Positions 1 to 45,695 of a stretch of DNA of 45,695 bases are shown one piece after another. Location: positions 1 to 45,695 of the forward strand of contig JAMOTN010000025.1 of assembly GCA_027062325.1 (NCBI GenBank), read 5' to 3'. Origin of the DNA: a bacterium (GTDB taxonomy: Bacteria; JAMOTN01). Position 1 is the stretch's first letter. The number at the start of each line of letters is the position of its first letter. The translations under genes and the position numbers were made by a program. The notes beneath the pieces are model-generated. The model saw nothing but the letters and a program-made list of their open reading frames with translations, was not told where the DNA came from and did not search any database.

Positions 1-33
1 CAAAAATAAAAAAATGAAAAAAAAATAAAAAAG
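1..33 (-). terminator. Probable terminator of the rRNA operon (U-rich tract after 5S)
   Basis: Read on the minus strand, the 5S terminal helix is followed directly by a long T-rich tract broken by single A, C and G bases. The 5S closing stem (GGCTGG with CCAGCC) followed by the U-run looks like an intrinsic terminator that uses the mature RNA's own helix. No separate hairpin is visible before the window edge, so a further terminator outside the window cannot be excluded. Confidence 0.55.
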
Positions 34-155
34 GGCTGGCGGACACCTATTTTTCCACCCCTTCCCGGCGGGGCAGTATCGTCGGCTGTAGGGGGCTTAA
101 CTTCCGGGTTCGGCATGGCTCCGGGTGTTTCCCCCCTCACTACTCCACCAGCCCT
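33..155 (-). rRNA. rrf: 5S ribosomal RNA
   Basis: About 120 nt on the minus strand, just downstream of 23S. The complementary ends (AGGGCTGG at the 5' end, CCAGCCCT at the 3' end) form the closing helix I. The internal segment containing the minus-strand string GCCGAACCCGGAAGTTAAG is the conserved 5S loop region. It is last in a 16S-23S-5S operon, with essentially no spacer beyond the 23S processing stem. The ends are estimated to within a few bases. Confidence 0.95.
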
Positions 156-183
156 AGATGAGCGAAGGTGTGCGGGTGGAGAA

Positions 184-184
<1 letters not shown>
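156..184 (-). other. 3' arm of the 23S rRNA processing stem
   Basis: These 29 bases are the reverse complement of 3196-3224 with a single C/T difference. They flank the two ends of 23S rRNA and would pair in the precursor transcript to form the long helix cut by RNase III. The arm fills almost the whole 23S-5S spacer. Confidence 0.85.
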
Positions 185-3195
<3,011 letters not shown>

Positions 3196-3197
<2 letters not shown>

Positions 3198-3224
3198 TCT
3201 CCACCCACACACCTTCGCTCATCT
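3196..3224 (-). other. 5' arm of the 23S rRNA processing stem
   Basis: Near-perfect inverted repeat partner of 156-184 (28 of 29 bases complementary, the remaining pair being G-U compatible). It lies immediately upstream of mature 23S on the minus strand and is the expected RNase III substrate. Confidence 0.85.
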
Positions 3225-3235
3225 TAGCTATTAAT

Positions 3236-3258
3236 AAGGCGGCACCATTAGCACCCCT
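3236..3258 (-). other. 3' arm of the 16S rRNA processing stem
   Basis: These 23 bases in the 16S-23S spacer are complementary to 4937-4959. The four positions that are not Watson-Crick pairs are C/T or A/G substitutions, so in RNA they can form G-U pairs on one strand. This is the precursor stem bracketing 16S. With the 23S arm it accounts for nearly all of the roughly 70-nt spacer, which has no room for tRNA genes. Confidence 0.75.
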
Positions 3259-3267
3259 CAATCCTCG

Positions 3268-4835
<1,568 letters not shown>

Positions 4836-5005
4836 TAATATCCCTAAACCTTATTCTTCCTCTCCGAATTCCTCTCGGCTCTTCACAACAAACGCTAGCC
4901 TTACGGCCGCTTCACACCCCAATTCTCTTCCTTCCAAGGGGCACTAATGGCACCGCCTTCTATCCTACCTCTCCCTTCATCTCTTCCTCCTTAATCGCCC
5001 TCAGC
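4836..5005 (-). other. rRNA leader with the 5' arm of the 16S processing stem (4937-4959)
   Basis: The stretch between the predicted rRNA transcription start and mature 16S. It contains the 23-base partner (4937-4959) of the spacer segment 3236-3258, so the precursor 16S would be enclosed in a stem. No protein gene is supported here: the open frame running out of 16S on the plus strand has no ribosome binding site and overlaps structural RNA. Confidence 0.65.
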
Positions 5006-5014
5006 AATTCTCAT

Positions 5015-5042
5015 TTTATATCTTCCTCTCTTACATTGTCAA
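5015..5042 (-). promoter_or_regulatory. rRNA operon promoter
   Basis: On the minus strand, TTGACA (5042-5037), a 16-bp spacer and TATAAA (5020-5015) give an almost consensus housekeeping sigma promoter. It fires toward 16S, with a start expected near 5005-5008. Being the strongest promoter-like element in the window fits its rRNA role. Confidence 0.8.
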
Positions 5043-5166
5043 TAGGGGAAACAAAATCACTATTTTTCTAGAATTTATCGATATTTTTTATTTCTTCAAC
5101 ATTACCAGTTGCCTTTTAAAACTTAATGCAATTGCCACCTGCCAATCTAAATATCAATATTCCCAA

Positions 5167-6120
5167 TTACTCCCCTAATAACTCCTTGACAACTCTTACA
5201 AATTCATCCACAGGCGAATAAGTGGCTCTCCAACCAAGAGCATTTATCTTGCTTACATCAGCAATCACATATCCAAGATCAGCTTTTCTTCTCCCTGCAA
5301 ATTCCCACTCAAACTCATTAAATTCCTCTCTTATCTTTTCACAAACTTCTAAAACACTAACCCCTCTACCTGTGCCACAGTTCAAAATCATCCCCTCACC
5401 TTTCTTCATTAAAATCCTTTCCAAAACAAAAATATGGGCTCTTGCAACATCTCTTACATCCACAAAATCTCTAACTGGGGTACCATCCTTTGTATCCCAA
5501 TCATTTCCGTAAATTTTGAACTTCTTGCCAGTTTTTAAAGATAAAACTATATTTGCAGGTAATCCCCCTTCATCAAGATGCATTCCCAAACTCTTATCAA
5601 ACCCTATTACGTTAAAATATCTCAAAGCTACAGCATCACTATGAAAATCAAACAATACATACTCTCCAGCCATCTTGGTTTTTGCATAACAACTAACAGG
5701 TTTGGTAAAATCTTCTTCTTTAAAAGCCCCACTTTTCCAATCTCCGTAAACTGAAGCACTAGAGGAGAAAACAACTTTAGCTTCCACCAATTTTGCCACC
5801 TCAAATACATTTTTGCTGCCCAAAAAATTGACATTCCAGTATTCTGCTTTCTTTTTCTCTCCCTCTTCCACCGAGACTTTAGCTGCAAGATGCATAACGC
5901 AAAACGGTCTGTACTTTTCAAAAACATCCTTTAATTCATCAAAATTCAAAATATCAACTTCAAAAAATTCATCCATTCCGGCTTTCTCAGCCCACTCCAA
6001 TTTCCCACGCGAAAGGTTATCTAAAACTCCAACTTCATAACCTTTTCCTTTTAATTCTTTTACAATATGACTTCCTATATATCCCGCTCCTCCCGTAACT
6101 ATTACTCTTTTTGAAGACAT
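5167..6120 (-). CDS. galE: UDP-glucose 4-epimerase
   Basis: A 317-residue SDR-type epimerase that interconverts UDP-glucose and UDP-galactose for surface polysaccharide or galactose metabolism, in the cytoplasm. The N-terminal NAD-binding motif GGAGYIGSH is at residues 10-18. The catalytic Ser region SSSASVYG and the YxxxK pair (YAKTK) follow at about residues 118-150. The RYFNVIG and TPVRDFVDV segments are typical of GalE. Length is slightly below the usual 325-340. The ATG start follows GGTGGAGTT. It is transcribed toward the rRNA operon and divergently from the DUF364 gene. Related NDP-sugar epimerases acting on other sugars remain possible. Confidence 0.9.
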   Translation of the reverse strand: MSSKRVIVTGGAGYIGSHIVKELKGKGYEVGVLDNLSRGKLEWAEKAGMDEFFEVDILNFDELKDVFEKYRPFCVMHLAAKVSVEEGEKKKAEYWNVNFLGSKNVFEVAKLVEAKVVFSSSASVYGDWKSGAFKEEDFTKPVSCYAKTKMAGEYVLFDFHSDAVALRYFNVIGFDKSLGMHLDEGGLPANIVLSLKTGKKFKIYGNDWDTKDGTPVRDFVDVRDVARAHIFVLERILMKKGEGMILNCGTGRGVSVLEVCEKIREEFNEFEWEFAGRRKADLGYVIADVSKINALGWRATYSPVDEFVRVVKELLGE

Positions 6121-6168
6121 AACTCCACCAGCACCTCCACCATCAATACCATCATTTATTGTCGTTTA

Positions 6169-6196
6169 GTTAAAATATATCTGTTAAAATATATCT
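6169..6196. repeat. Perfect tandem 14-bp direct repeat in a divergent promoter region
   Basis: GTTAAAATATATCT occurs twice head to tail (6169-6182 and 6183-6196) in the 118-bp gap between divergent galE and the DUF364 gene. TATATT on the minus strand and TATAGC on the plus strand are possible -10 elements, but no clear -35 is visible. The repeat could be an operator or simply AT-rich duplication. Confidence 0.6.
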
Positions 6197-6238
6197 TGAT
6201 AAGGAATATAGCAAAATTTACAAAAAGGAGCGTTCAAA

Positions 6239-6976
6239 ATGAAAACTTTTATTTCCTTCGACAACTTCATAGAAAAAGTCAAGTTGTTAGCTCGAAAAAG
6301 TGGGATCATGAATAAAAATTTAGAAGTTGAAGTAGGGAAGCTCACTCCTGAAGAGGCAATTGGATCACCATTAAGAGATGACTTTCCCCTATTAAAAGGA
6401 AAAGAGTTCCTTATTGAAGCTAAAATTGAATCAGTACGCGGCCAAGCTTTCACTGCATATCCAGCTCCATTTAAAGGAACCATTGAAGAAGCTTTGAATC
6501 TTCCCGATACTCCTTTTGCAACCTCAATAAAGGTAGCAGTTGCAAATGCCGTTTTACGCTACCTCGGTTACGTTGATAAAACTATTCATTGCAAAGATGA
6601 GACTCCTTCAAAATGCGCGAGGGAATTAATTCACTTTTTAAAATCCAAAGGATACTCAACCGTATCTTTGGTAGGTCTACAACCTGCTTTTGCATCTGAG
6701 TTATTAAGCGCATTTGGTAAAAATAGAGTTCTAATATTTGATCTTGATGAAGGAAATATTAAAAAAGGATTTGAAGGATGTGAGGTTTTTGGACCAGACA
6801 AGTACAATCTCCTATCAACTTCTGACGTTGTCTTAGCAACCGGAAGCACTGTTACTAATAAAACCTTGTGGGAAATTTCTAAGCACATTAACGGTGACTT
6901 CTATCTGTATGGAGTAACAGCAAGAGCTTATGCTTTTATAGCTGGAATACCAGAGTTTTGTAAATTTGGTGGTTAG
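6239..6976 (+). CDS. DUF364 (Rossmann-like) domain protein, putative heavy-metal chelation family
   Basis: A 245-residue cytoplasmic protein whose C-terminal half (about residues 125-245) matches the DUF364 family. The signature is STSDVVLATGSTVTNKTLWE followed by a YLYGVTARAYAFI-like segment. The N-terminal part (about 1-110) is the usual companion domain of the family. Members have been suggested to bind metals or precursors, but no reaction is established. The ATG start has AAAGGAG eight bases upstream. It is followed after 41 bp by the receiver-domain protein in the same direction, so the two may be cotranscribed. Confidence 0.75.
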   Translation: MKTFISFDNFIEKVKLLARKSGIMNKNLEVEVGKLTPEEAIGSPLRDDFPLLKGKEFLIEAKIESVRGQAFTAYPAPFKGTIEEALNLPDTPFATSIKVAVANAVLRYLGYVDKTIHCKDETPSKCARELIHFLKSKGYSTVSLVGLQPAFASELLSAFGKNRVLIFDLDEGNIKKGFEGCEVFGPDKYNLLSTSDVVLATGSTVTNKTLWEISKHINGDFYLYGVTARAYAFIAGIPEFCKFGG

Positions 6977-7017
6977 TAATAGCAACATTTAATGATATAT
7001 TCAAGGAGTGAGTCAAA

Positions 7018-8085
7018 ATGATTTCCAGAATTCTGTTTGTTGATGGAAGTAGGGTAATCATCAATGCTCTATCTACAGAACTTTCGGAAGAGTTTAATGT
7101 GTTAAAGGCATACTCCTTTCAAGAAGCCCAAGAGATCTTAAAAAAAGAGGAAGTTGATGCTTTAGTAACAGCACGTACTCTCCCAGACGGAAGCGGTTTC
7201 GACTTAGCTGCAGAAGTGAAAAAGAAGAAAGATATCCCTGTTATTATGTTGATTGCAGATGAAGACGTCACAGTTTTTGAACTTCATCCTTACGTGGATG
7301 TTTTTATCAGTAAAGTAGGACTAACTGCAAAAAAGATTATAAGTGAATTAGAAAACTTTGAAAAAGAGATAAATGAAATTAAAAATAGGGAAGAAAAACT
7401 CATATTGGTCGTTGATGACTCCACAATGCTCAGAAAAGCCATCGTAAACAAGTTATCTAAGAAATACAATGTTGAGGAAGCCGAAAACGGGCGCGAAGCT
7501 TTTGAAAAAGCTATAAAGCTTGTACCCGACTTGATAACAATGGATGTTGATATGCCTGTAATGGATGGTATTACATCTTCAAGCTTCATAAGAGCTCATG
7601 TTAGAACCCGAAATGTTCCAATACTATTACTGACCTCTCATAAAGATCCAGAAACTGTGAAGAAAGCCTTTGAGGCAGGTGTAAACATGCACCTACCGAA
7701 AGACACCCCTGTTGAGGAACTTGTAGCAGCTGTTGAAAATATTCTCTCTCGCAAACCAAAACAAGAAAAGATTTTATTTGTTACAACAGAAGATCACATC
7801 ATGGAAGCACTAGTAGCAACTCCTGTCAGAACAGAAGGTTATGTTTTGAACATTGCAACTTCAATAGAAGAAGCAGAAGATGTCATGAATGAATACAACG
7901 TAGTAATTATCAATGATGAAGTCATTAAAGGTAGAATACCACAGTTCCTGAAGGACAACAACAAAAAAGTAATTATCTTAACAGACGATCCGGAAAAATT
8001 TGATGGGTTTGAAATAGTTGAAAAACCGTTTGAAGCTGAAGACCTTATAAAACTAATATCGAAAATGCTAGCGGTAGCAGAGTAA
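7018..8085 (+). CDS. Triple receiver-domain protein with only the middle receiver phosphorylatable
   Basis: A 355-residue protein made of three CheY-like receiver domains and no output domain. Domain 1 (about 3-115) keeps the fold (RILFVDGS, LPDGSG), but the phospho-acceptor Asp is Ala in LVTARTLPDG. Domain 2 (about 124-240) has the full site: VVDDS acidic pair, D176 in MDVDMPVMDG, Thr in LLLTSHKD and Lys in LPKDT. Domain 3 (about 248-352) is degenerate (FVTTED, no acceptor Asp). The ATG start follows AAGGAGTGAG. Likely role: phosphorelay sink, scaffold or adaptor. No histidine kinase lies nearby. It converges on the next operon with only 23 bp between stop codons. Confidence 0.8.
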   Translation: MISRILFVDGSRVIINALSTELSEEFNVLKAYSFQEAQEILKKEEVDALVTARTLPDGSGFDLAAEVKKKKDIPVIMLIADEDVTVFELHPYVDVFISKVGLTAKKIISELENFEKEINEIKNREEKLILVVDDSTMLRKAIVNKLSKKYNVEEAENGREAFEKAIKLVPDLITMDVDMPVMDGITSSSFIRAHVRTRNVPILLLTSHKDPETVKKAFEAGVNMHLPKDTPVEELVAAVENILSRKPKQEKILFVTTEDHIMEALVATPVRTEGYVLNIATSIEEAEDVMNEYNVVIINDEVIKGRIPQFLKDNNKKVIILTDDPEKFDGFEIVEKPFEAEDLIKLISKMLAVAE

Positions 8086-8108
8086 TGAGCAATAAATATA
8101 ATGCAATA

Positions 8109-8786
8109 TTAAATTTCATCTAAAATTTTCATAATAAGTCGGGCAGCTTCAAAAAATTGCTGCTCGACTTTGTTTTTATGGCTTTTGAATTTTTCTCTTA
8201 TACTCTTCAACTCTTCTCTTGAACCAAAAAATCGACTAGCTGATATAAAGCATGCTTTCAAAAATAAGGCGTAGTAGTTATCTCGCCCAACTTCTTTTAA
8301 ACTTCTGAAAGCCAATTTCAAATTCCACCACGATGACAGAGCATTTCTTACCCTTTTAAATCCCGAAGATTCATAAGCCTCCAAAGCTTCTTTGTAAGCT
8401 TTAAACAAATACCCCCACTCCTTACCAAGCTCTTCAAGTTGATTTCGCACAAATTCTGCTCGCTTATTCCACGCGCGACCTTCAAAAAACCTACACGTCC
8501 CCCAACTTCTAGCAAGGGCAAGTACTACAAATTCTTTAGCTTTTAAAGCCATCCCACCTTTATTCAACAGCTCAGTTGAAATAAAAAAAGCCTCCTTGTA
8601 CCTGTATTTAAGTAGATCCCATTTTAAAGCTTCCAAGGTTACCTCATAAGTTGGAGCAACGCTAAGATCCACCCTAATTTTTGAGAGTATAGAACTAAGC
8701 TTTTGAAGCTTTATATCAACTGCTAAAGCAGTAGTAAGAAACACTATCACTAAAGTGACACAAGTTTTTATCATCAATAATCTCAA
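8109..8786 (-). CDS. Secreted alpha-helical protein of unknown function
   Basis: 225 residues. A hydrophobic N-terminal segment (about residues 5-22, CVTLVIVFLTTALA) looks like a signal peptide. The rest is charged and largely helical, suggesting TPR-like or coiled packing without a clear repeat. The start is TTG at 8786, preceded by AGGTGA with about 8 bp spacing; ATG at residue 5 would be too far from that site. It is the last gene of a seven-gene minus-strand operon, 11 bp after the membrane protein gene, which suggests a partner in the envelope. I do not recognise a family. Confidence 0.7.
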   Translation of the reverse strand: MRLLMIKTCVTLVIVFLTTALAVDIKLQKLSSILSKIRVDLSVAPTYEVTLEALKWDLLKYRYKEAFFISTELLNKGGMALKAKEFVVLALARSWGTCRFFEGRAWNKRAEFVRNQLEELGKEWGYLFKAYKEALEAYESSGFKRVRNALSSWWNLKLAFRSLKEVGRDNYYALFLKACFISASRFFGSREELKSIREKFKSHKNKVEQQFFEAARLIMKILDEI

Positions 8787-8797
8787 ACCAGAATCAC

Positions 8798-10498
8798 CTA
8801 CTTCTTTGAGGCAGTAGAACCATTCAAAGCCTTCTGGGGTTTATGATCATTTTTATTTAGTAACCCCTTCCACTTTTCAATCAACAATGCATTGTAGTAA
8901 TTTGCAGAATCCCATGCCCAGCAGTGCCAGTTTAAAAATTCCTTGAACATTCTCAAAGCTTTCCTTTTAGAAGCAGCATCAGGTTGAGTTGCTAGTATTT
9001 TAGCCATCCAGTACATAGTCTCCCTATTGTATGGATAAGTAAGGTAGGCATTCTGAACATTTACAAATCCACTTTTGTCCTTTCTGTTTAACTTTGCCAC
9101 TCCTATTGCTACATTAGCGTAAGGGTTGAATTGATCAACTTTTAAAAGTTCCTTAGCAACAACCTCTGCAGAAGCCCATTCATTGTTCAACATCAAAGCA
9201 ATACACTTAGCTTCTTTTTCGTTAAGATCCTTATCTTCAAGATTCATTATCTTCTCCGGAATCTTCAAAGCAAGTAGTCGCAAATACTGTTTTTTAGCCA
9301 CGGAGTAATGCCATTGTTTCCAAACATTCTGGGCAAAATCTGGGTTAGAGAAGTATCTAGAATCTCTCAGTGAATTGTAAGAGAGGTAAATTGGAAAAGT
9401 AGCAAGTAGTACAACTGTGGCAACAACCCCCAAAAACACCTTCACCTTTTTCTTCTCAACAGGCAAATCTACAGAAGCCACACTTAAAATGTAGGCGAAT
9501 AGAAGTGATGATACAGCAGGAGTCATAGGAGCTGCCACAAGGAACAAAAACACAACAACTCCCTCAAAAAATCCTCTACTAAAGAAAAGATAGGCTCCAA
9601 CAACCAAAATTGAAAGATATCCAAACATCCACCCTAATTTTACAAATGACGGCACCACCTCTGAAGTATCTCTTACCTGTTTCCCTATTTTCTTAGCATA
9701 ATCCTCTCCCAGAAATCGCACAAAATCTTTGTAGACAGAATTCGCAGCAGTATTGCGCACATTTTTTACAAACCAGCTTTCATCGTAAAATCTTTCATGT
9801 TGAGCTCCGAATGGAATTTGCTTCAATTTAGCATAAAAATTACTTATCCAGTAAACCTCATAGGTAAAGTTGGGAAGTGAAAAGGTAAACGCAAACCCCA
9901 AACCTATGGCTAAAGCCACCCCAATCGCAACTTTTTTATCAAGAGAGGAAAATGCATAGTAGAAACCTAACAATGCTATGAATAACTTAACAAAATCTGG
10001 TGCCACCACAACCGCAATTATAAAACCTGCTACCTTAGCATAAACATTCTCTGAAACCGTCACCAACAAAAGAGCCACATCTATAAGAAGCCATTTCTCA
10101 ACCCCCCAATTTAAAAACTGAGCCAAAAGCAAATAAGCAAAACTCAATCCCAACAACGCCACAAATACTGGTCTCAACCTTGGGAAAGAGTAAAGGAGCT
10201 GAGTTATCAAAGCTATGGATAGAAAATTATAAGCCGCAAGCAACCAATCACCAAAATACACAGAGGTGAAGCTGACAAGTGCTAACAAAACTGCAACAAC
10301 AAAGCTTATAACAGCAGAAACACTCAATCCAGAGCGTGGCTTGTTCTTCACCAATAAAAATAGTGTTAATAAGCCTAATACAAAAAACAATGCCACACCG
10401 TCAAAATCGTAAAAGTTCTGATACCAGTTTCTGGGCAACAGCTCCATTCCCTGAATACCTTTTATAAGACCATCGATTTTCACTCTAACTCCTCCCAC
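8798..10498 (-). CDS. Polytopic membrane protein with a C-terminal helical-repeat (TPR-like) domain
   Basis: 566 residues. About ten to twelve hydrophobic segments lie between residues 33 and 375, with a soluble loop at about 220-285. A roughly 190-residue soluble C-terminal part resembles helix-turn-helix TPR-type repeats (LNNEWASAEVVAKELLKVDQ and the NPYANVAIGVAKLNRKDK stretch). The architecture resembles O-antigen ligase or polymerase proteins with TPR tails, but I see no diagnostic ligase motif, so the function is unknown. The start is GTG at 10498 with AGGAGG eight bases upstream; a second GTG 15 bases in also has a GGAGG, so the start could be either. Confidence 0.7.
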   Translation of the reverse strand: MGGVRVKIDGLIKGIQGMELLPRNWYQNFYDFDGVALFFVLGLLTLFLLVKNKPRSGLSVSAVISFVVAVLLALVSFTSVYFGDWLLAAYNFLSIALITQLLYSFPRLRPVFVALLGLSFAYLLLAQFLNWGVEKWLLIDVALLLVTVSENVYAKVAGFIIAVVVAPDFVKLFIALLGFYYAFSSLDKKVAIGVALAIGLGFAFTFSLPNFTYEVYWISNFYAKLKQIPFGAQHERFYDESWFVKNVRNTAANSVYKDFVRFLGEDYAKKIGKQVRDTSEVVPSFVKLGWMFGYLSILVVGAYLFFSRGFFEGVVVFLFLVAAPMTPAVSSLLFAYILSVASVDLPVEKKKVKVFLGVVATVVLLATFPIYLSYNSLRDSRYFSNPDFAQNVWKQWHYSVAKKQYLRLLALKIPEKIMNLEDKDLNEKEAKCIALMLNNEWASAEVVAKELLKVDQFNPYANVAIGVAKLNRKDKSGFVNVQNAYLTYPYNRETMYWMAKILATQPDAASKRKALRMFKEFLNWHCWAWDSANYYNALLIEKWKGLLNKNDHKPQKALNGSTASKK

Positions 10499-10546
10499 AA
10501 TTATCCCCTCCTAAATCTCACTTAAACAATATTTAAGATAGCAAAT

Positions 10547-11383
10547 TTACAACTCCTCTTTGAACTTCAACAACGAATGCCTATCTTCAAAAACATTATT
10601 TTTCTCTGTAATCCATGAACTAGTCTCTCCTAAATCTACCTCAACAGAAATGTAAGAAGTAGAATCTGCATCTACCTCAGCCAACACCAACCCTCGCGGT
10701 GATACTATTCTGCTCCTTCCCGTAAAAGTGTAATTATTTTCTCTTCCTATCCTATTTGCCAAAACAACAAAACTTCTGTTCTCCACAGCCCTTGTCCAAA
10801 CCGCGTTTTGAGCATACGGAAGAACAAGATTGGCAGAAAATAACAAAATTTTAGCTCCATTCAAAACTAAAAGCCGCGACAACTCTGGAAATATCCAGTC
10901 AAAACATATTAATGTTCCAAATTTAACCCCATCAAACTCAAATACTCCTAATTTATCTCCTCTTATAAATCTCTCCTTTTCTTTAAAAAATAGATGCAGC
11001 TTATCGTAGTATCCTACAACTCCATCAGAACTTAGGAGGACAACAGAGTTGTAAACACAACTACTTTCATCTGAATCACATGCACCTTTTCTTGCATCCC
11101 CTACAACCCAAAGTCTCCTACCACCGCGTTTTTTTTCTACATGCGCTATAGCCTTTATAAATTCAGAATAGTTGTCAGTTGAAAATTCCTTTGCTAAAGC
11201 TTTAAACTTTTCACGACTCAAATCGTAACCTGTTAAAGCCAACTCTGGAAAAACAACAATCTCTAAACCATCTGTTTCAATAGAGTTCTCCAGCATATAG
11301 TTCACAACAAACTCCTCATTATACTTTCTATCCCCTATTCGAGGAAAAAACTGAAAAAACGCAAGACGCAATTTTTTACCCAC
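10547..11383 (-). CDS. Carbon-nitrogen hydrolase (nitrilase superfamily amidase)
   Basis: A 278-residue cytoplasmic hydrolase of amide or nitrile C-N bonds. The Glu-Lys-Cys triad is visible: Glu in FPELALTGY (about residue 47), Lys in YDKLHLF (about 127), and Cys in LICFDWIFPE (about 160). Length is typical for a stand-alone amidase. The GTG start follows a G-rich site. It lies in the minus-strand envelope/redox operon 11 bp after the glutaredoxin-like gene. The substrate is unknown; a second, distinct member at 39452-40342 is the likely NAD-synthetase glutaminase, so this one has another role. Confidence 0.85.
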   Translation of the reverse strand: MGKKLRLAFFQFFPRIGDRKYNEEFVVNYMLENSIETDGLEIVVFPELALTGYDLSREKFKALAKEFSTDNYSEFIKAIAHVEKKRGGRRLWVVGDARKGACDSDESSCVYNSVVLLSSDGVVGYYDKLHLFFKEKERFIRGDKLGVFEFDGVKFGTLICFDWIFPELSRLLVLNGAKILLFSANLVLPYAQNAVWTRAVENRSFVVLANRIGRENNYTFTGRSRIVSPRGLVLAEVDADSTSYISVEVDLGETSSWITEKNNVFEDRHSLLKFKEEL

Positions 11384-11394
11384 TACTTTCCCCC

Positions 11395-11637
11395 CTATAT
11401 TGAACCAAGCTCTGCTTCAATATCTTCAACCTCCGGATCCACAATAACAACATCACGACTCATCTTTCTTATCACTACAAATGGTACATCCACCTTCTCG
11501 TAATACACCGCCTCCGCCAATCCATCAGGAGTTGATACATCAACTTCCTCAAAGTAAATCCCCGAATTCTCCATATCTTTAGCCAAAATATCACACTTGA
11601 CACAATCTGGTCGTCTAAACAACAACACCTCAAACAT
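11395..11637 (-). CDS. Glutaredoxin/thioredoxin-like protein (CxxC)
   Basis: An 80-residue protein of the glutaredoxin/NrdH-like size class. The redox motif CVKC is at about residues 11-14, after a beta strand (EVLLFRRPD). A cis-Pro-type segment (KVDVPFVVI) is at about 48-56, as in thioredoxin folds. It would reduce disulfides in the cytoplasm. Its place 37 bp downstream of the NrdD-like gene suggests a redox partner, as small glutaredoxins are often linked to ribonucleotide reductases. That NrdD homologue lacks the usual radical residues, so the partnership is only inferred. The ATG start is used. Confidence 0.75.
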   Translation of the reverse strand: MFEVLLFRRPDCVKCDILAKDMENSGIYFEEVDVSTPDGLAEAVYYEKVDVPFVVIRKMSRDVVIVDPEVEDIEAELGSI

Positions 11638-11674
11638 TTAAACCCCTCCATTTAATTCCTGTCATACTCACAAA

Positions 11675-13675
11675 CTAAAACTTTTTTCTATCCGAAATCT
11701 CTGCGACTTTTCCAGAATTCCACCAGCTCACTTTTGAAAAACTCATCGCAGCTTTCGAAACTCCATCAACATTCAGACTTCCGCAAACCGGACACGAACT
11801 TTTCAACCCACGAGAAGAATTTCCACAGCTATAACAAACTGTAAATTCAGGAACAAATACCATCTCCTCAACACTTGTTGTACTCCAGATACTTCTTACA
11901 AAACTTGCCACTCTGTCTTTTAAACGTGAATTTTCCGCCAAGTACACGTAAAAATTTGTAACCCCATCCATTAAAAGATGAAACTTTCCCTCAAGTTTAG
12001 CTCTGCTTGTTAAATCAAGATCAGCATCAACAGGCAGGTGGGAAGAAGACGTATAGTAAACCATCCCCAAATCCTTATTCCCTCTCACTACCTTCAAAGC
12101 TCCTGCAAATTGCTTTAAATCCTTATACGCCAACCTAAACACTGCTTCTTCCTGGGGAGACTGTTCAAGCACAAACTCAATCCCATACCTGCTACTCAAC
12201 TCTTCGCATTTAAGTTTCAAAGCTGCAACAACTTTTAGTGCAAATTTCAAACTTGAAGTACTCTCAAAATACTCCTCCCCTCTAATAAACTTCACAAACT
12301 CAGAGAGCCCCACAAAGCTCAAAGAACAAACAACTTTATCATTTGAAAGATCAAAGGGTATCAAACCTCTAAATGCTGCATAACTCCCACTCTCTCCCGT
12401 GAGATTTAATCTTTCTATAAACTCCCTTTTTGCAAGGCAAATCTCAGCAGCTTTTTCAAGCAAATTACCCAACATATCAAAAGCTTTTTCTTCCGTAGGG
12501 GTCTTATAAGCTAAACGTGGCAAATTCAACGAAACATTTAAAAGAGATAGACGAGTCTTCAACACATCCTTTCTATCTAAAACGCCCCCCTTCTCCTTAT
12601 AAAACGGACTCAGACGCTTAAACTCTCTGTCAAAAATTATGTCAACTCCACCTTTTTCAAAGGCCACTTTTGAAGCCATCTCCAACGCCTCTTCCCAACC
12701 AGAGGAACTAAACGTATCCTCAGTTACAATAAACAGAACGCGTGGGAAGAAGAACGGAACTCCGGTTTTATCTCCTTCCCCTATGACATCCATAAAAGCT
12801 TTAAAAATGAGCTTTGCCTCTTCAGAAAAGTCAGCATACTTTCCAACTTCGGAGCCACCAAATCCTATAGCCTCAATCTCCCTAAGACGAGATGGAACAC
12901 CCCAGTAAAGCCCAAATATAACCTCAAGCACTTCTCCAACTGCAAAAGTATTAGCAGAACCGAATACAAGCATTTGAATTATTTGCCTTACCTCTTCATA
13001 AGACAATCCCTTAACAAATGGAGCAAACAACACATTGAAAGCATACCAGTATATAGGAGCGGTAAAATACTGCTTAACAGCAGAACTGAATTTCACCACG
13101 TGATCAACTAAAACCTCAGGATGCCTTGCAGGACCTGAAGCATTGTAAAATATACTGGAACTAATTCCCGTTTTCTTCAAGTTGTCCAAAGAATAGCTCA
13201 ACCAATAAAGCTTATCAACCTCGTCAACATCATGTATGTGAATATCTCCTTCTAAATGCAAAGATGACAATTTTTGTGGATAAACAACCTCTAAAGCATA
13301 GCTTTCTTTCAATTTTCTACCTATTAAATCAGACATACCAGCAGGCGTAGAGATAAACTTATAACTTCGCTCTTTCTTAACTCGTTCATAGTATCGCTTT
13401 GGTTTCTCTATTATTTCTGACAACTCTTTTATGTAAAATCCCTCTTTTTTAAGAATGTTAGAATCATATCCCAATTCTTCCATTGAAGCCCGTACAAGCT
13501 CTCTTATCAAATCCTTGCTAATTACACGCAAATTTAAAGCCGCTACCCTCTTATCAACATTTGCCATTAAATTTGCTAATTCAACATCATTCAAAATTCC
13601 GGATAGTAAATCTTTAACTTCTTCTTGAACATTGCCAACAGAATCACTGCTCTTAACAAAGAGTACACTATCCAT
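11675..13675 (-). CDS. Divergent class III (anaerobic) ribonucleotide reductase homologue lacking the glycyl-radical residue
   Basis: 666 residues, recognisable as NrdD along its length: GDIHIHDVD (near 145), VPFFFPRV, NLPRLAYKT (near 408), LSEFVKFIRGEE, and a C-terminal four-Cys zinc site (CYSC and CPVC). Key catalytic residues are changed. The C-terminal WNSGK and DRK anchors align with the family, placing M644 (in KAAMSF) where the radical glycine of RVTGYY should be. The Cys pair normally ahead of the INLPR segment is absent, as is the Cys after the IHIHD motif. No ATP-cone signature (KRDGR) is seen and no nrdG activase is nearby. The frame is intact with a strong GGGGGT ribosome site. 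It is probably a non-reductase paralogue; a novel radical chemistry is less likely. Confidence 0.8.
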   Translation of the reverse strand: MDSVLFVKSSDSVGNVQEEVKDLLSGILNDVELANLMANVDKRVAALNLRVISKDLIRELVRASMEELGYDSNILKKEGFYIKELSEIIEKPKRYYERVKKERSYKFISTPAGMSDLIGRKLKESYALEVVYPQKLSSLHLEGDIHIHDVDEVDKLYWLSYSLDNLKKTGISSSIFYNASGPARHPEVLVDHVVKFSSAVKQYFTAPIYWYAFNVLFAPFVKGLSYEEVRQIIQMLVFGSANTFAVGEVLEVIFGLYWGVPSRLREIEAIGFGGSEVGKYADFSEEAKLIFKAFMDVIGEGDKTGVPFFFPRVLFIVTEDTFSSSGWEEALEMASKVAFEKGGVDIIFDREFKRLSPFYKEKGGVLDRKDVLKTRLSLLNVSLNLPRLAYKTPTEEKAFDMLGNLLEKAAEICLAKREFIERLNLTGESGSYAAFRGLIPFDLSNDKVVCSLSFVGLSEFVKFIRGEEYFESTSSLKFALKVVAALKLKCEELSSRYGIEFVLEQSPQEEAVFRLAYKDLKQFAGALKVVRGNKDLGMVYYTSSSHLPVDADLDLTSRAKLEGKFHLLMDGVTNFYVYLAENSRLKDRVASFVRSIWSTTSVEEMVFVPEFTVCYSCGNSSRGLKSSCPVCGSLNVDGVSKAAMSFSKVSWWNSGKVAEISDRKKF

Positions 13676-13722
13676 TATTTTTACCCCCCAACTTTACCTG
13701 GACGTTTTGTGATCGTGACTAC

Positions 13723-14433
13723 TTAGCGCTGCAATTCTCTCAAAATAAACTGAGCAAATTCTTTAGCATATTTTGGTCCCGGTGCAGTAAACACTTTAGC
13801 ACCCTTCTGAGTAGTAAAAAATACTATCTTTTCCCCCACATACTCAACTTGTTTATCTTCTAGCAACGAAAGTGAATCCTTACACGCAAACACAGTGGCC
13901 TTTTTCCCAACTATCACTCCAGCTTCCGCCAATATCATTGGAGCCAAACATATAGCAGCAATATTTTTTCCCTTTTGGTAAGCTAATTTAGCTATATTAA
14001 CATACGCCTTGTCATTATAAATTTTTAAAATGCCGCTTCCTCCCGCAAAATAGACTAAATCAAATTCATCAATACGCTCCTTCAAAGTCTCTAAAGGCAG
14101 TACTCCTTTAACCAATAACCCTAACATCCCTCGGCACTCTCTAGATATAGAGAAAACATTGCAGCACCAACCATGCTCTTTAAAATATTTGAAAGGAATA
14201 TAAAATTCTTCATCTCTGAAATTTTTAGGAGCAATCACAAAAGCTACATTCATCTTCTTACTTTGCTCCGTCGTACCAACCTTCGAAGCTACAGAACGGG
14301 TGCACACCACCTGTTTTAAATTCAACACCTTCTTCTCAACAGATCCTGCAGTAACCTGAGTGTAAAAACCTTTATAAATCCAGAAGCCTAACAAAACTCC
14401 TATCATTACAGTAAACATCAGCCATCCTCGCAT
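13723..14433 (-). CDS. Membrane-anchored DJ-1/PfpI family protein
   Basis: 236 residues. An N-terminal hydrophobic helix (about 4-21) is followed by a linker and a DJ-1/PfpI domain (about 61-234). The domain keeps the nucleophile-elbow Cys in AAICLAPMILAEAG (about residue 162) and an acidic residue in the RDEEF segment (about 75). Family members act as chaperones, deglycases, glyoxalases or proteases, so the reaction is not assigned. The membrane anchor is uncommon in this family and puts the domain on the outer face or in the periplasm if the helix is an uncleaved signal. The ATG start follows GGGGGCGATACT. It sits 13 bp after the lipoprotein gene in the operon. Confidence 0.75.
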   Translation of the reverse strand: MRGWLMFTVMIGVLLGFWIYKGFYTQVTAGSVEKKVLNLKQVVCTRSVASKVGTTEQSKKMNVAFVIAPKNFRDEEFYIPFKYFKEHGWCCNVFSISRECRGMLGLLVKGVLPLETLKERIDEFDLVYFAGGSGILKIYNDKAYVNIAKLAYQKGKNIAAICLAPMILAEAGVIVGKKATVFACKDSLSLLEDKQVEYVGEKIVFFTTQKGAKVFTAPGPKYAKEFAQFILRELQR

Positions 14434-14446
14434 AGTATCGCCCCCA

Positions 14447-15307
14447 TCATCTTAACCACTCCCTCAAAATAACCGCAAACTTTTTTCTCAATCTTTTTAC
14501 TTCATCATCAAAGCCAGCTCTCTTTGCAAGCTCAACTTCAAACTTAATCTCATCAACTCCTAAAAGATTTTCTATCTTTTTTAGTATATAGAAAGCTTCT
14601 GCATATCTCTTCTTGCTGTATAAGAGCCGGGATGCTACAACAGCTGCAGAAATTTTCCCAGCTTGAGCCGCAAATCTTAACATTTGGATAGCTTGATCCG
14701 TATCCAGAGAATACAATCCCATTCCTCTAAGATAGGCATACTCAAAAGCAGGAATAACATCTCTCAAGCCCTCAAGCCACTCTAAAGATTTCTTCAAATT
14801 TTTTCTTTTTAGTGCAAAAAATAAATACTCAACTACTCCTTCCATACTATTATTTTTCCCAGCTTCCACTTTTCCAGATTCCAAGCTGACAAATTTATCA
14901 ACTATATCTCTTGCCCTCTTGAAAAACTCTGACTCGTCAGTTGCCAGATTAAACTCTAAAAGTTCAATGAGTAAACTCTCCTCCCCCAACTTTTTTATAT
15001 GATCAACCACTTGCCTTAAAATATCAGCATCAACATTTGCTCTAATCCAACCAGACAACTTCAGTTGCTCATCCAATTCTAAACACTTAGCCATAACCAA
15101 TATACTGCTTAAATCTACATTCTCAACATTGATTTTTCCCACATATAAATTGCTTACAATTTTTCTCTCTTGTTCACAACTACTCACAACAATTCTTTTA
15201 AAACATCCAGAGAAGAAAATCAGCGTAAAGCTTACAACAACAAACAACAGCAATTTATTCACAATCCGATCATAACTTTTAGCTCCTCCATGCATATACT
15301 CAATCAT
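14447..15307 (-). CDS. Putative lipoprotein with helical repeats
   Basis: 286 residues, first gene of the seven-gene minus-strand operon. The signal segment (about 17-34) ends in a lipobox FFSGC, so the mature protein would begin at Cys35 or thereabouts and be lipid-anchored. The mature part is helical, with TPR/Sel1-like features (YAYLRGMGLYSLDTDQAIQ, then AAVVASRLLYSKKRYAEA). The ATG at 15307 has GGGAGGT 11-12 bases upstream; a GTG nearer the signal core gives a shorter n-region but has no close ribosome site. Promoter at 15395-15422. Likely a scaffold in an envelope complex; exact role unknown. Confidence 0.65.
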   Translation of the reverse strand: MIEYMHGGAKSYDRIVNKLLLFVVVSFTLIFFSGCFKRIVVSSCEQERKIVSNLYVGKINVENVDLSSILVMAKCLELDEQLKLSGWIRANVDADILRQVVDHIKKLGEESLLIELLEFNLATDESEFFKRARDIVDKFVSLESGKVEAGKNNSMEGVVEYLFFALKRKNLKKSLEWLEGLRDVIPAFEYAYLRGMGLYSLDTDQAIQMLRFAAQAGKISAAVVASRLLYSKKRYAEAFYILKKIENLLGVDEIKFEVELAKRAGFDDEVKRLRKKFAVILREWLR

Positions 15308-15394
15308 AAACCACTCTTACCTCCCAAATTTACCTTTAAACATTAGCAAAACCTCATAACTTCTCGTAAAATATAAATTGCGGCTCTGCAAAAA

Positions 15395-15422
15395 ATTCTA
15401 CAATGCCATTGCTACCTGACAA
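15395..15422 (-). promoter_or_regulatory. Promoter of the minus-strand envelope/redox operon
   Basis: Minus strand TTGTCA (15422-15417), 16-bp spacer, TAGAAT (15400-15395), the same spacing as the rRNA promoter. It is 88 bp upstream of the lipoprotein start, in the gap shared with the divergent nucleoside kinase gene. Confidence 0.55.
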
Positions 15423-15468
15423 TTTACCTCATTTTTAGGTTATCAAAATTATAAGGAGAGTGATAGCT

Positions 15469-17142
15469 ATGGCCACTTTTAAAGTTGAACTTCTTGATCT
15501 TAACGAAACAATAGAAGTCGAAGAAAACACCTCTTACGAATCAATAGCTCAAAAGTACCAGGATAAATTCGACGCAAAAATCTTAGCAGTGGTGGTAAAT
15601 AACAAATTAAAAGAACTTTTTAAAACTGTAAAGTTTGACTGCAAGTTAAAATTCGTAACATTAGCTTCTCTAGATGGAGAACGTATATACTCAAGAAGCC
15701 TATCTTTCGTAGCAGATGTAGCTGCACGCTCTCTATTTTCACACAAACTTTACATTTACGCCTCTTTGCATGGTGGTCTCTACTGCACACTCAAACCTCT
15801 TTCTGGAGTAGAAAAACCACTCCCAGAAGGTTGGCAGCTTCAATTGAAAGAGAAGATGGCTGAGATCATAGCAAAGGATATGCCTTTTATAAAAGTGAAG
15901 ATGCCAAAAGAACGCGCTTTAAAAGTGTTCAAGCAAGCGGATCTCATGGACAAGTACGAGTTATTTTCTCTCATTCCAAGGCAGACAATTTCAATATATT
16001 ACCTAGGCGAATACGTCAATTACTTTTACGGACATTTAGTTCCATCAACTGGCTATCTCGACAAATTTGATGTGAAGCCTTACAAGGATGGCTTCATTTT
16101 GCTATACCCGAGATGGCAACATTACTGGGATATAGCAGAGTTCAAAGAAATGAAAAACCTATCAACCGTTTACGAAGAGTATTCCAATTGGCTTAAGGTT
16201 CTCGGCATGGAAAAGATAAGCGACATAAATAAGATGATCCTCGATGGTAAGATAAAAGATTTGATCCTTCTATCGGAAGCACTCCAGGAAAAGAAGATAG
16301 CACAAATTGCAGATAAAATCAGCGAGAAAATAGACAAAGTAAGAGTAATTCTCATAGCAGGTCCATCTTCTTCAGGAAAAACTACCTTTTCAAAACGCCT
16401 TGCTATCCAACTGCGCGTTAACGGAGTAAAACCAATCCCCATTTCGTTAGACAATTACTTCTTAGATCGCGATAAGACTCCAAAAGATGAAAATGGAAAG
16501 CCAGACTGGGAATCAATTTACGCTTTAAACATAGAATTACTAAACGAACACCTCAATAAACTATTTGACGGTAAAGAAGTAGAACTGCCTTACTATGACT
16601 TCAGAACCGGCAAAAGCCGGCCAAGCGGAGAAATTATCAAACTCGATAAAGATGCAGTGCTAATTTTGGAAGGAATACACGCTCTAAACGACAAACTCAC
16701 CCCACACGTAGATCCAGAGCTGAAGTTTAAGATATACATATCAGCCTTGACCCAGCTTCATATCGACGACACAAACAGAATTCCAACTACCGACACACGC
16801 CTAATTAGAAGAATCGTCCGTGATCACAAATTCAGGGGTCATTCTCCAAAACAAACTATTCAGATGTGGAGCATGGTAAGGCGCGGGGAAGAAAGATGGA
16901 TTTTCCCATTCCAAGAGCAAGCTGATGCCTACTTCAACTCCGCACTTGTCTATGAACTTGGAATTCTAAGAAAATACGCTGTTCCTCTATTATCAGAAAT
17001 AACACGTGATCAACCTGAATTTGTAGAAGCAAGCAGACTATTGCGTTTCCTTGGATACTTTCTTCCAATGGAGGAAGAGGGAGCAATTCCACTAAACTCC
17101 ATATTGCGCGAATTCATAGGTGGAAGTTGCTTTAAGTATTAG
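15469..17142 (+). CDS. Uridine kinase-type nucleoside kinase with N-terminal ThrRS-like TGS and editing-fold domains
   Basis: 557 residues from the ATG at 15469, preceded by AAGGAGAG eight bases upstream; an in-frame GTG at 15460 overlaps that site and is unlikely. Domains: TGS (about 1-60); a threonyl-tRNA synthetase second-additional-like domain (about 60-220) with YYLGEYVNYFYGHLVPSTG echoing the ThrRS GPHVPSTG segment; then a P-loop kinase (about 285-500) with GPSSSGKTT, SLDNYF and LEGIHALND. It probably phosphorylates uridine or a related nucleoside with NTP. The ThrRS editing HxxxH and Cys residues are not retained, so the N-terminal module is likely regulatory or structural. The same fusion is known from Thermotoga and relatives. 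Confidence 0.85.
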   Translation: MATFKVELLDLNETIEVEENTSYESIAQKYQDKFDAKILAVVVNNKLKELFKTVKFDCKLKFVTLASLDGERIYSRSLSFVADVAARSLFSHKLYIYASLHGGLYCTLKPLSGVEKPLPEGWQLQLKEKMAEIIAKDMPFIKVKMPKERALKVFKQADLMDKYELFSLIPRQTISIYYLGEYVNYFYGHLVPSTGYLDKFDVKPYKDGFILLYPRWQHYWDIAEFKEMKNLSTVYEEYSNWLKVLGMEKISDINKMILDGKIKDLILLSEALQEKKIAQIADKISEKIDKVRVILIAGPSSSGKTTFSKRLAIQLRVNGVKPIPISLDNYFLDRDKTPKDENGKPDWESIYALNIELLNEHLNKLFDGKEVELPYYDFRTGKSRPSGEIIKLDKDAVLILEGIHALNDKLTPHVDPELKFKIYISALTQLHIDDTNRIPTTDTRLIRRIVRDHKFRGHSPKQTIQMWSMVRRGEERWIFPFQEQADAYFNSALVYELGILRKYAVPLLSEITRDQPEFVEASRLLRFLGYFLPMEEEGAIPLNSILREFIGGSCFKY

Positions 17143-17475
17143 TTGTTGACAACAAAACAAAAATTTGCCAAAGAGGTGGCGTGCGTGTGCTTTTCTAAAA
17201 ACAACAGTTACACAGCGGCAGACACATTATCTCAAAATCTTTTGATTTGTCCAAAATGTCTTACGTGCGTAGAGAAATTTTCTCATGATCAAGAGGCAAT
17301 TTCTGTTGATCCAACTACATGTCCTTTCTGCAACACAGAGCTTGTCCAGCTAGAAAAAGAAAAACTAGAAGAGGTAATAGTAAAAGCAAAGCAATTTTTG
17401 AACAACAAAGGCAGCAGCCTATGGGATAAAATAAGACTAAAAGCAATAAACTTTATAGCAGAAAGCAAAATGTAA
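17143..17475 (+). CDS. Small Cys-rich zinc-ribbon-like protein
   Basis: Up to 110 residues. CPKCLTC (about 32-38) and CPFC (about 61-64) suggest a four-Cys zinc site. The C-terminal 40 residues are helical and charged. The longest frame begins with TTG directly abutting the upstream stop codon and has no convincing ribosome site. A GTG at residue 12 or 15, the latter preceded by GAGGTGG, may be the true start. Translation coupled to the nucleoside kinase is likely given the zero-length gap. No family recognised. Confidence 0.6.
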   Translation: MLTTKQKFAKEVACVCFSKNNSYTAADTLSQNLLICPKCLTCVEKFSHDQEAISVDPTTCPFCNTELVQLEKEKLEEVIVKAKQFLNNKGSSLWDKIRLKAINFIAESKM

Positions 17476-17533
17476 CTTACAGAGTAAAATACCTAAGTTT
17501 GCAGGTTTATGAAACTTTAAAGGAGGGATTGAG

Positions 17534-18370
17534 ATGCTTGGTATTATTGGAGGAAGTGGCGTTCAAAATCTTGAAGGTATAAATTGGGAAGGGGAAATAG
17601 ATATATCAACTCCTTTTGGGCAACCATCATCTCCTGTAAAACTTGGGGAAATTGGTGGCAAAAAAATTGCATTCATCACAAGGCATGGCCCAGGCCATAC
17701 ATTTACCCCAACAGAGGTCCCCTACAGGGCAAACATATGGGCTCTCAAGAAAGTTGGAGTCACAGCAATTCTTTCTGTAAGTGCTGTCGGATCACTCAAA
17801 GAAGAATTTGCCCCTGGTGATTTTGTGATAATAGATGACTTCATAGATAAAACGTTTGCTCGCGAAAATACCTTTTTCAAAGATTTAGGAGTAGTGGCAC
17901 ACACACCTCTTGCACCTGCTGCATGTCCAACGCTAAAGGAGATTGTCAAAAAAGCAGCTAAGGAAGCAGGAGTTGATCTCAAAGAAGGCGGTGTATATGT
18001 GTGTATAGAAGGACCTCAGTTTTCCACCATGGCAGAAAGTAAAATGCACCAACAGTGGGGAGCATCCATCGTTGGTATGACAAACGCAACTGAGTTTAGA
18101 TTAGCAAGAGAAGCAGGTCTCTGTTATCTATCCATATCCATGGTCACCGATTACGACGTCTGGAAAGAGCACAAAGTTGATGCTCAAGAAGTATTGAAAG
18201 TTATGGCTGCAAACATCAGCAAAGCTCAAAAGCTTATTCCTTACATAGTAAAGCATTTTGATGACAATCCCGAGTGCGTTTGTCATCTGCTGAACAAAAA
18301 CGCCGTTGTTACAGATCCAACAAAAGTCACAGATGACATTAGAGAAATTATCGATTTTTTGTTAGAATAG
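17534..18370 (+). CDS. mtnP: S-methyl-5'-thioadenosine phosphorylase
   Basis: A 278-residue cytoplasmic enzyme that phosphorolyses 5'-methylthioadenosine to adenine and methylthioribose-1-phosphate (methionine and purine salvage). Family motifs are complete: GGSG near residue 6, TRHGPGH for phosphate binding near 48-54, the PYRAN segment (about 61-65), GPQFST near 160 and MTNATEFRLAREAG near 182-195, where the second residue after Asn is Ala as in MTA phosphorylases. DYDVWKE (about 210) is typical. The ATG start has AAAGGAGGG. It lies between the nucleoside kinase and flavin reductase genes, giving a nucleoside-salvage grouping. A related purine nucleoside phosphorylase specificity is less likely. 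Confidence 0.92.
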   Translation: MLGIIGGSGVQNLEGINWEGEIDISTPFGQPSSPVKLGEIGGKKIAFITRHGPGHTFTPTEVPYRANIWALKKVGVTAILSVSAVGSLKEEFAPGDFVIIDDFIDKTFARENTFFKDLGVVAHTPLAPAACPTLKEIVKKAAKEAGVDLKEGGVYVCIEGPQFSTMAESKMHQQWGASIVGMTNATEFRLAREAGLCYLSISMVTDYDVWKEHKVDAQEVLKVMAANISKAQKLIPYIVKHFDDNPECVCHLLNKNAVVTDPTKVTDDIREIIDFLLE

Positions 18371-18432
18371 TTTAGGTGTAGTTTTTTACAATACTAATAC
18401 TCCAGTGTGAAGAGGGCAGTGGAGGTAGTTTT

Positions 18433-18765
18433 ATGGGGAGAGTTCTTAAAATCACGGCTTCGCGTCCATGGACAGCAGGATGCGTAGTAAATTTATGGTT
18501 TGACATCCAAGATGGAAAGCCTGTGTGGTACACAGCAATGATGACAAGTCGTACTATTTACGAAGTATTTGTTATGCGCTGGATTCTAAAAACGTATGGA
18601 TTCGAAGTAGTTTACAAAGCAATTAATTACTTCTATTCCAAGCAGAAGAGGATTCCTGAAACAATCAAATCTATAATGCACATGCTAACAGCAAGAGGTT
18701 TGGTGTGGCATGAAGACGATAAAGCAAATGCCCAAGGTAAGAGTTGTCGCAGAAAAGTTGTATAG
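18433..18765 (+). CDS. Hypothetical protein
   Basis: 110 residues with no signal peptide or clear transmembrane helix. Tryptophan- and aromatic-rich N-terminal half (SRPWTAGCVVNLWFDIQDG) and a helical middle. GGAGGT lies six bases before the ATG, supporting a real gene. Its last 56 bases overlap the start of the flavin reductase gene in another frame, and its basic tail (CRRKVV) falls in the overlap. I do not recognise a family. Confidence 0.6.
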   Translation: MGRVLKITASRPWTAGCVVNLWFDIQDGKPVWYTAMMTSRTIYEVFVMRWILKTYGFEVVYKAINYFYSKQKRIPETIKSIMHMLTARGLVWHEDDKANAQGKSCRRKVV

Positions 18766-19312
18766 AGTGCTGGGTGCAGGGCCAATTTGTGTATTAACCA
18801 TTGAAGAAGAGGATAAGTTCACGGCTACCCCTGTAGCGTGGATGATGCCCTGCTCTTTTGATCCTCCAATGGTTGCAGTAGCCGTAGCTCCTGAAAGATT
18901 CTTTTTTGAAATTTTCAACTCTCAACTAAAAAAACGCGGAGTTGCTAGATGGGTAATAAATGTTCCTGCACCGGATCATCTTGAGCTCGTCATGAAGTTG
19001 GGTTCAAAAAGCGGGAAAGTATTCGACAAAAGTAAATTATTAAGTCTGGAACGTGTAGAGGTCAAAACAGCCTCTGATAATGCTAAGTTCCCGATTATAA
19101 GCGATTTTCCAATAAACGTAGCAGTAGAAAGTAAAACACAAAATTTCTTTAAAACAGGGGATCATCTTATAATAAGCGGATCAATTTTAACAGGCTGGGC
19201 TGAACGTGGTACTTTAGATAATGTAGGAATAGTTTATCCGGACAATCTAAAGCTACCACATCATGCAGGTTCCAATAAGTTTCTTATAAGTACTAATTTA
19301 ATCGAAGCTTAA
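18710..19312 (+). CDS. Flavin reductase-like FMN-binding protein
   Basis: 200 residues of the flavin reductase-like (flavoredoxin) family. It has the FMN-binding beta-barrel pattern: TATPVAWMMPCSFDPPMVAVAV (about 37-58), FVINVPAP-type segment (WVINVPAPDH, about 81-90) and SGKVFDKSKL (about 103-112). Such proteins bind FMN tightly and transfer electrons or reduce flavins; the specific partner is unknown. The ATG at 18710 gives a 56-bp overlap with the preceding gene, with AGAGG about ten bases upstream; ATG at 18728 is an alternative. Proximity to the NfnAB-like genes hints at redox metabolism. Confidence 0.8.
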   Translation: MKTIKQMPKVRVVAEKLYRVLGAGPICVLTIEEEDKFTATPVAWMMPCSFDPPMVAVAVAPERFFFEIFNSQLKKRGVARWVINVPAPDHLELVMKLGSKSGKVFDKSKLLSLERVEVKTASDNAKFPIISDFPINVAVESKTQNFFKTGDHLIISGSILTGWAERGTLDNVGIVYPDNLKLPHHAGSNKFLISTNLIEA

Positions 19313-19329
19313 AAGGGAGGGATATCATC

Positions 19330-20094
19330 ATGAGAAAAATTCTAAACATTCTGATTATTCTTACACTTTTTTCATTCAGTGTTATGGCAACAGACAGCTA
19401 CAATTTAAAGTTCAAATTCAAACCTGGACAGGTTATAAAGTACGCAATGGTCATGAGTGGAAAAGTCGCAACCAAAGTTGCTCCCAAAAGTGGTGAAGCT
19501 AAGGAAGATAAAGGTTCTTTCAGAATTAACATGCTGCTTAAAGGGGAAGTAACTAAAGTTATGAATAGAGGACGTAAATTTGAAATTCTCTACTCTATTC
19601 TTAAGGGACAACAAGTTGTAAATAACGGCGTTCCCCAACCATTAACTTATGGTGATGTCAAAGTTTATGTAACCATGGATAACAAGGGGCGTGTCTTGGG
19701 GACTTTGAGCAATTCTCCTCAATTTTCCAACATTGGAAGCAGCAGTTTGAGTCTCCCAGAAAAGCCCGTTAAGGTGGGAGATAGCTGGAAAGCAGAGTTA
19801 AGTGGTAAAAATAATCCTGTTCCTACAATCGGCCTCTTTAAACTCGTCAAAGTTTATAAAAATAAGAGGGGCCACAAAATCGCCGTTATAAAAGTCAAAA
19901 CTTATTCAAAGAAAGTGCCGGGCATGCATCTTAAAGCTACCGCAACAGGCACTCTCTACTTTGACATTGACGACGGAATCATCACCAAATCAGTTGTGCG
20001 TAGCAAAGCTCACGTAAAGTATTTTGACAAGAATGCAGATGCTACTGTGGAGCAGAGCGTAAATTCAAGTGTGAAGATGGAGTTGATAAGGTAG
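19330..20094 (+). CDS. Secreted beta-rich protein of unknown function
   Basis: 254 residues with a clear signal peptide (MRKILNILIILTLFSFSVMA). The mature chain is rich in Lys and beta-strand patterning: LKFKFKPGQVIKYAMVM at the start and GDSWKAELSG near 155-165. This pattern occurs in uncharacterised secreted proteins that begin with the same [F/Y]KPGQ segment (DUF6263-like), but assignment is tentative. AAAAGGGAGGG precedes the ATG. It lies 17 bp after the flavin reductase gene and about 50 bp before the NfnA-like gene. Confidence 0.65.
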   Translation: MRKILNILIILTLFSFSVMATDSYNLKFKFKPGQVIKYAMVMSGKVATKVAPKSGEAKEDKGSFRINMLLKGEVTKVMNRGRKFEILYSILKGQQVVNNGVPQPLTYGDVKVYVTMDNKGRVLGTLSNSPQFSNIGSSSLSLPEKPVKVGDSWKAELSGKNNPVPTIGLFKLVKVYKNKRGHKIAVIKVKTYSKKVPGMHLKATATGTLYFDIDDGIITKSVVRSKAHVKYFDKNADATVEQSVNSSVKMELIR

Positions 20095-20143
20095 AACATG
20101 GGCCTAGAATAAGCCCGGGAAGGAGATGAAGCTCTAAAATCCA

Positions 20144-20962
20144 ATGCAATCTATAAAATATTGCGAGACCTCCAAACTCACTGATACAACCTATGTTGTA
20201 AAGGCTGCCCTGCCCTGTAGGTTTGCAAAGCCAAGGGTGGGGCAGTTTTTAATTGTAGCTACTCAAAACACAGAGCGCATCCCCGTCACACCACTCTGGC
20301 TAGAAGAAGCGGAAGGAAAAATTCATTTCATTGTGGAAGTGGTAGGGGCATCAACTTATCAATTCATAGAAGATTTAAAGAATGGACTTTCTATAACTTC
20401 CCTGATGAAGGCTGGTAAACCAAATAATCTTCACGGAAAAATCCTTTTTATAGTTTCTCCAATTGCTGTAGGGGTCGCATCTTATGCAATACAAAATAGT
20501 GACATTAAAGACTATTACCTTGTTGTTGCATCAAGAAGTGAGAAGTACAGATCCATTTACTCCTATTTGACTAATTTCATTTCTGAAAACAAATCATTCT
20601 TTCACTGTGATCAAGATAGGAATCTTTCTAAAACTTTGGGTGAGTTAAAAGATACCATAAGCTTTTCTCCTGATATTGTTATGCTGGCAGGAAGTCCTAG
20701 TATGATGCGCTTTTCATTTGAAACATTGAAAACCGTATTTCCAAACTCAAAATTCGTTGCCTCATTAAATCCGATAATGCTTGATGGAACTGGTATGTGT
20801 GGTGCATGCCGAGTAGAAGTGGCAGGTGAAGTGAAGTTTGCCTGTAAAGATGGTCCAGATTTCTTAGCAGAAGATATAAACTGGGACAATCTGATAGAGA
20901 GACAGAAATTCTACACATCCGAGGAAGAAGAAGCTAAGAGGCAGTTAATACTTGAGAACTAA
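20144..20962 (+). CDS. NfnA/SudB-like iron-sulfur flavoprotein subunit with a degenerate NAD-binding site
   Basis: 272 residues, small subunit of the NADH-dependent ferredoxin:NADP+ oxidoreductase or sulfide dehydrogenase family. The C-terminal [2Fe-2S] site is intact: the Asp-containing segment LDGTGMCGACR plus a later Cys (KFACKDGPDF), at about 223-247, followed by the typical NWDNLIERQKFY. FAD-binding RIPVT is retained (about 44-48). The nucleotide-binding GGGVGIAP found in the family is replaced by SPIAVGVASY (about 107), so NAD(H) binding may be lost or changed. GGAGAT is 18 bases from the ATG, far for a ribosome site, and a stop codon (TAA) lies in frame just upstream. Confidence 0.75.
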   Translation: MQSIKYCETSKLTDTTYVVKAALPCRFAKPRVGQFLIVATQNTERIPVTPLWLEEAEGKIHFIVEVVGASTYQFIEDLKNGLSITSLMKAGKPNNLHGKILFIVSPIAVGVASYAIQNSDIKDYYLVVASRSEKYRSIYSYLTNFISENKSFFHCDQDRNLSKTLGELKDTISFSPDIVMLAGSPSMMRFSFETLKTVFPNSKFVASLNPIMLDGTGMCGACRVEVAGEVKFACKDGPDFLAEDINWDNLIERQKFYTSEEEEAKRQLILEN

Positions 20963-20978
20963 CGTTGGAGGGGAGCAG

Positions 20979-22322
20979 ATGAGATTCCCTGATAAGCTAT
21001 ACCTTGCTGAACTAGATCCAAACGAGCGAATCGAAAATTTTGCAGAAGTTACTCGATCCGTTACTCTTTCACAAGTACAACAAGAAGCTGCAAGATGCCT
21101 TTCGTGTAAGAGCAAACCATGTTCCACAAATTGCCCCATCCACACTAAAATTCCAGAGATAATCCGTTTAATTAAGAACAACTCTTTGAAAGAGGCAACT
21201 TTACTTCTTCTTAAAGATAATCCTCTTCCTGCTATAACTGGACGTGTATGTCCTCAAGAAAGATACTGCGAAGGAAACTGTGTTTTAGCCAAAAACAGCA
21301 TCTCATTCGGAGCAATTGAGCGTTTTTTAGGAGATAAACTTCTCTTAGAAAGCACTATTTCTCCTGAAGAGTTAAAGCCGAAGGAATTAAGCTCTAAAAA
21401 AATTTCGGTTGCTATAATTGGCTCAGGTCCAGCCGGATTATCTTCGGCATTTTTTCTAACCTTGAATGGAGCGGAAGTAGCAGTATTTGAAGCCTTGGAT
21501 AAAGTAGGAGGCGTTTTAAGATACGGTATCCCAGAATTCAGACTCCCAAAAATGATCCTTGACTTACAAATTTCTTTCTTAGAAGAGTTAGGTGTGCAAT
21601 TTTTCACATCCTGCAGGATTGAAAAAGAAGACCTTGAAAAACTTGTTGAAGAATTTGATTACATTATAATGGCAACCGGAGCTGGCTTACCACGCCTTAT
21701 TGATATTCCCGGGATAAACTCGCCGCGTGTTATAACTGCCAATGAACTCCTATTCCGAGTAAACTACATGGAGGCTTACAAGTTCCCCGAAAAGCTCACC
21801 CCTGTCAAAAGGCCTGCTTCAGAATTACGAGATAAGGTGCATGCAGTTGTAGTTGGCGCAGGCAACACTGCCATGGATGCTGCAAGAGTCTTAAGACGAC
21901 TTGGCTACAAGGTCATTGTCGCTTATAGGCGCAGCATTTCAGAGTCTCGTGCACGTTACGCTGAGATAACCCATGCCATGGAAGAAGGAGTCAAATTTAA
22001 AGAGTACGTAGTTCCTGTAAAAGTATCATCAACTAATGATCCGATACACCCTCTCAAGATAACACTTGCTAAAACCAAAGTTGAGGGGAAGAAAGTTATT
22101 ACTCTTGAGAAAACTGAGACTCTTTATGCCTCACTTATGGTACTTGCAATTGGTTCACGCCGCAACTTCATAGAGGGAACAAGGGACTGGATAAAAGATT
22201 TTTCAACCAAAACAACCCAGTCACGAATCTTCGCAGCAGGAGATATAATAAGAGGCGCTGCCACTGTTATCGAGGCAGTCGCTGACGGTAAACGCTGTGC
22301 CGAACAGGTGTTAGAGAGGTAA
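20979..22322 (+). CDS. NfnB/glutamate synthase small-subunit-like NADPH oxidoreductase
   Basis: 447 residues from the ATG at 20979 (GGAGGGG five bases upstream). A TTG 27 bases earlier extends the frame but overlaps the preceding gene. N-terminal Cys ligands for [4Fe-4S] clusters are complete (CLSC, then CSTNCPIH near 35-45; GRVCPQERYCEGNC near 86-99). The FAD dinucleotide fold is IGSGPAGL (about 146-153). The NADP fold is VVGAGNTAMDAARVLRRLG (about 288-306). It should accept or donate electrons at NADP(H) and pairs with the preceding subunit 16 bp upstream. A related sulfide dehydrogenase (SudA) or a stand-alone glutamate synthase beta-like role is possible. Confidence 0.85.
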   Translation: MRFPDKLYLAELDPNERIENFAEVTRSVTLSQVQQEAARCLSCKSKPCSTNCPIHTKIPEIIRLIKNNSLKEATLLLLKDNPLPAITGRVCPQERYCEGNCVLAKNSISFGAIERFLGDKLLLESTISPEELKPKELSSKKISVAIIGSGPAGLSSAFFLTLNGAEVAVFEALDKVGGVLRYGIPEFRLPKMILDLQISFLEELGVQFFTSCRIEKEDLEKLVEEFDYIIMATGAGLPRLIDIPGINSPRVITANELLFRVNYMEAYKFPEKLTPVKRPASELRDKVHAVVVGAGNTAMDAARVLRRLGYKVIVAYRRSISESRARYAEITHAMEEGVKFKEYVVPVKVSSTNDPIHPLKITLAKTKVEGKKVITLEKTETLYASLMVLAIGSRRNFIEGTRDWIKDFSTKTTQSRIFAAGDIIRGAATVIEAVADGKRCAEQVLER

Positions 22323-22345
22323 AATTGCCATTGCCAATCAACCTT

Positions 22346-23887
22346 TTACCTCCTCTTGCCCCTTTTTCTATCATTATGCCGTTCATGCCGTCTAAAACTA
22401 TTCCTATTCCCAATTCTTGCATTTTGATTATTCTTGTACTCTCTTTCCTCCAATCTTCTTTTTTCCTCAACCAATGCAGTTACAAACTCCAGCATATTAA
22501 GAAAGTCCTTTACTTCTCTTTTTTCCGCTAAGGAAACTATTTTAGATAATACATTTGCTCCTCTATTTTCCATAATCTTCTTTAAAAAGTGATCTACCAC
22601 TAAGACAGAAAATCTTTCCTTATCCTCCTTTGTCCAATTAAGCTTATACACTCTATCATGAACAGTTATCAACATCTTAATCAAACTTTTAGCTGTGTCC
22701 TCCATCTTTTTTCCAACATTTAAGGACATAATTCTATTTCTTAACTTCTGCAAATTCATATTCCGCCAATCCTCGTAAAATGACGCCACATCAAATCTAT
22801 CATCCATTTTTATTTCGATAAGCGAAGCTATCCACGTAATCCTTGGCTCTGGTGGAGTAAATTTCACTTTTCCCGTTAAATCCAACACCCCAAAGCCGTA
22901 AGTCTTTTTTCCTAAGCTATATTTCCATATCGTCTTGGGCAATTTTTCCATACTTATCCTACGATTTTTCCTGTAATAAGGGTACTCCCTTCTCGCATCT
23001 ATCTTTTCATCTCTTATCTCCTCTAAAAATACGCTTTTGGCTGCCACTCCCGTCCCAAATCCACTAATCAAATAGTAGCCTATAGGTTGTTCAAATAACC
23101 ATCCAACACTCTCTCCCATACTTTCATCCAACCTCAATCCAAAAACATCAAAATACCAAAGTGCCAGTAATTTCAATACCCCTTCTAAACTCGACAGATC
23201 TAAAGCCGCCACTTTTTTAGGATAATTTTCTTTTAAATCCTTAATCTGTTTTTTCATTTCTGAAGAACCCAGGATCTTTTCTTTTATAAATAAAAATAAA
23301 ATTTCATCCATCTCAACGATCAACTTAACAGGACTTCTAGTAGCAATAAAGTAATAATTTTGCCTTATCCTTTTTTTTCTAGTTGCCTCAGCACTAAAGT
23401 TTATATACTTTGCAGGATTTTCTTCAATACTTACTTTTACAAACTTCCCTATTTTGTTTAAATTGTCTTTTCCCAACCGCTCTAGCCTCACTACATCCTC
23501 ATTCCTTCCACTCATCTCAGCAAATTCTAAAACCTTATCGTAAAACACCTTTCCTACTTTCTCAAACAATTTATTAAGCCTTCTACCCCTAAACTTACTA
23601 AAATCAATTTTGTTGAACATCCCCGCAAATTTTGCTGCAGCAAATATGGTAGTTATAAACGCCCCTTTTATCTCTGTAGCCGGTATATACTTCATGTAAG
23701 CATATCTTTTAGGATCTGTTGCACTCAAAACTTTCTTAATAAACTCTATGTCAAAATTATCGCTTTTCTCAATCTTTTCCACCACAGCCGATAGCCAATC
23801 CGCAAATATCCCTTCCTTTCCTTTACTCTTAAAACAGAAAGGAGTAGCTGTCGTTACATTAAACTCTGCTCGCAACCACTTAACCAT
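22346..23887 (-). CDS. csm5: Csm5-like RAMP protein of the type III CRISPR complex
   Basis: 513 residues, longer than the usual 350-420 for Csm5. The segment KYIPATEIKGAFITTIF (about 66-82) is the Csm5/RAMP counterpart of YIPGSSIKGAIR. A YFIATRSPVKL stretch near 180-190 and a later glycine-containing strand support a two-RAMP fold. Csm5 normally caps the crRNA 3' end of the complex. The last 40 residues are a basic, low-complexity tail (RRHERHNDRKRGKRR) not typical of the family, perhaps RNA-binding. It is third in the minus-strand arm, 28 bp after csm3. It converges on nfnB with 23 bp between stops and no obvious terminator. Start ATG with GGGAGGAG. Confidence 0.75.
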   Translation of the reverse strand: MVKWLRAEFNVTTATPFCFKSKGKEGIFADWLSAVVEKIEKSDNFDIEFIKKVLSATDPKRYAYMKYIPATEIKGAFITTIFAAAKFAGMFNKIDFSKFRGRRLNKLFEKVGKVFYDKVLEFAEMSGRNEDVVRLERLGKDNLNKIGKFVKVSIEENPAKYINFSAEATRKKRIRQNYYFIATRSPVKLIVEMDEILFLFIKEKILGSSEMKKQIKDLKENYPKKVAALDLSSLEGVLKLLALWYFDVFGLRLDESMGESVGWLFEQPIGYYLISGFGTGVAAKSVFLEEIRDEKIDARREYPYYRKNRRISMEKLPKTIWKYSLGKKTYGFGVLDLTGKVKFTPPEPRITWIASLIEIKMDDRFDVASFYEDWRNMNLQKLRNRIMSLNVGKKMEDTAKSLIKMLITVHDRVYKLNWTKEDKERFSVLVVDHFLKKIMENRGANVLSKIVSLAEKREVKDFLNMLEFVTALVEEKRRLEEREYKNNQNARIGNRNSFRRHERHNDRKRGKRR

Positions 23888-23915
23888 ATAAACTCCTCCC
23901 AGTAGCTATAATCCA

Positions 23916-24566
23916 CTACTCTACAACCACACTTTCATTCACTTTACTAAACCTAACTCTTCCATAACCTCTACTACCACTTCCACCAAGGTAGTCACTT
24001 TCTACCAACTTCAACCCCTCATCCACCAGAGAAAGCAGACTCTTTTCATCATCTCCTTCAAATACCTTGACGAGAATCTTTCCTCTAAACACGCTACCAG
24101 CAGCAACTCTCTCCATTATCCTAGGTCCAGCACCAGAAACTGTCCCAGTAATTCTATCTATGGAAACCTCCGTCTTTTCTTCCAATTTATAGTTTACAGG
24201 CATGAAGTCTTCAACAATTATGCGAGTAGGCGCAATTTCTTTCATATTTTTACCATCCTTATCTCCTGCAGAAACTCCAAATAATTTCAGAAAACTTTTT
24301 AATTTTTCATCACTTCCATCTTTTAATACACTTAAATCAGCCGGTTTCCCATCCTTGCTCCAACCATACTTTAGTTCTAATAAAGATCTCATCTTTCCTT
24401 TCAAACTTGAACCGGGAATGTAAGGTTCTCCATCCAGCGGATTTTTTACGACCGGATTATCTATTCCTCCTATTCTCTCTTCAGTTCCACCCGCTCCTAT
24501 ATGCAAACCCGTTAAAATTTCAACATCATATATCAACTCTAAAACTTTCTTTAATTTCTTACCCAC
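23916..24566 (-). CDS. csm3: Csm3, backbone RAMP and target-RNA nuclease subunit
   Basis: 216 residues, the usual Csm3 length. It has the canonical GLHIGAGG start, GGIDNPV with D36 matching the catalytic Asp33 of S. thermophilus Csm3, PYIPGSSLKGKMRSLLE (about 48-64), VSIDRITG and the C-terminal glycine-rich SGSRGYGRVRF. It polymerises along the crRNA and cleaves target RNA at 6-nt intervals. Second gene of the minus arm after csm2 (54 bp gap). A divergent second copy is at 29421-30086. Confidence 0.95.
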   Translation of the reverse strand: MGKKLKKVLELIYDVEILTGLHIGAGGTEERIGGIDNPVVKNPLDGEPYIPGSSLKGKMRSLLELKYGWSKDGKPADLSVLKDGSDEKLKSFLKLFGVSAGDKDGKNMKEIAPTRIIVEDFMPVNYKLEEKTEVSIDRITGTVSGAGPRIMERVAAGSVFRGKILVKVFEGDDEKSLLSLVDEGLKLVESDYLGGSGSRGYGRVRFSKVNESVVVE

Positions 24567-24620
24567 AACCTTTCGCCTCCTCTTTCACTAGTTTTATCTT
24601 ATTGTTTTATCGCAAGTCTT

Positions 24621-25043
24621 TTACGAAGATCTTTTTCTCTTTCCATCTCTTTCCTTTTCAGAAAGTAGGACATAACTTACCTCTAAAACATCTACCTTGT
24701 TTCTCAACCAGTTTTCAAACTCTGCCAAACTTCCCAAAGTCAATAAATCCTTTTCCCACATTTCAAACTTTTTCAATAACTTGTCTATTTCTCCATTTTC
24801 TCCTTTTTTGTCTTTTCTAACCATGTTATATCTCACTCTATACAGCCCTATAACAAGCTCTTTTTTCCAATCGTTAAGTTTCTCTCCCACTTTCTTTTCC
24901 TTTTCTACTTCATACAACTTTGCCAAAAAGATATTATAAAGCTTTCTCAACTGCCTATTACCAACTTCTTCACTTTCAAAAAACTTTGACAACTCCTCTG
25001 CCTCATCTCTAACCCTCTTCCACTCCTCACTCACTCTTACCAC
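24621..25043 (-). CDS. csm2: Csm2, small helical subunit of the type III complex
   Basis: 140 residues, all helical and strongly charged, as expected for Csm2 (small subunit lining the crRNA-target duplex). The NRQLRKLYNIFLAKLYEVE segment (about 29-47) resembles the SQLRKFY region of Csm2. Position at the head of the minus arm, directly before csm3, supports the call. It lies divergent to cas6 across a 96-bp shared promoter region. Sequence similarity in this family is weak, so identification leans on context. Confidence 0.75.
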   Translation of the reverse strand: MVRVSEEWKRVRDEAEELSKFFESEEVGNRQLRKLYNIFLAKLYEVEKEKKVGEKLNDWKKELVIGLYRVRYNMVRKDKKGENGEIDKLLKKFEMWEKDLLTLGSLAEFENWLRNKVDVLEVSYVLLSEKERDGKRKRSS

Positions 25044-25139
25044 CTCACTTGCATTAACACTTTGATTGTAATTTAACTTTCAGATTATTTGTATAGTGTG
25101 CTAATATTATAACAAACCACCCCAACGGAGGTAATTAAT
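25044..25139. promoter_or_regulatory. Shared divergent promoter region of the two CRISPR effector arms
   Basis: 96 bp between csm2 and cas6. TATTAT and TAATAT occur on the plus strand near 25103-25113, and TATAAT on the minus strand near 25107-25112, so -10 elements overlap in opposite directions. No good -35 was found for either side. GGAGGT at 25127-25132 is the cas6 ribosome site. Joint regulation of both arms is likely from the geometry. Confidence 0.5.
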
Positions 25140-25979
25140 TTGGCAAATCAAACCATTAGCATTTACAGGATAAAATTTGAAAAAATTTTCAACAAATTTG
25201 AAAATTGGCGGTGGAATTTACACTCACGCTTAGGAATTGCTTTAAAATCTACATTTTGTCAAATCAAAAAAGCAAGTCCTAAGGAGTGTAGGAATTGCTT
25301 TAGAAAAATTTTTTGCCCAGTCGCTCAAATATTTTTTAGAAATTGGATAAGTGGAAAAATACCACCGCTTCCTTTAAGGTTCTCTACAACCCCCAACTCA
25401 AACAACTCATTGTACCTTTTTGAATACGAACCCGGCACTGCAAAATTAACATTTGAAGCTCTCAAAACATTTGAAAGCGAAGATTTTAAAGTGGTTTCTA
25501 TGAGAAAAGTTTTTTCATTCTCTCCAGAAATTCTCTTAGATCACCACTCTCAACTTATAGAGTTTGCTACGAAACTTCTAAAAATCAAACTTTCGAATCC
25601 ATTTTCTTTTAAAATCTCAAATATATGCCTTCCTAAAAGCACTTCACAGGATATAAATTCTATAAAAGAATTGCTTTCCAGCCTTACTTATAATAAAACT
25701 AGAATAATTCTGCTATTCATGGGTATTTGGGAGGACTTTAAAGAACATTCTTTTAACCTTAAAGACTTTACCAACTACGTAGAAACAATGAACTTCTCAA
25801 TATCCACACTTCAAGTTTTTTCTCACAGAAACCAGAACTTCATAACCTATCCAGTTTTAAATTGTGAAATATCTTTTTCAGAATTCAACAACGAAGTTGC
25901 AAAATTTTTAATCTGCGCCAAAGTGTTCGGTTCTGGTAAGATGTCATCGGTGTACTCGGATGTTACAGTTATAAATTAA
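25140..25979 (+). CDS. cas6: Cas6-type pre-crRNA endoribonuclease
   Basis: 279 residues. The N-terminal HSRLGIALKSTFCQ (about 28-41, containing a His that is a candidate catalytic residue) is followed by CRNC and CP (about 52-64), a pattern seen in the PF10040-type Cas6 that precedes Cas10. The C-terminal GSGKMSSVYSD is a weak version of the glycine-rich RAMP loop. It would cut repeats in the crRNA precursor; the array is elsewhere. The start is TTG at 25140 with GGAGGT seven bases upstream, the only well-placed site. First gene of the plus-strand arm. Confidence 0.75.
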   Translation: MANQTISIYRIKFEKIFNKFENWRWNLHSRLGIALKSTFCQIKKASPKECRNCFRKIFCPVAQIFFRNWISGKIPPLPLRFSTTPNSNNSLYLFEYEPGTAKLTFEALKTFESEDFKVVSMRKVFSFSPEILLDHHSQLIEFATKLLKIKLSNPFSFKISNICLPKSTSQDINSIKELLSSLTYNKTRIILLFMGIWEDFKEHSFNLKDFTNYVETMNFSISTLQVFSHRNQNFITYPVLNCEISFSEFNNEVAKFLICAKVFGSGKMSSVYSDVTVIN

Positions 25980-25998
25980 AAATGGGAGGAGAGTAAAG

Positions 25999-28263
25999 GT
26001 GTCACTTAAAAACTTGGTAACCCAGGCTCTAAAACTTCTAGAATCAACAACTATAAAAGAAACTACTGACATTTTTCAAGCCCTAAAACTCCCTGTAATC
26101 ACCTATAATATGGAAAATTTAGACTCCATTTTTCCACACGTTTTTGAAAATATAGAAAGGTTATGGTTTGAACGTATTTTATGGCTTGACGGAGCTGAAA
26201 AAATCATTATTGGAAAACTAGATGTATCTGGAATACAACGTTTCTTAAGTGAGGTCCTAGTCTCAAAAGCTATGTCCACAATGAAAATTCGAAGCGAACT
26301 CTTGGAATTTTTGGAAAGTCTTTTTCTCTACTCCCTGGCAGAAAGCATAAATCTTATATTTGGTAAAGGCACTGCAAAGGTAATGGCTGTAGGGGCTGGA
26401 AAAGGCGACATATTCATCAAAGTCAGTGATGAAGACATATCACTCAAAGCAGAGATTACAAACCTTATCGCAGAAAATTTAATTCTCTCAATAAACTCCA
26501 GATTATACAGCTTTTTCGGAGTAAGGTGCCCAATTTTCATATTTGCACTTAGTAAAACTCCAATCGATCTTTCTTCCAAACTTTCTTCAAATGAAGAAAA
26601 GCTGTTAGATTCCTTTAAAATCTTAGAAAGTAAGAAAAATGTTAAGTGGAATCTAGTTGGTTTTGAAAAAACTTACTCAGAGTTTAACAATTCAACATCC
26701 AATTCAACAATTTGCGAATACACATACGAGACTATCAGTTGCTGTAAAAGATGTAAAAAATTTTTCTCAATCAATGAACTTCCAGAAAACAAAGACAAAG
26801 AGTTATGTATAGGATGTAATCTAATCGACAGTTTCAAGAAAGCAAGTCAAAACATAGACCCAACTTTAGCTCGAACCTCAACTATTATGATCGAGTTTAA
26901 TAATAACTCACTTACTATCAAACCTTTTGATAACCAAAGCGAAAATCGCTTACTCCAAAAGGTTACAGAGTTCATTTTAGGGTCAGGGATTACTATTCAA
27001 CTACCGGAAAATTTGTCTATCCATTCAACTTTTTCCAGAACAACTCGCTTTGCAATTTGCTGGGTTACTTCTAGAAACATTGAAAGTCTGGATTCTCTAA
27101 ACAAAACCAATCTAGATAATATCCACTGGATGATGTATAATGATGGCTCAATCTACGCAAAAATTCCAAATACAAAGAAATACCACTATGTATCTCTTCA
27201 AGATTTGGTTAACACTACTTTGAAAAGCCTGAACAAGAAAAACTCTTATATAGCTTTTGCTAAAAGCGATATAGATTCTTTCGGTAAAATTTTCGCATTT
27301 TCATTAAAAAACGCTTTCAAATCTCAAATTAACTCCTCAACAAGAGAATACTTCAAGATAGCTTTTTCTCTATCATATTACATTGAATATTTTGTGAAAA
27401 TTTTAACCTCTCAAGTTATTGAAGACCCCTCTGTCTTTCTAGATCACCTTATAAAAATCACATCTTCATCTGAAGAATTCACTAATTTGATAAAGCAGCT
27501 CAAAGATATTTTTAATGTCATACAAGAGTTTCCAAACAATGAATATTCTCTTCACGTTCATATCTTATATGCAGGTGGAGATGATATAACGCTGGTTGGT
27601 AGATTTTTAGATGTAATACTTGCTGTGATGCTTATATGGCTATTATTTAAGTTATATACTCACAACACTCTAGGATTTTCAACTGGAGTTTCCATTGATA
27701 AAGCAACCTTCCCTTTCTATCTTCTGAATAAAAGATCTTCAAAATTAGAAGAGACTGCTAAAAATATAATTAAATACCTTGCTAAACAGCATGCGCTTTC
27801 CATTAACACATCTTCTAAACCTATTCTAAAAGACGCAATTGCAATAGATACAGTTTCTCTATTTGAAAAAGGCTCAATCTGTTTATTTAAACAGGACATT
27901 TTATCTCAACTTCCAATTACATTTTCACGCTTCATAGAATTAGAAAGTGGTTTTATTAAACGCATAGCTAAAATTCAAAAGCTTATTAACTATCCAGAAA
28001 AAGACATAAGTCTACTTGAACTTTTCAAAGAATATATGCGTCTCGAATACTACATAATCAGAAAAGAAAAGGCAGACTCAGCTCTCGTTGAAACTTATTC
28101 AAAAATTAAAAATACATTTACAATTAGTAAAGACGAATTTTTATCTTATTCTAACTACAAACGTTGGGCTTCCATATTTCTTGCTTGTAAATTAGCATAT
28201 GAAACTAAAAAAATCATCAATAAAACAGCTGAAGAAAATTCATCTGAAGTTCAGGAGGGCTAA
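25999..28263 (+). CDS. cas10: Cas10/Csm1, cyclic oligoadenylate synthase without an HD domain
   Basis: 754 residues. First palm-like domain begins early (GKLDVSGIQRFLSE near 73-86; AGKGDIFIKV near 132-141). A zinc ribbon has CKRC and CIGC (about 250-275). The second palm has the cyclase motif GGDD at residues 526-529, and a helical C-terminal domain follows. Only about 70 residues precede the first palm, with no HD motif, so the N-terminal ssDNA nuclease found in most Csm1/Cas10 is absent. Expected activity: target-RNA-triggered synthesis of cyclic oligoadenylates. GTG start, with GGGAGGAG upstream; csm4 begins 2 bp after the stop, indicating coupling. Confidence 0.93.
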   Translation: MSLKNLVTQALKLLESTTIKETTDIFQALKLPVITYNMENLDSIFPHVFENIERLWFERILWLDGAEKIIIGKLDVSGIQRFLSEVLVSKAMSTMKIRSELLEFLESLFLYSLAESINLIFGKGTAKVMAVGAGKGDIFIKVSDEDISLKAEITNLIAENLILSINSRLYSFFGVRCPIFIFALSKTPIDLSSKLSSNEEKLLDSFKILESKKNVKWNLVGFEKTYSEFNNSTSNSTICEYTYETISCCKRCKKFFSINELPENKDKELCIGCNLIDSFKKASQNIDPTLARTSTIMIEFNNNSLTIKPFDNQSENRLLQKVTEFILGSGITIQLPENLSIHSTFSRTTRFAICWVTSRNIESLDSLNKTNLDNIHWMMYNDGSIYAKIPNTKKYHYVSLQDLVNTTLKSLNKKNSYIAFAKSDIDSFGKIFAFSLKNAFKSQINSSTREYFKIAFSLSYYIEYFVKILTSQVIEDPSVFLDHLIKITSSSEEFTNLIKQLKDIFNVIQEFPNNEYSLHVHILYAGGDDITLVGRFLDVILAVMLIWLLFKLYTHNTLGFSTGVSIDKATFPFYLLNKRSSKLEETAKNIIKYLAKQHALSINTSSKPILKDAIAIDTVSLFEKGSICLFKQDILSQLPITFSRFIELESGFIKRIAKIQKLINYPEKDISLLELFKEYMRLEYYIIRKEKADSALVETYSKIKNTFTISKDEFLSYSNYKRWASIFLACKLAYETKKIINKTAEENSSEVQEG

Positions 28264-28265
28264 GT

Positions 28266-29405
28266 ATGAAGTCTGATATGATAGCATTAGTAGTTAAGTT
28301 ACCGTTCAAGAAAGTAAGATTCGGATACGTTGAAGACGAACCTTACAAAATATACAGTGAAGTAATTCCATCAGACCGCTTATGGGGAAATATCATTTAC
28401 AACTCTTTTCTCACTCTAGATGAAAAACTAGCAAATGAATTGATCAACTCCATGTATATATCCACTGCTTTTTTATATAATGAAGACACACTATTTATCC
28501 CACACTTTCCAAATGAGAAACTTATAAAGTTTGCAATAACTAAGGAACTTCTTGCTCCAAAGGATATTAAAAAACTTCGTTGGTTTCCCTTGAATAAATT
28601 CAAAGAATATATAAACCTCGATCCAAAAGCAAGCTCTCAGAAAGTTAAAAAATGGATTGAAGAAGAGTGGGCATACATAAGTGAAATGACAGAGAAAGAA
28701 TTTTACTCTGTAAAAACTGAAACCAATGCTAAATTGCCGTATCTTGGAGAAACTTCGGAGTTTGTCGCTTCTCCTTTCCACTTTAGTTGGGTGGAGTTCT
28801 CAAAAAATTCTGGTTATTGGTCTCTTATAATTCTCGATCCCTCATCATCAGATGTGGAAGTCTCTAAATTAGTCGACACTCTAATTAAGGTATTGGAATT
28901 TTCTTCGAAAGTTGGTCTAGGAAGCGATACATCTTTAGGCTTTGGTAAGTTTGAATTTAATGAAGAAAATATCTATCAACTTGAATGTAAAATTGAAAAT
29001 AATCTTACAAAACCCACAAATCTTTTTCTTATATCGCGAACCATGCTAGAGAATATAAACACATTAACTCAAAACAAGAAAATTACTCCTACAAAACTTG
29101 AGGTAGACATATCAACCGGTTGGACTAAAGGGTTATTTGACGAGGAGAAAACATCTTTTGCATATAGAAAAATTCCACTTCCCGTATACCGTGAAGGCTG
29201 TGTATGGAAACTCAACTCTATACCAGAAAAATTCCACATTGCCAGAATTAAAAGTGCTCCCTCAGAAGTGGAATTTTTGAAAGATCTCGGCATATTCATA
29301 CTGCCAGTTTTTTGGAAAGAACATATCTCAGAAAATCCTCATTCAATTTACAGAAACTTATCAATGTTAGCTTTCTTTACGATAGATCAAGAAATAGACA
29401 ATTAA
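28266..29405 (+). CDS. csm4: Csm4, crRNA 5'-handle-binding RAMP protein
   Basis: 379 residues. Csm4 features: N-terminal ALVVKLPFKKVRFGY strand, EVIPSDRLWGNI segment near residues 38-49, and the glycine-rich KVGLGSDTSLGFGKF near 214-228. It contacts Cas10 and the 5' tag of the crRNA. It follows cas10 with a 2-bp gap, and its ribosome site CAGGAGG lies inside the end of cas10. Length and order fit type III-A. Confidence 0.9.
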   Translation: MKSDMIALVVKLPFKKVRFGYVEDEPYKIYSEVIPSDRLWGNIIYNSFLTLDEKLANELINSMYISTAFLYNEDTLFIPHFPNEKLIKFAITKELLAPKDIKKLRWFPLNKFKEYINLDPKASSQKVKKWIEEEWAYISEMTEKEFYSVKTETNAKLPYLGETSEFVASPFHFSWVEFSKNSGYWSLIILDPSSSDVEVSKLVDTLIKVLEFSSKVGLGSDTSLGFGKFEFNEENIYQLECKIENNLTKPTNLFLISRTMLENINTLTQNKKITPTKLEVDISTGWTKGLFDEEKTSFAYRKIPLPVYREGCVWKLNSIPEKFHIARIKSAPSEVEFLKDLGIFILPVFWKEHISENPHSIYRNLSMLAFFTIDQEIDN

Positions 29406-29420
29406 TAAGGGGTGAAAAAT

Positions 29421-30086
29421 ATGTTTAAAATAGCAAAGTTTAAATTGGGTTTAGAAACAACTTCACCTCTTCTGATTCCAGACACAAGCTATACAAAGTC
29501 ACTCCTCCACTCATATGATTTAATAGCAATACAAAAGGACTCTAAATACATCATTCCAGCAACCTCTCTTAAAGGAAAACTAAAATACCTATTTGCTATA
29601 AAACATGGCTTCGGCGGTACATCTTTAAAAGACTTAGAAGAACTTCCAGCTACATTAACAGATGTTTTCTTCAACTGGGTAAATGTGTTCGGTTGTGGAG
29701 CGGATTTGATGATGAATTTGAGTAAGAAAGGGAAACTTGAAGCTGTAAAATCCAAACTCAAGATCCCTGCTAGAGTATTTTTTAACGATTTAGTCAGCAC
29801 CAAGGAGATAAATAAAGAAGCTCCTTTTGAAAATAAAACCTCTGTATCTATCGACCGTTTTTCCCTAAAAGCCAATGATGGCTCACTTCTTCAATTTGCG
29901 TGCGTTCCCAGAAACACCCCCTTCGAAGGGGTAATTGAAATACTCTATAAGAACGATGAAGAATTAAAAAGCTACGTGGCTATACTCAAAGAGTCACTAG
30001 AAATGCTAAACACCGATTATCTCGGTAGAGGTGGCTCACGCGGAATGGGAAGGGTAAAAGTACTTTCTTTTTCAAAAGAAGAGTAG
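29421..30086 (+). CDS. Second Csm3-like RAMP subunit
   Basis: 221 residues from ATG at 29421 (AAGGGGTG seven bases upstream; an in-frame GTG nine bases earlier overlaps that site). RAMP features: YIIPATSLKGKLKYLFA (about 45-61), TSVSIDRFS, and glycine-rich GRGGSRGMGRVKV near the end. An Asp at residue 33 lies in the loop where Csm3 has its catalytic Asp, with a two-residue shorter spacing. The GLHIGxG motif of ordinary Csm3 is missing (TSPLLIPDT instead). Probably an additional backbone subunit, perhaps at a fixed position beside Csm4. Last gene of the plus arm. Confidence 0.85.
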   Translation: MFKIAKFKLGLETTSPLLIPDTSYTKSLLHSYDLIAIQKDSKYIIPATSLKGKLKYLFAIKHGFGGTSLKDLEELPATLTDVFFNWVNVFGCGADLMMNLSKKGKLEAVKSKLKIPARVFFNDLVSTKEINKEAPFENKTSVSIDRFSLKANDGSLLQFACVPRNTPFEGVIEILYKNDEELKSYVAILKESLEMLNTDYLGRGGSRGMGRVKVLSFSKEE

Positions 30087-30210
30087 GAAAAGGAAAAGAG
30101 TGGTGCCGGCTCTAGCTAGGAGGCCGTAATAACTAACCTCATTCGATAAATAATAGGTATAGAAGTTGGAAAAAACAGATTATTTCAAATTACATTTCAT
30201 TTTCATTCAA
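30087..30210. other. Intergenic stretch with an imperfect hairpin, convergent gene ends
   Basis: 124 bp between the stops of the second csm3 and the ring nuclease gene. GGCTC and GAGGCC around a TAGCTAG loop (about 30110-30127) can form an imperfect stem in an otherwise AT-rich stretch. No U-run follows in the plus direction, so a terminator call is weak. No CRISPR repeat was found here. Confidence 0.35.
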
Positions 30211-30636
30211 TTACTCTTCTCTTATAAGAACAAAAAACTCTATCATATTATTTTCCAACATTTCTTTTATTTCATTGTACTCATATTCGCGCACTTCAAG
30301 CCTCTTTTTAGTCTTTAAAGCCAAAGCCCACTCTCCCTTGTTAAACACTATCTCTACTCTGTTGAAAAAGAAATGTTTCTCCAAATGAGGCGGGGCTAGT
30401 TTTTTTAAAACCTCCACTGTACTTTCATGCCCCAACGCACTCAAAATCTCAACGTTTTCTGCCTCAATGCCCTCTAAAATTTCAAAGTAAGTCTCCATTC
30501 CTATTCTTCTCAAAAAAAATCTAGCTTCCACATCATTATCTGGAATAGGAATAATTATGCTGTTCAACAGATAAACTCGACGTGGCAACTCATATTTTTC
30601 AAGCAAATTTGCAAAATTCAAACTACGCACTTCCAT
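30211..30636 (-). CDS. crn2: DUF1874/AcrIII-1-family cyclic tetra-adenylate ring nuclease (Crn2-like)
   Basis: 141 residues. The C-terminal 120 match the AcrIII-1 fold: RVYLLNS (20-26), LGHEST with H70 corresponding to catalytic His47 of SIRV1 gp29, FNRVEIVF (91-98, R93 matching Arg66), KKRLEV near 109-114, and a closing EMLENNMIEFFVLI. The family cleaves cyclic tetra-adenylate, the messenger of type III CRISPR. An N-terminal extension of about 17 residues precedes the core. GGGAGTGAA precedes the ATG. Next to a cyclase-only Cas10, it is best read as a host ring nuclease that resets signalling; a virus-derived anti-CRISPR captured in the chromosome is an alternative. Confidence 0.85.
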   Translation of the reverse strand: MEVRSLNFANLLEKYELPRRVYLLNSIIIPIPDNDVEARFFLRRIGMETYFEILEGIEAENVEILSALGHESTVEVLKKLAPPHLEKHFFFNRVEIVFNKGEWALALKTKKRLEVREYEYNEIKEMLENNMIEFFVLIREE

Positions 30637-30675
30637 TTCACTCCCATATTCACAAATCTCACCTAAACAAAACCC

Positions 30676-30942
30676 TTACTCAAAAAGCGAATAGTATAAA
30701 GCAACTGCCAGACCTATTACTAAGCCAGTTCCAAGACCGTTTATGAATGATACCTGCTCCTCCTTTGCCTCTACCTTCTCTCCTTTTAAGCAAGCTTTTA
30801 AAATTTCTGGAATTGTGCGTTGAGCCTCTTCCGTCATAACAATGTTTGGTCTTATTTTCATATTGTAAAAGACTGCCCACATCCCTACAAACACTATTAT
30901 TAACAATGCCAACTTCCAAACAGCTCTAGGAGACTTGGCCAT
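30676..30942 (-). CDS. Small two-TM membrane protein paired with the ring nuclease
   Basis: 88 residues from the ATG at 30942 (AGGTGG a few bases upstream; a GTG nine bases earlier overlaps the site). A short basic N-terminus is followed by TM1 (about 9-26, LALLIIVFVGMWAVF), a 40-residue soluble segment, and TM2 (about 67-85, GLGTGLVIGLAVALYYS). Both ends are probably on the same side. It is 39 bp upstream of crn2 on the same strand, so cotranscribed. There is no CARF or SAVED-like domain. Function unknown; it could be a small membrane effector or simply a housekeeping membrane protein. Confidence 0.7.
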   Translation of the reverse strand: MAKSPRAVWKLALLIIVFVGMWAVFYNMKIRPNIVMTEEAQRTIPEILKACLKGEKVEAKEEQVSFINGLGTGLVIGLAVALYYSLFE

Positions 30943-31068
30943 AGTCACCACCTACCTTTAAAATACTCTTTCTTATAATATTTAAAAACTTCCTTACTGG
31001 CAAACTTTCCTCAAACTCAAAAGTATCGCTTACCACTTCTTTTCTTACCTTAAATATCTTATATTCTT

Positions 31069-33471
31069 TCACATATTCTTTTCTATCTTTGAGGCTTTAT
31101 CAATATCACCAATCTTCTTATAAAGATTGACCAACTTATCTCTAAGCCCAGAAACATCATATTTAACCCACAACTTAAAGTAATTCTCTGCAGCCTTTTT
31201 CAAATTTCCTGCAGCTTCTAAAACCACACCTTTACAAAACAACACCTTTTTAGACTCTGGAACACTTTTTAAAAACTCCACAAGCCACGTATTAAACTTG
31301 CTACATTCCCTAGTTTTTAGCAGCTTTACAGCACTGTCAACTAACTTACTATCTATATCTTCTCGTTCCCTTTCCACCTCATTGCTACCCACACTTTTAC
31401 CTTTTATATTAGCAACAACCCTTTTAACCACTTTCTTAACAATCCCATAAATAGCATCTGCAAGAAGAATCTTTATATCCGTTCCAAAATTCCGACTCAA
31501 TTTTGACAAAACTTTTTTAACAAAGACTGCACATTCAACGCTCGCCCTCCCAGTTTCTAGACTAGACACTAAAAAGTCATAGAATCCTTTTAAAAAAGCA
31601 TTAACAGCCTCCAACTCCTCCCTTTCATTCTTTCTATAAGAAGGAGCATTCTCCTTAATCCAATTAAGCACATTCTCTGCTCTTTCCACTTCTCCTTCTG
31701 CTAATCTTAACCTCACCAACTCAAAAGCCGCATCAGCTTTAATCCACCATTTCCCCTCACTCTTTAAAACTTTCTCCAAAATCTTTTCCTTATCCTTATT
31801 CCCTAAGTTAGACGCTGCTTCAAACAACAGCTCTGCACTTTTTATCTCACTTAAAGCATCCATACCAAGTTTACCCATCTTCCACAACCAAAACTCAGCT
31901 ACTTCCCTAATCTTTCTATTATTAGAATTTTGGAATTTTTCTGCGAAATGTACAATCTCAGAAGTTGCTCCCATTCCATCTAATATTTCAAAAATAATCT
32001 TCAGTGTCTCCACCTCAGGCTTATAATTCACAAGCTTTTTAAATAAATCCAAAGCCTTTTCTTTATCTCCTAAACTATAAACTGCAAAGGCCTTCATTTT
32101 GGCTAATTCATACTCTCCATTTTTTAAAAGAGTATCCATATCCAGCTTTTCAAATTCTTTATAAGATCCACTGTTATACTTTGCATACCACCACATTCTA
32201 AATATCTCTGGATCATAAGTGAACTGAGAACATTTCTTGAAAAATACCTGCCACTTTTTCTGTTTGTACAAAGCCAAACACCATAAGCGCACCACATCAA
32301 AAAGTTCTTTCATGGACAATTTTAGACCTTTATAAAATACCACCTTTCCTTTCGTCTTATGAGTCTTCACAATCAACTTCATAATTTCCGGGGTTATTAC
32401 TACCTCTAACAACTTTTCAACTTCTCTGTATTTCCCTGCAGCAGCTAAAGACTTCAGGTAAACCATAAAGTTATCAAATTCTTTCAAATAAATAAGCTCA
32501 CTTTCACTCTTCCCACCAACCTTATTCAATTTATTAAGTTTATAATCAAAGTACCTTTTTAAATCTTTAGCAGCCTCAATATAATCTCCTAAATAAAATT
32601 CAGCGTATCCCTTGTAAACCAATTTATCCCGCTTCAAGCAAAGCTTTAACACCTGCTTATACTTTCCAGCTTTTAAAAAACTAATAGCCGCCTCCTCACA
32701 CAAACCAAGCCCTCTATATACCAAGGCCGCCTCCGCATTCTTTTTTAAATTTTCCAAAGCAAGTGCATACATTTCAAATAAGTTCTTAATAAGTGATAAA
32801 TCTTCACTTAAAATCTTCTTTGAAACTTTCCTTTTAGAAGCTCCTTTAACTTTTTTTTGATTCGAACTTGCTCTATTTAATCCATTCAACGCCTTACTCA
32901 AACAACACGAACACGAACTTTCAGCCTCTTCATAACAACTGCAACAAGCATTGCAATTTTTAAACCTAGATATTGAAACTCCCTCAAGAGAGCACCATTT
33001 CTCAAAATCTTCAACAACTTCTTTGTACCTTTTCAACTTAATCAAGCTAGAAAAGTAAATCAGACATTCATCCGGTCTACTAAAATCAGCAAGCTCAACC
33101 ACTTTATCATATTTTTTCAAATTCCAATAACACCATACTAAACCATAACGCGCCCAATCTTTGTATTGAGCAAACTTATCATAAACACGTTTGTACCACT
33201 TTAAAGCCTCACTGTATCTACCAAGCTGATAGTAACTCTCCGCTATCACCATTGCTATCTCTGGAAGTCTTATTTCAGTGGGCGAAAGAGAAGAAGCTTC
33301 CTCTATAACATCCTTGTAAAACCCTTTATTGTAAAGCTTTATTATGTACTCTGCATCTACTGAAAAGGCTACATTCACTATGAAGATAAATACACACAAA
33401 AAAAGGAGCAGCTTAATTAGCCACTCCCCTTCTGCTAGCAATTTCAATCTAAGCTCTGATTTTATACTCAT
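31069..33471 (-). CDS. Large TPR-repeat envelope protein with a Cys-rich insert
   Basis: 800 residues. An N-terminal hydrophobic segment (about 18-37) is a signal or anchor. TPR-like helix pairs run through most of the chain (for example ESYYQLGRYSEALKWYKRVY at about 75-94 and YSLGDKEKALDLFKKLVNYK near 466-485). A run of eight Cys lies within residues 170-192 (CNACCSCYEEAESSCSCC), a dense cluster unlike the rest and possibly metal-binding. Probably a scaffold facing the periplasm. ATG start after GAGGGGAG. It is 69 bp downstream of the HD-GYP gene, and the same operon may continue to the ring nuclease pair. Confidence 0.8.
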   Translation of the reverse strand: MSIKSELRLKLLAEGEWLIKLLLFLCVFIFIVNVAFSVDAEYIIKLYNKGFYKDVIEEASSLSPTEIRLPEIAMVIAESYYQLGRYSEALKWYKRVYDKFAQYKDWARYGLVWCYWNLKKYDKVVELADFSRPDECLIYFSSLIKLKRYKEVVEDFEKWCSLEGVSISRFKNCNACCSCYEEAESSCSCCLSKALNGLNRASSNQKKVKGASKRKVSKKILSEDLSLIKNLFEMYALALENLKKNAEAALVYRGLGLCEEAAISFLKAGKYKQVLKLCLKRDKLVYKGYAEFYLGDYIEAAKDLKRYFDYKLNKLNKVGGKSESELIYLKEFDNFMVYLKSLAAAGKYREVEKLLEVVITPEIMKLIVKTHKTKGKVVFYKGLKLSMKELFDVVRLWCLALYKQKKWQVFFKKCSQFTYDPEIFRMWWYAKYNSGSYKEFEKLDMDTLLKNGEYELAKMKAFAVYSLGDKEKALDLFKKLVNYKPEVETLKIIFEILDGMGATSEIVHFAEKFQNSNNRKIREVAEFWLWKMGKLGMDALSEIKSAELLFEAASNLGNKDKEKILEKVLKSEGKWWIKADAAFELVRLRLAEGEVERAENVLNWIKENAPSYRKNEREELEAVNAFLKGFYDFLVSSLETGRASVECAVFVKKVLSKLSRNFGTDIKILLADAIYGIVKKVVKRVVANIKGKSVGSNEVEREREDIDSKLVDSAVKLLKTRECSKFNTWLVEFLKSVPESKKVLFCKGVVLEAAGNLKKAAENYFKLWVKYDVSGLRDKLVNLYKKIGDIDKASKIEKNM

Positions 33472-33540
33472 CTGCTACTCCCCTCTAGTTATCTTCTAAT
33501 GTTTTCACATCCGACAAAGCATCAAATACTTCTACCTTTC

Positions 33541-36078
33541 CTAATCCTTTTTAGCAACAGAGCCATCCACTACTCCTATATCAGGCAACTTTTCAGCCTC
33601 TATTACCTTTCCATTTTCATAAACCGCCTGTGGCGTAAACTGACTCCTTATCTCCTCGAAGTTATCCTTGTATTTCTTTTCAAATACTCGAACAAAAGCC
33701 TCAGCCATCTCTGGATCAAATTGTGAGCCCCGCTCTTTTAAAATTGTGTCTATTGCAACTTCAGGAGGAAGCCCTCGTCTGTAAGCACGATGAGATGTCA
33801 TAGCATCAAATGTATCTGCTACAGCTATTATTCTCGAACCTATAGGAACATTCTCTCCTTTTAAACCATCTGGATAACCACGCCCATCGTATCTTTCATG
33901 GTGATGTTTGACCCACGGGATGATCTCTGCAAACATTTCAAATGGCTCTAGAATTTTCGCACTTATAACCGGGTGTTTTTGAATTTCACGGTATTCTTCG
34001 TCTGTAAGACGTCCCTTCTTCAGAAGGATGCTATCTCTTATTCCAATCTTTCCTATATCGTGAAGAAGGGCTGCCATCTCAAGCTTTTCTCTCTCTTCCT
34101 CACCCCAACCAAGCTCTTCTGCAATATCCTTTGAGTAAATCGCAACACGCTGTGAGTGTCCATGAGTATATGGATCTCTCGCATCCATTGCATTCGCAAG
34201 AACGTGAATGGTATCCTTGTACATCTTCTTTATTTGGCGATAAAGCTTAGAATTTTCGATCATTCCAGCAGCTAGAGAGGCAATAAGCTCGACCATTTTT
34301 AAATCTTCCATGTTATAGGGTATCTCTCCAAGTTTATTTAAAACCTCTAAAACTCCTATCACCTTTTCCTCTTTTGTAGCTCTATCTACAGTGATTAAAG
34401 GAACAGCTATAATTGAGCGAGTTTTAAACTGAGTTTTTTGGTCAGCCCCTTTGAAAAATCTATCATCCTTTGAAGTATCGGGAACAATAACCGACTCTTT
34501 ATTCTCTGCAACCCATCCTGCAATTCCCTGACCTCTTTTTAAGCGAATCTCCTTAAGCTTCTCCCCACTTCCACCCTCAACTATGTTGAAGTAAAGCTCT
34601 CCTGTATCCTCATTTCTCAACAATACGCTACTTGCCTCAGAATTCAAAGCATCCTTAGTCTTTGCTATAATAACGCCAAGCAACTCATCCAAATCCAGCG
34701 AAGAATTTATTATCTGCTTAGAAACATCAAAAATTGTCTCCAACTCCTTTACTTGTTGTATCAAGAACTCCTGCTTATAAAGCTTGTTGTATGCTTTGAT
34801 TGCTATCCTTTTCACATAGTCAAGATACTCCTTTTCAAAATCTGTAAACTCTTTTACTGAAAATACTACGGCTCCTCTTAAGCTAGCTAATACTTCATCT
34901 TTATCATTATTTTCAAAATCATCATTCTCACTATCCTCCCCTATCAACAACAAGACTTTATAGCCCTTCCAATCAAACAGATAATCCTTCTCCCTTTTTA
35001 TATGAGTGAATAACTCCTCTTTAAACTCATCCCAATCATCAATGAGCTCCTCACCTGTTCTGAGCTCAAACCTTTCTATATCTTTTCTATATGAATAAAC
35101 CCCTATTTGGGAAGATTTGAAAAATCCTGAGAAAAAGTTCGCTAGAACCTGCCAATAACTTGCCCAATCTTTTGCCTCAAAAAGTCCAACAGTCAACTTA
35201 TCTCTAGCTTCCAACCAAAACGGATTTTGAGTTGTCTCTATCCACCTATCCTCACTCTCTTTTAAAGGATTATCTTGAACAATTATTCGCTTAGCCATCT
35301 TAATTTTTTTGCTTTTCTCATCAACTTCAACTATTATTCCATTTAAACATCTCTTGTTACTAGAAGAAGCCCCGCGCATTTTCACAGGGAGCTTACCCAC
35401 GTATTGTTCAACTGCCATATCCCTCTTTATTCCAACAACAGACTCATGTGTTCCACACATTCCAGCATCAGTTATGTAAACACTTCCCTCAGGTAAAATT
35501 TGCAAATCCGCTGTCTGAACATGCGTGTGGGTACCGACGATGATGTGAACTCGTCCATCCAACCAATAAGCTAAACTCTTCTTTTCTATCTCACTTTCTC
35601 CATGAAAATCAACCATCCAAATATCAGCCTTATTATAGTGCTCATTTAATACTTCTTCTACTTTTTTAAACGGATCAACTGAAACCTTAACCTGCTCTTT
35701 CCCAAATATATCTATGAGAGTTTCAGCACCTAAAGCATTTATTACTCCTAACTTTTTCCCACCTTTTTCAACAACTATCCAACCTTTTCCCGGCATATCA
35801 TCAGGGTAATTTACAGGTCTAATAACAGGAAGCTCTTTTTCAAAAATCTTTTTCACATCTTTTCTAAACCATGTGTGATTACCTAAAGTTATAACATCAA
35901 CTCCTGTTTTCAAAATTTTCTCCGCCTCTTTTAAAGTTATCCCTAGGCCCTTCGCCGAGTTTTCTCCATTCACAACTATAAAATCCGGCTGTAGCCTCTC
36001 TTTAATCCAGGGAACTAACTTTTCTATTATCTCCAATCCTACATCGTCATTTATATCTCCTAGAAAAACAATTCTCAT
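33541..36078 (-). CDS. YmdB-like phosphodiesterase fused to GAF and HD-GYP domains
   Basis: 845 residues. Residues 1-260 are a complete YmdB/TIGR00282-type metallophosphoesterase: D8 in GDINDD, E39-N40 in NGENS, GNHTW near 67-71, DFHGE near 155-159, and GTHTHVQ near 180-186. A linker with no clear family follows (about 260-455), then a GAF domain (about 460-625, RGQGIAGWVAE), then HD-GYP (about 640-810) with H673-D674 in LLHDIGK and GYP at 734-736 in HHERYDGRGYP. YmdB hydrolyses 2',3'-cAMP or related nucleotides and HD-GYP hydrolyses c-di-GMP. ATG overlaps the upstream stop codon as TAATG. I know of no standard architecture joining these. Confidence 0.9.
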   Translation of the reverse strand: MRIVFLGDINDDVGLEIIEKLVPWIKERLQPDFIVVNGENSAKGLGITLKEAEKILKTGVDVITLGNHTWFRKDVKKIFEKELPVIRPVNYPDDMPGKGWIVVEKGGKKLGVINALGAETLIDIFGKEQVKVSVDPFKKVEEVLNEHYNKADIWMVDFHGESEIEKKSLAYWLDGRVHIIVGTHTHVQTADLQILPEGSVYITDAGMCGTHESVVGIKRDMAVEQYVGKLPVKMRGASSSNKRCLNGIIVEVDEKSKKIKMAKRIIVQDNPLKESEDRWIETTQNPFWLEARDKLTVGLFEAKDWASYWQVLANFFSGFFKSSQIGVYSYRKDIERFELRTGEELIDDWDEFKEELFTHIKREKDYLFDWKGYKVLLLIGEDSENDDFENNDKDEVLASLRGAVVFSVKEFTDFEKEYLDYVKRIAIKAYNKLYKQEFLIQQVKELETIFDVSKQIINSSLDLDELLGVIIAKTKDALNSEASSVLLRNEDTGELYFNIVEGGSGEKLKEIRLKRGQGIAGWVAENKESVIVPDTSKDDRFFKGADQKTQFKTRSIIAVPLITVDRATKEEKVIGVLEVLNKLGEIPYNMEDLKMVELIASLAAGMIENSKLYRQIKKMYKDTIHVLANAMDARDPYTHGHSQRVAIYSKDIAEELGWGEEEREKLEMAALLHDIGKIGIRDSILLKKGRLTDEEYREIQKHPVISAKILEPFEMFAEIIPWVKHHHERYDGRGYPDGLKGENVPIGSRIIAVADTFDAMTSHRAYRRGLPPEVAIDTILKERGSQFDPEMAEAFVRVFEKKYKDNFEEIRSQFTPQAVYENGKVIEAEKLPDIGVVDGSVAKKD

Positions 36079-38339
36079 TACTGACCCTCCTTTGGCTCAA
36101 GCCCGTTAATTTCATCCTCTATATCTGCAAAAACTACTCTATTTCTTCCAGTTTCCTTTGCCGTATAAAGAGCCCTGTCAACTCTTTTTATAAAACTTTC
36201 AACGCTCTCTCCCCTCTGCCAAATACCGACACCTATACTTATAGTCACCCTTATTCCTTTTATAGTCTCTGAAGCTACAGTTTTTCTTATTCTCTCTGCT
36301 ATAACAATTGCACCATCTTTTGCAGTTTCAGGAAGTATAACTGCAAACTCTTCTCCTCCGTATCTACAGGGAATATCGATCTTTCTTACTATTGATTTTA
36401 TCACCTGAGCAACTGCTTTTAAAACTTCATCTCCAACTTGATGTCCATATCTATCATTTATACTCTTAAAATGATCAATATCTGTCATCAATAAAGCAAC
36501 TTCCTTACCATATCTTCTAGCCCTTGCAATCTCCTCCTCTATTCTCATATCAAAGTATCTTCTTACAAACAAACCTGTTAAGCCATCCTTTGTAGCCATT
36601 TCATAAAGCCTTGCACTCTCTACAACACCACTTACCTGAGAAGTCAAAATCTTTAATAACTCTACATAATCGTTGACATTTTTTAAAACCCCTTCAGGAA
36701 GATTTACTACATTTAAAACTCCAACTGTTCTTCCATGTAAACTCAGAGGATAACAAAGCAAATTTCTAACTGACCCCACACTTAAGCCTTTTTCTTTAAA
36801 CTCAACTTCTCCTTTTTTTATCTTATTCAAACTATCCACAAGCTCCCAGTCTCCATCTGAAAACACTTTACCAGCTATTCCTTCACCCTTTTTCAAAATA
36901 ATCTTTTCTCCCTCAGCAAACTTAGATGGCCAAACAGCCTTGACAACAAGACCGCCAGCCCCTGCATCCCATAACATAACCGAAGCCCTCTCACACCCAA
37001 CCGCCTGAACTACTTCTTCCAAAAAGTTTTTTAATATAGCATCTAAATCCGTTAAATCCTGAACTTCCGTAGCAATTTTCTTTATCACCTCAAGTTCACG
37101 TTCTTTTTCTAACTTTTTCAACCTTTCTTCTTCATAAAGATATCGATACTTAACAGCACCAACAGTTAAAAAAAGCATAAACCAACTAAAACACAGTGCT
37201 CCAAAGTGCACGTATTGATTGAATACAAGTCCAATGAAGAACACCCCAGCTACAAAAGGAATATACAGTATATTTCTAATAACCCAATTCTTTGACTTTA
37301 CATCAAACAATATCACCAACGAAATAAAAGCTATAATCAAATCCAGCATCTTATTGCTTTTCAAATACTTCCTATGCTTCAAATCTTTGTAAGCATAGGA
37401 ATGCCAATAAACTCCCGGAATTAAACCCATATCTGTGCTATACCAATCTCTGCTGGTAACATCTCCTACAAATACAACCTTGTCTTTAAAAGCCTCTGTC
37501 AACTCTTCTGTTGACATTTTCAACACCTGCGACATAGAATATTCAATCATATCTTCACGCTCTTTAGGGAACACCACTCTGAAGCTTGAAAGCCTATCAG
37601 TTAAACTTTTATTCAAAACTCCTTCCTTTCTTGAAACTTTTTCTAAATTACTCCTCAATAGAGTCTCGGAGCTAGAACTTTGTCCAACACCTCTCTCAGC
37701 ATTAAACAAGCATAATTTTTCAGCTGAATAGTAATAAGCTGCGTATGCCAAAGTCTTTTCTCCAAAATCCTTATAGTACAAACGATACTTTCTTAATATC
37801 CCATCTTTGTCAAGTTCTACATTCACTATTCCAAAATCTAAAGCCTTTTGCCTTAGCAATTTCGCAGGATATACAACAGATGGAACCAACATGGAATTAT
37901 CTATTCTAACAGCTAAAACTGCAGGGATTTTTTCTAAAAGCCGTGAAAACTCTTTATCATAAGGAGACTCTAATTCAAATAAAATATCAAATAGGATAAC
38001 TTTGGGACAGTTAGAAGAATTTTTGAGCATCGACAAACGCTCTAAGAAATCTATGCAAGCCTTTCTCCTCTCAAAACCATGCTGTACTTTTCCAAAATAC
38101 TCTTCAAGACAATCATCCGTAATAGAAACAACCACCGTACTTTTGTCTTTATCAAACTCACATAACTTCAGTACCTTCTCAAAATACCTACTATTCACAA
38201 ACCAACGCCAGACATAACCGTCTATACCCGCTTCTAAAGCCATTACATATAAGAAGTAATAAACCATACTTCCCACAAAGAAACTCAAAAGTACAAATCT
38301 AAAGTTGGAATATCTTCCAAAAATATTCGATCCCCCCAC
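36078..38339 (-). CDS. CHASE2-GAF-GGDEF diguanylate cyclase
   Basis: 753 residues. N-terminal TM near 12-32, a periplasmic CHASE2-like sensor domain to about 325 (VVVSITDDCLEE, KVVFVGDVTSRDWYSTDMG, IPGVYWHSYA), then two or three TM helices (about 330-400). A GAF domain covers about 420-575 (KKGEGIAGKVF). GGDEF spans about 590-750 with GGEEF at 661-665 and an inhibitory RxxD site (R652, D655). It should synthesise c-di-GMP with product inhibition. The GTG start at 38339 has only a weak ribosome site (TTTTGGA), so the true start may differ by a few codons. Stop overlaps the next gene's ATG by one base. Confidence 0.9.
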   Translation of the reverse strand: MGGSNIFGRYSNFRFVLLSFFVGSMVYYFLYVMALEAGIDGYVWRWFVNSRYFEKVLKLCEFDKDKSTVVVSITDDCLEEYFGKVQHGFERRKACIDFLERLSMLKNSSNCPKVILFDILFELESPYDKEFSRLLEKIPAVLAVRIDNSMLVPSVVYPAKLLRQKALDFGIVNVELDKDGILRKYRLYYKDFGEKTLAYAAYYYSAEKLCLFNAERGVGQSSSSETLLRSNLEKVSRKEGVLNKSLTDRLSSFRVVFPKEREDMIEYSMSQVLKMSTEELTEAFKDKVVFVGDVTSRDWYSTDMGLIPGVYWHSYAYKDLKHRKYLKSNKMLDLIIAFISLVILFDVKSKNWVIRNILYIPFVAGVFFIGLVFNQYVHFGALCFSWFMLFLTVGAVKYRYLYEEERLKKLEKERELEVIKKIATEVQDLTDLDAILKNFLEEVVQAVGCERASVMLWDAGAGGLVVKAVWPSKFAEGEKIILKKGEGIAGKVFSDGDWELVDSLNKIKKGEVEFKEKGLSVGSVRNLLCYPLSLHGRTVGVLNVVNLPEGVLKNVNDYVELLKILTSQVSGVVESARLYEMATKDGLTGLFVRRYFDMRIEEEIARARRYGKEVALLMTDIDHFKSINDRYGHQVGDEVLKAVAQVIKSIVRKIDIPCRYGGEEFAVILPETAKDGAIVIAERIRKTVASETIKGIRVTISIGVGIWQRGESVESFIKRVDRALYTAKETGRNRVVFADIEDEINGLEPKEGQ

Positions 38340-38486
38340 TCCAAAACTGCCTTAAAAAAGTCACTACTTTACTTCCGTAACATATTCCACAACATAGCAC
38401 TCAGTAAGTTTATTCAATTTATTTTATTCAATTTTTTATACAAACCCATTTAACGATATTTCAAACTCAAACCTATAAAACCTCAT
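38340..38486 (-). promoter_or_regulatory. AT-rich gap upstream of the GGDEF gene
   Basis: 147 bp between nadE and the GGDEF gene. On the minus strand it contains two nearby copies of AATTGAATAAA (about 38415-38440) and a possible -10 TATGTT with TTGAAT 15 bp upstream. The promoter of the second-messenger operon is probably here, but no element is convincing. Confidence 0.35.
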
Positions 38487-39419
38487 TTAAACTCCAACAT
38501 CTCTTGGCATTCTGAATTCAAATCCTATTGTTCGCAATGAATACTTAGGAATCAACGGCATATTTCTCTTGAAGGAAGCTTGTTTCACCATCTTAACCAC
38601 TTTATTTACTAACTCTTGCCCATACTTCTCATATAGCTGTCGAGGCTTCCTCCTCAAATCTATCCACTCAAACAATATTTGATCTAAAACCTCATATCCA
38701 ATCCCCAATTCTGCCTCATCCTCTTGATCAATCCAAAGCTCTGCTGTAGGAGTACGATCAATTATCTTTTGGGGAGTTTTAAAGTACCTTGCCATTTGAA
38801 ATACCTGAGTTTTATAAAGGTCTCCGACTGGATAGATAGCTGCTGCCATATCTCCATACCAAGTAGCATATCCTAAAAGTAACTCCGTTTTATTACTTCC
38901 TCCTAAAACAACAGCTTCATTAGCAGAAGCTATATCAAACAACACCGTCATTCTAACTCTAGCTGTTATATTACCTCTTCTAAGCTTTTCAGAGTTTGAT
39001 CGATTAGTTTCTAAACCAATAAGAGTCTCAAATCTCTCTACTATTGGCTTTACATCCAATTCAATCCAATTTACTTTTGGAAATTTATCTCTCAAATGCT
39101 CCACACACTCAAAACTCAACTTACTAGTTACATCAGAATGTGGAAGAAAAACTGCGTACACATTCTCTTCTCCAAAAGCTCTTACTGCAAACTCTAACAC
39201 TACTGCAGAATCCACTCCTCCAGAAATTGTTAAAGCAACCTTTTTAAAACCAAATTTCTCAACCTCATCCTTTAAAAATAGAGTTGTTATTTCTTCGACT
39301 AATTGCTCATTGACCTTTAATTGTTCTTTGATTGCTGCCTCTTCAGTATAATCTTCAACTACTTGTAAACCCTCAGTAAACTTCATATCAAACTTCTCTC
39401 GCTTTTCTATCTGTTTCAC
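38487..39419 (-). CDS. nadE: NAD+ synthetase, synthetase subunit
   Basis: 310 residues from GTG at 39419. Converts nicotinate adenine dinucleotide to NAD+ with ATP and ammonia. The ATP pyrophosphatase P-loop is TISGGVDSAVVLEFA (about 45-60); GGSNKTELLLGYATWYGD (about 182-199) is the conserved substrate region; the tail RRKPRQ is typical. The AGGAGGT site lies immediately before an ATG at 39428, too close to use it, and ten bases before this GTG. Lacks the fused glutaminase domain; the separate nitrilase gene just upstream supplies it. The parS palindrome covers its start. Confidence 0.92.
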   Translation of the reverse strand: MKQIEKREKFDMKFTEGLQVVEDYTEEAAIKEQLKVNEQLVEEITTLFLKDEVEKFGFKKVALTISGGVDSAVVLEFAVRAFGEENVYAVFLPHSDVTSKLSFECVEHLRDKFPKVNWIELDVKPIVERFETLIGLETNRSNSEKLRRGNITARVRMTVLFDIASANEAVVLGGSNKTELLLGYATWYGDMAAAIYPVGDLYKTQVFQMARYFKTPQKIIDRTPTAELWIDQEDEAELGIGYEVLDQILFEWIDLRRKPRQLYEKYGQELVNKVVKMVKQASFKRNMPLIPKYSLRTIGFEFRMPRDVGV

Positions 39420-39427
39420 GTGAAACA
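39412..39427. other. parS chromosome-partition site
   Basis: The perfect 16-bp palindrome TGTTTCACGTGAAACA equals the parS consensus bound by ParB/Spo0J. It straddles the 5' end of nadE. A chance match of this kind is very unlikely in a window of this size. In known genomes parS sites lie mainly near the replication origin. Confidence 0.85.
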
Positions 39428-39451
39428 TACCTCCTTTCTCAAAACTCCTTT

Positions 39452-40342
39452 TTAAAAATGCTTCTTTAATACATCTATGAAGTTCACAAAACCTTCAAGT
39501 TTCTCACGTTGGGCGACAATTCGCTGAAGTTCTCTTAAAGTCATGTCCAACCTCTCATCTCTAAATATTGGTAGGTTTATCCTTGCCACACGCACATCAT
39601 CTATATCCGCATCAGTTATAAGCAATTCTTCCTCAAAATACGAAGCTTTTTTAACATTTCCAAGAGGAGAGTGCACTTCACTTCCTCCCCAAAATATCAG
39701 GCCATTTTCCGTACCAACCCGATTTGAAAATATGGTATAAACTCCGTACAGCTCCGAATATGTCCGTATAAAATTCTCCCAAATATCAGAACTTGCAAGT
39801 TTGGGAGTGTATACTCCTTTACTAGGCGAACAAGCAACTGCTAAGAGATACACTGCTCCATCACACACTGCAACATAAGCAGCAGAAGGATGCCACATAT
39901 CTTCGCATATCAGTATTGCCATACGTCCAAATTTTGTATTAAAAGCTTTAATACGATTGCCACGCGCTGCGTATCGTTGTTCTTCAAACATTCCATAAGT
40001 TGGAAGATAGGCTTTTCTGTGAACATGTAAAATTTTCCCATCCTCTATGTAAGCAGAAGCAATGTGAAATTTATATTCCACGGATTCCTCAATAAAACCA
40101 ACTACAATACTTATATCCTCTTCTTTGCTGACTTTTTTTAGTTCGGATAACTCATCAGATTCTAAAGGCAAAGCAACTTCAAAAACCATGTCCCGCAAAT
40201 CATATCCCGTCAGGGATAGCTCGGGAAACACAACTAATTCTGCTCCTCTCTTTTTGGCTTCTTTTATAAAAGAGATGTGTTTTTTTAAATTTTTCTCCAC
40301 GTCCGCAAGGTAAGGCTTTATCTGAGCTACGGCAACCCTCAC
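39452..40342 (-). CDS. Nitrilase-family glutaminase subunit for NAD+ synthetase
   Basis: 296-residue carbon-nitrogen hydrolase. Triad: Glu in FPELSLTGYDLRD (about residue 42), Lys in HRKAYLPTYGMFEE (about 112), and Cys in ILICEDMWH (about 146). The LPTYGMFEE and GYDLRD segments are typical of the glutaminase domain of glutamine-dependent NAD+ synthetases. It lies just upstream of nadE in the same direction with a gap of about 30 bp; gene order matches domain order in the fused enzyme. It would hydrolyse glutamine and deliver ammonia to NadE. Start GTG or nearby, preceded by GGAGTGAT. Confidence 0.85.
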   Translation of the reverse strand: MRVAVAQIKPYLADVEKNLKKHISFIKEAKKRGAELVVFPELSLTGYDLRDMVFEVALPLESDELSELKKVSKEEDISIVVGFIEESVEYKFHIASAYIEDGKILHVHRKAYLPTYGMFEEQRYAARGNRIKAFNTKFGRMAILICEDMWHPSAAYVAVCDGAVYLLAVACSPSKGVYTPKLASSDIWENFIRTYSELYGVYTIFSNRVGTENGLIFWGGSEVHSPLGNVKKASYFEEELLITDADIDDVRVARINLPIFRDERLDMTLRELQRIVAQREKLEGFVNFIDVLKKHF

Positions 40343-40611
40343 CTAAGATCACTCCTCTCATTAAACTATTAGATTCCAATAAACAAGTCATTAAATTTCT
40401 AATTATGAATAATTATACTTCAATTTTTAAGTGGGCAGTAGTTATTTTTACTCATATTTTGCTTAATTTTTTGCATAGATAAAACAACTGCAAACAAAAA
40501 AACAAAATCGATAAAATTTTCTGATTTGGATATTTTTCTATAAATTAATTTAGTTTTTTTAAAAAAAACTGTAGCAACCGTCAGCAAAATTTTTAATCTC
40601 TTTTCTTTCTA

Positions 40612-40649
40612 TTTTCTTTCTTTCTTTCTTTCTTCCTTCCTTCCTTTCC
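40612..40649. repeat. Polypyrimidine microsatellite (TTTC then TTCC repeats)
   Basis: 38 uninterrupted pyrimidines on the plus strand: TTTC units that change to TTCC units. An adjacent pyrimidine block (40597-40610) is separated by a single A. Such tracts can vary in copy number or form triplex DNA. It lies about 270 bp upstream of the nitrilase-nadE operon. Confidence 0.9.
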
Positions 40650-40880
40650 ACTTTTCCATAGCAAGCTGTATATTTTGAAGCTATACAATGAGTCAATGTA
40701 AAAAATCAATATTTAACTTTAAATCAACTGCTTTAATTTTCTCTTTGATAAATTTTTCTTTACTTTTTTAAAATAAATTTAACAGTTTAGGAAATTTTTT
40801 CGTCTAAAATTAGATCAAACCAAAATAATAGAAGCACTGGAAATAGATAAGAAACACAACAAATATTTCAGAGTAAAAAA

Positions 40881-40902
40881 TTTTAGCTTAATTTTAGCTT
40901 AA
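40881..40902. repeat. Tandem 11-bp direct repeat
   Basis: TTTTAGCTTAA occurs twice head to tail (40881-40891, 40892-40902). The ends of the block (AAATTTTA and TTAAAATTT) are also roughly inverted, so it has partial palindromic character. Low complexity of the region makes chance duplication possible. Confidence 0.6.
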
Positions 40903-41186
40903 AATTTCAACCCAACCTCTGACAAAAGGCTTTGTCCTTACATTTAACCACAATAAAACTAATAAAACAAAATTTAATACAAAAATCCAAAAATTTACAA
41001 CCTAGAAGTAAATCCAGAAGAAATTTTTCACAAAATCTTTTACAAAAGACCATTTACACAAGAATTATTTAAACAAATTTCTTTCCAATATATTTCTCCC
41101 CAATATATCTCGTAAAACATATTTTGATATCTTGAAGCCGTTTAAATTGGAATTAACTCAAAACCAATTAAAAACAAAATAAAATA

Positions 41187-42314
41187 TTAAACAACTTTTT
41201 CAAATATTTTTATCACACTTAGAAAATTTTCTTGCCTCTCTTCTCCAACTAATTTAATTGCTCTTTTAGAGAAAACATTCCACTCAACAGGATTCTTTAA
41301 AACTTTTCTCAACAATCTATACAAATGCTCTAAATCACCGTAATCAACACTTAATCCCATATACTCAACGTCTCCCATACCTTTTACCTTCCAACCAACA
41401 GTAGGAGTACCAAAACTAGCCGCCTCCAAAACGCTCAACGGATGAGCCTCAGCCCTCGACAGAAGAAGATGAACCTTACTTTTTGCATAAAGACTAAACA
41501 ATCTTTCCCTCTCAACGTATCCCAAATACTTTACCCAACCCAAATTATCAATTCTTCTTAACTGCTCCTCATATCTCTTATCTCCACTCCCTGCAACAAC
41601 CACATTAAAATCCCTAAATTCTTCACACAAAGCTATAAGAGTATCGACATCTTTAGGTTCGGCTAATCTAGAAGCCCAAAGTATATCTATATTTCTATCG
41701 GTAAATTTATTTAACCTAATCCCCTCATTAATATTTTCATAATTAAACATCCCAAAATTCTTTACCAAATAGGCTTTTTTCACTCCTAAATCATTCAACC
41801 ACTTCCAATCATCCTCATTAACACATATGAAAGCATCAGTACACTTAATTAATATTTTCTCAATTAACTCATAAATTTTGGAAATACCAGGTCTTTTAAA
41901 GTAAAATCCGTGTACGTGATACACCACTTTAGGATAATTTTCTCCTCCACTCCACAACCCTTTTTCAAAAAAAGTTCTGAAAAATACAGCTAACCTTACC
42001 AAGGCAGCCATTTTCGAAGTGTGTACATGAATCACATCAGGAGAGGAGATTTCTATCACTTTCAGCATCTTAAAGAATGAAATTACATCTTTTAAACCAA
42101 CCTCATAGGGAAAATTCAAATTATAAACCTTTCTAACCAACCCTTCATCAAGCACCTTTCTCAAAAAATCACCATTTTTTGCTACCACTAATTCTACATC
42201 TAAATGTTTAAAAATTCCTTCAAGGTCCACTTTCTTCAACCATTTTAAAAAATTGTATATCCAAACCTGAGCTCCTGCAAACTGCCCATCAAATACAACC
42301 TCTAAAATCTTCAT
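41187..42314 (-). CDS. Glycosyltransferase family 4-like protein
   Basis: 375 residues of the GT-B fold. N-terminal acceptor domain with DVIHVHTSKMAALVRLA (about 93-109) and VVYHVHGFY. C-terminal donor domain with ILWASRLAEPKDVDTLI (about 213-229), VVVAGSGDKRYEEQL, and SRAEAHPLSVLEAASFGTPTV (about 290-310) holding the Glu-rich nucleotide-sugar site of GT4. It builds surface glycans from NDP-sugars; galE at 5167-6120 could supply one. Start ATG at 42314 with GGGGG upstream. The acceptor is unknown. Confidence 0.85.
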   Translation of the reverse strand: MKILEVVFDGQFAGAQVWIYNFLKWLKKVDLEGIFKHLDVELVVAKNGDFLRKVLDEGLVRKVYNLNFPYEVGLKDVISFFKMLKVIEISSPDVIHVHTSKMAALVRLAVFFRTFFEKGLWSGGENYPKVVYHVHGFYFKRPGISKIYELIEKILIKCTDAFICVNEDDWKWLNDLGVKKAYLVKNFGMFNYENINEGIRLNKFTDRNIDILWASRLAEPKDVDTLIALCEEFRDFNVVVAGSGDKRYEEQLRRIDNLGWVKYLGYVERERLFSLYAKSKVHLLLSRAEAHPLSVLEAASFGTPTVGWKVKGMGDVEYMGLSVDYGDLEHLYRLLRKVLKNPVEWNVFSKRAIKLVGEERQENFLSVIKIFEKVV

Positions 42315-42407
42315 CACAACGCCCCCACTCTAAAACCTCTGTCCAAAACTTAAATCACATTTTATCTCACCTACTCCAAAACTATTAACAAAAATAAGAC
42401 ACAAAAT

Positions 42408-42440
42408 CAAAAAGGGCGGAGCATTATTGCCCCGCCCTTC
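42408..42440 (-). terminator. Intrinsic terminator of gdhA
   Basis: AAGGGCGG (42412-42419) pairs with CCGCCCTT (42432-42439) around a 12-base loop. On the minus strand the hairpin is followed by TTTTTGATTTT. It lies just after the gdhA stop codon, matching a strong rho-independent terminator. Confidence 0.85.
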
Positions 42441-42462
42441 AAATACTACCCTTAACTACATA

Positions 42463-43746
42463 CTAAGCATAAAGCCCTCTCATTCTTGTGACTTCCGCAA
42501 CTCTGCTTATAGCAAGGATGTAAGCTGCTTCTCTCATAGGCACATCGTATTCGTTCATCATACGGACTATATCATCAAATGACTGATCCATTATAATTTT
42601 CAACCTTTCTCTTACCTCTTCCAAGGTCCAATAGAACCCTTGTCTATTCTGCACCCACTCAAAGTAACTTACAGTAACTCCTCCTGCATTTGCATATATG
42701 TCTGGAACAATCAACTTTCCCTTACTAACTAGATATTCCTCAGCTACAGGAGTTGTTGGACCATTTGCAGCCTCAATTATAACCTGCGCCTTAATATCCT
42801 TCATAATATCACTTGTAATAGAATTTTCCAACGCCGCTGGAATCAATATATCCACATCTGCCGTCAAAACTCTCAAGTTTCCTTCCTTAACATTCTCAAC
42901 TATCTCCACATCGCTCATACCTGCTGCTGCCTTTACAACAGATTTCGTCTCCTGCACCTTTTCAAACAGTGTTGGAATATCAATTCTATCACCTTTCGCA
43001 AACACAGCCCCCGTTGCATCAGAAACTGCAACGATCTTTGCACCATGCTCATGCAAGAAAAGTGCAGCATGCGAACCAACATTACCAAAACCTTGAATTG
43101 CAATCTTGGCACCAACCAAGTTTATTCCCTTATGCTCAGCTGCTCTCATAGCCACATAATAAACTCCACGCCCTGTTGCTTCAGGTCTTCCACGACTTCC
43201 TCCAAGAACTCCCGGCTTTCCAGTAACTACAGCATTTTCTGTTCTTCCAATATGCATGCTGTAAGTATCCATTATCCAAGCCATCTCACGTGGCCCAGTG
43301 TTAACATCAGGAGCAGGAACATCCTCTTCCGGTCCTATTATCTTTATAATCTCTGCAGTGTAACGCCTTGTAAGCCTCTCTATTTCACCAACGCTCAACT
43401 TTGAAGGATCAACGGCAATTCCACCTTTAGCTCCACCAAATGGAATATTAACAACTGCGGTTTTCCACGTCATCCATTCCGCAAGAGCTGTCACCTCATC
43501 CAAAGTAACTGCTGGGTGAAATCTTATTCCACCCTTACCCGGACCTCTCGCTATATTGTATATAACACGGTGTCCAGTAAACACCTTTACACTTCCATCA
43601 TCCATCTCAACCGGAACAGAAACTGTAACCTGAATTTTAGGCTTACTCAAAATCTCTTTCAAACCAGGATCCAATTTCATGATGTCTGCAGCTTTTTCAA
43701 ATTGCTGAAGAGCAATTTCTCTGGGATTCAAACTTTCTGCGCTCAT
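42463..43746 (-). CDS. gdhA: Glutamate dehydrogenase (Glu/Leu/Phe/Val family)
   Basis: 427 residues, typical hexameric GDH length. Converts glutamate to 2-oxoglutarate and ammonia with NAD(P). Conserved KGGIRFHP (about 71-78) and the catalytic Lys region MTWKTAVVNIPFGGAKGGI (about 92-110). Nucleotide-binding GFGNVGSHAA (about 220-229). Also PAALENSI and EAANGPTTPVA (about 322-332). ATG start after AAGGAGGG. Single-gene transcription unit with its own promoter and terminator. Cofactor preference cannot be read from this. Confidence 0.96.
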   Translation of the reverse strand: MSAESLNPREIALQQFEKAADIMKLDPGLKEILSKPKIQVTVSVPVEMDDGSVKVFTGHRVIYNIARGPGKGGIRFHPAVTLDEVTALAEWMTWKTAVVNIPFGGAKGGIAVDPSKLSVGEIERLTRRYTAEIIKIIGPEEDVPAPDVNTGPREMAWIMDTYSMHIGRTENAVVTGKPGVLGGSRGRPEATGRGVYYVAMRAAEHKGINLVGAKIAIQGFGNVGSHAALFLHEHGAKIVAVSDATGAVFAKGDRIDIPTLFEKVQETKSVVKAAAGMSDVEIVENVKEGNLRVLTADVDILIPAALENSITSDIMKDIKAQVIIEAANGPTTPVAEEYLVSKGKLIVPDIYANAGGVTVSYFEWVQNRQGFYWTLEEVRERLKIIMDQSFDDIVRMMNEYDVPMREAAYILAISRVAEVTRMRGLYA

Positions 43747-43805
43747 AAATGTTCCCTCCTTGCAAGTTTTATCGAGCCGGCCTTTTTTCCAGCCCCTTAA
43801 TTAAG

Positions 43806-43834
43806 TGGTAAAACAAAGGACAGCATTTTGTCAA
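43806..43834 (-). promoter_or_regulatory. Probable gdhA promoter
   Basis: Minus strand TTGACA (43834-43829), 17-bp spacer, TTACCA (43811-43806). The consensus -35 overlaps the stop codon of the upstream small gene. Start would be near 43799, about 50 bases before the gdhA ATG. Confidence 0.55.
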
Positions 43835-44106
43835 TTTTTACCCCACACTCCCGTCACGTATATTATTACCGGTATAACCGAAAATACGAACAAAATCATC
43901 ACTATAAACCAGTTTGGAATATTATAACTGCTCAAATTTTCACCAATTTTCTTTTCAATAGTTATAATAAAATCCTCTATTATGTCACTTACCCTCAATA
44001 TTTTCCCTACAAATGAAGAGCTTCTCTCCTCTACTCTACTCTCTACAACTTCTTCTTTAATTTCTAAGTTAACCTTTTCAACCTTATTTGATTCTTTATT
44101 AACCAT
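43831..44106 (-). CDS. Small single-TM membrane protein
   Basis: 91 residues. A charged, mainly helical N-terminal part (about 1-60) is followed by one C-terminal TM helix (about 67-86, WFIVMILFVFSVIPVIIYV) and a short tail. A tail-anchored topology is suggested, with the soluble part in the cytoplasm. Strong AAAGGAGAGG before the ATG. It follows the TPR gene by 32 bp on the same strand, so they may act together. No family recognised. Confidence 0.65.
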   Translation of the reverse strand: MVNKESNKVEKVNLEIKEEVVESRVEERSSSFVGKILRVSDIIEDFIITIEKKIGENLSSYNIPNWFIVMILFVFSVIPVIIYVTGVWGKN

Positions 44107-44138
44107 TCTAACCCTCTCCTTTTAATGCAATCTATACT

Positions 44139-45695
44139 TCACCATATCTTTTTATGTAACTCCGAAAGCAGCTCCTTTGCCCTTTCAACAATCTCAGATT
44201 TTGCAGAAGGATTTCTAACAATACGCAACAATTCTTCCATTGCTTCATCTTCAAGACCTCTATCTATGTAAGTTTTAGCAAGGGCAAACCTAACTTCTGG
44301 ATCCTCTTTGATATCAAGAGCCTGCTTATAATAATCAACAGCTTCCGAAAACATCATCTTTTTTCTCAAAATTTCAGCAGCTCTCACATACGCTTCAAAA
44401 CATTTTTTATTCTTTTCTATGACATCAAAATACAAACTCAACGCCTCAGTCAAAGCTCCTCTATTCTCAACAAGTTTTGCCTTCAAAAGTACTGCCTCTT
44501 CAGAAAATTCATTCTCATCTAAACTCTCCAAAATTTCAAAAGCCTTTATTTCATCTCCCAACTTGAAGTAAAGTCTTGCTTTCAACAATTTCGCCTTAAC
44601 ATCTTCTTTTCTCACACTGTTAACAACCATCAAAGCATCCTTATATTTTCCTTCCTTTTCTAGAATTTCAGCAAGTTTACAGTAAAATTTAACCTTTTCC
44701 TCCTCGTTTAAATACTCTGCCCTAGTAACATCATTCAGCACATCCTTCAACTCATCGTTTAATCCCTCTTCCTCCAAGTAAGAAACAAGCCTATTTAAAA
44801 TCTCAACATTATCCGGCCACTTATCCCGCGCTTTTCTTAGTCTTAAAATTGCATCAGCCTTTAAACCTTTTGAATACAAAATTTCAACTCTAAGTAGCTC
44901 AACATCCGGCGTATCAACTCCAGCCCTATCTAACATTTCCAGAGCATCGTCAAACCTCTCCTGCAACACATAAAGTTTAGCCAATCTTATCCTTATACTT
45001 GGATCATCTTTAAGCTCTAGAACTTTTCTCAAAATGTATATAGCATCAGAAACCTTTCCCCTGCTTTCGTAAAAGTCCGCAAATTCCAGCATCACCTTAC
45101 CATTACTATACTGAATCACCTTTTTGTAATACAATTCCGCATCATCATTATTCCCCATCTTAGCATGAAGCCTTGCCATAAATAAATCTACTTTCCAACC
45201 TAAGTTTTCAAGATTTTTAAATATAGTTGCCGCTTCCCACAAACCCCTATTCATCTTTTCCACAGCTTCAAAAAATAAGCGAGCTTCATCAAATATAAGC
45301 TTTTCCGGTATATCAAAATCCTCCTGCCTGTACACTTTTATCATTGCCACAAGTAACTTACTCAAATCTGAGTTGTCCAACGAAAATTTCATTGCTTCTT
45401 CATAATAGCCTAGCACAAAAGAAAGGTAACTCTTTACAAGACCATCCTGCACAACCTCATAAGCCCTATCCGGAGGCAGATAGCGAGCTACCTCAATCCA
45501 CCACTCACGTGTATTCTCAATCTCTGCTAAGCGAACAACCGCCTCCTCAACCAAGTTGGCACTACCACTTTTTTTACCAACTTCGTACAATATTAGGTAT
45601 TTATCCTTACCCTCCAGTCTATTTGCAAGATCTACCGCTTCCTTCCACATCCTATTCTCCAAACTCACTCTTGCTAGCTTCTCCACTATATCTTT
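44139..45695 (-). CDS. TPR-repeat protein, 5' end beyond the window
   Basis: At least 518 residues visible; the frame is open to the window edge, so the start lies outside. A GTG at 45686 is in frame but has no ribosome site in view. Consecutive TPR-type helix pairs are clear from about residue 170 to the end (for example YYKKVIQYSNGKVMLEFADF, AIYILRKVLELKDDPSIRIR and AVDYYKQALDIKEDPEVRFA). Signature small and aromatic positions recur every 34 residues. Probably a protein-protein scaffold. It may be the lead gene for the small membrane protein downstream. Confidence 0.8.
   Translation of the reverse strand, partial: KDIVEKLARVSLENRMWKEAVDLANRLEGKDKYLILYEVGKKSGSANLVEEAVVRLAEIENTREWWIEVARYLPPDRAYEVVQDGLVKSYLSFVLGYYEEAMKFSLDNSDLSKLLVAMIKVYRQEDFDIPEKLIFDEARLFFEAVEKMNRGLWEAATIFKNLENLGWKVDLFMARLHAKMGNNDDAELYYKKVIQYSNGKVMLEFADFYESRGKVSDAIYILRKVLELKDDPSIRIRLAKLYVLQERFDDALEMLDRAGVDTPDVELLRVEILYSKGLKADAILRLRKARDKWPDNVEILNRLVSYLEEEGLNDELKDVLNDVTRAEYLNEEEKVKFYCKLAEILEKEGKYKDALMVVNSVRKEDVKAKLLKARLYFKLGDEIKAFEILESLDENEFSEEAVLLKAKLVENRGALTEALSLYFDVIEKNKKCFEAYVRAAEILRKKMMFSEAVDYYKQALDIKEDPEVRFALAKTYIDRGLEDEAMEELLRIVRNPSAKSEIVERAKELLSELHKKIW

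Follow-up and report, generated by a model that had tools for sequence, protein, structure and literature searches.

The DNA analysed here is one stretch of 45,695 nt, hereafter the window. It carries a type III-A-like CRISPR locus (22346-30086) made up of two divergent arms, with an extra Csm3-like gene closing the Cas10 arm, and a ring nuclease gene of the DUF1874/Crn2 type that lies directly beyond that arm. The genes and features of this region are as follows.

22346-23887, minus strand: divergent RAMP gene, 513 aa, probably csm5-like as judged from position and length (best PADLOC match Cas7_IIIg, E 0.013)
23916-24566, minus strand: csm3 (TIGR02582, 180.6 bits, cut-off 90; also PADLOC)
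24621-25043, minus strand: csm2-like small subunit, weakly matched (PF03750, 19.9 bits, below the cut-off of 24.8; PADLOC, E 1.2e-4)
25140-25979, plus strand: cas6-like gene, 279 aa, with a CxxC-containing N-terminus (weak PADLOC match, E 1.8e-4)
25999-28263, plus strand: cas10/csm1 (PF22335, palm, 48.6 bits, cut-off 27; also PADLOC; TIGR02578, 96.2 bits, below the cut-off of 170)
28266-29405, plus strand: csm4 (TIGR01903, 88.2 bits, cut-off 55; also PADLOC)
29412-30086, plus strand: second Csm3-like RAMP gene, the last of the Cas10 arm (PF03787, 46.3 bits, cut-off 22.1; also PADLOC; TIGR02582, 59.4 bits, below the cut-off of 90)
30087-30210, no strand: convergent intergenic gap of 124 bp between the right csm arm and the ring nuclease gene
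30211-30636, minus strand: DUF1874/Crn2-like ring nuclease gene (P0001), an ATG-started ORF of 141 aa
30676-30951, minus strand: ORF of 91 aa whose product, judged by eye, probably spans the membrane twice; 39 bp upstream of the ring nuclease gene
30975-31003, minus strand: promoter-like TTGCCA-17-TATTAT (10/12), upstream of the 91-aa ORF, a consensus match only

The protein encoded at 22346-23887 found no match in Pfam or NCBIfam, and a single-sequence fold of the cas6-like protein was uninformative (pLDDT 33.5). In Cas10 the cyclase motif, GGDD, is at residue 526, and an HD dipeptide is absent. The Csm1 profile (753 positions) is matched only from its position 227 onward, and in an alignment with a solved Csm1 (6nud_J) residue 56 of this Cas10 stands opposite residue 228. 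The protein thus lacks the N-terminal HD region, and the description of the locus as cyclase-only is supported. A RAMP profile search of the assembly returned two places, both in this csm locus. No CRISPR array was present in the window, and the repeat search gave no such repeat family. By our own arithmetic, the csm locus with 1 kb on each side makes up about 0.6% of the assembly (1.65 Mb). The chance of finding the ring nuclease gene next to the only RAMP locus found is therefore also about 0.6%.

P0001 is the working name of the 141-aa product of the ORF at 30211-30636, which is a real gene. The protein matched Pfam PF08960 (DUF1874, STIV_B116-like) over residues 21-114 with 50.4 bits (cut-off 26, E 2.6e-13) and phrog_5063 with 52.2 bits, and no matching family was returned by the PADLOC and NCBIfam profile searches. 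With a profile made from the 53 other rows of the comparison set, P0001 scored 54.8 bits, and the best value among 1000 shuffled versions, 932 of which gave a score, was 8.8 bits. The PF08960 match exceeds chance. An N-terminal extension of approximately 18 aa bears a predicted helix at residues 8-14 in the AlphaFold2 model. An earlier note, made from the DNA letters, had placed the protein in the DUF1874/AcrIII-1-Crn2 family; this was borne out by the PF08960 score together with the fold described below, and membership in DUF1874/Crn2 is supported on both grounds. Membership in PF08960 carries no information on activity.

A single-chain AlphaFold2 model was obtained from an alignment of 20 sequences, namely P0001 and 19 of 36 relatives from viral contigs, and had a pLDDT of 93.6 and a pTM of 0.87. 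In sequence searches of the PDB, the best match was the Crn2 part of the Marinitoga Csx1-Crn2 fusion (8y7f, E 1.2e-14), followed in order by STIV B116, SIRV1 gp29, and AFV3-109. Structural comparison of the model by VIA-align gave these values.

8y7f (Marinitoga Csx1-Crn2): Z 16.7, rmsd 3.2, 136 aligned
2j85 (STIV B116): Z 16.4, rmsd 1.6, 115 aligned
8y7g (Marinitoga Csx1-Crn2): Z 15.9, rmsd 4.1, 136 aligned
2x4i (SIRV1 gp29): Z 14.5, rmsd 1.6, 104 aligned
6scf (SIRV1 gp29): Z 13.3, rmsd 2.5, 109 aligned
2j6b (AFV3-109): Z 12.7, rmsd 2.1, 105 aligned
8y6z (Marinitoga Csx1-Crn2): Z 11.3, rmsd 3.8, 115 aligned

The first entry beyond these seven structures of the Crn2/AcrIII-1 family reached a VIA-align Z of only 2.9, and Foldseek gave E-values of 2.8e-10 to 3.7e-5 for 17 chains of the seven entries. 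The comparison with SIRV1 gp29, which had been suggested as a check on the assignment, produced a strong match for one chain (Z 14.5 and 13.3). In the VIA alignment, the first residues of P0001 are also paired with the Marinitoga chains, from about chain residue 307; this overlap may be just a helix that packs at a comparable position.

In a maximum-likelihood tree of 54 rows, P0001 was sister to the Crn2 domain of Marinitoga Csx1-Crn2 with a support of 98/97, and in a second maximum-likelihood tree, from which four rows had been removed, the pair was recovered with a support of 99/97. A phylogeny that separates host Crn2 from viral proteins had been proposed earlier, and in both trees P0001 is grouped with the characterised host Crn2. 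The first tree contained four cellular rows (P0001, Marinitoga, and the proteins of genomes G051 and G234) and the second contained three. Viral rows make up 48 of the 54, a biased share, because the set was collected largely from virus collections. One of the 36 IMG/VR proteins was left out (L058, which is the same as L057), and Acidianus rod-shaped virus 2 (ARV2) was entered once, as L017 and not as L004. P0001 and the Marinitoga Crn2 both sit on long branches, and the trees include few cellular rows. The neighbours of the pair changed between builds and were either ARV2/ATV-like or SIRV1/STIV-like rows; when Marinitoga was taken out of the tree, P0001 was a long branch with ARV2-like rows nearest to it. 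Because the deep placement is unstable between builds, the pair may have an ancient viral origin.

Searches with tblastn of P0001 against named records found 11 records of the phage collection, all from archaeal viruses, and no match among plasmid records. When the viral collection was scanned with P0001 alone, no match was obtained, and a scan with the family alignment gave one locus, in Acidianus rod-shaped virus 2. The genome contigs were scanned with two family alignments, which yielded 84 and 70 candidate stretches, none of them confirmed.

The Marinitoga Crn2 domain has the highest identity to P0001 of any row (38% over 108 columns) and resembles it in fold (Z up to 16.7). The two have GHES, KGE-x-AL, and an ENN-x-I C-terminal stretch in common, and both are encoded by a host with type III CRISPR. 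Unlike P0001, which stands alone beside a III-A-like locus, the Marinitoga domain is part of a fusion, encoded in a III-B locus, with a Csx1 ribonuclease that is activated by cA4. It also keeps R-x-E-E-G, whereas the loop of P0001 is one residue shorter and four extra residues precede NRVEI. The Marinitoga fusion is reported to cleave cA4 via His495 at 9 per minute (PMC7293037). SIRV1 gp29 (AcrIII-1) has the same fold, and its N8, G46, H47, T50, N65, R66, and R85 are conserved in P0001, but it is viral, only 27-29% identical, and without the N-terminal helix extension, and its E88-G89 is absent or shifted in P0001. STIV B116 (2j85) and AFV3-109 (2j6b), of the YddF family, likewise share the fold (Z 16.4 and 12.7) and the conserved residues, but are viral genes of about 110-120 aa without the extension. 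The Crn2-like protein of G051 resembles P0001 in being a host DUF1874 protein from a type III locus with a GGDD-containing Cas10. It is 26-30% identical to P0001, depending on the alignment, and is placed among the YddF-like rows of the tree. Its gene, unlike that of P0001, comes directly after a same-strand gene for a CARF-membrane protein.

In host genomes the family is rare in our sample. The PF08960 profile matched four of 386 genomes from 327 genera, and three of these matches, including that of the source genome, were over the cut-off; the fourth (G050) was not counted, as it was below the cut-off and without the GH motif. Two further sets that overlap this sample gave 3 matches in 25 genomes of one phylum, all in one genus, and 1 in 5 genomes of another phylum. 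A DUF1874 gene lies beside a type III locus in two of the three genomes over the cut-off. In G051 the locus is of type III-B, with Cmr6, Cas10, and Cmr1, and the DUF1874 gene directly follows the CARF-membrane gene; these two genes (L016, 9511-10290) are likely an effector/off-switch pair. In G234, G386, and G387, no type III genes were noticed within about 9-10 kb of the DUF1874 gene when the ORFs were inspected by eye. The compact DUF1874 gene of these three genomes, which belong to one genus (L015, L071, and L070, respectively), adjoins the same gene in each, which reads as encoding a 196-aa isochorismatase-like protein. A survey of co-occurrence with cas10 had also been proposed; in these few genomes adjacency held for two of three, and in the third, G234, no type III genes were noticed within about 9-10 kb. 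Because DUF1874 also occurs in hosts without a noticed type III locus nearby, the family alone is no proof of a role. None of the 58 other genomes listed is related to the source genome more closely than at the level of the same domain. A published survey of 38,742 genomes counts 7 loci with Crn2; the same paper reports 36 phage genomes with AcrIII-1 and makes the case that the family is of viral origin (PMC12409355).

The ring nuclease gene is read from the minus strand, which the earlier note had left unstated, and converges with the plus-strand gene that closes the Cas10 arm. The distance of 124 bp given previously is exact, since the last csm gene ends at 30086. Because the ring nuclease gene is on the strand opposite to the Cas10 arm, it lies outside the cas operon. 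The 91-aa protein encoded upstream of it matched no family over the cut-off in Pfam, PADLOC, NCBIfam, or PHROGs, and had no match in the phage collection. A promoter consensus scan gave 8 matches in the window, compared with 3.2 expected, and among the matches listed none lay on the minus strand between 30275 and the match at 30975-31003. As this match is upstream of the 91-aa ORF and the list has none immediately before the ring nuclease gene, a shared transcript is possible, and the consensus scan suggests that the two genes may be co-transcribed.

The ring nuclease gene has the GC content, coding-strand skew, and codon usage of the neighbouring minus-strand genes, and a recent acquisition was rejected on the basis of this native composition. 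The segment 29000-32000 showed no similarity by blastn to 50,697 phage records, no tRNA genes were found in the window, and 29500-31200 contained no direct repeats longer than 12 nt. On these grounds a viral island around the gene, a placement that the earlier note had considered, was rejected, none being recognisable there. Flanking genes encode TPR, YmdB-GAF-HD, and CHASE2-GAF-GGDEF proteins; further flanking products, named after their PHROGs matches, are NAD-synthetase-like proteins and one glycosyltransferase. Nine flanking or locus proteins were compared with PHROGs and five matched at 1e-5, to families annotated as ribonucleotide reductase and unknown, GGDEF-containing unknown, NAD synthetase, and glycosyltransferase. 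In our reading, these five matches reflect common cellular enzymes that have relatives in phages, and we do not take the genes for phage genes. The setting of the ring nuclease gene is supported as host rather than viral. On the minus strand at 33541-38339 of the window, a YmdB metallophosphoesterase that also carries fused GAF and HD domains is encoded beside the CHASE2-GAF-GGDEF protein; the two are a candidate c-di-GMP signalling pair near a cyclic oligoadenylate system.

Active-site residues were compared in the 54-row alignment, where the 53 rows besides P0001 represent 49 different sequences, with numbering after SIRV1 gp29. Every one of the 53 other rows, and P0001 as well, has the G46, H47, R66, and R85 of gp29. 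Asn8 is kept in 49 of the 50 rows that have a residue there, Thr50 in 51/53, and Asn65 in 50/53, and all three are present in P0001. The residues kept in P0001 are thus N25, G69, H70, T73, N92, R93, and R112; H70, in the GH motif, is equivalent to H47, R93 to R66, and R112 to R85. The three motifs named earlier, LGHEST with H70, FNRVEI, and KKRLE, are all present (L68-G-H70-E-S-T73, F91-N-R93-V-E-I96, and K110-K-R112-L-E114). They had been said to match the family in order and spacing; the order is indeed kept, but the spacing is not. His70 and Arg93 are separated by 22 residues, compared with 18 in SIRV1 gp29, with an insertion of four residues between the GHEST helix and NRVEI, and R-L-E stands in place of R-x-x-E.

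The unusual change is in the loop after R85. R-x-x-E, with E88, is found in 52 of the 53 other rows, and Gly (G89) comes next in 51. In P0001 this loop reads R112-L-E114-V-R, which is one residue fewer and without the following Gly. The alignments differ at this point: two place V115 opposite E88 of gp29 and one places E114 there. The register counted back from the following helix, in comparison with Marinitoga, favours E114 as the equivalent of E88, with one residue deleted. At the position of gp29 D75, where 46 of the 53 other rows have D, P0001 has E102, and E is present in the Marinitoga Crn2 too. For AFV3-109, a hydrogen bond is reported between Glu86 of one subunit and His45 of its partner, with Arg64 in close contact with that histidine (PMC1796864). 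The role of gp29 E88 is taken here from Glu86 of AFV3-109, as a literature search for E88 or Glu88 gave no paper. The change to R-L-E would mean that the glutamate partner of the catalytic histidine is displaced or lost, and the catalytic pair of P0001 would either persist, on a shortened loop, or be disrupted. We know of no active enzyme with this deletion in the R-x-x-E loop.

P0001 is likely to be a stand-alone chromosomal host Crn2 whose cleavage of cA4 resets a III-A-like system with an HD-less Cas10. Dimerisation, cA4 specificity, cleavage, and the off-switch role are assigned by analogy with the family, and cA4 is the presumed messenger in view of the family's known specificity. In this proposal, target RNA would be sensed by the Csm complex, upon which the HD-less Cas10, through its cyclase motif, would make cyclic oligoadenylate. 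A dimer of P0001 would bind cA4 in its cleft and cut on both sides, with His70 as the general acid. By analogy with Arg64 and Arg83 of AFV3-109, Arg93 would be placed beside His70 and Arg112 at the dimer interface. The products of cA4 would be A2>P/A2-P, and the system would be reset after clearance.

The strongest competing reading is that P0001 is a binding-only or slow variant, that is, a cA4 sponge or a slow ring nuclease in which the short R-L-E loop breaks the trans His-Glu pair and the messenger is buffered. The departure from the nearly uniform R-x-x-E-G loop, the replacement of D75 by E102 (a change shared with Marinitoga), and the bond between Glu86 and His45 across the subunits of AFV3-109 (PMC1796864) would fit such a protein. 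We consider it unlikely, as E114 falls in the register of E88 when counted from the following helix, so that the glutamate may be kept, and the histidine, both arginines, and the asparagine are intact. There is a smaller chance that the gene is a captured viral anti-CRISPR (AcrIII-1), either still acting against the CRISPR system of its host or persisting as a decaying relic. Its family is predominantly viral in the tree, although the sampling is biased, the tblastn records are all from archaeal viruses, and AcrIII-1 in 36 phage genomes compares with Crn2 in 7 loci in the published survey (PMC12409355). The closest relative of P0001 is nevertheless a host Crn2 domain, the flanks look cellular, the composition is native, and neither the surrounding DNA (29000-32000) nor the 91-aa neighbour resembles any record of the phage collection, with no long direct repeats around the gene and no tRNA gene in the window in support of an insertion.

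It is still less probable that P0001 is a DUF1874 protein with another job, such as DNA binding or regulation, which lies beside csm by accident. In fluorescence titrations AFV3-109 showed an interaction with dsDNA, and nucleic-acid binding was proposed for it (PMC1796864), and DUF1874 genes without noticed type III genes within about 9-10 kb are seen in G234, G386, and G387. Against this are the low chance, about 0.6%, of adjacency to the only RAMP locus found, and the fusion of the nearest relative to a cA4-activated ribonuclease (PMC7293037).

As a host Crn2, P0001 beside a type III locus is a fresh example of a known arrangement, and the altered loop by its active site is unusual. A stand-alone relative of the Crn2 half of the fusion, in a genome without close kin, is helpful in asking whether a viral anti-CRISPR became a host off-switch or the reverse. 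In addition, the one-residue deletion by the catalytic pair is a natural variant that bears on the contribution of the trans glutamate.

Ring nucleases in effector-containing loci occur only with cA4-dependent effectors, and 31 cases of a ring nuclease locus without an effector are counted in the same survey (PMC12409355). In the assembly (83.87% complete), profiles for the cA4 effector families Csx1_CARF (PF22230), SAVED (PF18145), Cas_APE2256 (PF09651), and Csm6_HEPN (PF09659) found no match. CARF_Card1 (PF23400) gave one sub-threshold match on contig C79 (E 0.34), which was rejected as an effector because the protein reads as SPFH/prohibitin-like. This search covered five profile families, fewer than all possible receptors, and the contig that carries the array is cut. 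A ring nuclease and an HD-less Cas10 without a recognised receptor mark a place for seeking a new effector. The off-switch might serve an effector of an unrecognised kind, with the loop of the ring nuclease remodelled, but we hold this to be rather doubtful. Candidates for the receptor could be the upstream 91-aa membrane protein or one of five proteins encoded beside the CRISPR array of contig C29.

That array (L011, 18225-18894) is at the contig end and has a 35-nt repeat in eight full copies and a ninth that is cut; the repeat was found nowhere else in the assembly with up to 3 mismatches. On the minus strand beside it (L011, 9938-17796) are, in order, cas1, cas2, a gene for 473 aa, a further cas2, and genes for 223, 284, 343, and 412 aa. 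Cas1 has 535 aa, and its Pfam match stops near residue 324. The 473-, 223-, 284-, 343-, and 412-aa proteins had no Pfam or NCBIfam match over the cut-off and nothing convincing in PADLOC; the best weak matches were at E 0.0067 in PADLOC (412 aa) and, far below the cut-off, at E 0.0026 in NCBIfam (473 aa). A sigma factor (284 aa) and a SAVED domain (412 aa) were seen by eye only and were set aside, as searches of Pfam, PADLOC, NCBIfam, and PDB sequences were unconvincing. The array itself contains one double-length spacer with a 36-nt internal duplication, and several of its spacers look G+C-rich for the genome.
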